From NCBI GenBank assembly GCA_030680805.1, contig JAUXUK010000057.1:1-37045 (forward strand): DNA of 37,045 nucleotides, given 5' to 3'. A model generated the notes under the pieces. That model ran no database searches, was not told the origin of the DNA, and was given only the letters and a program-made list of their open reading frames with translations. Shown here in pieces: positions 1-37,045 of this stretch. Made by a program: the position numbers and the translations under genes. Positions within the stretch are counted from its first letter, which is position 1; each line of letters opens with the position of its first letter. Source of the stretch: Sulfuritalea sp. (lineage in GTDB: Bacteria; Pseudomonadota; Gammaproteobacteria; Burkholderiales; Rhodocyclaceae).

Positions 1-64
1 GCCGCGATCGCGTCGAACAGGGAGCCGAAATCCTGGCCAACAGTGACTGCGTCGCACAGCACAT
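1..64. other. short unassigned left-edge stretch
   Basis: This stretch is too short to assign. One forward frame is open from base 3 and stops at the TAG at 71-73, inside the tRNA, so it could be the C-terminus of an upstream gene. A reverse frame is also open. I recognise no family in either. Confidence 0.2.
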
Positions 65-141
65 CCGCCCGTAGCTCATCTGGATAGAGCACCGGCCTTC
101 TAAGCCGGGGGTAACAGGTTCGAGTCCTGTCGGGCGGACCA
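65..141 (+). tRNA. tRNA-Arg (anticodon UCU)
   Basis: A cloverleaf can be drawn by eye. The acceptor stem CCGCCCG pairs with CGGGCGG, followed by discriminator A and an encoded CCA at 139-141. The D arm starts GCTC, the anticodon stem is CCGGC/GCCGG around the loop CTTCTAA (anticodon TCT), and the T arm contains GTTCGAGTC. It decodes AGA codons, which are rare in such a high-G+C genome. The first pair is C-G rather than the common G-C; otherwise nothing is unusual. Confidence 0.95.
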
Positions 142-240
142 GTATTGAGGGACCATGCGGGCATTTCTGGCGGGATTTCCCGCATACAGCTTTTGAACCT
201 CCGCAGCAGCGATGCGGACAATCCGGAACAAGGGTCACCC

Positions 241-702
241 ATGAAAGCAACGCGATTCAGCGGCATTGCAGATGCGAAAGCCCAACTCGGGCAGGAGATT
301 GGTCTCAGCGACTGGTTGCTTGTCGATCAGGAGCGCGTAAATGCCTTCGCCAACGTTACCGGCGATCAGCAATGGATTCATGTCGATGTCGAGCGGGCGC
401 AGCGCGAGTCGCCTTTTGGCGGCCCGATTGCCCATGGCTACCTGACATTGTCGCTGCTGGCGAAGTTCGCGCAGGAATGCGTTGCGGTCGATGGCATCAA
501 GCTTGCCGTGAACTATGGCCTCAATCGCGTGCGCTTCGCCTCGCCGGTGAAAGTCGGCAGCCGCGTGCGGGCGAGGTTCGTCTTGGCAGAAGTGGAAGAT
601 ATTCCTGGCGGCGCGCAACTGGTTTCGCAGGCGGTGATCGAGATCGAAGGGGGCGACAAGCCGGCGTGTGCGGCAGAAATGGTAACGCGCTGGTACTTCT
701 AG
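241..702 (+). CDS. MaoC/NodN-like (R)-specific enoyl-CoA hydratase family protein
   Basis: This is a 153-residue single hot-dog-fold protein of the MaoC dehydratase family, closest in feel to NodN-type members. The hydratase-2 signature spans roughly residues 36-53: FANVTGDQQWIHVD, with the predicted catalytic dyad Asp42 and His47, followed by GPIAHGYLTLSL at 61-72. Family members hydrate trans-2-enoyl-CoA to (R)-3-hydroxyacyl-CoA, but the substrate here cannot be read from sequence. I chose the ATG at 241 because the family alignment begins there and an AGGG lies just upstream. An open extension to 145 runs to the end of the tRNA and looks non-coding. A phosphatase gene follows after 35 bases. 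Confidence 0.85.
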   Translation: MKATRFSGIADAKAQLGQEIGLSDWLLVDQERVNAFANVTGDQQWIHVDVERAQRESPFGGPIAHGYLTLSLLAKFAQECVAVDGIKLAVNYGLNRVRFASPVKVGSRVRARFVLAEVEDIPGGAQLVSQAVIEIEGGDKPACAAEMVTRWYF

Positions 703-737
703 GCGGCCCTGCAGCTTTCCCGGCGCCTACGGTCATC

Positions 738-1328
738 ATGAGTGTTCCTACCTACGTCTGCGTCACTCGTCACGGCGAAACCGACTGGAATATCGCCGGA
801 ATCCTGCAGGGTTGGACCGACGTTCCGATCAACGATCTGGGGCGGCGGCAAGCCTACGAACTGGTCGGCAACTTCTCCCATTCGAAGTTCTCGAAGATCT
901 ATTCGAGCCCCTTGATTCGTTCGCTCGAAACCGCAGAAATCATTGCCCGGTCGCTTCGACTGGACCCTCCAGAGTGTCATGATGGATTGAAGGAGAGGAA
1001 TTTCGGCGTCTTCCAGGGAATTCCCAAGTCGGAACTGGCGGACCTGAATCCGGTTGTGCTGCAGCAGATACTCAAGCGGAATCCGGCGACGGATTTCGAG
1101 CAGGGCGAGTCGATGGATGAATTCGCCGATCGAGTGCTCGACGCCATCATCTGCATCGCTCGGCCCAACGCCGGCAAGCGCATTCTTGTGGTGACCCACG
1201 GCTGGGTAATGGATGTGATCACCCGGCACATTGCCAACCGGCCGCGCAGCACCATCCTCAACATGAAGCGCAAGAATGGCGAATGCCTGTGGCTCGAGGT
1301 TCGGGAGCAGTCGATTCGTCCCGTGTAA
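738..1328 (+). CDS. histidine phosphatase family protein (phosphoglycerate mutase-like)
   Basis: This 196-residue protein belongs to the histidine phosphatase superfamily branch 1. The phosphohistidine motif RHGET is at residues 11-15 (His12 nucleophile). Arg61 in SSPLIRSLETA, the acid Glu87 in KERNFG and the second histidine His154 in VVTHG complete the active-site set. It probably dephosphorylates a small phosphorylated metabolite in the cytoplasm. Close relatives are annotated as phosphoglycerate mutase, alpha-ribazole phosphatase (CobC) or fructose-2,6-bisphosphatase, and sequence alone does not choose between them. There is no cobalamin gene nearby to favour CobC. A hairpin between this gene and the convergent tRNA-Ser separates the two units. 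Confidence 0.88.
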   Translation: MSVPTYVCVTRHGETDWNIAGILQGWTDVPINDLGRRQAYELVGNFSHSKFSKIYSSPLIRSLETAEIIARSLRLDPPECHDGLKERNFGVFQGIPKSELADLNPVVLQQILKRNPATDFEQGESMDEFADRVLDAIICIARPNAGKRILVVTHGWVMDVITRHIANRPRSTILNMKRKNGECLWLEVREQSIRPV

Positions 1329-1339
1329 AGTGGCCGGTG

Positions 1340-1368
1340 CAAAAACAAAACGCGCCGAAAGGCGCGTT
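1340..1368 (-). terminator. intrinsic terminator downstream of tRNA-Ser
   Basis: AACGCGCC and GGCGCGTT (1349-1356 and 1361-1368) form a perfect 8-bp stem around GAAA. On the minus strand the stem is followed by a T-rich run (complement of AAAAACAAAA at 1341-1350). It therefore fits termination of the leftward tRNA-Ser transcript. On the plus strand there is no good U-tract. Confidence 0.75.
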
Positions 1369-1381
1369 GTAGCTGGGTGGC

Positions 1382-1472
1382 TGGCGGAGAGGGAGGGATT
1401 CGAACCCTCGTTAGGATATTATCCTAAACACGCTTTCCAGGCGTGCGACTTAAACCGCTCATCCACCTCTCC
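1382..1472 (-). tRNA. tRNA-Ser (anticodon GGA)
   Basis: Read on the minus strand the gene starts GGAGAGG (1472-1466) and pairs with CCUCUCC near the 3' end. It has discriminator G and an encoded CCA (complement of tgg at 1382-1384). The anticodon loop CTGGAAA gives GGA, for serine UCC/UCU codons. A long variable arm, typical of class II tRNAs, contains TTAGGATAATATCCTAA. At 91 nt it is normal for tRNA-Ser. Confidence 0.95.
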
Positions 1473-1518
1473 GCATAGCTGCTGATTGCTGCTTCAGCAG
1501 GGCGCGAATTCTAACAGA

Positions 1519-2367
1519 TCATCCTTCGCTGTGCCGCAGCGAGAGGTCGATGGCGCGTACATTTTTGGTCAGGCTGCCTACGGAAATGCGGTCGACGCCG
1601 GTTTCGGCGATGGCGCGCACGGTTTCCAGGCGAACCCCTCCCGAGGCTTCGAGTTCGGCGCGTCCGGCGGTGAGGCCGACGGCTTGGCGCATCTGCGCCA
1701 GATCCATGTTGTCCAGCAGGATCATGGCGGCCCCGGCATCGAGGGCTTCGGCGAGTTGCTCCAGGGTTTCCACTTCGATCTGGATGAAGACATCGCCGCG
1801 GCCGATGGCTCGCGCCTGTGCCAGTGCGGCGGAAACTCCGCCGGCGGCCAGGAGGTGGTTTTCCTTGATCAGGATGCCGTCATAGAGGCCGAGGCGGTGG
1901 TTGTGGCCGCCGCCGCAGGTGACGGCATATTTTTGCGCCAGGCGCAGGCCGGGCAGGGTCTTGCGCGTGTCGACGATGCGGGCGCCGGTGCCGGCGACGG
2001 CATCGACGTAACGGCGCGTCGCGGTGGCGGTGGCGGAGAGCAGTTGCAGGAAGTTGAGCGCGGCGCGCTCGGCTGTCAGCAGGGCGCGGGTGCTGGCTTC
2101 GATTTCGCACAGCGTCTGGCCGGCGGCAATCGGTTCGCCGTCGCGCGCATGCCAGCGGATGACGGTCAGCGGATCGAGGCGCCGGAAGCAGGAGTCGAAC
2201 CAGGCGATGCCGGCAAGCACCGCATCTTCGCGACTGAGCACCGTGCCCTGCGAACGTCGTGTGGCAGAGGTGAGCAGTGCTGTCAGATCGCCGCCGCCGA
2301 TGTCCTCGACCAGTGCGGCGAGCACGTTGCGCTGTACCTCGGCGGCGAGCTGCAGAGGGAGTTCCAT
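1519..2367 (-). CDS. nadC: nicotinate-nucleotide diphosphorylase (carboxylating), quinolinate phosphoribosyltransferase
   Basis: NadC converts quinolinate and PRPP into nicotinate mononucleotide, CO2 and pyrophosphate in de novo NAD synthesis. The 282-residue length is normal. The N-terminal domain carries EDIGGGDLT (21-29) and RAALNFLQLLSATATATRRY (101-120). The barrel has DTRKTLPGLR (133-142) and the substrate-binding segment GGGHNHRLGLYDGILIKENH (152-171). The last stretch ends in SVGSLTKNVRAIDLSLR, the usual C-terminus. It stands alone, divergent from the FMN protein gene and followed on its strand by tRNA-Ser. No nadA or nadB is in the window. Confidence 0.96.
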   Translation of the reverse strand: MELPLQLAAEVQRNVLAALVEDIGGGDLTALLTSATRRSQGTVLSREDAVLAGIAWFDSCFRRLDPLTVIRWHARDGEPIAAGQTLCEIEASTRALLTAERAALNFLQLLSATATATRRYVDAVAGTGARIVDTRKTLPGLRLAQKYAVTCGGGHNHRLGLYDGILIKENHLLAAGGVSAALAQARAIGRGDVFIQIEVETLEQLAEALDAGAAMILLDNMDLAQMRQAVGLTAGRAELEASGGVRLETVRAIAETGVDRISVGSLTKNVRAIDLSLRHSEG

Positions 2368-2425
2368 GATATGTTGATGTCTGAAATGTTGGTTCGATTG
2401 ATTCTAGCACTGGAGGTATCACCTC

Positions 2426-3907
2426 ATGCTCGGCGTGTTCTCCGTCAGTCTCGGTGTTTTGCTGGCCCTCGCTCTCGCCCTCCTTGTCGTCTATTTTTAC
2501 CTCAAGGACATTACCCAGAAGAAGCATTCGATCCTGCGAAACTACCCGCTGATAGGGCGCTTTCGCTACTTCTTCGAGCAGCTCGGCGAATATTTCCGGC
2601 AGTACTTTTTTCTCGGCGATCGCGACGAGCGTCCCTTCAATCGATCGACGCGCTCCTGGGTCTATCGCATGGCCAAGAACGAGGGCGGGGTGCTCGGCTT
2701 CGGCTCGACCTACAACCTGCACGAGTCGGGCGCGCTGATTTTCGTCAATGCGCCGTTTTCAGTGTTGGAGGACGACCGCTTGCCGACGCCGCCGCTCCCA
2801 ATCGGCGAGGGCTATTGCGCCAAGCCCTTTGTCGCGCGCTCGATTGTTAATGTCAGTGGCATGAGTTTCGGCGCGATCTCGAAGCCGGCGGTGCAGTCGC
2901 TGTCGCGCGGCGCGGCCAAGGCCGGCTGCTGGATGGATACGGGCGAAGGCGGCCTGTCGCCCTACCATCTGGAGGGGGGTTGCGACGTCATCATGCAGAT
3001 CGGCACGGCGAAATATGGCGTGCGCGATGAGGCGGGAAATCTGTCGGATGCGAAACTGCGCGAAATCGCCGATCACGAATCGGTGCGCGCTTTCGAGATC
3101 AAGTTGTCACAGGGAGCCAAGCCGGGCAAGGGCGGCGTGTTGCCGGGTGGCAAGGTGACGGCGGAGATCGCCCGCATTCGCGGCATTCCGGAAGGCATGG
3201 ATTCGCTCTCGCCCAACCGCCATCCGGAAATCACCAACATGGACCAACTGCTCGACATGGTGCTGCGGGTGCGCGATGTGACGGGCAAGCCGGTGGGCCT
3301 AAAGACGGCCATCGGCGGCTGGCAGTTCATGAATCTGCTGACCGAGGCGGTGGCGCGGCGCGGCGTGGCGGATGCACCGGATTTCATCGCCGTCGATGGC
3401 GGCGAGGGCGGGTCGGGTGCTGCACCGCAGGCGCTGGCCGATCACATGTCGCTGTCGATCGAGGAAGCGCTGCCCCGCGTGGTGGATGCCCTGATCGAGG
3501 CCGGCATCAAGGAGCGGGTCAAGGTCATGGCGGCGGGGCAACTGGTGACCTCGGCACGCGCGGCCTGGGCGCTGGCCTGTGGCGCGGATTTCGTGAACAG
3601 TGCGCGCGGCTTCATGTTCGCGCTGGGCTGCATCCAGGCCCTGCGCTGCCACACCAATACGTGCCCGACCGGGATCACGACGCACAACCCACGCCTGCAG
3701 CGCGGGCTGGTGGTGGAAGAGAAATTCGAACGGGTGGCGAACTACTGCCTGAACATGAACAAGGAAATCGACATGATCGCGCACAGCTGCGGCTTGCACC
3801 ACGCCCGCGAGTTTCGCCGCGAACACGTGCGCATCGTTCAGGCCGACGGCCGCAGCACGGCGCTCAACATGCTGTATCCCTATCCTTTGCAGCGGATACC
3901 TGCCTGA
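2426..3907 (+). CDS. membrane-anchored FMN-binding glutamate synthase family protein
   Basis: This 493-residue protein has one N-terminal transmembrane helix (about residues 4-26), then a glutamate-synthase large-subunit-like FMN barrel. Visible family features are VSGMSFGAISKPAV, GEGGLSPYH, the FMN/substrate loop DGGEGGSGAAPQ and a cysteine cluster ALRCHTNTCPTG that in GltB relatives binds an iron-sulfur cluster. It lacks the glutaminase domain of true GltB, so it is the stand-alone type often annotated FMN-binding glutamate synthase family protein. Its physiological substrate is unknown. The start ATG at 2426 has GGAGG ten bases upstream. Its 3' end overlaps the convergent DMT transporter gene by 44 bp. 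Confidence 0.85.
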   Translation: MLGVFSVSLGVLLALALALLVVYFYLKDITQKKHSILRNYPLIGRFRYFFEQLGEYFRQYFFLGDRDERPFNRSTRSWVYRMAKNEGGVLGFGSTYNLHESGALIFVNAPFSVLEDDRLPTPPLPIGEGYCAKPFVARSIVNVSGMSFGAISKPAVQSLSRGAAKAGCWMDTGEGGLSPYHLEGGCDVIMQIGTAKYGVRDEAGNLSDAKLREIADHESVRAFEIKLSQGAKPGKGGVLPGGKVTAEIARIRGIPEGMDSLSPNRHPEITNMDQLLDMVLRVRDVTGKPVGLKTAIGGWQFMNLLTEAVARRGVADAPDFIAVDGGEGGSGAAPQALADHMSLSIEEALPRVVDALIEAGIKERVKVMAAGQLVTSARAAWALACGADFVNSARGFMFALGCIQALRCHTNTCPTGITTHNPRLQRGLVVEEKFERVANYCLNMNKEIDMIAHSCGLHHAREFRREHVRIVQADGRSTALNMLYPYPLQRIPA

Positions 3908-4769
3908 GTTTTTCCATTAACGCTATCGACAGGCTGCTGGCGGCGATCACCGCCATGCCGGCAATCGACAGCAGATCGGGCAGGTGGTCGTAGAAAATGG
4001 AGCCCAGCAGCATAGCCCAGATCAGTTGGGCGTAAAGGAAGGGCGAGAGGAAGGACGCCGCCGCGTAACGAAAGGCGCGCGTCAGCATCAGGTGGCCGGT
4101 GCCGCCGTAGATTCCGAGCGAGGCGATCAGCGCCGCGTCGATCCAGTCCGGCATCGGCCCTCCCCAATACAGCGGCGCCGCCAGCGTCATCGACACCGTG
4201 CCTACCAGGGCGGTATAGAAAAGCATGGTGACGGTGTTCTCGGTCGGCGACAATTGCCGCGTCTGGATTTGATAGAAGGCATAGCAGGCGGCGGCCAGCG
4301 ACATCCAGACGATGCCCTGCAGGCTAAGTGCGCCGCCGGGACGGGCGATCAACAGGGCGCCGCAAAACCCGGCGACCACTGCCAACCAGTGGCCCGTAGT
4401 GATCGATTCCTTGAGCAGCCAGTGCGACAGGATCACCACCACGAGCGGTGTGATGAACAGGAAGGCCGTGCTTTCGGCCAGCGGCATCAGGGAAAAGCCG
4501 ACCATCGAGAAGCCGGTGGTTCCGACCAGCAGCAGGGCGCGCGTGATCTGGGCGATGGGTCGCGCAGTGGCGACCAGTTGCAGGCGCATCGACGGTGCCA
4601 GGAAGATCAGCATCATCAGGCAATGGAAGGTGTAACGGCCCCAGACCATCATGGGGATCGGATAGGTCTTCGAAAGATGCTTGGAGGTGGCATCCAGCGC
4701 GGCGAAGCACAGCGTCGCGCCGAGCATCAGCAGCACGGCGAAGCCGACCTTGCGGTGGGCTTCAGGCAT
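3864..4769 (-). CDS. EamA/DMT family transporter
   Basis: This 301-residue integral membrane protein has about ten hydrophobic helices arranged as two EamA repeats. The first begins FAVLLMLGATLCFAALDATS and the second near residue 150 with GIVWMSLAAACYAFYQIQTR. It probably exports a small metabolite or amino acid from the cytoplasm; specificity cannot be inferred. Its start overlaps the end of nnr by 8 bp (4762-4769), so the two are likely translationally coupled. Its C-terminal codons overlap the convergent FMN-protein gene (3864-3907). Confidence 0.88.
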   Translation of the reverse strand: MPEAHRKVGFAVLLMLGATLCFAALDATSKHLSKTYPIPMMVWGRYTFHCLMMLIFLAPSMRLQLVATARPIAQITRALLLVGTTGFSMVGFSLMPLAESTAFLFITPLVVVILSHWLLKESITTGHWLAVVAGFCGALLIARPGGALSLQGIVWMSLAAACYAFYQIQTRQLSPTENTVTMLFYTALVGTVSMTLAAPLYWGGPMPDWIDAALIASLGIYGGTGHLMLTRAFRYAAASFLSPFLYAQLIWAMLLGSIFYDHLPDLLSIAGMAVIAASSLSIALMEKLRQVSAAKDRDTAC

Positions 4770-6186
4770 TCGTTGCGATCAGGCGATTCAGCAGTGTGCG
4801 TGCGACGGGGATCAGTTCGCCGGCGGCAATGCCAACGGGTCCCGTGCCGTTGGCAGCGAGCGCGTCGGCTGCCGCGCCATGCAAATGCACGGCGCCGCTC
4901 AATGCAGCGTCGGCCGGCCAGCCTTGTGCCAGCAGCGCGCCGATGAAGCCGGAGAGAACGTCGCCGGTGCCGCCCGAGGCCAGGCCCGGATTACCGCTGG
5001 CATTGATGCGCCAGCGGCCGTCGGGATGGGCGATTACCGTGCCGCAGCCCTTCAGCGCGACATGGGCCTTGAAGCGCTGCGCGAGTTTCAGCGCGGCGCC
5101 GACGCGGTCGGCTTGTACCGCTTCGGTGGTGGTCGCCAGCAGCCGCGCGGCTTCGGCGGGATGCGGTGTGATGATCGTGGATGCCGTGCGGCGCAAGAGG
5201 TGTGCGGCCAGTACCGGATGGGCGGCCAGCAGGTTCAGCGCATCGGCGTCGAGCAGCAGGGAAAAGTCGGCGCTGGTGCGCTCTGCGTGCCTGGGATTCC
5301 GCTCCGCGGGCAGGCAACGGCGAACAATCTCCAAAGCGACGTCGGAGGTGCCAAGACCGGGGCCGACGACGGCAGCCGTGGCCTGATCCAGTGCGTTGTC
5401 CGCTGTGCGCAGCATCAACTCGGGTTGCAGCGGATCAACGGCAAGCACCTGCAGCAGTCCGACGAATACGCGGCCGGCACCGAGTTGCAATCCGGCGCGT
5501 CCGGCCAGGAGCGCCGCGCCCGTCATGCCGGCAGCGCCGCCGATCACGGCCAGCGAGCCGTAGCTGCCCTTGTGACTGTTGCGCCGGCGTGGTTTCAGGC
5601 AGTCGCGGAAATCGTCGACGGCAAGCAGGGCGCCGGGGAATTTGTCGAGACGCAGGCCGAGATCGACCACGCTCACCTCGCCGCAATGATCCGGGCCGTC
5701 GAGTGTGTACAGCCCGGGTTTGCCGCCGATGAAGCTGATGGTATGCGTGGCGCGCACGGCAACACCCATCACGCGCCCGGTGTCGCCATCGAGACCGCTG
5801 GGGATATCGAGCGCAAGAACCGGTCCCCGGAAATCATTGATGCGTTCGATGAGATCAGCATAGGCGCCGGAAATCGGTCGTCCAAGACCAATGCCGAACA
5901 GGCCGTCGACCACCAGCCCGTAATCTCCCTTGGGCACCGTGCCACCGGGGCCGACAACGACGTCAATTCCCTGTTGCTTGAGCACGTGCGCCATCACGAT
6001 GGCATCGCCACCATTGTTGCCGGGGCCGGCAAGGACCAGCACGCGCGCGCGGCGGTTCTCGAGCAAACGCAGGGCGAGCTCGGCGGCGGCACGGCCGGCG
6101 CGCTCCATCAGTGGCGGTGCGGCGTCGACGTAGCGGGCTTCCAGCGCGCGCAACTCCGTAGCTCGCAATAGCGGGAGGCGGTTCAT
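4762..6186 (-). CDS. nnr: bifunctional NAD(P)H-hydrate epimerase / ADP-dependent NAD(P)HX dehydratase
   Basis: Nnr repairs hydrated NADH and NADPH: the N-terminal YjeF_N domain epimerises R-NADHX to S-NADHX and the C-terminal kinase-like domain dehydrates the S form using ADP. The first domain shows VLAGPGNNGGDAIVMAHVL and LALDIPSGLDGDTG. The second shows SHKGSYGSLAVIGG, DADALNLLAAHP, TPHPAEAARLL and the nucleotide loop NPGLASGGTGDVLSGFIGAL. The 474-residue length is typical of the fused enzyme. I chose the ATG at 6186 (MNRLPLL), because 38 more codons in frame upstream look unlike the family and run into pxpA. The DMT transporter overlaps its end. Confidence 0.93.
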   Translation of the reverse strand: MNRLPLLRATELRALEARYVDAAPPLMERAGRAAAELALRLLENRRARVLVLAGPGNNGGDAIVMAHVLKQQGIDVVVGPGGTVPKGDYGLVVDGLFGIGLGRPISGAYADLIERINDFRGPVLALDIPSGLDGDTGRVMGVAVRATHTISFIGGKPGLYTLDGPDHCGEVSVVDLGLRLDKFPGALLAVDDFRDCLKPRRRNSHKGSYGSLAVIGGAAGMTGAALLAGRAGLQLGAGRVFVGLLQVLAVDPLQPELMLRTADNALDQATAAVVGPGLGTSDVALEIVRRCLPAERNPRHAERTSADFSLLLDADALNLLAAHPVLAAHLLRRTASTIITPHPAEAARLLATTTEAVQADRVGAALKLAQRFKAHVALKGCGTVIAHPDGRWRINASGNPGLASGGTGDVLSGFIGALLAQGWPADAALSGAVHLHGAAADALAANGTGPVGIAAGELIPVARTLLNRLIATNA

Positions 6187-6202
6187 GACGCGATTGTAAC
6201 CG

Positions 6203-6976
6203 TCAAGCCAACTTCGGAAGCGACACGACCCGGTAGCCCTGTGTTCCCAGATGCGCGCGCAGGTGTCGTGCAACGGCGACCGCATCGGGGCTGTCGCCAT
6301 GGACGCAGATGCTGCCGATCGGCGTCGGAATGCGGGTGCCGTCGGTGGCGATCAGCGCGCCCGCATCGAGCATGGCCAGCACGTGGGCCAGGCAGGCGGC
6401 GGGGCCGTGGATCATGGCATCGGGCCGGGTGCGCGGCACCAACTGGCCATCCGGCAGATAGGCCCGGTCGGCGAAGATTTCCTCGACTACCGCGAGGCCG
6501 GCGGCGCGGCCAGCCAGCACCAGTTGCGACGCGGCCGGCGCCAGCAGGATCAGCGTGCGATCGACCGCACGCATCGCCCGGCAAATCGTGTCGGCCACGG
6601 CGCGGTCGACACAGGCGAGATTGTTCAGGGCGCCGTGCGGCTTCACATGCGTGACGTTCGTTGCTTCAAGGGACGCAATGCCGGCCAGTGCGCCGATCTG
6701 GGTTGCGATCTGGTTTTCCAGTTCTTCCGGCGACATCGCCAAGGCGCGGCGGCCGAAGCCTTGCAGGTCGGGATAGCTCGGGTGGGCGCCGATCGAGACG
6801 CCGCGCTCCTGCGCCAGGCGCACCGTGCGGCGCATTGTGTTCGGGTCGCCGGCATGGCCGCCGCAGGCGATGTTGGCCGAGGCGACGATATCCAGCATGG
6901 CGGCATCATCGCCCATATGCCAGGGCCCGAAGCCTTCGCCGAGATCGGCGTTGAGGTTAATTGCTGTGTTTGGCAT
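6203..6976 (-). CDS. pxpA: 5-oxoprolinase subunit A (LamB/YcsF family)
   Basis: This is the PxpA subunit of the prokaryotic ATP-dependent 5-oxoprolinase, which opens 5-oxoproline (pyroglutamate) to glutamate. The 257-residue length is standard. The N-terminus INLNADLGEGFGPWHMGDDA, followed by ASANIACGGHAGDP, GAHPSYPD and THVKPHGALNN, is the LamB/YcsF signature set. It is last of the pxpB-pxpC-pxpA run, and its start overlaps pxpC by 20 bp. Sixteen bases separate it from nnr, which may share the transcript. Confidence 0.95.
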   Translation of the reverse strand: MPNTAINLNADLGEGFGPWHMGDDAAMLDIVASANIACGGHAGDPNTMRRTVRLAQERGVSIGAHPSYPDLQGFGRRALAMSPEELENQIATQIGALAGIASLEATNVTHVKPHGALNNLACVDRAVADTICRAMRAVDRTLILLAPAASQLVLAGRAAGLAVVEEIFADRAYLPDGQLVPRTRPDAMIHGPAACLAHVLAMLDAGALIATDGTRIPTPIGSICVHGDSPDAVAVARHLRAHLGTQGYRVVSLPKLA

Positions 6977-7982
6977 CGATCACTCCATCGACCAGATTGG
7001 CGCCATACAAGGCGTCGAAATCGAATTCTGCGGCGTCGGGAACGATGCTCGCAATGCAATCCGCCAGCGCTGCCGCGGCACGCCGCCGCGCGGCAAGTGC
7101 CTCTTCGATGCTCATCTCGACAAAGCGCAGCGCCTGGCCAGGCTGGACATGGCCCAGGCGCGGCAAGTCGGCGCCGATCACGGTGGCGATTTTCGGGTAG
7201 CCGCCCACGGTCTGGCAATCGGCCAGCAGGACGATGGGGCGGCCGTCGCCCGGAACCTGTATGGCGCCGGGTGTGACGGCATCCGAAACAATGTCGGCGC
7301 CAAGCGCCGGATCGTGTGCGAGGCGGGGGCCATCGAGGCGCAGCCCCATGCGGTCCGCCTCGCGGCTGACGGTGAATTCGTCGTTGATGAGGTGCATCCA
7401 CGCCGCGTCGGTGAAGTACTCGCGCTGCGGGCCGGTCAGGATGCGCAGGGGGCCGCCGGGTGCGCGCGGGGGCTGCGGCAGGCGTTGGGGAATCGCCGGG
7501 GTGCCACTGCCGACTGCCAGGCGGTCACCCGCCTGCAGGACGCGGCCATCGATGCCGCCGAGACCGGCACGCGCATACGTCGAGCGACTGCCGAGCACCG
7601 CAGGCAAATCGAATCCGCCGTGAATGGCGAGGTAGCCGATGCGGCTGCGCAGGCCGCCGGTGACCAGAATCTCGTCCGCAGCCAGGGCGTGGCTGCGCCA
7701 GTTGCAAGCCTCGCGCCACTGGCCGGCTGCATCCTGTATCCGCGCCGAAAACTCGCCGGCCAGTGCGATCGTTACCGGCGCTTTCGCACGCAGGCTGGGG
7801 CCGAGCAGATGCATCTCCAGCGCAACGGTGCCGGGTGGGTTGCCGGCCAGTGCATTGGCGATGGCCAGCCATTCGACATCCAGCGCGCCGGACAGCGGCA
7901 CGCCCAGGTGTCGGTAGCCGGGGCGGCCGGCATCCTGAAAGCTGGCCGGCATGCGGCACTCAAGGATTTGGACTTCGATCAT
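6957..7982 (-). CDS. pxpC: 5-oxoprolinase subunit C (biotin-dependent carboxyltransferase-like)
   Basis: PxpC is the KipA/allophanate-hydrolase subunit-2-like partner of PxpB. Together they form the ATP-using part of 5-oxoprolinase. The 341-residue protein shows SFQDAGRPGYRHLGVPLSGA near the start, then ANALAGNPPGTVALE and, later, PGDGRPIVLLADCQTVGGYP, all family hallmarks. I chose the ATG at 7982 because it overlaps the pxpB stop as ATGA. An alternative start four codons earlier (7994) is possible. Confidence 0.94.
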   Translation of the reverse strand: MIEVQILECRMPASFQDAGRPGYRHLGVPLSGALDVEWLAIANALAGNPPGTVALEMHLLGPSLRAKAPVTIALAGEFSARIQDAAGQWREACNWRSHALAADEILVTGGLRSRIGYLAIHGGFDLPAVLGSRSTYARAGLGGIDGRVLQAGDRLAVGSGTPAIPQRLPQPPRAPGGPLRILTGPQREYFTDAAWMHLINDEFTVSREADRMGLRLDGPRLAHDPALGADIVSDAVTPGAIQVPGDGRPIVLLADCQTVGGYPKIATVIGADLPRLGHVQPGQALRFVEMSIEEALAARRRAAAALADCIASIVPDAAEFDFDALYGANLVDGVIDAKHSN

Positions 7983-8701
7983 GCTTCCTGCCAATCCGTG
8001 TGTCCGATTTTTCCGGCGGCGACGTCGGCGGCAAGTCGCTCGAACTCGTCGCGACTGACCGGTGCAAAGCGCAGGGTGTCACCGGGCGCGAGCAGCGCGG
8101 GTCGGGCGGCGTTCGTCAGATCGAACAGGCGCACGGGAGTGCGCCCCAGCAGATGCCAGCCGCCCGGGCTCGCCCACGGGTAGACGGCGGCCTGTGTGCC
8201 GGCGATGGCGAGGCTGTTGGCCGGGACGGTCGTGCGCGGTGTGGCCCGGCGCGGCAGCCGCAGCCATTCCGGCAACTCGCCAAGATAGGGGAAGCCCGGC
8301 AGGAATCCGATCAGGAAAACGCGCAGTTCCGTCGCGCAAATTGCGTCGACTACGGCGGATTCGCTGCGCCCTGTGATGCGTGCAACTTCCGCCAGATCGG
8401 GTCCGAATTCGCCACCGAAGACCACGGGGATCAGCCACCGTGCCGCCAGCGCCGACTTTCCGGGAGGCGCCTGCGCCGCTTCCAGAAGCTGCGCGGCCAA
8501 GGCTTCCCGATCAAGCAGCAATGGATCGAAATGCACGGTCAACGAGCGGTAGGTGGGCACCACGTCGCTGATGCCTTCCAGCTTCAGGGCCGCCAGGGCA
8601 TCGCGTGCCGCCATGACTTGCGCATTGAGCGCCCGATCGATGCGATCGCCGAATTCGAGCGTCAACGCGCCGTCACCGAGAGCAAGGATGCGCGGTTTCA
8701 T
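7979..8701 (-). CDS. pxpB: 5-oxoprolinase subunit B (KipI-like)
   Basis: PxpB resembles Bacillus KipI and allophanate hydrolase subunit 1. It carries ALTLEFGDRID near the N-terminus, PTYRSLTVHFDP and the strongly conserved FLPGFPYLGELP, with PANSLAIAGTQAAVYPWASP and GGWHLLGRT in the cyclophilin-like domain. The length from the ATG at 8701 is 240 residues. This start overlaps the dctM stop as ATGA, so the transporter and enzyme genes are translationally coupled. That coupling is the best evidence that transporter and 5-oxoprolinase act on the same compound. Confidence 0.94.
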   Translation of the reverse strand: MKPRILALGDGALTLEFGDRIDRALNAQVMAARDALAALKLEGISDVVPTYRSLTVHFDPLLLDREALAAQLLEAAQAPPGKSALAARWLIPVVFGGEFGPDLAEVARITGRSESAVVDAICATELRVFLIGFLPGFPYLGELPEWLRLPRRATPRTTVPANSLAIAGTQAAVYPWASPGGWHLLGRTPVRLFDLTNAARPALLAPGDTLRFAPVSRDEFERLAADVAAGKIGHTDWQEA

Positions 8702-9996
8702 CCCACCATGCGCTGCGGCAGCCAGGTGATGATGGCAGGGAAGGCGTAGAGCAGACCCACCGCCGCCATCATGAGGAAAAATGCCGGCATGGCGGTGCGC
8801 GCGATCCACGGCAGCTGTTTCCCCGTCATGCCCTGGATGACGAACAGGTTGAATCCCACCGGCGGCGTGATCTGCGCCATTTCAACCACCACCACCAGGA
8901 ACACGCCGAACCAGATCAGGTCGATGCCGGCGGCGACGATGGTCGGCTGGATCACGGCGATGGTCAGCACCACCATCGAGATGCCGTCGAGGAAGCAGCC
9001 GAGGATGATGAAAAAAATCATCAGGCCGAAGAGCAGGCCGAATTGGCCGAGGCCGAGACTGGCGATCCATTCCGCGAGGTGGCGCGGCAGGCCCATGTAG
9101 CCCATGGCCAGCGTGAGGAAGGCGCTGCCGGCCAGGATCAGGGCGATCATGCAATACAGGCGGGTGGCGCCGAGCAGGCTGTCGCGGAATGTGTTCCAGC
9201 TCATCGAGCCTTGTGCTGCGGCGAGTACCAAGCTGCCGACCACGCCGAGCGCTGCCGCTTCGGTGGCCGTGGCGACGCCGGCATAGATCGAACCCAGCAC
9301 CAGCGCAATCAGCAATACCACCGGAATCAGGTGGCGCGACGCGTAGAGTTTTTGCGTGAAAGTGGTTTGCTCCGTCGCCGGCGGCACGGCATCCGGGTTG
9401 AGCAGGGCCCAGACCACGATCCAGCCCATGAACAGGGTAGCGAGCAGGATGCCCGGCAGCACCCCGGCGATGAACAGCTTGGCGATCGACACTTCGGCGG
9501 CGACGCCATACACGATCATGATGATCGACGGCGGAATCAGCAGGCCCAGCGTGCCCGCGCCGGCCAGGGTACCGATGGTGATGGCCTCCGGATAGCCGCG
9601 CTTCTTGAGTTCGGGCAGGGTGATCTTGCCGATTGTGGCGCAGGTAGCGGCCGACGATCCCGATACCGCGGCGAAAATGCTGCAGCCGATTACATTCACA
9701 TGCAGCAGCCGTCCTGGCAACTTCTCCAGCCACGGCGCGAGGCCCTTGAACATGTCGGAGGACAGCCGGGTGCGAAACAGGATCTCACCCATCCACAGAA
9801 ACATCGGCAGTGCGGTCAGCGTCCACGACGAGGAGGCGCCCCAGATGGTGACGGCCATCGCATCGCCGGCGGCGCGGGCGGTGAACAATTCCATGCCCAG
9901 CCAGCCGACGCCGAGCAGGGCCAGTCCGATCCAGATGCCGCTGCCGAGCAGGGCGAACAGCGCCAGGATCAGGCCCAGGGTAATCATCAGATCCAT
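8698..9996 (-). CDS. dctM: TRAP transporter large permease (DctM family)
   Basis: This 432-residue, roughly twelve-helix membrane protein is the large subunit of a tripartite ATP-independent periplasmic transporter, a Na+-coupled importer of carboxylates. Segments such as GAGTLGLLIPPSIIMIVYGV, EAAALGVVGSLVLAA and CFLDGISMVVLTI are typical DctM features. It is separated from dctQ by 184 bases filled with hairpins. Its stop overlaps the pxpB start. The substrate may be 5-oxoproline or a related acid, inferred only from the gene coupling. Confidence 0.93.
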   Translation of the reverse strand: MDLMITLGLILALFALLGSGIWIGLALLGVGWLGMELFTARAAGDAMAVTIWGASSSWTLTALPMFLWMGEILFRTRLSSDMFKGLAPWLEKLPGRLLHVNVIGCSIFAAVSGSSAATCATIGKITLPELKKRGYPEAITIGTLAGAGTLGLLIPPSIIMIVYGVAAEVSIAKLFIAGVLPGILLATLFMGWIVVWALLNPDAVPPATEQTTFTQKLYASRHLIPVVLLIALVLGSIYAGVATATEAAALGVVGSLVLAAAQGSMSWNTFRDSLLGATRLYCMIALILAGSAFLTLAMGYMGLPRHLAEWIASLGLGQFGLLFGLMIFFIILGCFLDGISMVVLTIAVIQPTIVAAGIDLIWFGVFLVVVVEMAQITPPVGFNLFVIQGMTGKQLPWIARTAMPAFFLMMAAVGLLYAFPAIITWLPQRMVG

Positions 9997-10019
9997 TGCT
10001 TAGCACTCCCCCCGATCCA

Positions 10020-10132
10020 CGGGCCGCTTTGCACAGCGGCCCGGCTCCGGCGGCGCAAAGCAGTGCTTTGCGAAACCCCGCTTCCGCCCCCCTCGCCAAG
10101 CGAGGGGGTGACCGCGGTTCGCCGCTGCGCGG
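10020..10132. repeat. cluster of strong hairpins between dctM and dctQ
   Basis: At least four palindromes sit in this 184-base gap. CGGGCCGCT/AGCGGCCCG occupies 10020-10043 and CGCAAAGC/GCTTTGCG 10054-10072. CCCCCTCGC/GCGAGGGGG occupies 10088-10108, and a GCCGC/GCGGC stem follows after about 10120. No U-tract follows any of them on either strand, so they are not classic terminators. They resemble dispersed REP-like intergenic elements of betaproteobacteria and could adjust the relative expression of dctQ and dctM. Confidence 0.5.
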
Positions 10133-10180
10133 CTCCATCGTATGGCTGCGCCCCCCTTGGAGCGGCCCGGCGCGGGGCAC

Positions 10181-10696
10181 TCATTCGCTCCTCACCGGTT
10201 CGCTGTCGGAGGCGCGATGGCGCAGCTTTTCGCCACGCAGCGTGGCGACCAGTTCGTCGGCCAGTGCGATGGCGAAGATGACGCTGCCCAGCGCCATGCC
10301 CATTTGCGGAATCCAGAGCGGGGTTGCGTCGGTTCCCTGCGAGATGTCGTTGAACTGGAAGGATTGCCACGCCAGGCGGGTCGCGAACCACGCCAGCAAG
10401 ACCGCGCAGAGCAGGCCGGCCACGTGGCTCCAGATTTCAAGCGCTTGCCGGCCGCGCGAACCGACGTGATCGAGGATCAGCGTGACACGGATGTGTTCGC
10501 CGCGCTTCAGCGTATGCGCCAATGCCAGAAAGGCCGCCGCCGCCATGCAGTAGCCGGCGTAGGCATCGGTGCCGCGGATGTGGAAATCCAGCAGGCGTCC
10601 CGTCACGGAGAGCAGGATCATCACCAGGGTGCCGATCATGAACAGCGCCGCCGCCCAGGCGGCGGCGCCGTAGATCCGGTCAAGGACGTGCCGCAT
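10181..10696 (-). CDS. dctQ: TRAP transporter small permease (DctQ family)
   Basis: This 171-residue protein has four predicted transmembrane helices, the standard layout of the TRAP small subunit that pairs with DctM. The segment GTDAYAGYCMAAAAFLALAHTL followed by GEHIRVTLI is characteristic of DctQ. The gene starts 10 bases after the dctP stop, so dctP and dctQ are an evident operon. Confidence 0.9.
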   Translation of the reverse strand: MRHVLDRIYGAAAWAAALFMIGTLVMILLSVTGRLLDFHIRGTDAYAGYCMAAAAFLALAHTLKRGEHIRVTLILDHVGSRGRQALEIWSHVAGLLCAVLLAWFATRLAWQSFQFNDISQGTDATPLWIPQMGMALGSVIFAIALADELVATLRGEKLRHRASDSEPVRSE

Positions 10697-10706
10697 GGAC
10701 CGCGGC

Positions 10707-11675
10707 CTACTTCCGGTAGGCGTCGAGAGCTGCCTGTCCTTCAGCGCCGGCGGTCTTCAGCCATTCGCCGATCATGGTGTCGCCGACCTTCTTCAAATCA
10801 GCTTTCAGTGCCGCTGACGGCGCGGCGACCGTCATGCCATTCTTGGTCAGTTGCTCCAGGTAGAACTTGGTCTTCTCCTCGCTGCTCTTCCAGCCGCGCG
10901 TTTCGGCCTCGCTTGCGGCCTTCAGCAGCGCATCCTGCGTCGGCTTGTCGAGCGCGTCGAAGGCCTTCTGCGACACCAGCACCGCATTCTTCGGCAGCCA
11001 GGCCTGGGCATCGTAGAAATATTTCACCTGTTCCCACACCTTGCTGTCGTAGCCGGTCGCGCCCGAGGTCATGAAGGCGGCGACGGCCCCAGTGGCCAGC
11101 GCCTGCGAGAGTTCAGCGGCCTGAATCGTGACGGGCTGGGCGCCGACCAGTTCGGCGATGCGGGAGGTTTGTGGACTATAGGCGCGCCACTTGACGCCCT
11201 TGAGGTCGGCCGCCGAGTTGATCGGTTTTGCCGAGTAGATGCCCTGCGGCGGCCAGGGCACGGAGAACAGCACTTTCAGGCCCTGCTTGGCCAGCAGGGC
11301 GTCCAGTGACGGCTTCTGCGCAGTCGCCAGTTTCTTCGCTTCGGAGTAGGAGGTCGCGAGGAAAGGTACGTTGTCGGTGCCGAACAGCGGATTCTCGTTG
11401 GCGTAACCGCCGAAAATGATTTCGCCGATCTGCGCCTGGCCGCCCTGCACCGCGCGCTTGATCTCGTTGGCTTTGTACAGCGATCCGCCGGGGTGTACGG
11501 TGATTTTCAATTTGCCGGCCGTGGCCTTGTCGACATCGGCGGCGAACTGCGTGATGTTTTCGGTGTGGAAGTTGGCTGCCGGGTAGCCGGTAGGCATGTC
11601 CCACTTGGTCTGGGCCGAAACGGAGAGAGCGGTGAAACCGATTGCGGCAACGAGCGTACGAAGGCAGGTTTTCAT
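10707..11675 (-). CDS. dctP: TRAP transporter substrate-binding protein (DctP family)
   Basis: This 322-residue periplasmic binding protein starts with a signal peptide (MKTCLRTLVAAIGFTALSVS, cleavage probably after AQ near residue 22). Family features include FHTENITQFAADVDKAT, IKRAVQGGQAQIGEI and the organic-acid region GVKWRAYSPQTSRIAELVGA. I chose the ATG at 11675, because the longer open frame adds 26 residues ahead of an obvious signal sequence. The gene leads the leftward transporter/5-oxoprolinase operon and is divergent from the MarR-like regulator. Confidence 0.93.
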   Translation of the reverse strand: MKTCLRTLVAAIGFTALSVSAQTKWDMPTGYPAANFHTENITQFAADVDKATAGKLKITVHPGGSLYKANEIKRAVQGGQAQIGEIIFGGYANENPLFGTDNVPFLATSYSEAKKLATAQKPSLDALLAKQGLKVLFSVPWPPQGIYSAKPINSAADLKGVKWRAYSPQTSRIAELVGAQPVTIQAAELSQALATGAVAAFMTSGATGYDSKVWEQVKYFYDAQAWLPKNAVLVSQKAFDALDKPTQDALLKAASEAETRGWKSSEEKTKFYLEQLTKNGMTVAAPSAALKADLKKVGDTMIGEWLKTAGAEGQAALDAYRK

Positions 11676-11800
11676 CGGCGGATTCCTCACAAAGATAACG
11701 GATGGAAGGGAGCAAGCGGGTAACACGTTAACATTACATTTACAAAACGTCAATAAAATGTTTCAATCTTCCTGTCGAACAAACACCGGAGTCCATGATC
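11676..11800. promoter_or_regulatory. AT-rich divergent promoter region with possible operator
   Basis: This 125-base gap separates dctP from the divergent regulator gene and is much richer in A+T than its surroundings. It includes GTTAAC at 11728-11733. An inverted repeat AACATT/AATGTT (11730-11735 and 11757-11762) flanks ACATTTACAAAACGTC. This is the natural place for the regulator to act on both directions. The exact operator and -35/-10 boxes are not clear. Confidence 0.45.
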
Positions 11801-12361
11801 ATGGCAAAAAAGGCGACGAGCAAGACTTCTTTCGCATCAGGTGCCGGCAACGGGTCCGACGTGCGTCGCATAGTTTCCTCGGAGCACCTGGTATCCGACA
11901 AGTCTCCGGAACTGTCCGAGCTTGAGTTTGGCCTCATCATCGCCAGCAATGCCTTCGGCCGCTGGATGACGCGCTGCATGGCCGGTGCCGGAGTGAAGGA
12001 CATGACCGAGACCGAGATCCTCGTGGTGCACCACGTCAATCACCGCGGCCGCGAGAAGAAGCTTGCCGACATCTGTTTCGTACTCAACATCGAAGACACA
12101 CACGTGGTTTCCTACGCCTTGAAGAAGCTCGCCAATCTCGGTCTGGTGTCGGGCAACCGCCGCGGCAAGGAAGTATTCTGGTCGACCACGGAAGCCGGTC
12201 GGGCGCTGTGCGAGCGCTATCGCCAGGTGCGCGAGGCCTGCCTGATGCCGGGCTTTTCCGGCGCGGCGGAAGAGAACGAACGCATCGGCGACCTGGCGCG
12301 GCTGCTGCGCACCTTGTCCGGGCGCTACGATCAAGGTGCGCGGGCCGCATCATCCATCTGA
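11801..12361 (+). CDS. MarR-like winged-helix transcriptional regulator
   Basis: This protein of about 186 residues has a winged-helix DNA-binding core at about residues 65-130: MTETEILVVHHVNHRG, ADICFVLNIEDTHVVSYALK, then the wing around NLGLVSGNRRGKEVFW and TTEAGRALCERYR. This is the MarR-like layout with an N-terminal helix for dimerisation. It lies divergent from the TRAP/5-oxoprolinase operon and 9 bases before gdh, so it probably regulates one or both. Two start codons are possible. The ATG at 11801 is better spaced from GGAG at 11788-11791 than the ATG at 11795. The effector is unknown. Confidence 0.8.
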   Translation: MAKKATSKTSFASGAGNGSDVRRIVSSEHLVSDKSPELSELEFGLIIASNAFGRWMTRCMAGAGVKDMTETEILVVHHVNHRGREKKLADICFVLNIEDTHVVSYALKKLANLGLVSGNRRGKEVFWSTTEAGRALCERYRQVREACLMPGFSGAAEENERIGDLARLLRTLSGRYDQGARAASSI

Positions 12362-12370
12362 AGGACAACC

Positions 12371-13654
<1,284 letters not shown>

Positions 13655-13814
13655 GCCCGCCAGGAGCAGACACCATGAAATCGCCAAAAACGTCGCCGGG
13701 TTGATCGACAAAAATTGGTCTGGCGATGGTCGCCGTGTCGCCAGCGCCGACTTTTTGCAGGGCGGAAATCATCGAGTCCGCACTCATCCATCGATGGGAA
13801 GCCTTGCGATACCC

Positions 13815-14915
13815 CTATTTCTTCTCGCTTGCCGCGCCGGAGGGTTGCGGCACGAAAGTCATCCATGCGCCGCTTTCGATGATTTTGGGTGCCACCTTCT
13901 TGCCCTGATAGAAGATCGTGAGATCGTGCCCTTGTTCAACCCGGAATATCTCGCCCCTGGCAAACGAAATGCTCTCTGTTGAACCCTGGGAAATATCGAT
14001 GCGTGTACCCGTGGCGGTGTCCTGGCGTTTCTTTCTGTAGAGCACGGCTGGGTCCTTGCTGATCACCAGGAACACGCCCGCAGGTTTGCCTGGATTGACC
14101 CCCTGCACGGTGAGCACTTTTCCCGGATCATCGGCGGCACGATCCGACAGGGGCGCCGGAGCAGCAGCCCGGGTGTCGGCATCAGGGCCTGGTGCAGGGG
14201 GAACCGCATCTCCGGCAACGACTTTCCGATCGCCCTGCAGCCCGGCGCTGCCCGCTGACGCGGGCAGCGCCTCCTGAATTGCCTTGGTCGTGGAATCCGC
14301 CTGCGGCGCGACATCGGCCGGCGGTGGCGCGGGCGGTGCACTCGGTGCCGGATCCCGGCCCATCAATACGAATGCAATGGCGGCGACAAGCACTGCAACG
14401 GCCCCGCCAAGCTTGGCTCCTGCCCCGAGTCGATCCCAAAGCGGGCGGTCGTCGTGCATCGGGTCGGCATGTGGCTTGGCCGGCGCAGTGACTGCGGACG
14501 ATTCGGAAATGCCAGCGCGATGTTCAGGATTCAGGCGATCGCTTTCCGCGGAATCCACTGAAATCAGCAATCCTTCGATGACGCCGCCGGCATGAATGTC
14601 GAGCGCCTTGTAATAGACATCCCCTGCGACGCAGGCGCCCTCCTGGATTTCAATGGACTCCGACGAATGCATGGGGCCATGAACACGGCCCGCCACGACT
14701 ACATGCGGGGCTGTGATGGTGCCGGTGATCTTGCCTGTCTTGCCGACGACGACCGTGCCATCGGAGCCCGGGGCGCATGAAACGTCGCCCAGCGTGTCTC
14801 CCTGAATGAGCAGAACACCCGTGAACGTGAGATTGCCTTCAAGGCGCAGGTCGGCACCGACCAGGGTATCGGTGCGAGCGTGCGAATATCTTGCGGCTCC
14901 GTTCTTTCCGGACAA
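13815..14915 (-). CDS. bactofilin-domain protein with transmembrane segment and C-terminal domain
   Basis: Residues about 17-120 form a bactofilin (polymer-forming, DUF583) beta-helix, with repeating VGADLRLEGNLTFTGVLLIQ, VVVGKTGKITGTITAP and VHGPMHSSESIEIQEGACV. A single transmembrane helix follows at about 168-186, then a Pro/Ala-rich linker (190-265) and a C-terminal beta-rich domain of about 100 residues. Classical bactofilins are about 110-180 residues and cytoplasmic. This one (366 residues) would put the polymer in the cytoplasm and the C-terminal domain in the periplasm. The start is TTG at 14915, preceded by AGAGG. It is convergent with gdh (160 bases between) and has no obvious functional neighbour. 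Confidence 0.75.
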   Translation of the reverse strand: MSGKNGAARYSHARTDTLVGADLRLEGNLTFTGVLLIQGDTLGDVSCAPGSDGTVVVGKTGKITGTITAPHVVVAGRVHGPMHSSESIEIQEGACVAGDVYYKALDIHAGGVIEGLLISVDSAESDRLNPEHRAGISESSAVTAPAKPHADPMHDDRPLWDRLGAGAKLGGAVAVLVAAIAFVLMGRDPAPSAPPAPPPADVAPQADSTTKAIQEALPASAGSAGLQGDRKVVAGDAVPPAPGPDADTRAAAPAPLSDRAADDPGKVLTVQGVNPGKPAGVFLVISKDPAVLYRKKRQDTATGTRIDISQGSTESISFARGEIFRVEQGHDLTIFYQGKKVAPKIIESGAWMTFVPQPSGAASEKK

Positions 14916-15035
14916 TGGATTCGCCTCTTGTTTCCTGTTACGAACCAGAAAGCATCATGAATTCCTGCAATACCGCTGGATGGCCACAGGCATAGTACAA
15001 GACAAATCATGCGGCATACAGCCCCGGTGCATTCC

Positions 15036-16109
15036 TTACCCGGCGGCTTGCGTTCGCGAAAGTCCGCGCTGGAGTTCCAGATTGCGGCTGAAACGCGACA
15101 TCGCGTAGCAGCCGATCCAGTAGATCAGTCCGATGAATAGATAGCCTTCGAGATGGAAGGAGCGCCATTCGGCATCGCCCGCCAGCGCCAGCGAGAGCGC
15201 TCCGGTCAGTTCGTAGAGGCTGACCACGGTCACCAGCGAGGTGTCCTTGAATACGCTGACGGCGCTGTTCATCATCGAGGGGATCACCGCACGCAGGGCT
15301 TGCGGCAGGACGATCCAGCGCATCGCCTGCCAGCGGCCGAGGCCGAGCGCCGCCGCCGCGTCATGCTGTCCCGCCGGGATCGCCTGCAGGCCGCCGCGAA
15401 TCGTTTCCGAAAGATAGGCCGCGGCGAACAGCACGATGCCGGCCTGCACCCGCAGCAGCACGTCGATCGAGAAGCCCTGCGGCAGGATGATGGGGAACAG
15501 GAAAGAGGCGAGGAACAACACCGAGATCAGCGGCACGCCACGCACCAGTTCGACGTAAATGGTGCATACGCCCCGCAGCAGGGGCAGGCCGGATTGCCGG
15601 CCAAGGGCCACCGCGATCGACAGCGGAAAGGCCAGCAGCATGCCCATGGTGGCCAGCAGCAGGGTCAGCGGAAATCCGCCCCATTGATCGCTGCTCACCG
15701 GATCGAGCCCGAGCCAGCCGCCACCCATGAGCGTGAAAAAGCACACCAGGGCAAGCGTCCACGCCACGGCCAAGGTGCGGGGCGCCAACAGGCGCAGGCC
15801 GCTGGTTGCGATGACCAGCAGGAGCAGGGCGGTCGCGGCCAGCGGCCGCCACTGTTCCGCATATGGGTAGCGCCCGAAAAGAATGATGCGGTATTTTTCG
15901 GCGACCACGCCCCAGCAGGCGCCGGCGTGATTCACGGCCTGGCACGCGCCGGCATCCGCCTTGAATACGGCCTGCAGCAGCATCCAGTCGATCAGCCCCG
16001 GCAAGTACCAGAGCGCGGCTGCCACCAGGACGAGCGTCGTCAGGCTGCTGAACGCATCGGAAAACAGGTTGCGGCGCAGCCAGAGCCGGGTTGCGGCGAG
16101 CGGATTCAT
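15036..16109 (-). CDS. aapM: amino-acid ABC transporter permease (AapM-like)
   Basis: This 357-residue inner-membrane permease belongs to the HisM/GlnP type used for polar and general L-amino-acid import. The EAA loop region reads AAALGLGRWQAMRWIVLPQALR, and the helix before it contains VELVRGVPLISVLF. The start ATG at 16109 overlaps the aapQ stop as TGATG. It is the last gene of the aapJ-Q-M run. No ATPase gene follows: the next gene on this strand is a bactofilin. Confidence 0.9.
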   Translation of the reverse strand: MNPLAATRLWLRRNLFSDAFSSLTTLVLVAAALWYLPGLIDWMLLQAVFKADAGACQAVNHAGACWGVVAEKYRIILFGRYPYAEQWRPLAATALLLLVIATSGLRLLAPRTLAVAWTLALVCFFTLMGGGWLGLDPVSSDQWGGFPLTLLLATMGMLLAFPLSIAVALGRQSGLPLLRGVCTIYVELVRGVPLISVLFLASFLFPIILPQGFSIDVLLRVQAGIVLFAAAYLSETIRGGLQAIPAGQHDAAAALGLGRWQAMRWIVLPQALRAVIPSMMNSAVSVFKDTSLVTVVSLYELTGALSLALAGDAEWRSFHLEGYLFIGLIYWIGCYAMSRFSRNLELQRGLSRTQAAG

Positions 16110-17077
16110 CAGCGCTCCGCCCAGCGTCCGCTGCGGCGCTCGATCCACCCGCTGAGCCACGCGGTCAGCAGCGAGAGAATCAGGTACACCGCCATGATCA
16201 AGGCGATGCATTCGGCGGCGCGGCCGCTCTGGTTCAGCGTGGTGTTGGCCACCGAGACCAGGTCCGGATAGCCGATGGCGACCGCCAGTGAAGCGTTCTT
16301 GGTCAGGCTCAGATGCTGGTTGGTCAGCGGCGGGATGATGCTGCGCAGGGCTTGCGGCAGCAGCACGAGGCGGAACAACTGGATTCGCGTCATGCCCAGC
16401 GCCAGCGCGGCATCGCTTTGTCCGCGCGGCACAGCCAAAATTCCGGCGCGTACCGTCTCGGCGACATAGGCCGCGGTGTAAAGACTCAAGCCGAGCAGCA
16501 GGGCGAGGAATTCCGGGGTGAGTGTCGCCCCGCCGAAAATGCCCAATTCACCGCGCAGCGGCAGGTCGAACAGTCCGCTCTCGCCGCCCGGCCAGGGAAG
16601 TGCCAGCCCGCTCTTGCTGAGATACATGTGCGGCCCGAATTGCAGCGCTTCGCTGGCCAGCGGCAGCAGGTCGGTCACCACGAAGTACCACGCCAGCAAT
16701 TGCAGCAGCAGCGGCACGTTGCGCATGGCTTCAACGTAGGCGGTGCACAAGCCGCGCAGCAGCAGGTTGGGCGACAGTCGGCCGAGGCCGATCAAGGTTC
16801 CGAGCAGGGTGCTGGCGACAATCGCCGGCACCGCGACGCGCAGGGTGTTGGCGAGTCCCGCGGCCAGCGCCCACCATGCACTGTCGGCGGAATCGAAGGG
16901 CAGCAGGCTTTCGCCGATCGCAAAACCGGCGGGTTCAAGCAGGAAGCCGAAGCCGCTGCGAATGCCGCGCTCGGCCATGTTGGTGGCGGTGACATCGAGC
17001 AGCCACCACAGCGCGGCCAGCAGCGCGGCTGCGAGCAGCGCCTGGATTCCAAGTTCGCGCCGGCGTCGGCCTTGCAT
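16109..17077 (-). CDS. aapQ: amino-acid ABC transporter permease (AapQ-like)
   Basis: This 322-residue permease pairs with AapM. It has VEAMRNVPLLLQLLAWYFVV and the EAA loop DAALALGMTRIQLFRLVLLP, both typical of the family. It also has the longer N-terminal and central loops that mark Aap rather than His/Gln permeases. It overlaps aapM by one base and starts 34 bases after aapJ, so the three are co-transcribed. Confidence 0.9.
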   Translation of the reverse strand: MQGRRRRELGIQALLAAALLAALWWLLDVTATNMAERGIRSGFGFLLEPAGFAIGESLLPFDSADSAWWALAAGLANTLRVAVPAIVASTLLGTLIGLGRLSPNLLLRGLCTAYVEAMRNVPLLLQLLAWYFVVTDLLPLASEALQFGPHMYLSKSGLALPWPGGESGLFDLPLRGELGIFGGATLTPEFLALLLGLSLYTAAYVAETVRAGILAVPRGQSDAALALGMTRIQLFRLVLLPQALRSIIPPLTNQHLSLTKNASLAVAIGYPDLVSVANTTLNQSGRAAECIALIMAVYLILSLLTAWLSGWIERRSGRWAER

Positions 17078-17111
17078 CTCGCGGAAAACTCGGCGCTGGC
17101 GATACGGCGAT

Positions 17112-18140
17112 TCAGCGAATCGGCGGCGCGTACATCAGGCCACCCTTGTTCCACAAGGCGTTGATGCCGCGCGGCAGCTTCAGCGGCGAGGCGCTGCCGA
17201 CATTGCGCTGGAACATCTCGCCGTAGTTGCCCACCGCTTTCACGGCGCGGGCGGCCCAGTCGCGTTCGAGCCCGAGCAGCTTGCCGCTGTCCTCGGCGCT
17301 GCCCAGCAGACGCTGGATCGCCGGATCGGTGCTGGCCTTCATCTGCTCGAGATTGGCTTGCGTGACGCCGTATTCCTCGGCTTCGATCAGGGCGAAGATG
17401 ACCCACTTGACGACGGCGAACCACTCGTCGTCGCCGCGCCGCACCACCGGCCCCAAGGGCTCCTTGGAAATCAGTTCGGGCAGCACGATGTAGTCGTCCG
17501 GGTTCGGCGCCTCCTTGCTGCGGATGAAGGCCAGGGCCGAGGCATCGGTGGTGTAGGCCTGGCAGCGGCCGCTGAAGAAGGCCTTGATCGAGGCTTCGAA
17601 TTTCTCGAATACCACCGGCTTGATCTTGATGCCCTGCGCCTTGAACCAGTCGTTCAGGTTCTTCTCGGTCGTGGTGCCCGACTGCACGCAGATCTCCGCG
17701 TTCTTCAACTGCTTTGCGCTGGTGACTTTGAGCTTTTTCGGTACCAGGAAACCCTGCCCGTCGTAGTAGGTGACGGCGGTGAAATGCAGGCCCAGCGAGG
17801 CGTCGCGCGTCAGCGTCCAGGCCGTGTTGCGCGACAGCAGGTCGACTTCGCCGGACTGCAACGCGGTGAAGCGCTGCTGCGCGTTGAGCGGTACGTACTT
17901 GACCTTGTTCGGATCGTTCAGCACGGCGGCCGCGATGGCGCGGCAGACATCGACATCAAGCCCGTTCCAGCGGCCCTGGCTGTCGGCGGAGGAAAAGCCG
18001 ATGACGCCGGTGCTGACGCCGCACACCAGTTGTCCGCGCTGTTTGATCTGGTCGAGGGTCTTGCCAGCGAGTGCAGGAGAGAGGTGAAGCAGCAGCGCGA
18101 TGGTTACGGGAAAGTGGCGTATCAAGTTGAGTACTCCCAT
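17112..18140 (-). CDS. aapJ: amino-acid ABC transporter substrate-binding protein (AapJ-like)
   Basis: This periplasmic binding protein of about 342 residues has a signal peptide (FPVTIALLLHLSPALA). Family segments include RGQLVCGVSTGVIGFSSADS, GLDVDVCRAIAAAV and DDEWFAVVKWVIFALIEAEE, characteristic of the AapJ/BztA general amino-acid branch. The given ATG (18140) has no good ribosome site. A TTG at 18125 is preceded by GGGAG at suitable spacing and would give a signal peptide starting at IRHFPV. The gene lies 9 bases after the TumA gene on the same strand and may be read from it. Confidence 0.9.
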   Translation of the reverse strand: MGVLNLIRHFPVTIALLLHLSPALAGKTLDQIKQRGQLVCGVSTGVIGFSSADSQGRWNGLDVDVCRAIAAAVLNDPNKVKYVPLNAQQRFTALQSGEVDLLSRNTAWTLTRDASLGLHFTAVTYYDGQGFLVPKKLKVTSAKQLKNAEICVQSGTTTEKNLNDWFKAQGIKIKPVVFEKFEASIKAFFSGRCQAYTTDASALAFIRSKEAPNPDDYIVLPELISKEPLGPVVRRGDDEWFAVVKWVIFALIEAEEYGVTQANLEQMKASTDPAIQRLLGSAEDSGKLLGLERDWAARAVKAVGNYGEMFQRNVGSASPLKLPRGINALWNKGGLMYAPPIR

Positions 18141-18149
18141 TTTGATAAA

Positions 18150-18494
18150 TCACGCGGCCTTCAGCACGAAATCGACATGCACCGCGTCGTACGGAAACCG
18201 AAACCCCGTCTCGTCGCGTTCGATCAGGCCAACGGCCAGCAGTGAATGCACGTCGGTATGCACGCCGCGCACGTCGCGCCCCACACGCCGGGCGATTTCT
18301 CGCAGTGCGAGCGGTCCCGCACCGGTCATCACCTTGAGGATGTCCCAGCGCAGTGGCGTCAGCGTGCCCCATAGCGCGCGCTCATCGACAAATCCGATGA
18401 AAGGCGCCGCACGTTTGCCGGTGGTCATTGCCCGCGTGAAGCGGGCATTGATATCTTCGCGCGAGGCGACGCCGATGGTTACGGTGTTTGCCAT
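18150..18494 (-). CDS. TumA-like HTH antitoxin
   Basis: This 114-residue protein has a winged-helix segment at about residues 45-105 (LRWDILKVMTGAGPLALREI, then GRDVRGVHTDVHSLLAVGLI). It matches the HVO_A0114-type HTH proteins paired with TumE toxins. I chose the ATG at 18494 because GGAG lies nine bases upstream inside the tumE 3' end. A start six codons earlier would overlap tumE. As in other toxin-first pairs, it probably neutralises TumE and represses the pair through the repeated sites upstream of tumE. The name rests on remembered family resemblance and gene pairing. Confidence 0.7.
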   Translation of the reverse strand: MANTVTIGVASREDINARFTRAMTTGKRAAPFIGFVDERALWGTLTPLRWDILKVMTGAGPLALREIARRVGRDVRGVHTDVHSLLAVGLIERDETGFRFPYDAVHVDFVLKAA

Positions 18495-18495
18495 G

Positions 18496-18777
18496 TCACA
18501 TTCTCCAATCATCGACGGCGGTCCAGAAGTCCGCCATTAGCTGTTCCAGTGAGGTGAAAGCGTACGGCACCTCCGCCTCGCCCCGATGAAAGTGGTCGCC
18601 TTTGCCGGCCTCGTTGTCGAAGCGCAGCACGCACACCCCATCCACCACGTAAGCCAGGCTGTACTTCAGGTCGTGCGTGCTGCCGGGCACCTGGGCCGGC
18701 ACCCGGAACACACGCATGGCGACAAAAGCATGATCCCCTTGCGGATAGCGGTCATCAAGGATCAGCGCGGCTTGCAT
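18496..18777 (-). CDS. TumE-like toxin (DUF6516)
   Basis: This 93-residue protein resembles the TumE (DUF6516) toxin family: LILDDRYPQGDHAFVAMRVF, HDLKYSLAYVVDG, RFDNEAGKGDHFH and a C-terminal FWTAVDDWR. The family is annotated as the toxin of a type II toxin-antitoxin pair. The biochemical target is not something I can state. One base separates its stop from the antitoxin start. The upstream region contains repeated GTTGTA/TACAAC sites that run right up to the start codon. Confidence 0.7.
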   Translation of the reverse strand: MQAALILDDRYPQGDHAFVAMRVFRVPAQVPGSTHDLKYSLAYVVDGVCVLRFDNEAGKGDHFHRGEAEVPYAFTSLEQLMADFWTAVDDWRM

Positions 18778-18834
18778 GTTGTAAAGCTTAGCAACAGTGT
18801 TGGACGTTGTAAAGGAATACAACAGGAATACAAC
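18778..18834. promoter_or_regulatory. inverted/direct repeat array, probable TumA operator
   Basis: GTTGTA occurs at 18778-18783 and 18806-18811. Its complement TACAAC occurs at 18818-18823 and 18829-18834. The middle two form an inverted repeat with a 6-base spacer. A further palindrome CAACA-G-TGTTG lies at 18792-18802. Four or five half-sites immediately upstream of tumE suggest cooperative autorepression by the antitoxin. Confidence 0.55.
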
Positions 18835-18901
18835 AGACGGCGACCGCTCAATCACTCAATCATTAAGGCGTGGCCAATCTTGCTATTCCTCGGTGTTCCT
18901 G

Positions 18902-20068
18902 TCAGCGTCCGGGTGTGGTCAGCGGCAGTTCGCCTTGCGGCGATTCGATCTCCAGCGGCGGAGTTTTGTTCGATGACAGCGCGCTGACGCGTACGCCGAG
19001 CAGGCGCAGCCTCTGTTCCAGCGGCACGCGGCGCAGGCACTCGCCGGCCGCACGGCGGATCGTGGCGGGGTCTGCGGTGGGTTCCGGCAGCGTTAGGTCA
19101 CGCGTCACGGTGCGGAAGTCCTCGAAGCGCAGCTTGATGCCGATGGTGCGCCCGAGGTAGCCCTTGCGCTGGAGATCGCCGGCGACCCGGGTGCAGAGGT
19201 CGGTGAATACTTCAGACAGGACGGCGCGGTCGCGGCGCGGGTGGAGGTCGCGCTCGAAGGTGGTCTCGCGGCTGATCGATTTCGGCTCGGAGCAGGTCAC
19301 CACAGGTCGCTCGTCGATGCCGCGCGATGCTTCGTGCAACCATTCGGCGTAGCTGCGGCCGAAGTGCTCTTGCAGCAATGCCGGCTCGGCCCGCGCCAGG
19401 TCGCCGATGGTGGCAATCCCCAGCGCCGCGAGTTTTTCACCGGCCTTGGGGCCGATGCCATTGATCTTGCGCACCGGCAGCGGCCAGATGCGCCGCTGGA
19501 TGTCGTCCGGACCCAGCAGCGTCAGACCGTCCGGCTTTTCCAGGTCCGAGCAGATTTTCGACAGCAGTTTGTTGGGGCTGACGCCGATCGAGCAGGAAAG
19601 ACCCGTGGCATCCTTCACCGCCTGCTTGATGCGCAGCGCGAGGGTGAGCGTGTCCTCGGGCAGCTCGGACAGGTCGATGTAGATCTCGTCGATGCCGCGG
19701 TCCTCGATCTGCGGCGCGACCGTAGCCACGGCAGCCTTGAACAGGCGCGAGTAATGGCGATAGGCGTCGAAATCCACCGGCAGCAGGATCGCATCCGGGG
19801 CCAGCTTTGCCGCCTTCATCACGCCCATGCCGGAAAACACGCCGAGGGCCCGCGCTTCGTAGGTTGATGTGGTGATGACGCCGCGCCCGACATAGTCCCG
19901 CAGCCGGGCAAAGCGGCGGCTGCCGTCGGCCAGCAGTTCCGGCTGGTGGATGCTGCGCCCGCCGATCACCACCGGCTGGCCGCGCAGTTCGGGGTAACGC
20001 AACAGTTCGACCGACGCGTAGAAGGCGTCCATATCCAGATGCGCGATACGTCGTGGGGGCGTGTTCAT
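18902..20068 (-). CDS. dinB: DNA polymerase IV (translesion, Y-family)
   Basis: DinB is an error-prone polymerase that bypasses lesions. The 388-residue protein has the first catalytic motif HLDMDAFYASVE (Asp12, Asp14), the second in DRGIDEIYIDLSEL and the SCSIGVSPNKLLSKI segment. It carries about 25 extra residues between VVIGGRS and GRGVITTSTYEAR compared with E. coli Pol IV. The C-terminus contains QGELPL, resembling a beta-clamp-binding motif. I chose the ATG at 20068 because residues upstream are not family-like. No LexA box was evident. It is divergent from the M20 gene. Confidence 0.93.
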   Translation of the reverse strand: MNTPPRRIAHLDMDAFYASVELLRYPELRGQPVVIGGRSIHQPELLADGSRRFARLRDYVGRGVITTSTYEARALGVFSGMGVMKAAKLAPDAILLPVDFDAYRHYSRLFKAAVATVAPQIEDRGIDEIYIDLSELPEDTLTLALRIKQAVKDATGLSCSIGVSPNKLLSKICSDLEKPDGLTLLGPDDIQRRIWPLPVRKINGIGPKAGEKLAALGIATIGDLARAEPALLQEHFGRSYAEWLHEASRGIDERPVVTCSEPKSISRETTFERDLHPRRDRAVLSEVFTDLCTRVAGDLQRKGYLGRTIGIKLRFEDFRTVTRDLTLPEPTADPATIRRAAGECLRRVPLEQRLRLLGVRVSALSSNKTPPLEIESPQGELPLTTPGR

Positions 20069-20156
20069 CGAGAAGGGAAGATACCGGAATTCGTCGAGTT
20101 CACTACCGCGTCGTCGCTTTGGGCTAGGATTACCGGTCCGACACAGAGGTCTTGTC

Positions 20157-21320
<1,164 letters not shown>

Positions 21321-21330
21321 CGCACATGCA

Positions 21331-21357
21331 AACGGGCAGCCGAAGCTGCCCGTTTTT
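21331..21357 (+). terminator. intrinsic terminator after the M20 gene
   Basis: AACGGGCAGC/GCTGCCCGTT forms a perfect 10-bp stem around CGAA (21331-21354), followed by a run of T to 21357. It lies 10 bases after the stop and between two convergent genes, so it may also stop efp transcription from the other side. Confidence 0.9.
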
Positions 21358-21375
21358 CACTGCATCCGACTCGGC

Positions 21376-21933
21376 TTACTTGACCCGGTTCTTGTACTCG
21401 CCGGTGCGCGTGTCGATTTCGATCTTGTTGCCGATCTCGACAAACAGCGGCACGGGGAGCGTCATCCCGGTGCTGATCTTGGCCGGCTTCATGACCTTGC
21501 CGGAGGTGTCGCCCTTGACGGCGGGCTCGGTGTAGATCACATCGCGCACGACGCTGTTGGGCATTTCAACCGAAATGGCCTTGCCGTCGTAGAACACCAC
21601 TTCGACCGGCATGCCGTCTTCGAGGTAGTTCACCGCGTCGCTCATGTTTTCGCCTTCGACTTCGTACTGGTTGTACTCGGCGTCCATGAACACGTACATG
21701 GGATCGGCAAAATAGGAGTAAGTGCATTCCTTGCGGTCGGGCACGACCTGCTCGAACTTGTCGTCGGCTTTGTAGATGGCCTCCGACGCGGCGTCGGTAA
21801 GCAGGTTCTTGAACTTGAATTTGACGACCGCCGAACTGCGGCCGCCTTTGCTGTATTCGGCTTTTTGCACGACGAGCGGTTCGTTGCCGACCATAATGAC
21901 GTTGCCGGCACGGAGTTCCTGGGCGATTTTCAT
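21376..21933 (-). CDS. efp: translation elongation factor P (Arg32 type)
   Basis: EF-P relieves ribosome stalling at polyproline stretches. The 185-residue protein has the KOW-like N-terminal domain and two OB domains. The modified residue at the loop tip is arginine 32 ([14 protein letters not shown]), not lysine 34, which marks the EarP-rhamnosylated subfamily. The C-terminus [13 protein letters not shown] is typical. The modifying enzyme gene earP lies immediately upstream on the same strand, 33 bases away. Confidence 0.97.
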
Positions 21934-21966
21934 GGCAGTGCTTCCTGAAGCGAAAATAATAACCCG

Positions 21967-23010
21967 CTATTTTAGCCGCTCAAGGCAGAACTGCACAAGC
22001 TTGCTGGCGAGATCGGGGTGGGCGGCGAGCGTTTTTGCCCACTCTCGCGATGGTCCGTCGAGGCCGGGCAGGCGGGCGGCAAAATCCGGCCAGTCAAGCG
22101 TGCCGTCGCCGTTCCAGGCGTGCCAGAAGGCTTTGAGCTCCCCTCCGGCGGGATGGATGTCCAGGAAGGCGTCCAGTTTGGTGCGGTGGGCATCGTCGGC
22201 CTGCGGATAGATGTGCCAGACGAAGGGTTTGGCGGCCCACTGGGCGCGGACAAAGGAATCCTCGCCGCGCACGAAGTTGAGGTCGCAGGCCCAGAGCAGT
22301 TCGTCGTAGCGTCGTTGCGGCAGGAAGGGCAGGGGATGAAGGCTCAGATTGCCTGTTTTCGAGGCGGCTTGGTCGTTTCCGGGGCGCAGCACCCGGATCG
22401 GTCGCTCGGAGGCCGCCCAAGTCTTGAGCAGGGCGGGGAGTGCCGGGTTTTCGTAGCTGAACAGCGAGATCGTCAGCTCGCCGGGCGCCTTGGCGGGCAG
22501 GCCGAACTCGGTGCGGAAGGCCGTTTCGTCGAACGCCTCGCGGCGCGTGTCGTAGTCGCGCTCGCGCAGCAGCCCGCCGGTGTCTTCGGCGAACCCGGGA
22601 AAGAAGAAGTGCTTGACCCGCGGCAGGCGCGGGTGCGGCGAAGGCAGGCCGTGGCAGCCGGCAACCCAGCTTTCCGCCGAGAGGTACTCGAGATTGAGCC
22701 AGACGGGCTGGCTGCTGCGGGTCGCCATGGCTTCCACGTAAATCGGCGGCAGCTCGCAGGCGAAGGCTTCGATTACCACGTCCGGGGTATCCGTGGCGAG
22801 CCACGGGCTTGGCCACGGGCGAACGTCGACCGGGCCGTTGACATGATCGGGCGCCAGCCACCGCAGGGGCGCCGGATTGTCGATCCAGAGCCTTACCTGC
22901 CAGCCGTATTCAGTGGCCAACTGCCGTGCCAGGCGCCAGCAGACGCCGGCATCGCCGTAGTTGTCGACGACGACGCAGAAAATGTCGCAGGAAGGAGGCG
23001 TGTTGGTCAT
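21967..23010 (-). CDS. earP: EF-P arginine rhamnosyltransferase
   Basis: EarP transfers rhamnose from dTDP-rhamnose to Arg32 of EF-P. The 347-residue GT-B protein starts CDIFCVVVDNYGDAGVCWRL, with the conserved DNYGDAGV segment. It contains AWVAGCHGLPSPHPRLP-like family sequence and the late nucleotide-sugar motif region DLNFVRGEDSFVRAQWAAKP. The pairing with an Arg32 EF-P directly downstream is strong support. Its start codon is only 22 bases from that of the divergent uracil-DNA glycosylase. Confidence 0.95.
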   Translation of the reverse strand: MTNTPPSCDIFCVVVDNYGDAGVCWRLARQLATEYGWQVRLWIDNPAPLRWLAPDHVNGPVDVRPWPSPWLATDTPDVVIEAFACELPPIYVEAMATRSSQPVWLNLEYLSAESWVAGCHGLPSPHPRLPRVKHFFFPGFAEDTGGLLRERDYDTRREAFDETAFRTEFGLPAKAPGELTISLFSYENPALPALLKTWAASERPIRVLRPGNDQAASKTGNLSLHPLPFLPQRRYDELLWACDLNFVRGEDSFVRAQWAAKPFVWHIYPQADDAHRTKLDAFLDIHPAGGELKAFWHAWNGDGTLDWPDFAARLPGLDGPSREWAKTLAAHPDLASKLVQFCLERLK

Positions 23011-23032
23011 GGCGAGGCGGTATCCTAGCCGA

Positions 23033-23662
23033 ATGAATGCACTTTTACGCTGTACCGACTGTCCGCGCCTGGCCGGATTTCTCGCCGAGGTGCGCAGCCG
23101 CCAGCCGGGCTACCACGCCCGTCCGGTGCTGCCCTTCGGCGATCCTCGGGCGCGACTGCTGATCGTCGGCCTCGCGCCCGGCATGCACGGCGCCAATCGG
23201 ACCGGGCGGCCCTTCACCGGCGACTATGCCGGCATCCTGCTCTACGAAACCCTGCACGCCTTTGGTTTCGGATCGAAATCCGTCTCGGTAGCCGCGGACG
23301 ACGACCTGCGGCTCAGCGATTGCCGCATCACCAACGCGGTGAAATGCCTGCCGCCCGAAAACAAGCCGGAGCCGGCCGAGATCAAGACCTGCAACCACTA
23401 CCTGGCGGCCGAGCTGCAGACCTCGCCCGATGTCCGGGTGATCCTGGCGCTGGGACTGGTGGCGCACAAGGCGGTGCTGATGGCCCTCGGGCTCAAGCAG
23501 TCGGCGCTGGTATTCGGCCATGGCGCACGCCATGAACTTCCCGACGGCCGGATACTCATCGACAGCTACCACTGCAGCCGCTACAACACCCAGACTCGCC
23601 GTCTCACCAGCGCCGACTTTCAGGATGTCTTCCGCAAGATTCGTGACGAGCTCGACGCCTAG
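23033..23662 (+). CDS. uracil-DNA glycosylase, family 4/5 (Fe-S type)
   Basis: This 209-residue glycosylase removes uracil from DNA. It has CTDCPR (Cys7, Cys10) and NAVKCLPPENKPEPAEIKTC, the four-cysteine set expected for a [4Fe-4S] cluster. The active-site loop is GLAPGMHGANRTGRPFTGDY. The late motif PDGRILIDSYHCSRYNTQ matches the glycosylase His-containing loop. GLAPG instead of GEAPG points to family 5 (UdgB). I chose the ATG at 23033, which lies 22 bases from divergent earP. The gene overlaps uvrC at its 3' end, making a DNA-repair pair. Confidence 0.88.
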   Translation: MNALLRCTDCPRLAGFLAEVRSRQPGYHARPVLPFGDPRARLLIVGLAPGMHGANRTGRPFTGDYAGILLYETLHAFGFGSKSVSVAADDDLRLSDCRITNAVKCLPPENKPEPAEIKTCNHYLAAELQTSPDVRVILALGLVAHKAVLMALGLKQSALVFGHGARHELPDGRILIDSYHCSRYNTQTRRLTSADFQDVFRKIRDELDA

Positions 23663-25439
23663 GCCAACTTTCGATTCAAAGGAGTTTCTGGCGACGCTGA
23701 CCGACGCGCCGGGCGTCTATCGCATGCTCGATGCGGACAGTGCGGTGCTGTATGTCGGCAAGGCGAAGAACCTGAAGAAGCGCGTCTCGTCCTATTTCAC
23801 CAAGACCGGCCACAGCCCGCGCATCGCGCTGATGCTGCAACAGGTGGCGGGCATGGAAGTGACGGCGACACGCTCCGAGGCCGAGGCGCTGATCCTCGAA
23901 AACACGCTGATCAAGAAGCTGGCGCCGAAGTACAACATCCTGTTTCGCGACGACAAGTCCTATCCCTACATTGGTTTGTCTGGCGGCGAGTTTCCGCGCC
24001 TGTTCTACCATCGCGGCCCTTTCGAAAAGAAGTCGCATTATTTCGGCCCCTTTCCCAACGGCCTGGCGGTGCGTGAAAGCATTCAACTGATCCAGAAAAC
24101 ATTTCTGCTGCGCACCTGCGAGGAGTCGGTATTCGCGAATCGTTCGCGGCCCTGCCTGATGCACCAGATCAAGCGCTGCAAGGCGCCCTGTGTGGGCCTG
24201 ATATCGAAGCAGGACTATGCGGCCGACGTGCGCCTGGCGGAGATGTTCCTGCGCGGCCGGCACTCGGAGGTGATTGACGGCCTGACGCAACGGATGGAGG
24301 CTGCCGCGACCGATCTGCATTTCGAGGAAGCCGCCGCCTTGCGCGACCAGATCCGCTCGCTGCAGGCCGTGCTGCATCGGCAGTACGTCAGTTCGACCCG
24401 GGATGCCGATGTGGACATCATCGCCGCCGTGGTCGAACGCAGCAGCCTGTGCGTCAATCTGGCCATGGTGCGCGGCGGCCTTCACCTGGGTGATCGTGCC
24501 TGTTTTCCGCAGGCGGCCGCCGAGGCCGAGGCCGAAGAAGGTCTGGCGGCCTTTGTCGCCCAGCACTATGCCGAGCAACCGGCGCCGGCGCGTCTGATCC
24601 TGAGTCCATGGCCGGTAGAGGACCTGCCCGAGGGCCTGAATGCCGGGCCGCCGAAGAACGAGATGGAGCGCGCCTGGGTCGAGATGGCGCTGACCAATGC
24701 GCGCCTGGCGGTGCAGGCGCGCTGGCAGGCCAGGACGCGCAGCAGCGGACGCCTCGCCGCCTTGCAGGAAGCGCTGGAGCTGCCCGAACCGCCGCGTCGC
24801 ATCGAGTGTTTCGACATCAGCCACACCATGGGCGAGGGCACCGTGGCGTCCTGCGTGGTCTGCGTCGATGGGGCGATGAAGAAGGGCGACTATCGACGCT
24901 TCAACATCGCAGGCATCCAGCCCGGCGACGACTACGCCGCAATGCGCCAGGTGCTGACCCGGCGCTATGAGAAGGTCGCTACCGGCGAGACCGTGGCGCC
25001 CGACCTGATCCTGATCGACGGCGGCAAAGGCCAGCACCGTGTGGCGCGCGAGGTTTTCGCCGAACTGGGCCTGGATCATCTGGCCAGCATCGGCGTGGCA
25101 AAGGGTGAGGACAGAAAGCCAGGACTGGAAACACTCTTCGTCCATGGTCGCAGCCTGCCGCTACAATTGGGCATGGACCATGCGGGCTTTCACCTGATTC
25201 AGGAAATTCGCGACGAAGCGCATCGCTTCGCCATCGTCGGCCATCGCGCGCGGCGCGCCAAGGCCCGTGGGCGCTCGACGCTGGAAGACGTGGCGGGTGT
25301 CGGGCCGGCGCGACGCAAGAAACTGTTGGCGCAGTTCGGTGGCCTCGACGGGGTCAAGGCCGCGACCATCGAAGACCTGTGCCGTGTCGATGGCATCTCG
25401 CGGCGATTGGCAGAAGAAATACACAAGACATTGAGATGA
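23643..25439 (+). CDS. uvrC: excinuclease ABC subunit C
   Basis: UvrC makes both incisions in nucleotide excision repair with UvrB. The protein of about 598 residues has the GIY-YIG domain (PGVYRMLDADSAVLYVGKAK), a Cys-rich region (CLMHQIKRCKAPCVG), the UVR motif (FEEAAALRDQIRSLQ), the RNase-H-like domain (IECFDISHTMGEGTVASCVV, DLILIDGGKGQ) and C-terminal helix-hairpin-helix repeats. The start is probably GTG at 23643, overlapping the glycosylase by 20 bases. An ATG at 23625 is the alternative. Confidence 0.95.
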   Translation: MTSSTPRPTFDSKEFLATLTDAPGVYRMLDADSAVLYVGKAKNLKKRVSSYFTKTGHSPRIALMLQQVAGMEVTATRSEAEALILENTLIKKLAPKYNILFRDDKSYPYIGLSGGEFPRLFYHRGPFEKKSHYFGPFPNGLAVRESIQLIQKTFLLRTCEESVFANRSRPCLMHQIKRCKAPCVGLISKQDYAADVRLAEMFLRGRHSEVIDGLTQRMEAAATDLHFEEAAALRDQIRSLQAVLHRQYVSSTRDADVDIIAAVVERSSLCVNLAMVRGGLHLGDRACFPQAAAEAEAEEGLAAFVAQHYAEQPAPARLILSPWPVEDLPEGLNAGPPKNEMERAWVEMALTNARLAVQARWQARTRSSGRLAALQEALELPEPPRRIECFDISHTMGEGTVASCVVCVDGAMKKGDYRRFNIAGIQPGDDYAAMRQVLTRRYEKVATGETVAPDLILIDGGKGQHRVAREVFAELGLDHLASIGVAKGEDRKPGLETLFVHGRSLPLQLGMDHAGFHLIQEIRDEAHRFAIVGHRARRAKARGRSTLEDVAGVGPARRKKLLAQFGGLDGVKAATIEDLCRVDGISRRLAEEIHKTLR

Positions 25440-25440
25440 C

Positions 25441-26004
25441 ATGCCGCTGAACATTCCGAACCTGCTCACATGGGCGCGCATTCTCCTCATTCCGTTGGTG
25501 GTGGGCGTGTATTACCTGCCCCTTTCAGCGACTGAACAGAACTTTGTCGCCACGGCTGCCTTTCTGGTCGCCGCCATCACCGACTGGGTGGACGGTTGGC
25601 TGGCGCGCAAGCTGAACCAGACTTCGGCTTTCGGTGCTTTTCTCGATCCCGTCGCGGACAAGTTGATGGTGGCTGCCGCGCTGGTGGTACTGGTTCGGCT
25701 TGATCGTGCCGATGTCATGCTGGCCTTCATCATCATTGGTCGCGAGATCGCCATCTCGGCCCTGCGTGAGTGGATGGCGAAGATCGGTTCGGCGAAGAGC
25801 GTGGCGGTTTCCCTGATCGGAAAACTGAAAACCATTGCGCAGATGACGGCAATCCCGATGTTGCTCTGGAACACGCCGATCGGCCCGATCGATATTCATC
25901 TGGTCGGCACCTGGTCGCTCTGGATTGCGGCGGTGCTGACGCTGTGGTCAATGGTCTATTACCTGAAAATGGCGTGGCCGGAACTCTCGGCCCGCGATCG
26001 TTGA
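25441..26004 (+). CDS. pgsA: CDP-diacylglycerol--glycerol-3-phosphate 3-phosphatidyltransferase
   Basis: PgsA makes phosphatidylglycerophosphate, the first committed step to phosphatidylglycerol. The 187-residue membrane protein carries the CDP-alcohol phosphotransferase motif as DWVDGWLARKLNQTSAFGAF followed by LDPVADK, with all the Asp residues in place. It starts 1 base after uvrC, a common pairing in Proteobacteria. The stop codon TGA is embedded in the -35 box of the tRNA-Gly promoter. Confidence 0.95.
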   Translation: MPLNIPNLLTWARILLIPLVVGVYYLPLSATEQNFVATAAFLVAAITDWVDGWLARKLNQTSAFGAFLDPVADKLMVAAALVVLVRLDRADVMLAFIIIGREIAISALREWMAKIGSAKSVAVSLIGKLKTIAQMTAIPMLLWNTPIGPIDIHLVGTWSLWIAAVLTLWSMVYYLKMAWPELSARDR

Positions 26005-26028
26005 CACATCGAATGCGAACGCTATAAT
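26001..26028 (+). promoter_or_regulatory. sigma-70 promoter of tRNA-Gly/tRNA-Cys
   Basis: A consensus -35 TTGACA (26001-26006) and a consensus -10 TATAAT (26023-26028) are separated by 16 bases, with the GC-rich discriminator GCGCGCC after it, as at stringently controlled stable-RNA promoters. The pgsA stop lies inside the -35 box. The tRNA begins 13 bases after the -10. Confidence 0.9.
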
Positions 26029-26041
26029 GCGCGCCTGTTCT

Positions 26042-26117
26042 GCGGGAGTAGCTCAGTTGGTAGAGCGCAACCTTGCCAAGGTTGAGGTCGAGAGTTCGAG
26101 ACTCTTCTCCCGCTCCA
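26042..26117 (+). tRNA. tRNA-Gly (anticodon GCC)
   Basis: The acceptor stem GCGGGAG pairs with CTCCCGC, with discriminator T and an encoded CCA to 26117. The D arm is GCTCAGTTGGTAGAGC, the anticodon loop CTTGCCAAG gives GCC, and the T arm has GTTCGAGAC. It is 76 nt long and preceded by a consensus promoter. Confidence 0.96.
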
Positions 26118-26123
26118 GAATTC

Positions 26124-26153
26124 GGGGGGAAAGCAATTGCTTTCCCCCTTTTA
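26124..26153 (+). terminator. intrinsic terminator between tRNA-Gly and tRNA-Cys
   Basis: GGGGGAAAGC and GCTTTCCCCC form a long stem (about 26125-26148) with AATT at the tip, followed by TTTTA. This would end tRNA-Gly transcripts, with partial read-through to tRNA-Cys possible, since no promoter of similar quality lies between them. Confidence 0.85.
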
Positions 26154-26172
26154 GCTTCAACAAGTCCTTCGC

Positions 26173-26246
26173 GGCGCGATGGCAGAGTGGTTATGCAGCG
26201 GCCTGCAAAGCCGTGTACCTCGGTTCGATTCCGGGTCGCGCCTCCA
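26173..26246 (+). tRNA. tRNA-Cys (anticodon GCA)
   Basis: The acceptor stem GGCGCGA pairs with TCGCGCC, with discriminator T and an encoded CCA at 26244-26246. The anticodon arm is CGGC-CTGCAAA-GCCG, giving GCA. The T arm GGTTCGATTCC is normal. It is the last host-type gene before the integrase, so its 3' end is the likeliest attachment site of the element. Confidence 0.95.
26228..26246 (+). other. candidate attL at the 3' end of tRNA-Cys
   Basis: Tyrosine-integrase elements commonly use the T arm and acceptor end of a tRNA gene as attachment core, with the integrase gene next to it. The integrase starts 161 bases downstream and points away from the tRNA. The matching attR lies outside the window, so the core cannot be confirmed, and the tRNA-Gly 3' end is an alternative. 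Confidence 0.4.
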
Positions 26247-26271
26247 AAATAAGTTACTGAATTTATACAAA

Positions 26272-26297
26272 AAAGCCCGCTTATGCGGGCTTTTTTG
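26272..26297 (+). terminator. intrinsic terminator after tRNA-Cys
   Basis: AAGCCCGC/GCGGGCTT closes on the loop TTAT and is followed by TTTTTTG. It is a textbook terminator that insulates the tRNA operon from the integrase. Confidence 0.92.
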
Positions 26298-26348
26298 TTG
26301 CCAGTCGCCGGGTTGGTTATCGCGGCAAAACGTGGTAAAACGGGGTGC

Positions 26349-26371
26349 TTGCCACCCGGAAAAGGTGGCAA
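26349..26371. repeat. perfect inverted repeat upstream of the integrase
   Basis: TTGCCACC (26349-26356) and GGTGGCAA (26364-26371) are perfect 8-bp inverted copies separated by 7 bases. They lie between the tRNA terminator and the integrase start. The position suits an excisionase or integrase arm site, or an operator for the integrase promoter (a TATACA lies at 26395-26400). Confidence 0.5.
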
Positions 26372-26407
26372 ACCACCCGTCCACTATACAATTTGCCGTG
26401 TACGCTA

Positions 26408-27526
26408 ATGTCTACAAAGCGCCGCCGTGCTTCTTCCTGGGAATATGTCGTTAAGCGCAAAGGGCTGCTGTCACGCCCAATTTCGCTTACTTTCACCGAC
26501 GAAAAGGAAGGCGATTCGTACGTCGCACGGCTCGAGTGCTTACTTGATGCAGGGGTAGTTCCAGCAGAGTTTCAAGAGAATGCGGATAAGCCTGCAACGG
26601 TTGGTGATGGCATCCACCTTTACATCCAAAGAGTATCGATATCCGAGTCAGACAAGTTGGTTCTGGATGTCATATATGAGCGGATAGGCAAGGTGCTGCT
26701 ATCGCAGGTCGACTATCCCTGGGCTGAGAAGTACGTCAGGGAATCGAAGCAGATCCGCAACCTTTCGCCGTCTACCATTCGGCATCACGTGGGAGCCTTG
26801 GCACGAATGCTGGACTGGCTTTGTCGGCGTGGGGACCTTATAGCAAATCCGTTGCGACTGTTACCTAAGGGATACGCAACCTATACCGTGGCAGATGGGG
26901 CTGTTCTTCGCGCGTTTGATCGAAAATCCAAAGTGGATCAGGAACGAGATCGTCGTTTGGCTCAATCAGAAGAAGAAGCCATCCGACAAGCGATGGCCGG
27001 GCACAAGCGCGATGATCGCGAGCGACCGTTGACAATGAAGGACAGGGAGCTCTTGATGCTCCTCTTCGACCTTGCGCTCGAAACGGCAATGCGCCTGCGG
27101 GAAATGTTTACCCTCTCCGTGGCTCAGGTCGATTTGTCACAGCGAACGATTTTTCTCGACAAGACAAAAAATGGCGACAAGCGACAGATCCCGCTTTCAT
27201 CGGTGGCTATCGCAAAACTTCAGCCGGTTCTTGAAAGGATGAAAGCGAATGAACGTCTGTTCCCGTGGTGGGACGGTGTCCCGACACAAGAATCTTTACG
27301 AAAAACCACGAGTAAATTGTCACGTCAGTTTTCCCGCATATTTGAATACTCAAAAGTTGTGGGTCTGAATTTCCATGACCTTCGACACGAAGCCACCAGT
27401 CGATTTTTTGAACGTACATCACTCTCGGATTTGGAAATAGCGAAGATCACCGGACATCGATCGCCCAGAATGTTGATGCGTTATGCGAATCTACGCGGCA
27501 CCACGCTCGCCGGGAAGCTCTGGTAA
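26408..27526 (+). CDS. int: site-specific tyrosine recombinase / integrase
   Basis: This 372-residue tyrosine recombinase has a SAM-like core-binding domain (about 85-165) and a C-terminal catalytic domain. Catalytic residues are Arg229 (ETAMRLREM), Lys254 (DKTKNGDKRQ), His323 and Arg326 (HDLRHEATSR), His350 (ITGHRS) and Tyr359 (MRYANL). The N-terminal basic MSTKRRRASS may be an arm-site-binding segment. I chose the ATG at 26408; an upstream in-frame extension to 26345 looks non-coding. It presumably catalyses integration at the adjacent tRNA. Codon use is more A+T-rich than in the host part. Confidence 0.93.
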   Translation: MSTKRRRASSWEYVVKRKGLLSRPISLTFTDEKEGDSYVARLECLLDAGVVPAEFQENADKPATVGDGIHLYIQRVSISESDKLVLDVIYERIGKVLLSQVDYPWAEKYVRESKQIRNLSPSTIRHHVGALARMLDWLCRRGDLIANPLRLLPKGYATYTVADGAVLRAFDRKSKVDQERDRRLAQSEEEAIRQAMAGHKRDDRERPLTMKDRELLMLLFDLALETAMRLREMFTLSVAQVDLSQRTIFLDKTKNGDKRQIPLSSVAIAKLQPVLERMKANERLFPWWDGVPTQESLRKTTSKLSRQFSRIFEYSKVVGLNFHDLRHEATSRFFERTSLSDLEIAKITGHRSPRMLMRYANLRGTTLAGKLW

Positions 27527-27796
27527 TTCGGGGAGTCTTCGCCGGCCGCGATAGCGGCGAGTTTGACTAACCTCGCTCTGATTGCGATTCCTGTCAGTGA
27601 TAACGGCGCGTTCAATTCGCTCGGCTGTTTGTTCGCGGATTCGTACCGACAAAAAGTCGACGAGGTCTGATTCGAGCATTACCCATGCTCGGCCAATCTT
27701 CGCTGCCGGCAAGAAGCCGTCGTCGATTAGAGCTCGAACGGTCGAAACGTCTGTCGCCAGAAACTTGGCGGCCTCATCTGATGTGTAGGTTTTCAT
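27491..27796 (-). CDS. excisionase-like HTH protein (putative Xis / recombination directionality factor)
   Basis: The 101-residue protein starts with a MerR/excisionase-type helix-turn-helix: MKTYTSDEAAKFLATDVSTV then RALIDDGFLPAAKIGRAWVM and LESDLVDFL. The second half is Arg-rich. Its 3' end overlaps the convergent integrase gene by 36 bases, a geometry that could link the two by antisense transcription. A directionality-factor role is inferred from family and position. It could instead be a small repressor. Confidence 0.65.
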   Translation of the reverse strand: MKTYTSDEAAKFLATDVSTVRALIDDGFLPAAKIGRAWVMLESDLVDFLSVRIREQTAERIERAVITDRNRNQSEVSQTRRYRGRRRLPELPELPGERGAA

Positions 27797-27908
27797 TTCA
27801 GTTTCGAGATGTCTCTGGGGACTCAGCTTTATGGGCATTGCAGTCAAGCAAATATTAGCCAGATCGCCAGTAATATCGATCGCTAAAAGCGCACAGACCG
27901 GGCGCATT

Positions 27909-29621
27909 TCAAATTAGGCCTGCTTCCTCCAGAAACCGTGACTCAAAACCCTCATCCATGGCGCTGCTGAGAATCAAGCGATTCTTGGCGCGAGTCATGC
28001 CGACGTACATCAGCCTGCGCTCTTCCTCTTCGGATGAATCGGTATGGGGAAGATTCCCATCCTCGGTGCCCATGATCCACACGTTGTCGAACTCAAGCCC
28101 CTTGGAGGAATGGAGGGTCATCAGATGAATTCCAGCGGACTTCTGCTTGTTGTCGGCTGTCGTGAGGAACCGCAACCGCTGCCCCAGTGATCCGGACAGT
28201 TTGGCGACGGATGACTCCAGTCGATTCAGCATGGCAACCTGCTGATCGTTCTTGCAGTGAGGTAGAAGCCAGGCTGATACTCCATGCACCACCAGTTCAG
28301 TTCGGCCTTTTCTCGCTTGCTCGGTCCATGACGAGAAGCCCGCCAGCAATCCGGCCACTCGCTGGTGGTGATCGCCTTCGGGGCCACGCAATTCGAGGAT
28401 CCTGGTGAGGTACTGCATGCAATCACCTTCACCTTGAACTTCGCGTGAATTCAAGTAGGCAGGGGCCACCCCGGCAAAGGCCAGTGCATTTGCGGCGCCT
28501 GTCCAGCCACCATCGAGCACGCTACGCTGGATACCCAGAAAGGCGCTTCCGAGTTTTCGGTCCCATATCCTCTTGCCCCCGGTACGTTTGTACGGGATAC
28601 CCGATCCGCTGAGGCAAATCTCGATTGGATCCAGCTGACTATTGGTTCGCCCGAGAATTCCCCATTCGGCGTCGATGCCGAGCATCCTGATCCGGTCCGC
28701 CACAATATCGGCCTCATCCCAGCGGTCAGAGGCTCTGACTATCTGGATATCGCCGGTGGATGTCCTGTGAGCCTCGATGCGTTTCGGTGCCCGCTCCTTG
28801 TTGTGGGCGATCAGCTTTGCGGCATGGTTCAAAATATTCGGAGCGCAGCGGTAGTTCAGTGGCAGGGTTGTCTCGGTCGATGCCAGGGTCTCGGTGACCT
28901 CGATCAGACCTGCATACCCCATGGCATGCCGGAAAGCGTACAGACTTTGATCATCATCCCCTACCAGGGTGACTTCGATGCCGGCGAGGCCATGAGCTTT
29001 TACCCATGCCACCTGCACTTCATCCATATCCTGCGCTTCGTCGACCAGCAGCCAGCGGACGGGCAGGGTCAGCAACTCGCCGGAGCTGATTTTCTGGACA
29101 GCCGACAGCACGATGTCCGCGAAGTCCATTGCGCACTCGGATGCGAGGGTGTCCTGGTAGGCGGTATAGATCGCCTCGATGTCTGGGTCCGCAAAGACTG
29201 GCGTTCTGATCCTCGCTTTTGCACTATCGATGTTTTTGACGACATCCTCGAACGTGGCTTCGATCGGATGCTGGGCTATGCAGCGACGCAGTACTGCCAT
29301 CCTTTCTCCGTCAGACAGCAGGCGCCTGGGCTTCTGGCCACGAGGCAATCGCTTGAGCTGCGAGAGTGCGATGGAGTGAAAAGTCCCCACCGCGAGACGC
29401 CGCGCATCATCGGCACCACAGGAGGGAAGGATCCGTGCCTTGAGTTCCTCGGCAGCGTCTCGAGTGAAGGTGACGGCGCACAAGCGTCCCTTGTCATGCG
29501 ATGCGAGCAACCGAATGGCTCGCTCGGAAAGTACGCGGGTTTTACCGGAGCCCGGACATGCAAGGACAGTGCAGTGGCCGACCGTGGAAACCGCACGTTC
29601 CTGGTGCGGATTCAGGTCCAC
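27909..29621 (-). CDS. UvrD/Rep-type superfamily 1A DNA helicase
   Basis: This 570-residue 3'-5' helicase candidate has all SF1A motifs: Q region LNPHQERAV, Walker A ACPGSGKTR (21-29), motif Ia VTFTRDAAEEL, Walker B LLVDEAQDMDEVQ, motif III LVGDDDQSLYAFRHA, motif IV TTLPLNYRCAPNIL, motif V TLHSSKGLEFDNVW and motif VI RRLMYVGMTRAKNRL. At 570 residues it is shorter than UvrD (about 720). The start is GTG at 29621, placed directly after the TAG stop of the preceding gene, so translation is probably coupled. It may serve element replication or processing. Confidence 0.9.
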   Translation of the reverse strand: MDLNPHQERAVSTVGHCTVLACPGSGKTRVLSERAIRLLASHDKGRLCAVTFTRDAAEELKARILPSCGADDARRLAVGTFHSIALSQLKRLPRGQKPRRLLSDGERMAVLRRCIAQHPIEATFEDVVKNIDSAKARIRTPVFADPDIEAIYTAYQDTLASECAMDFADIVLSAVQKISSGELLTLPVRWLLVDEAQDMDEVQVAWVKAHGLAGIEVTLVGDDDQSLYAFRHAMGYAGLIEVTETLASTETTLPLNYRCAPNILNHAAKLIAHNKERAPKRIEAHRTSTGDIQIVRASDRWDEADIVADRIRMLGIDAEWGILGRTNSQLDPIEICLSGSGIPYKRTGGKRIWDRKLGSAFLGIQRSVLDGGWTGAANALAFAGVAPAYLNSREVQGEGDCMQYLTRILELRGPEGDHHQRVAGLLAGFSSWTEQARKGRTELVVHGVSAWLLPHCKNDQQVAMLNRLESSVAKLSGSLGQRLRFLTTADNKQKSAGIHLMTLHSSKGLEFDNVWIMGTEDGNLPHTDSSEEEERRLMYVGMTRAKNRLILSSAMDEGFESRFLEEAGLI

Positions 29622-30260
29622 CTATACAACGAGAACGGATGCAGGCGATTCCGTTTCCGTTGGGGTTACGGCAATGGCCGGAAATGCTGAATCAGTCTCA
29701 GCCATACGGGTAGCGTTCTTTCGGGCGGCGATGCTCGCTCGACTGGCCAGACCGCGAAAGCCCCCGGCAATGCGCAAGAGGCGGCGCTTCCATTCATACA
29801 GGCTGCTGGAATAGTTTCCGTCCGGGATCGAACCCGATAACCAAAGGGTGTCGAATTTTCCAACCAGTCCATCAAACTCGCGGATGAGTCCGATGTAGCG
29901 GACTGCGCGAGGAGAGGTGATCCTGGCCTCAAGCTCCTTCGGGTTCGAGTAGGTGACGCCGGCAAACTCGATACCGTTTGCATCGGCCAGCTTTTCAAGT
30001 CGAGTCACCTCGGAACGCATGTCTTCGAACATTTTGTCCAGGCGATCATCAACAATCGTCTCTACCTCGCGCGCCTGCTCGTCAGTGCCAATGACACGCA
30101 ACACGACTGACAAAGAAAAAATTGCATTTGCGCAAAGCTCGAATCCCCGATCAAACACCTGCTGGGCATGAAGAGAATGAAGTCTTACCTTCTGCGTGAA
30201 GTAGGGCCGACTGATGTCGTGTGACGCAGATGGAATGAACGCGGGCGGCCTGGTTGCCAT
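29622..30260 (-). CDS. DUF1845/AcaB-like conjugative-element protein
   Basis: This 212-residue protein resembles the DUF1845 family found in integrative conjugative elements and IncA/C-type plasmids (AcaB-like). Matching features are VRLHSLHAQQVFDRG near residue 25, GIEFAGVTYSNPKELEARI and FDTLWLSGSIPDGNYSS with YEWKRRLLRIAGGFRGL. Some relatives are described as transcriptional regulators, others only as conserved element proteins. AGGAG lies 8 bases before the ATG. It forms a leftward two-gene unit with the helicase, divergent from the rest of the element. Confidence 0.6.
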   Translation of the reverse strand: MATRPPAFIPSASHDISRPYFTQKVRLHSLHAQQVFDRGFELCANAIFSLSVVLRVIGTDEQAREVETIVDDRLDKMFEDMRSEVTRLEKLADANGIEFAGVTYSNPKELEARITSPRAVRYIGLIREFDGLVGKFDTLWLSGSIPDGNYSSSLYEWKRRLLRIAGGFRGLASRASIAARKNATRMAETDSAFPAIAVTPTETESPASVLVV

Positions 30261-30417
30261 CTATGGACTCCTGGTGAGGTAGGTTGATGCTACAAAACCA
30301 GGCTCCAGAATCGAATGCGAAAAGCGCACAAAAGTGCACCGTCTGGCGGTTGCAAATCAGGAATGTCTCAGTGAAAATGGCTCCACATTCGTTGTGCCTA
30401 GCGCCATCGATGAAGCG

Positions 30418-30550
30418 GTAGCTGGCCGCTGGAAACAAACAGCATTTACGTGCCGTTCATGCCAGTGCGTGGCGGTACTCTGTAACCCCTGCGGGATGCC
30501 CATCCCGCAATGGGAGCAGGTGTCTCCAGGATTCTTGACTTGGAGGCATC
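30418..30550 (+). promoter_or_regulatory. leader 1: 26-bp box + nested hairpin + SD hairpin (119-aa gene)
   Basis: The 26-bp box (30418-30443) begins GTAGCTGGCC and ends GAAACAAACAGC. A small hairpin GCCA/TGGC follows. Next is the nested hairpin: outer CCC/GGG around TGCGGGAT-GCCC-ATCCCGCA (30490-30509). Finally TCTCCAG (30523-30529) can pair with TTGGAGG (30540-30546), which includes the Shine-Dalgarno sequence GGAGG four bases before the ATG. The box starts 133 bases before the ATG. Confidence 0.7.
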
Positions 30551-30910
30551 ATGGAAAAAGTTCTTCTGGTTGCATCGCTTATTGGGACAGTCCATCTTTT
30601 CGTGCTTGCTGTTGGCAGGTTCGGACACCTGGCATTTTCACCGCCGGTGGCCACACCTGAACATTGGCCCGGCGCACAAAAGATCCCCGAATGGCACCGA
30701 TCCGCGTCCGCATCCTCGCTTGTCAGTCATGACGATGGCGAAGAGGACTGGTCGAAGTACGACGTACCTGCCTTTATCCGGCGCGGTATTCCGATGCCGA
30801 AGCTGGAAGTCGTGCAACCGAAAAAGCCGACCAAAAGAAAGAAGGCCGTAAAAAAGTCGCAAGTTGTTGCTCCCACCGAAACCGAAGCCCGGTTTGAAGT
30901 GGTGCTCTAA
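30551..30910 (+). CDS. small membrane-anchored protein with FtsZ-C-terminal-peptide-like motif
   Basis: No family is recognised for this 119-residue protein. Residues 3-22 (KVLLVASLIGTVHLFVLAVG) form an N-terminal hydrophobic helix, probably a membrane anchor. A hydrophilic acidic stretch (60-68, DDGEEDW) follows. Residues 70-78, YDVPAFIRR, match the conserved C-terminal peptide of FtsZ (consensus D-I/V-PAF-L/I-R-R/K), which docks to FtsA, ZipA, MinC, ZapD and SlmA. A Lys-rich tail (90-105) comes after it. GGAGG lies four bases before the ATG, inside a hairpin. It opens the rightward gene series. Confidence 0.75.
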   Translation: MEKVLLVASLIGTVHLFVLAVGRFGHLAFSPPVATPEHWPGAQKIPEWHRSASASSLVSHDDGEEDWSKYDVPAFIRRGIPMPKLEVVQPKKPTKRKKAVKKSQVVAPTETEARFEVVL

Positions 30911-30934
30911 CTCGACACTCTGAAGCGATTCAAA

Positions 30935-30998
30935 CCCATGCGGGGATACTTTCCCCGCCTGGGGCTTGGTGTCTCCGCATCTTTTTCAAGGAGACATC
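30935..30998 (+). promoter_or_regulatory. leader 2: nested hairpin + SD hairpin (microprotein 1)
   Basis: Outer CCC (30935-30937) pairs with GGG (30961-30963), and inner GCGGGGA pairs with TCCCCGC (30940-30946 and 30952-30958). GGTGTCTCC (30968-30976) then pairs with GGAGACATC (30990-30998) over 9 bp, with one G-U. This stem contains the Shine-Dalgarno sequence and ends at the base before the ATG. The 26-bp box is absent. Confidence 0.75.
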
Positions 30999-31079
30999 AT
31001 GGAACTCGTTCTAATCGCGTGCTGCATTGGTGGTTTCGTCATCAGTCGTCCGATCATTCGGGCGCTGGGTCTGCGCTAA
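30999..31079 (+). CDS. microprotein 1 (26 aa), paralogue of the next gene
   Basis: MELVLIACCIGGFVISRPII followed by RALGLR is 26 residues long. It has a hydrophobic first half that could insert in the membrane and a basic C-terminal SRPIIRALGLR. AGGAG precedes the ATG by 6 bases, sequestered in a hairpin. It shares 13 of its last 15 residues with the microprotein at 31225. The codon differences in that stretch are mostly synonymous, which argues that the protein is under selection. Function is unknown. Confidence 0.75.
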   Translation: MELVLIACCIGGFVISRPIIRALGLR

Positions 31080-31224
31080 ACCAGCACCAACCTCGCCTGT
31101 GGGAATCCCGCAGGCCTAAAGATTTTCGAAAGAGAGTCCTTAGGCCTGCGGGGTTGTTACGGGCGCGCATCAAGCCTGGCAACTCGTGTGGGGTTCATTC
31201 ATCAACCCGACAAGGAGCCTAGCC
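31080..31224 (+). promoter_or_regulatory. leader 3: mutually exclusive hairpins before microprotein 2
   Basis: GCCTGTGGGA pairs with TCCCGCAGGC (31095-31115). Alternatively CCCGCAGGCCTAA (31107-31119) pairs perfectly over 13 bp with TTAGGCCTGCGGG (31140-31152). The two share 31107-31115 and cannot coexist. In addition AACCTCGC (31089-31096) can pair with GCGGGGTT (31148-31155). GGGTT/AACCC forms a hairpin just before the ribosome site AAGGAG. This switch-like layout differs from the other leaders. Confidence 0.6.
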
Positions 31225-31308
31225 ATGATATTTCTGATACTCGCGATGTGTGCCGTTTCCGGTTTCATCATCAGCCGTCCCATCGTTCGTGCGTTGGGAC
31301 TGCGATGA
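31225..31308 (+). CDS. microprotein 2 (27 aa), paralogue of microprotein 1
   Basis: MIFLILAMCAVSGFIISRPI followed by VRALGLR is 27 residues long. Again it has a hydrophobic half and the conserved GF(I/V)ISRPI(I/V)RALGLR end. AAGGAG lies 9 bases upstream. Tandem duplication with its own leader suggests a dosage or regulatory role. It could be a small membrane partner of element or host proteins, but nothing in the sequence identifies a target. Confidence 0.75.
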   Translation: MIFLILAMCAVSGFIISRPIVRALGLR

Positions 31309-31354
31309 CGACTGGCACCTGTCGTCAAGATGCGTCTCACCCTTTGATCGTCAG

Positions 31355-31391
31355 GCATCACGCAAACCGGATATTCTGGTTTGCGTGATGC
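31355..31391. repeat. perfect 14-bp inverted repeat
   Basis: GCATCACGCAAACC (31355-31368) and GGTTTGCGTGATGC (31378-31391) are perfect inverted copies separated by 9 bases (GGATATTCT). There is no U-tract on either side, so a simple intrinsic terminator is unlikely. It lies in the 335-base gap between microprotein 2 and the nuclease gene, just upstream of the P1-P2 module. It may be a protein-binding site or an RNA processing signal. Confidence 0.7.
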
Positions 31392-31404
31392 GTGATCTAC
31401 CTAT

Positions 31405-31470
31405 CCCGTGCTTTGGTGCGGGCTTTCCAGAGCGCATCGCGCGGTGTGCTGCGATGTGCTGCGGAAAGCC
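31405..31470 (+). ncRNA. P1-P2 tandem hairpin module, copy 1
   Basis: P1 is CCCGTGC-TTTG-GTGCGGG (31405-31422). P2 is GGCTTTCC/GGAAAGCC (31421-31428 and 31463-31470) with an AG/GC internal loop. Its upper stem AGCGCATCGC/GCGATGTGCT closes a 10-base loop. P1 and P2 share two G residues. The same architecture recurs at 34114-34170 with different upper-stem sequence, and the start of a third copy is at 37019. Confidence 0.7.
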
Positions 31471-31509
31471 AGATTGTCGCTTCTGGGTAACCAGGAGCAT
31501 CAAGAGGCG

Positions 31510-31643
31510 GTAGCTGGCCGCTCGAAACAAACAGCCATTAGCGACAGTCAGGCAACTGCCTGTCATTTCCAACCCCGCCAGGGACGCATGTTCCCGGCAG
31601 GGAATGAGTGCCTCCAGCGGGAATCTTGCCTCTGGAGGTAGAA
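31510..31643 (+). promoter_or_regulatory. leader 4: 26-bp box + nested hairpin + SD hairpin (nuclease gene)
   Basis: The box (31510-31535) starts 134 bases before the ATG. A hairpin with GACA/TGTC ends follows at about 31543-31564. The nested hairpin CCC-C-GCC-A-GGGA pairs with TCCC-GGC-A-GGG (31573-31602). CCTCCAG (31611-31617) pairs perfectly with CTGGAGG (31632-31638), which holds the Shine-Dalgarno sequence. Confidence 0.75.
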
Positions 31644-32597
31644 ATGCTTATAGAAACTCAAGTCGGCCTTCTGTCGATGGCGGCCGAGGAGTACCACCGC
31701 AACAAGGACGCTGTTGGGCATTCAAGCCTTGTGCGGATCATGCGGTCCCCGGCGCATTTTCAGGAATACGTCACCCATCCGCCCGAGCCGACCCCGGCAA
31801 TGGCGTTTGGTACGGCCGTTCATTCCGCGGTTCTGGAGCCAGCCGCATTCGCCTCCGATTACGCGGTATTCGACGAGTCGCAACTCGAAGGTTCGTTGCA
31901 GTCGCTCGATGACTACAAGGCGGCGGCTGCGGAACTGGGTATCAAGGTCGGGAAGATGAAGAAGGAAGAGATCAAGGACGCCATCAAGGCTTCCGACGTC
32001 GAGTCCAAATTTGTCTTTCGGGAGGATGCAATTGCCAGGTTGTATAGCGGCAAGGAAATCCTGACACCCACCCTGATGATGGCCATCCGGTCCATTCAGG
32101 CAAGCATCTCTCGTCACACCGGCGCCTCGCGCTTGCTGGCAAACGGGATGGCTGAAATGTCCGGCTTCTGGAGTGATCCGGAGACCGGGCTCGGATGCAA
32201 GTGCCGACCCGACTGGCTTGTCATGGCCGATGAAACCATCACCGGCATCGTGGACGTAAAAACCTGCGCCGATGCTTCGGCAGAGGGATTTGCTCGTTCA
32301 ATCGCCACGCTCGGTTATGACCTGCAGGCGGCATTTTATCAGGATGGCATCAAAGCCATCACGGGAAGAACGCTCCCGTTCTACTTCATCGCGGTCGAAA
32401 AGGATGCTCCGCAAGCGGCAGCGGTCTATCGGGCCAGCGAGGATGTCATCGACGTCGGGCGCGCCAAGTTTCGCGGTGCGCTTCAGCTCCTGCAATGGTG
32501 TCGTGCGAACAACCGCTGGCCGGCGTATCAGCCAAACGGGGAGATCGAAACGATCGAATTGCCTCGCTGGGCGGCGAACTTTGATCTGGAGAGCTGA
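31644..32597 (+). CDS. exonuclease VIII-like PD-(D/E)XK nuclease (RecE/DUF3799 type)
   Basis: This 317-residue protein belongs to the RecE/Cas4/lambda-exo-related PD-(D/E)XK nucleases often annotated as putative exodeoxyribonuclease 8. Motifs: GTAVHSAVLEP (His60), KCRPDWLV (Asp190), GIVDVKTC (Asp204, Lys206) and GYDLQAAFYQDGIK (Tyr225, Gln228). It should resect duplex ends to give 3' single strands for RecT annealing. I chose the ATG at 31644, placed after a GGAGG ribosome site. A leucine-rich frame extension upstream crosses the leader. The next gene begins one base after its stop. Confidence 0.88.
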   Translation: MLIETQVGLLSMAAEEYHRNKDAVGHSSLVRIMRSPAHFQEYVTHPPEPTPAMAFGTAVHSAVLEPAAFASDYAVFDESQLEGSLQSLDDYKAAAAELGIKVGKMKKEEIKDAIKASDVESKFVFREDAIARLYSGKEILTPTLMMAIRSIQASISRHTGASRLLANGMAEMSGFWSDPETGLGCKCRPDWLVMADETITGIVDVKTCADASAEGFARSIATLGYDLQAAFYQDGIKAITGRTLPFYFIAVEKDAPQAAAVYRASEDVIDVGRAKFRGALQLLQWCRANNRWPAYQPNGEIETIELPRWAANFDLES

Positions 32598-32598
32598 A

Positions 32599-32847
32599 GT
32601 GCCGAGCAATCCAATCGAGAAGGTCGCACCCTATCTCAACGAGGTCGGGGATCCGATTCTGTCGATCGCTGCCCGAGTGGAAGCAAAGGTGGATGCCCTC
32701 AAACAGGCGGAAGCCGAAGTGGTCCGTTGCAGGCGCGCGCTCAGGGAAAGTCGTCGATTGCTCCTTGCCTGCGTCAAGCATAGCTATGTGGATTCGGAAA
32801 TTGAAACAGCAGATGCGATGTGCAACCGACAGAAGTACCGTCCTTAG
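32599..32847 (+). CDS. 82-aa predicted coiled-coil protein between nuclease and RecT
   Basis: This protein of 82 residues starts at GTG 32599, one base after the nuclease stop. No family is recognised. Residues about 22-55 are rich in Ala, Glu, Lys and Arg with heptad-like spacing (ARVEAKVDALKQAEAEVV), suggesting a coiled coil. The rest contains CVKHSYVDSEIETADAMC. The tight spacing suggests co-translation with the nuclease, so it may be an accessory subunit. A longer frame upstream lies over the nuclease gene and is not supported. Confidence 0.6.
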   Translation: MPSNPIEKVAPYLNEVGDPILSIAARVEAKVDALKQAEAEVVRCRRALRESRRLLLACVKHSYVDSEIETADAMCNRQKYRP

Positions 32848-32862
32848 GCTATGCAAGTCCTC

Positions 32863-32979
32863 TCACCGAGGAATAGTCTGAAACGGTGAAGCAGCAGCAG
32901 TAATCAACCCGGCGGGAATGCCATGTTCCCGCAAGGGGCGTGGTGTGACCGCCTTTTCTATTTATTGGAGGTCAATACC
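32863..32979 (+). promoter_or_regulatory. leader 5: nested hairpin upstream of recT
   Basis: TCACCG/CGGTGA (32863-32868 and 32884-32889) forms a first hairpin. Then outer CCC (32908-32910) pairs with GGG (32935-32937), and inner GCGGGAA pairs perfectly with TTCCCGC (32912-32918 and 32926-32932). Next comes GGGGCGTGGTGTGACCG, shared almost exactly with leader 7. GGTGTGACC can pair with GGTCAATACC just before the ATG (one bulge), covering part of the Shine-Dalgarno region GGAGGTC. Confidence 0.68.
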
Positions 32980-34107
32980 ATGTCACTGCAAGCCTTGAAA
33001 AACATCAATCGCAACACGCCCACCGATGCCGAGCAACCGAAAGGTTTCCCGGCCATGCTGGAGCAGTTCAAGGGTGAAATTGCCCGTGCCCTGCCAAAGC
33101 ACATCAATCCGGACCGCATGGCGCGCATTGCACTTACTGCATTCCGAATGACACCCAAGCTTGGAGAGTGTGATCCCCGCAGCGTATTCGCCGCGGTTAT
33201 CCAGTCTTCGCAGATGGGGCTGGAAGTCGGTCTCATGGGGGAAGCGCATCTGGTGCCGTTTGGCAACCAGTGCCAGCTGATCCCTGGCTACACGGGCCTG
33301 ATGAAGCTCGCTCGACAGTCCGGGCTGGTTCAGGACATCTATGCCCACGAAGTCAGGGTGAATGACAATTTCACCCTCAAGCTGGGCATGGAGCGTAGTC
33401 TCGATCACGAGCCATTGACGACGCTGGGCGGCTTTCCTGCCGCCGACGACGAGCGTGGCGAGGTCGCCGGTTTCTATTCCGTCGCGGTGTTCAAGGATGG
33501 AAGTCGGACGTTCGTGGCGATGGGGCGCAAGGAGGTTGAGAAGATTCGCGATAACTCGCGGGGCTATCAGTCTGCCAAGCGATACAAGAAGGAATCCGTA
33601 TGGGATTCCGACTTTACGGCCATGGGTCTGAAGACAGCGATTCGTCGCTTGTGCAAATTCCTGCCCAAATCACCCGAGCTGGCCTCGGCACTCGCCCTGG
33701 ACGCAGCTGCGGAGCAGGGCAAGGCGCAAAACCTGAATTTGACCGATGTGATCGAGGGCAACTACGCACCGATCATTGACGACGAGACAGGCGAGATCGC
33801 AGACGCCAAGCCGGTGACAAGCCGCGATGCCAGGCAATCCAGGCCGGGTGGCGATCCGGTTGGAGTGGCTGATGCAACTGGAAAGAAGGTGAAAGTGGAT
33901 GGTGTGTCTGCCATCGCTACCGACGCCTCCGACCCGGAACCCAGTGCCAGGTTGAAAGCGATCTACGAACAGATGGCCAAGGCAACAAGCACGGAAGTGC
34001 TGGACGAGATTTATGTCCGCGCCGAAGGTGATCTGGATGGAGCCGAACTGGAGGCCTTGATGCGGGAATACCGCACATGCAAGGCAGCCATCGGCCGACT
34101 GATCTAA
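32980..34107 (+). CDS. recT: RecT-family single-strand annealing protein
   Basis: RecT promotes annealing of complementary single strands and works with a RecE-type nuclease. The core (about residues 20-250) shows RMARIALTAFRMTPKLGECD, SVFAAVIQSSQMGLEVGLMG, AHLVPFGNQCQLIPGYTGLM and FKDGSRTFVAMGRKEVEKI, the RecT signature regions. The protein is 375 residues, about 100 longer than E. coli Rac RecT. The extra C-terminal part is acidic and may contact SSB or other partners. The ATG at 32980 follows GGAGG. A P1-P2 hairpin module starts 6 bases after the stop. Confidence 0.93.
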   Translation: MSLQALKNINRNTPTDAEQPKGFPAMLEQFKGEIARALPKHINPDRMARIALTAFRMTPKLGECDPRSVFAAVIQSSQMGLEVGLMGEAHLVPFGNQCQLIPGYTGLMKLARQSGLVQDIYAHEVRVNDNFTLKLGMERSLDHEPLTTLGGFPAADDERGEVAGFYSVAVFKDGSRTFVAMGRKEVEKIRDNSRGYQSAKRYKKESVWDSDFTAMGLKTAIRRLCKFLPKSPELASALALDAAAEQGKAQNLNLTDVIEGNYAPIIDDETGEIADAKPVTSRDARQSRPGGDPVGVADATGKKVKVDGVSAIATDASDPEPSARLKAIYEQMAKATSTEVLDEIYVRAEGDLDGAELEALMREYRTCKAAIGRLI

Positions 34108-34113
34108 ACCCCT

Positions 34114-34170
34114 CCCCGTGCTTCGGCATGGGGCTTTCCAGAGCATGGAGCGGTCCGTGCTGCGGAAAGC
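34114..34170 (+). ncRNA. P1-P2 tandem hairpin module, copy 2
   Basis: P1 is CCCCGTGC-TTCG-GCATGGGG (34114-34133), with a stable UUCG tetraloop. P2 is GCTTTCC/GGAAAGC (34133-34139 and 34164-34170) with the same AG/GC internal loop as copy 1. The upper stem AGCATGGA/TCCGTGCT closes on GCGG. The lower stem and internal loop are identical to copy 1, while the upper stem differs in sequence but still pairs. It starts 6 bases after the recT stop. Confidence 0.75.
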
Positions 34171-34216
34171 GAATTATCCAGAATTGTTCCCCTGGCTATA
34201 CCAACGGGACATGAAG

Positions 34217-34347
34217 GTAGCTGGCCTTCTGAAACAAACAGCATCTGGCTGCAATCGGGAAACCGGTTGCCATTAAAACCCCGCCGTGGGGCGCAAGCTC
34301 CCGGCAGGGAACGAGCGCCTCCGGCGGTTTTTCGTCTGGAGGTTGCA
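34217..34347 (+). promoter_or_regulatory. leader 6: 26-bp box + GNRA hairpin + nested hairpin + SD hairpin
   Basis: The box (34217-34242) starts 131 bases before the ATG. The hairpin GCAATCGG-GAAA-CCGGTTGC (about 34251-34270) has a GNRA tetraloop. The nested hairpin has outer CCC/GGG (34279-34281 and 34307-34309), GCC/GGC and GGGG/CTCC. CCTCCGG (34318-34324) pairs with CTGGAGG (34336-34342) over 7 bp with one G-U, hiding the Shine-Dalgarno sequence. Confidence 0.75.
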
Positions 34348-35004
34348 ATGGACGTTGTAATCAATCACGAGCAGGAGTTGTTCGTTGTTTCCGCTGGCAA
34401 GGGGTATTCAACCCTGGGCTTCGAGCATGTCTTCAAGCAATTGAAGCAACTCGTGGCCCGGCTGAATCTCTCGATCCAGATTCGCGAGGATGAGAAGGGA
34501 ACCATCGGTCAGTACGCCGATTTTCAGCGCGCCATCAACGAGGCTGCCAAGGCAAATCTCAAGGAGACCTGGTTCAATCTCGACACTCCTGTCAAGGTTC
34601 GCCGAATCCTGGAGCAGTACCGCAAGAGCGGCAAGGCGATTCGCATCTTCTACGGAGATGTGGAGAGGGGCGAAGACTGGCTGGAAGAAAACGACGTGGT
34701 GGGGAAAATCGGCCGCTCGTCGGGCACTTTCAAGATACCCATTCTTCTTCAAAACGGCGAGGCATGGGGTGTCAGCATTCTCGATCACGCTATCGTCAGG
34801 CTGATGGATGTGGCAGATCGGAAGGTTCTCTGGGAGCACCCGAAATATCAGGCGCCTCAGTTGCAGATTATCGCGAAGCGCGTTGGCGAAGACCCATATT
34901 CGGTGTTTGTCGACGGCGGTCCTCACGCAAGCTTCAGAACTTTGGCGAAGGCAGCCCAGTGGGTGGCGTTCATGGCCGGTGAGTGCATGGAAGCGCCGCA
35001 GTAG
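34348..35004 (+). CDS. 218-aa element protein of unknown function
   Basis: I do not recognise a family. The 218-residue soluble protein has no signal peptide or membrane segment. Notable parts are [60 protein letters not shown] and [14 protein letters not shown]. The C-terminal half is rich in beta-type residues and contains [20 protein letters not shown]. It sits between recT and ssb behind a full class A leader, so it is probably part of the recombination/replication module. The ATG at 34348 follows GGAGG at 5-base spacing. Confidence 0.8.
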
Positions 35005-35021
35005 TCCAGTATTTCAACCAA

Positions 35022-35090
35022 CCCGGCGGGATCGTCATGCTCCCGTCAGGGGCATGGTGTGACCGTCCTTTTCATCACAAGGAGTTCATC
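35022..35090 (+). promoter_or_regulatory. leader 7: nested hairpin upstream of ssb
   Basis: Outer CCC (35022-35024) pairs with GGG (35049-35051). Inner GCGGGA pairs with TCCCGT (35026-35031 and 35041-35046). Relative to leader 5 one C becomes T opposite G, which keeps the pair. The following GGGGCATGGTGTGACCG matches leader 5 at 16 of 17 positions. TCCTT (35066-35070) pairs with AAGGA (35079-35083), the ribosome site. Confidence 0.7.
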
Positions 35091-35501
35091 ATGCTTAACA
35101 AGGTTCAATTGATCGGTTTTCTGGGGGCTGACCCCGAGCTTCGACGCAGCAATGATAGCGATGCCATTGCGCGCGCAAATATCGCCACCAGCGAAAGCTG
35201 GAAGAAGGATGGCGAGAAGCACGAAAAAACGGAATGGCACCGTGTCGTGTTCTTCGGAAAACTCGCCGAGATTGTGGGCGAGTATCTGAAGAAAGGTTCG
35301 CTGGTGTATGTCGAGGGCCGTCTCCAGACCCGTTCATGGGACAAGGATGGCGAGACGCGCTACACCACCGAAACCGTCGCCGAGAGCATGAAGATGCTCC
35401 CCAGCGGCAGTGGCAAGGCCAGGGAAGGGACTGACGCGTCCAGATCGGCGCCGAAAGGAAACTCCAAGGCGGCACAACCATTCGATGACGGGCCATTCTG
35501 A
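35091..35501 (+). CDS. ssb: single-stranded DNA-binding protein
   Basis: This 136-residue SSB has an OB fold at 1-105 ([58 protein letters not shown]), a short Gly/Ser-rich linker and an acidic tail ending DDGPF. The usual tail is DDIPF, so the tip Ile is replaced by Gly while the terminal Pro-Phe used for partner binding is kept. The host has its own SSB elsewhere; element SSBs are common next to recT. The ATG follows AAGGAG. Confidence 0.95.
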
Positions 35502-35545
35502 TGGCTTCGCGCTCAGGCACTGTTTTTAGCGCCTGACATTACCAA

Positions 35546-35679
35546 CCCCACCGGGGAGTTACCCCGGGCGGGGTGCCTCTATGCCGGTGGGTAATTCACC
35601 GGCCCGCGACGGGGCCTTCCCAAGTGCCTCGCGCGGGCATTTCGGCAGGCCCCGTCCGGGGCTACTCATGGAGGCAATC
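35546..35679 (+). promoter_or_regulatory. leader 8: nested hairpin and multibranch SD-sequestering structure (primase)
   Basis: Outer CCCC/GGGG (35546-35549 and 35570-35573) encloses CCGGGG/CCCCGG. Then TGCCTCTATG (35574-35583) pairs over 10 bp with CATGGAGGCA (35667-35676), which holds the Shine-Dalgarno sequence. Inside that stem are GCCGGTG/CACCGGC (35583-35603) and the perfect 10-bp GACGGGGCCT/AGGCCCCGTC (35608-35617 and 35647-35656). The ribosome site is thus at the base of a multibranch fold. Confidence 0.7.
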
Positions 35680-36756
35680 ATGGAAGCAAAGGAAGTCAAG
35701 GCTGCTGCACATGGCCGCTGGGGAGGGATTCTCTCGGCCCTTGCGCCACAGCTTCAACCTGCACTTGATCGAGTCGGCCATCACGTTTCCTGCCCGGTGC
35801 ACGGCGGCAAGGACGGATACCGTGTGTTCAATGACGTGGATGATTCGGGAGGCGGCGTCTGCAATACCTGTGGCGTCCATCCCGATGGATTTGCCACGCT
35901 GATGTGGGCGTCCGGCATGGATTTCAAGGAAGCACTGAAGTCCGTAGCCGAGTACCTGCGTGTCGGCATCATCGCCAGACCGTTTGGCGGGAGAACCATT
36001 TCTCGCCAGACCAGCAAGGGCGACGATGACGAAAAGTCTCGCCAGGCGCTTAACCGGGTCTGGAACGAATCGATCGCCCTCTCTCATCCCGATGCTGAAC
36101 CGGCCAGGTTGTATCTGGCCCGAAGAGGCATCTCGATCCGACAACCGGAAACACTCCGTCTCCACCCATCGCTCGCGTATTTCGAGGACAGAAAGGAGAT
36201 CGGCACGTTTCCGGCGATGCTGGCCATGGTGCAGGGTCACGGCGGCAATGCCATCACCATTCATCGTACCTACCTGACGGCGGACGGCTACAAGGCCCCC
36301 GTCGAGTCTCCCAGGAAGCTGATGCGGTATCCCAGTCAGCGGAAGCTGGCGGGCGGAGTAATCCGACTGGTGGAGGCGGGCGCCGTGCTGGCAGTGGCAG
36401 AAGGTCTGGAGACGGCTCTCGCGGTCATGGAAGGGACGAAGATGCCGGTCTGGTGCGCGGTCAATGCGTATCTGCTGGAGCACTTTTACCCGCCACCCGG
36501 CGTGAGTCAAATCCTGGTCTTCGCCGACAAGGATCGGCCCTCGGCGCAACATCCACGGGGGCATGGTCAGGAATCAGCCAGACGGCTGGTCCAAAGGCTC
36601 TGGGAGCGGGGTATCAAGGCCAGTGCCATTGTCCCTGCGGGCGAGATTCCTGCAGGTCAGAGGTCACTGGACTGGCTCGATATCCTCAATCGCGATGGCA
36701 AGGCAGGCTTTCCTTCCTTGCAATCCGTTGAGCATGCCATGCGTCGCGTCGCGTGA
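35680..36756 (+). CDS. DNA primase with zinc finger and Toprim domain
   Basis: This 358-residue protein has an N-terminal zinc-binding site CPVH...CNTC (Cys38, His41, Cys61, Cys64), a middle helical region and a C-terminal Toprim domain with AVAEGLETALAVME (Glu241) and VFADKDRP (Asp283, Asp285). It resembles the primase part of phage P4 alpha-type and plasmid/element primases but lacks a helicase domain. It likely primes element replication. The ATG at 35680 follows GGAGG by 5 bases; an in-frame open stretch back to 35581 lies over the leader. An upstream ATG at 35668 lies over the ribosome site. Confidence 0.88.
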   Translation: MEAKEVKAAAHGRWGGILSALAPQLQPALDRVGHHVSCPVHGGKDGYRVFNDVDDSGGGVCNTCGVHPDGFATLMWASGMDFKEALKSVAEYLRVGIIARPFGGRTISRQTSKGDDDEKSRQALNRVWNESIALSHPDAEPARLYLARRGISIRQPETLRLHPSLAYFEDRKEIGTFPAMLAMVQGHGGNAITIHRTYLTADGYKAPVESPRKLMRYPSQRKLAGGVIRLVEAGAVLAVAEGLETALAVMEGTKMPVWCAVNAYLLEHFYPPPGVSQILVFADKDRPSAQHPRGHGQESARRLVQRLWERGIKASAIVPAGEIPAGQRSLDWLDILNRDGKAGFPSLQSVEHAMRRVA

Positions 36757-36769
36757 AGGAGGTGGCGCC

Positions 36770-36862
36770 ATGGACAGGAATGTTGACGTCAGCCTGGTTG
36801 ATATTGAAACCCTGCCCGGACGCATCGGGTCGGAGATCCCTCGTAACAGGAGGGCATCATGA
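36770..36862 (+). CDS. 30-aa small ORF after the primase
   Basis: A 30-codon frame begins with ATG 36770 and a strong ribosome site AAGGAGGT at spacing 5-6. It reads MDRNVDVSLVDIETLPGRIG and ends RNRRAS. Its stop overlaps the next start as ATGA, so translation coupling is likely. No family is recognised. The ribosome site and overlap are the evidence for a real small gene; it could also be a translational relay only. Confidence 0.5.
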   Translation: MDRNVDVSLVDIETLPGRIGSEIPRNRRAS

Positions 36863-37011
36863 AATATCAGTACCTGGGACCACAAACCGTCGCGGAACTC
36901 GCGGACGGGAAACGGGTGCTTCTTTTCAAAGGATCGGTGCTCCTGGTCCAGATACTCAGCGCACAACTCAAGGCGCTCGTGGAGAAGGGGCTTCTGAAGG
37001 AAATCGCATGA
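36859..37011 (+). CDS. 50-aa small ORF coupled to the preceding one
   Basis: A 50-residue frame starts at ATG 36859 (ATGA overlap), preceded by AGGAGG. It contains VAELADGKRVLLFKGSVLLV and a charged amphipathic end (SAQLKALVEKGLLKEIA). No family is recognised. The sequence looks like a small soluble protein, and a P1-P2 module begins 7 bases after its stop. Confidence 0.6.
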   Translation: MKYQYLGPQTVAELADGKRVLLFKGSVLLVQILSAQLKALVEKGLLKEIA

Positions 37012-37018
37012 AACCAGG

Positions 37019-37045
37019 GCCCGCCGAAAGGCGGGCTTTCCAGAG
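37019..37045 (+). ncRNA. P1-P2 tandem hairpin module, copy 3 (cut by window edge)
   Basis: P1 is GCCCGCC-GAAA-GGCGGGC (37019-37036) with a GNRA tetraloop. It is followed by GCTTTCCAGAG, identical to the 5' part of P2 in the other two copies. The rest lies beyond the window. As at recT, it starts a few bases after a stop codon. Confidence 0.65.

Follow-up and report, generated by a model that had tools for sequence, protein, structure and literature searches.

The window, that is, the whole stretch of 37,045 nt that was analysed, carries near its 3′ end a group of genes of a mobile element, together with their leaders and several small upstream structures (Table 1). Relatives of microprotein 1 with 25–27 aa are placed after a leader of the kind described below in 22 of the 52 loci searched. 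The 218-aa protein has matches in two of 274 genomes of the class, one of the two being its own genome, and a single-protein search in viral contigs returned no relatives.

A family of leaders composed of CCC, a GC-rich hairpin and GGG had been reported upstream of seven genes in an earlier note on this DNA, and all seven are present. Six fit a covariance model (R1) at E<1e-6 with 35.5–68.6 bits, scores which arise partly by construction because all six belong to the training alignment A1. The leader of the primase gene is a variant that diverges from them (E=0.03 at 35544–35583). The stems quoted at that time can be found in the sequence: TGCGGGAT/ATCCCGCA upstream of the 119-aa gene, GCGGGGA/TCCCCGC upstream of microprotein 1, GCGGGAA/TTCCCGC upstream of recT and GCGGGA/TCCCGT upstream of ssb, while the nuclease and 218-aa leaders have an identical layout with different inner stems. 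In the longer primase leader, TGCCTCTATG (35574–35583) pairs by eye with CATGGAGGCA (35667–35676), and about 80 nt of extra hairpins, likewise seen by eye, lie between these two arms ahead of the start codon.

The interpretation given in the earlier note is supported in that many genes of a single mobile element are preceded by an RNA-level element whose stems covary, but not in its statement of one copy per transcription unit. Most genes have a leader each, as do microprotein 1, recT and ssb, and what seems to stand once per unit is instead a separate pseudoknot box further upstream. As read from the sequence, the 27-aa microprotein 2 (31225), a small ORF at about 32599 and two short ORFs 3′ of the primase gene (36770 and 36859) have no such leader.

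Table 1. Genes, leaders and upstream boxes in the window (positions of the window; SD, Shine-Dalgarno sequence)
Feature	Start	End	Strand	Evidence or remark
Pseudoknot box 1 (AAGCGG-TAGCTGG-CCGCT..AAACAAA-CAGC)	30413	30447	+	R2 52.3 bits; stem covariation, strand bias
Candidate switch leader of 119-aa gene (CCC, S1, S3, GGG, S2, SD, ATG)	30484	30553	+	R1 43 bits; nascent and full folds
119-aa gene	30551	30910	+	no Pfam match
Candidate switch leader of microprotein 1	30933	31001	+	R1 66 bits
Microprotein 1, 26 aa (MELVLIACCIGGFVISRPIIRALGLR)	30999	31079	+	
Pseudoknot box 2, upstream of nuclease gene	31505	31539	+	R2 48.3 bits
Candidate switch leader of DUF3799 nuclease gene	31571	31646	+	R1 35.5 bits
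PD-(D/E)XK nuclease, DUF3799	31644	32597	+	PF12684, 4.5e-41
Possible divergent box before recT (CCTC/GAGG stem, CACCG with CGGTG)	32859	32889	+	by eye only; R2 without match
Candidate switch leader of recT	32905	32982	+	R1 65.1 bits; folds
recT leader, CCC	32908	32910		
recT leader, S1	32911	32925		
recT leader, S3	32926	32932		
recT leader, GGGG	32935	32938		
recT leader, S2	32939	32953		
recT leader, U-tract	32954	32957		
recT leader, SD to ATG	32967	32982		
RecT recombinase	32980	34107	+	PF03837, 1.8e-39
Pseudoknot box 3, upstream of 218-aa gene	34212	34246	+	R2 53.9 bits
Candidate switch leader of 218-aa gene	34277	34350	+	R1 48.9 bits
218-aa gene	34348	35004	+	no Pfam match
Candidate switch leader of ssb	35019	35093	+	R1 68.6 bits
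Single-strand binding protein (ssb)	35091	35501	+	PF00436, 1.8e-34
Divergent, longer primase leader	35544	35682	+	R1 16 bits; nested hairpin 35546–35573; pairing by eye
Toprim/zinc-ribbon primase	35680	36756	+	PF13362, PF08273

Pairing and predicted folding of the leaders

In the proposed layout, the leader runs from 5′ to 3′ as CCC, S1, S3, GGG, S2, often a U-rich linker, and then the Shine-Dalgarno sequence with the start codon (R). S1 comprises the 5′ strand and loop of the hairpin, and S2, the segment 3′ of GGG, is complementary both to R and to S1. Two states would follow from this arrangement: a closed state X, in which S1:S3 forms inside a CCC:GGG clamp and S2:R hides the ribosome binding site, and an open state Y, in which S1 and S2 join as a single long hairpin that leaves R unpaired. 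The nested hairpin of the earlier note is half of this larger device. That note had overlooked the second hairpin on the Shine-Dalgarno sequence and the competing helix S1:S2, which was first revealed when an unconstrained automatic parse often chose S1:S2, or a loop helix, over the nested hairpin.

A lack of covarying pairs in homologous elements would have spoken against the family, and S1:S3, S1:S2 and S2:R all covary. A total of 196 leaders were extracted (189 plus the 7 of the window), of which 164 were parsed, 134 had room for S2 and 53 were non-redundant (alignment-score identity <0.75). When the duplex energies of own and swapped partners were compared in these 53, z was −12.0 for S1:S3, −13.8 for S1:S2 and −10.0 for S2:R, with controls at −0.6 (S1:R), +1.4 (S3:S2) and −0.6 (S3:R). 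The stem part and the loop part of S1 each covary with S2; since the stem part is involved as well, a loop:S2 pseudoknot was not retained as the sole additional pairing. In the microprotein 1 leader, S1:S2 amounts to 10 contiguous pairs (GCGGGGATAC/GTGTCTCCGC).

The MAFFT alignment A1 gave a similar picture, with 75.5% of cells paired in state X against 37.8–54.2% when slid, and 78.4% in S1:S2 against 44.7–55.3%, the covariation score of the latter being 0.352 against at most 0.223. It holds 40 of the 47 non-redundant non-primase leaders, the primase class being deliberately excluded and seven oddly parsed leaders omitted (g119_L023, g218_L003, g218_L023, nuc_L004, ssb_L015, ssb_L033 and ssb_L035). 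Moreover, in 16 fresh leaders with identity <0.75 to A1 and to all earlier leaders or matches of set A2 (the best 150 of 425), S1:S3, S1:S2 and S2:R reached z −5.4, −6.6 and −5.5, with S1:R, S3:S2 and S3:R at −1.8, 0.2 and −1.4; in a wider set of 23, two controls stood at z −2.3, and the 16 are preferred to it because one of its members is 0.98 identical to a training row and six others resemble earlier leaders. The signal is uneven among gene classes: S1:S2 is no better than swapped in the nuclease class (n=6, z −0.5), S2:R is not clearly better in the ssb class (n=10, z −1.5), and removal of the primase leaders puts the control S3:R at z −2.4. In all three helices A-C mismatches drop further below the shuffle expectation than G-U pairs, although the effect is modest.

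Folding predictions follow the same division into two states. The best 150 of the 425 matches comprise 126 distinct leaders, of which 112 adopt Y in the nascent form, 113 are predicted to end in X at full length and 100 pass from Y to X. When S2 is exchanged between leaders, nascent Y appears in only 57–63 of 126, which is still 45–50% because the leaders all resemble one another. The fresh leaders behave likewise (nascent Y in 14/16, full X in 16/16), and so do the six model-matched leaders of the window, all Y when nascent and X when full, the 218-aa leader returning to Y once more downstream sequence is included. In the 53-leader set, 16 remain Y in the full fold, 10 of these being primase leaders. 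Predicted in this way are two mutually exclusive structures, one of which occludes the ribosome binding site, as is looked for in a translational riboswitch. A mini-ORF ATG-GTG-TGA within S2 is seen by eye in some leaders and is not general.

Distribution, pseudoknot boxes and radC RNAs

Kindred leaders recur in related elements of other proteobacteria. In the genome from which the window comes (3.14 Mb), the 6 R1 matches at E<=0.1 all lie at 30484–35093 of this contig; R1 matches occur in 31 of 300 genomes of the order, its own genome counted, and 52 relative loci hold 425 matches at E<=1. The best 300 of these 425 (E<=0.0011) without exception share the + strand with recT, and 111 of 112 matches in a further set are on the gene strand. 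The genes behind them include ssb, recT, nuclease, ArdC-like and RadC genes. For ORFs behind the best 150 of the 425 matches the median length is 212 codons, and for random ATGs it is 41, a comparison in which the ATG itself lies within R1 (147 of the 150 matches end in ATG). Rfam 15 gave no match to the motif in the sources scanned, and nothing on these leaders was found among the top-ranked matches listed from open-licence papers.

The second RNA, upstream of some switches, is a candidate pseudoknot of 35 nt with the loop TAGCTGG, and in those sources no Rfam 15 family matches it either. Loop (YAGCTGG) and tail are invariant while the stem covaries; in the window, the stem GAAGG/CCTTC of box 3 is compensatory to boxes 1 and 2, box 1 being part of the training set of model R2. 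GCTG/CAGC pairs in 55/55 boxes and never varies, loop and CAGC both being part of the search. These 55 form alignment A4 out of 89 distinct boxes, and those left out include boxes whose tail contains an additional hairpin. The boxes listed lie far apart, and a box stands within 150 nt of only 42 of 111 switches.

The earlier note had named radC and STAXI as the motifs to be compared first. The leaders are not assigned to radC (RF01754), yet a link to it appears. The window contains no Rfam match at gathering (40 bits), nor at E<=5 over 30200–37045; under stricter filters its genome has none at E<=0.001, the 149-nt RNA has no match in six relative loci scanned, and among the genomes searched none both exceeds the radC cut-off and holds the box. 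Elsewhere, however, R1 matches lie directly behind, or overlap the 3′ end of, 20 of the 24 Rfam radC RNAs, so that Rfam's radC model, which does not describe the switch, is probably missing its expression platform. Like the switch, which in the window stands before element genes as six model matches and one variant, radC is a multi-copy cis-regulatory leader, with 3–10 copies apiece in five genomes above the cut-off. By eye, its 3′ part also resembles the box of the window in having a pseudoknot with compensating changes, arranged as A, B-in-loop, A′, hairpin, B′; the counterpart of the second helix of the box varies on both sides, whereas the box helix is invariant. In the available part of Weinberg 2010, radC appears in a table and a reference. 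A search of the open-licence literature by the name radC RNA found no paper. To our knowledge, this RNA has been without a known role since 2010.

STAXI (RF01728) gave no Rfam match at gathering in the window or the other sources scanned, and the leaders are not assigned to it. As described in the available part of Weinberg 2010, STAXI elements are pseudoknots near ssb, integrase and antirestriction genes, a setting like that of the box, and are discussed there as single-stranded DNA. However, a STAXI element contains its pseudoknot in two or three successive copies, while the box of the window is single and stands ahead of a start-codon switch.

A candidate translational switch and its alternatives

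We consider it probable, at roughly seven in ten, that each leader works in cis as a bistable switch of translation before a gene of a conjugative element; that it acts on translation in cells, and in which direction, we infer from the predicted folds. During transcription the nested hairpin could form first, Y would be favoured after S2 emerges, and X only once R emerges, so that the stretch between S2 and R would serve as a decision window. Anything that holds S1:S3 through this window would close the gene, which otherwise would be open while the RNA is young; S1 itself resembles a ribosome binding site. Against this reading, the median findpath barrier from Y to X is as large as 13.5 kcal/mol, and a purely kinetic closing could therefore lag behind mRNA decay; a sigma-70 promoter scan over 30200–37045 also found 0 (shuffles 2.4). 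The best candidates for a sensor would be the small pseudoknot upstream of some switches here, or the radC RNA in other elements.

The leaders might instead be transcription attenuators, in which the Y hairpin with its U-tract is an intrinsic terminator, the upstream box recruits a nut- or put-like antiterminating activity and only modified polymerase reaches the genes. Behind S2 there is a strong preference for T (mean 5.0 of 8, A 0.6), at least 5 T are present in 77 of 126 leaders, and a T run of at least 4 is found in 44 of 69 box-less switches against 17 of 42 with a box (Fisher p 0.02), although ribosomal protein S1 can make use of U-rich sites too. Since pairing with the Shine-Dalgarno sequence and start codon is general and the U-tract is not, being absent from the 119-aa and nuclease leaders of the window and, by eye, from several radC-linked leaders, and since a terminator scan gave hardly more for the window than for shuffles (10 vs 6.1, sd 2.8), we regard attenuation as rather unlikely.

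Still less probable is that these are plain hairpins on the ribosome binding site, with the closed state as the function and the S1:S2 complementarity as a by-product of the G-richness of both S1 and the Shine-Dalgarno sequence. The high share of leaders ending in X and the missing S1:S2 excess of the nuclease class would suit it; yet S1:S2 covaries as strongly as the hairpins and beyond GGAG/CTCC, with the controls S1:R and S3:S2 near zero in the 53 leaders (S1:R being at z −1.8 in the 16 fresh ones). That the motif acts as folded single-stranded DNA in conjugative transfer, or as the DNA operator of a shared regulator, is very improbable despite the kinds of genes behind the switches and the treatment of STAXI mentioned above, for its register to Shine-Dalgarno sequence and ATG is fixed and both are included in the pairing, the listed matches are nearly all on the gene strand, the arms change by compensation without keeping their sequence, and A-C mismatches are modestly more depleted than G-U pairs. 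Concerning the shared trans-acting regulator proposed in the earlier note, which as worded is not supported, evidence was found neither for nor against.

Returning to the bistable switch, a wider scheme is offered tentatively, as one possibility that is less likely than the switch itself. The whole may be an RNA regulon, in which the 35-nt pseudoknot (in other elements the radC RNA) senses a ligand, the polymerase or the ribosome and thereby controls a series of bistable switches placed singly ahead of most of the genes. Recombination, single-stranded DNA-binding and antirestriction genes would thus be expressed together only in a particular phase, e.g., on entry into a new host, and radC RNA would be one of several interchangeable sensors with the same expression platform. 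The analysis gives radC, a long-standing RNA of unassigned role, a candidate expression platform and mechanism, and describes two RNA motifs for which the scanned sources yielded no Rfam 15 match. It is also suggested that whole gene sets of proteobacterial conjugative elements and plasmids are controlled at the RNA level, atop transcriptional regulators.

Among known systems, translational riboswitches with sequestor/anti-sequestor platforms likewise use mutually exclusive helices, one of which hides the ribosome binding site; unlike them, the candidate switch stands alone before internal genes, in up to 14 copies per plasmid. The topology of the preQ1-I riboswitch, a short stem with a loop able to pair with an A-rich tail, resembles the box, which differs in its invariant loop and tail and in having no Rfam match. 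According to the available parts of the reports on them, the tisB standby site with its pseudoknot and metastable toxin mRNAs have in common with the leaders a ribosome binding site that is closed and preceded by a structured element, and folds that matter during transcription; these are single toxin genes, whereas here the leader is shared by many genes of an element.

Architecture and covariation of the leader

The layout claimed in the earlier note (CCC and a short bulge, then a GC-rich hairpin and GGG) is present in all seven leaders of the window on reading the sequence, and the homologous genes of relatives have the same leader plan in different letters. In six of the seven leaders this layout is followed by a further hairpin, between the stretch that follows GGG and the Shine-Dalgarno sequence plus start codon; in the leader of microprotein 1, GTGTCTCC pairs with GGAGACATC-ATG, and in the primase leader the equivalent pairing, judged by eye, spans a longer distance. 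The segments are named S1 (inner 5′ strand and loop), S3 (inner 3′ strand), S2 (the 20 nt that follow GGG) and R (from the Shine-Dalgarno sequence to the start).

First of all, in 53 non-redundant leaders own partners pair better than swapped ones for S1:S3 (z −12.0), S1:S2 (z −13.8) and S2:R (z −10.0), the control pairs S1:R, S3:S2 and S3:R of the same leaders giving −0.6, +1.4 and −0.6. By gene class, the z of S1:S2 is −6.3 for recT, −6.3 for primase, −4.1 for ssb and −2.4 for the 119-aa class (n = 5), and no excess over swapped partners was found in the six nuclease leaders (z −0.5); S2:R is weakest in ssb (z −1.5) and primase (z −2.0). In alignment A1, 40 leaders aligned without structure information, 75.5% of the cells of the closed structure (S1:S3 with S2:R) are paired versus at most 54.2% when slid, and 78.4% of those of S1:S2 versus at most 55.3%. 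The 16 leaders of an outside set, each below 0.75 identity to every earlier leader, gave −5.4 (S1:S3), −6.6 (S1:S2) and −5.5 (S2:R), with controls of −1.8, 0.2 and −1.4. In addition, A-C mismatches are depleted more than G-U pairs relative to shuffles, which is modestly in keeping with a sense RNA.

In the sources scanned, neither this switch nor the box described below was matched by Rfam 15 at gathering. Searches of an open-licence library of papers listed nothing on either motif; earlier notice in Weinberg 2017 or in the additional files of Weinberg 2010 is possible.

Two exclusive states and their possible role

Since S1 serves both S3 and S2, and S2 serves both S1 and R, two exclusive states arise: closed, and open (S1:S2, R free). 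Folds were predicted for the nascent RNA, ending after S2, and for the full RNA, which includes the start codon. The nascent RNA is predicted open in 43 and the full RNA closed in 37 of the 53 leaders; among the 126 distinct leaders within the 150 best matches of R1 (the covariance model trained on A1) the figures are 112 and 113, with both in 100, and in the outside set 14/16 and 16/16. When S2 is swapped among leaders, open nascent folds fall to 57–63 of 126. All six model-matched leaders of the window are predicted to be open when nascent and closed when full, the window leaders changing state when the RNA is 2–12 nt short of the last base of the start codon; the 218-aa leader is predicted to return to the open state when further downstream sequence is included.

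The best reading is a bistable leader that would exert translational control. The computations show the helices, their mutual exclusivity and a predicted folding order; the closed state would repress translation and the open state permit it. The fate of the leader would be settled as polymerase moves from S2 to the start codon. The barrier between the states has a median of 13.5 kcal/mol by a crude estimate, and therefore the choice of state may be made only once. Antitermination has to be taken seriously as a rival scheme, because the U-tract after S2 (at least 5 T in 8 nt in 77 of 126 leaders) leaves room for pausing or termination there.

Distribution and the link to radC RNA

In 52 loci, R1 matches 425 places at E ≤ 1, and all 300 of the matches listed lie on the gene strand. 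Behind the 150 best of the 425 stand 19 ORF clusters: RecT (38 loci), the 25–27-aa microprotein family (22 loci of relatives), SSB (21), nuclease (15), 119-aa type (12), ArdC-like (9), RadC (3) and others, the names ArdC-like and RadC coming from the annotation of relatives. The window's genome has six matches, all within the window. At E ≤ 1e-4, matches occur in 31 of 300 genomes of the order, and at E ≤ 1e-5 in 8 of 274 of the class with at least two in each, own genome included in both counts. Three whole plasmids carry 14, 13 and 9 matches, on a single strand within each plasmid, and one complete chromosome carries 9, all within 12.4 kb.

The radC RNA (RF01754) is listed as a likely cis-regulatory RNA in a table of Weinberg 2010. 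Rfam scans gave no radC match in the window; a search of 150 genomes gave 24 radC RNAs over the cut-off, in 5 genomes. In 20 of the 24, a same-strand R1 match either overlaps the 3′ end of the radC RNA or follows it immediately. This holds for all of the first ten (E 7e-8 to 0.087) and for 10 of the other fourteen (E 1e-8 to 0.08), 17 matches being at E < 0.01 in these small searches. In the four others (L091, L093, L094, L097) a comparable pairing can be seen by eye, such as CAAGGGAC/GTCCCTTG. By an independent parse, a start codon lies 50–135 nt behind radC in 17 of 24, and a switch was parsed in 14 of these 17, predicted closed when full in 14/14 and open when nascent in 12/14. In the same loci, 236 control Shine-Dalgarno-plus-start sites, which include a few true leaders, yielded 40 parses; 14 of these were closed when full and 9 showed both states. 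Because R1 matches behind 20 of 24 and the linked parses fold as the switch, in most cases the radC RNA appears to be followed by a platform omitted from Rfam's model.

The upstream box and the element

Three leaders of the window have a 35-nt box upstream of the switch, composed of a stem, the loop TAGCTGG, an A-rich tail and CAGC. Of the boxes picked by loop and tail alone, in the window and relatives, 110 lie on the gene strand and a single one on the opposite strand; the loop is flanked by at least four contiguous Watson-Crick pairs in 109 of the 110, and 24 of 25 distinct arm pairs are paired, versus 13.8% with swapped arms. In alignment A4 (55 boxes), 97.8% of stem cells are paired and both sides vary at all five pairs, the evidence for the stem being drawn from the loop- and tail-selected set because selection for A4 demanded at least four paired bases; GCTG/CAGC is paired in 55/55 and never varies. 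Some tails carry an inserted hairpin. The 3′ pseudoknot of radC itself has the layout of the boxes with a hairpin inserted in the tail, and its outer stem compensates by eye (GTTCGC/GCGAAC, GCTCGC/GCGAGC, GTCCGC/GCGGAC).

Across 13 sources, a switch follows 42 of 62 boxes at 7–68 nt, mostly 31–45, and 20 are without one; a box is present at 42 of 111 switches. The median distance after the previous open frame (at least 50 codons) is 23 nt for switches without a box and 83.5 with one. The boxes may head transcription units, the switches preceding single genes. At E ≤ 1e-4, the box occurs in 8 of 300 genomes of the order, own included. The hairpins upstream of boxes 2 and 3 seem by eye to change in compensation in relatives, and the TTGACA and TAGAAT motifs before one box of a relative suggest that this box is transcribed.

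Coordinates of features in the window and in loci of relatives (L numbers)
Feature	Source	Position	Remark
AcaB-like regulator	window	29622-30260	divergent from leader genes; 19.5 bits, E 0.0009, under Pfam cut-off
Microprotein, 26 aa	window	30999-31079	related tandem pair, both ending SRPI[IV]RALGLR
Microprotein, 27 aa	window	31225-31308	as above
Hairpins upstream of boxes 2 and 3	window	31418-31470, 34106-34164	GC hairpin ending GGGCTTTCC.., then GGCTTTCC..GGAAAGCC and CTTCTGG-GTAA-CCAGGAG
Copy of the GC hairpin	window	37014-37045	contig end
Leader with TTGACA-16 nt-TAGAAT	L004	9740-9830	these motifs lie upstream of a box
tRNA gene	L004	10123-10194	in or beside leader region
tRNA gene	L015	3642-3714	in or beside leader region
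tRNA gene	L045	4795-4881	in or beside leader region
tRNA gene	L077	402-473	in or beside leader region
HEARO RNA	L015	15213-15451	inside element locus
HEARO RNA	L077	2127-2363	inside element locus

The assembly comprises 3.14 Mb in 107 contigs, the window being one of them entire (37,045 bases). Its final 7–9 kb appear to be one portion of a conjugative element, with the order AcaB-like regulator, UvrD helicase, 119-aa gene, microproteins (26 and 27 aa), DUF3799 nuclease, RecT, 218-aa gene, SSB and Toprim primase. Comparable order is found on pSTJ2, a plasmid of Sulfuricystis multivorans, as well as on Simplicispira and Delftia plasmids, and a search of genome contigs for RecT yielded 48 loci, most of them with betaproteobacterial titles. 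Of the relatives, L004 and L005 carry a gene annotated as AcaB-family, and L005 and L006 one annotated as FlhC-family.
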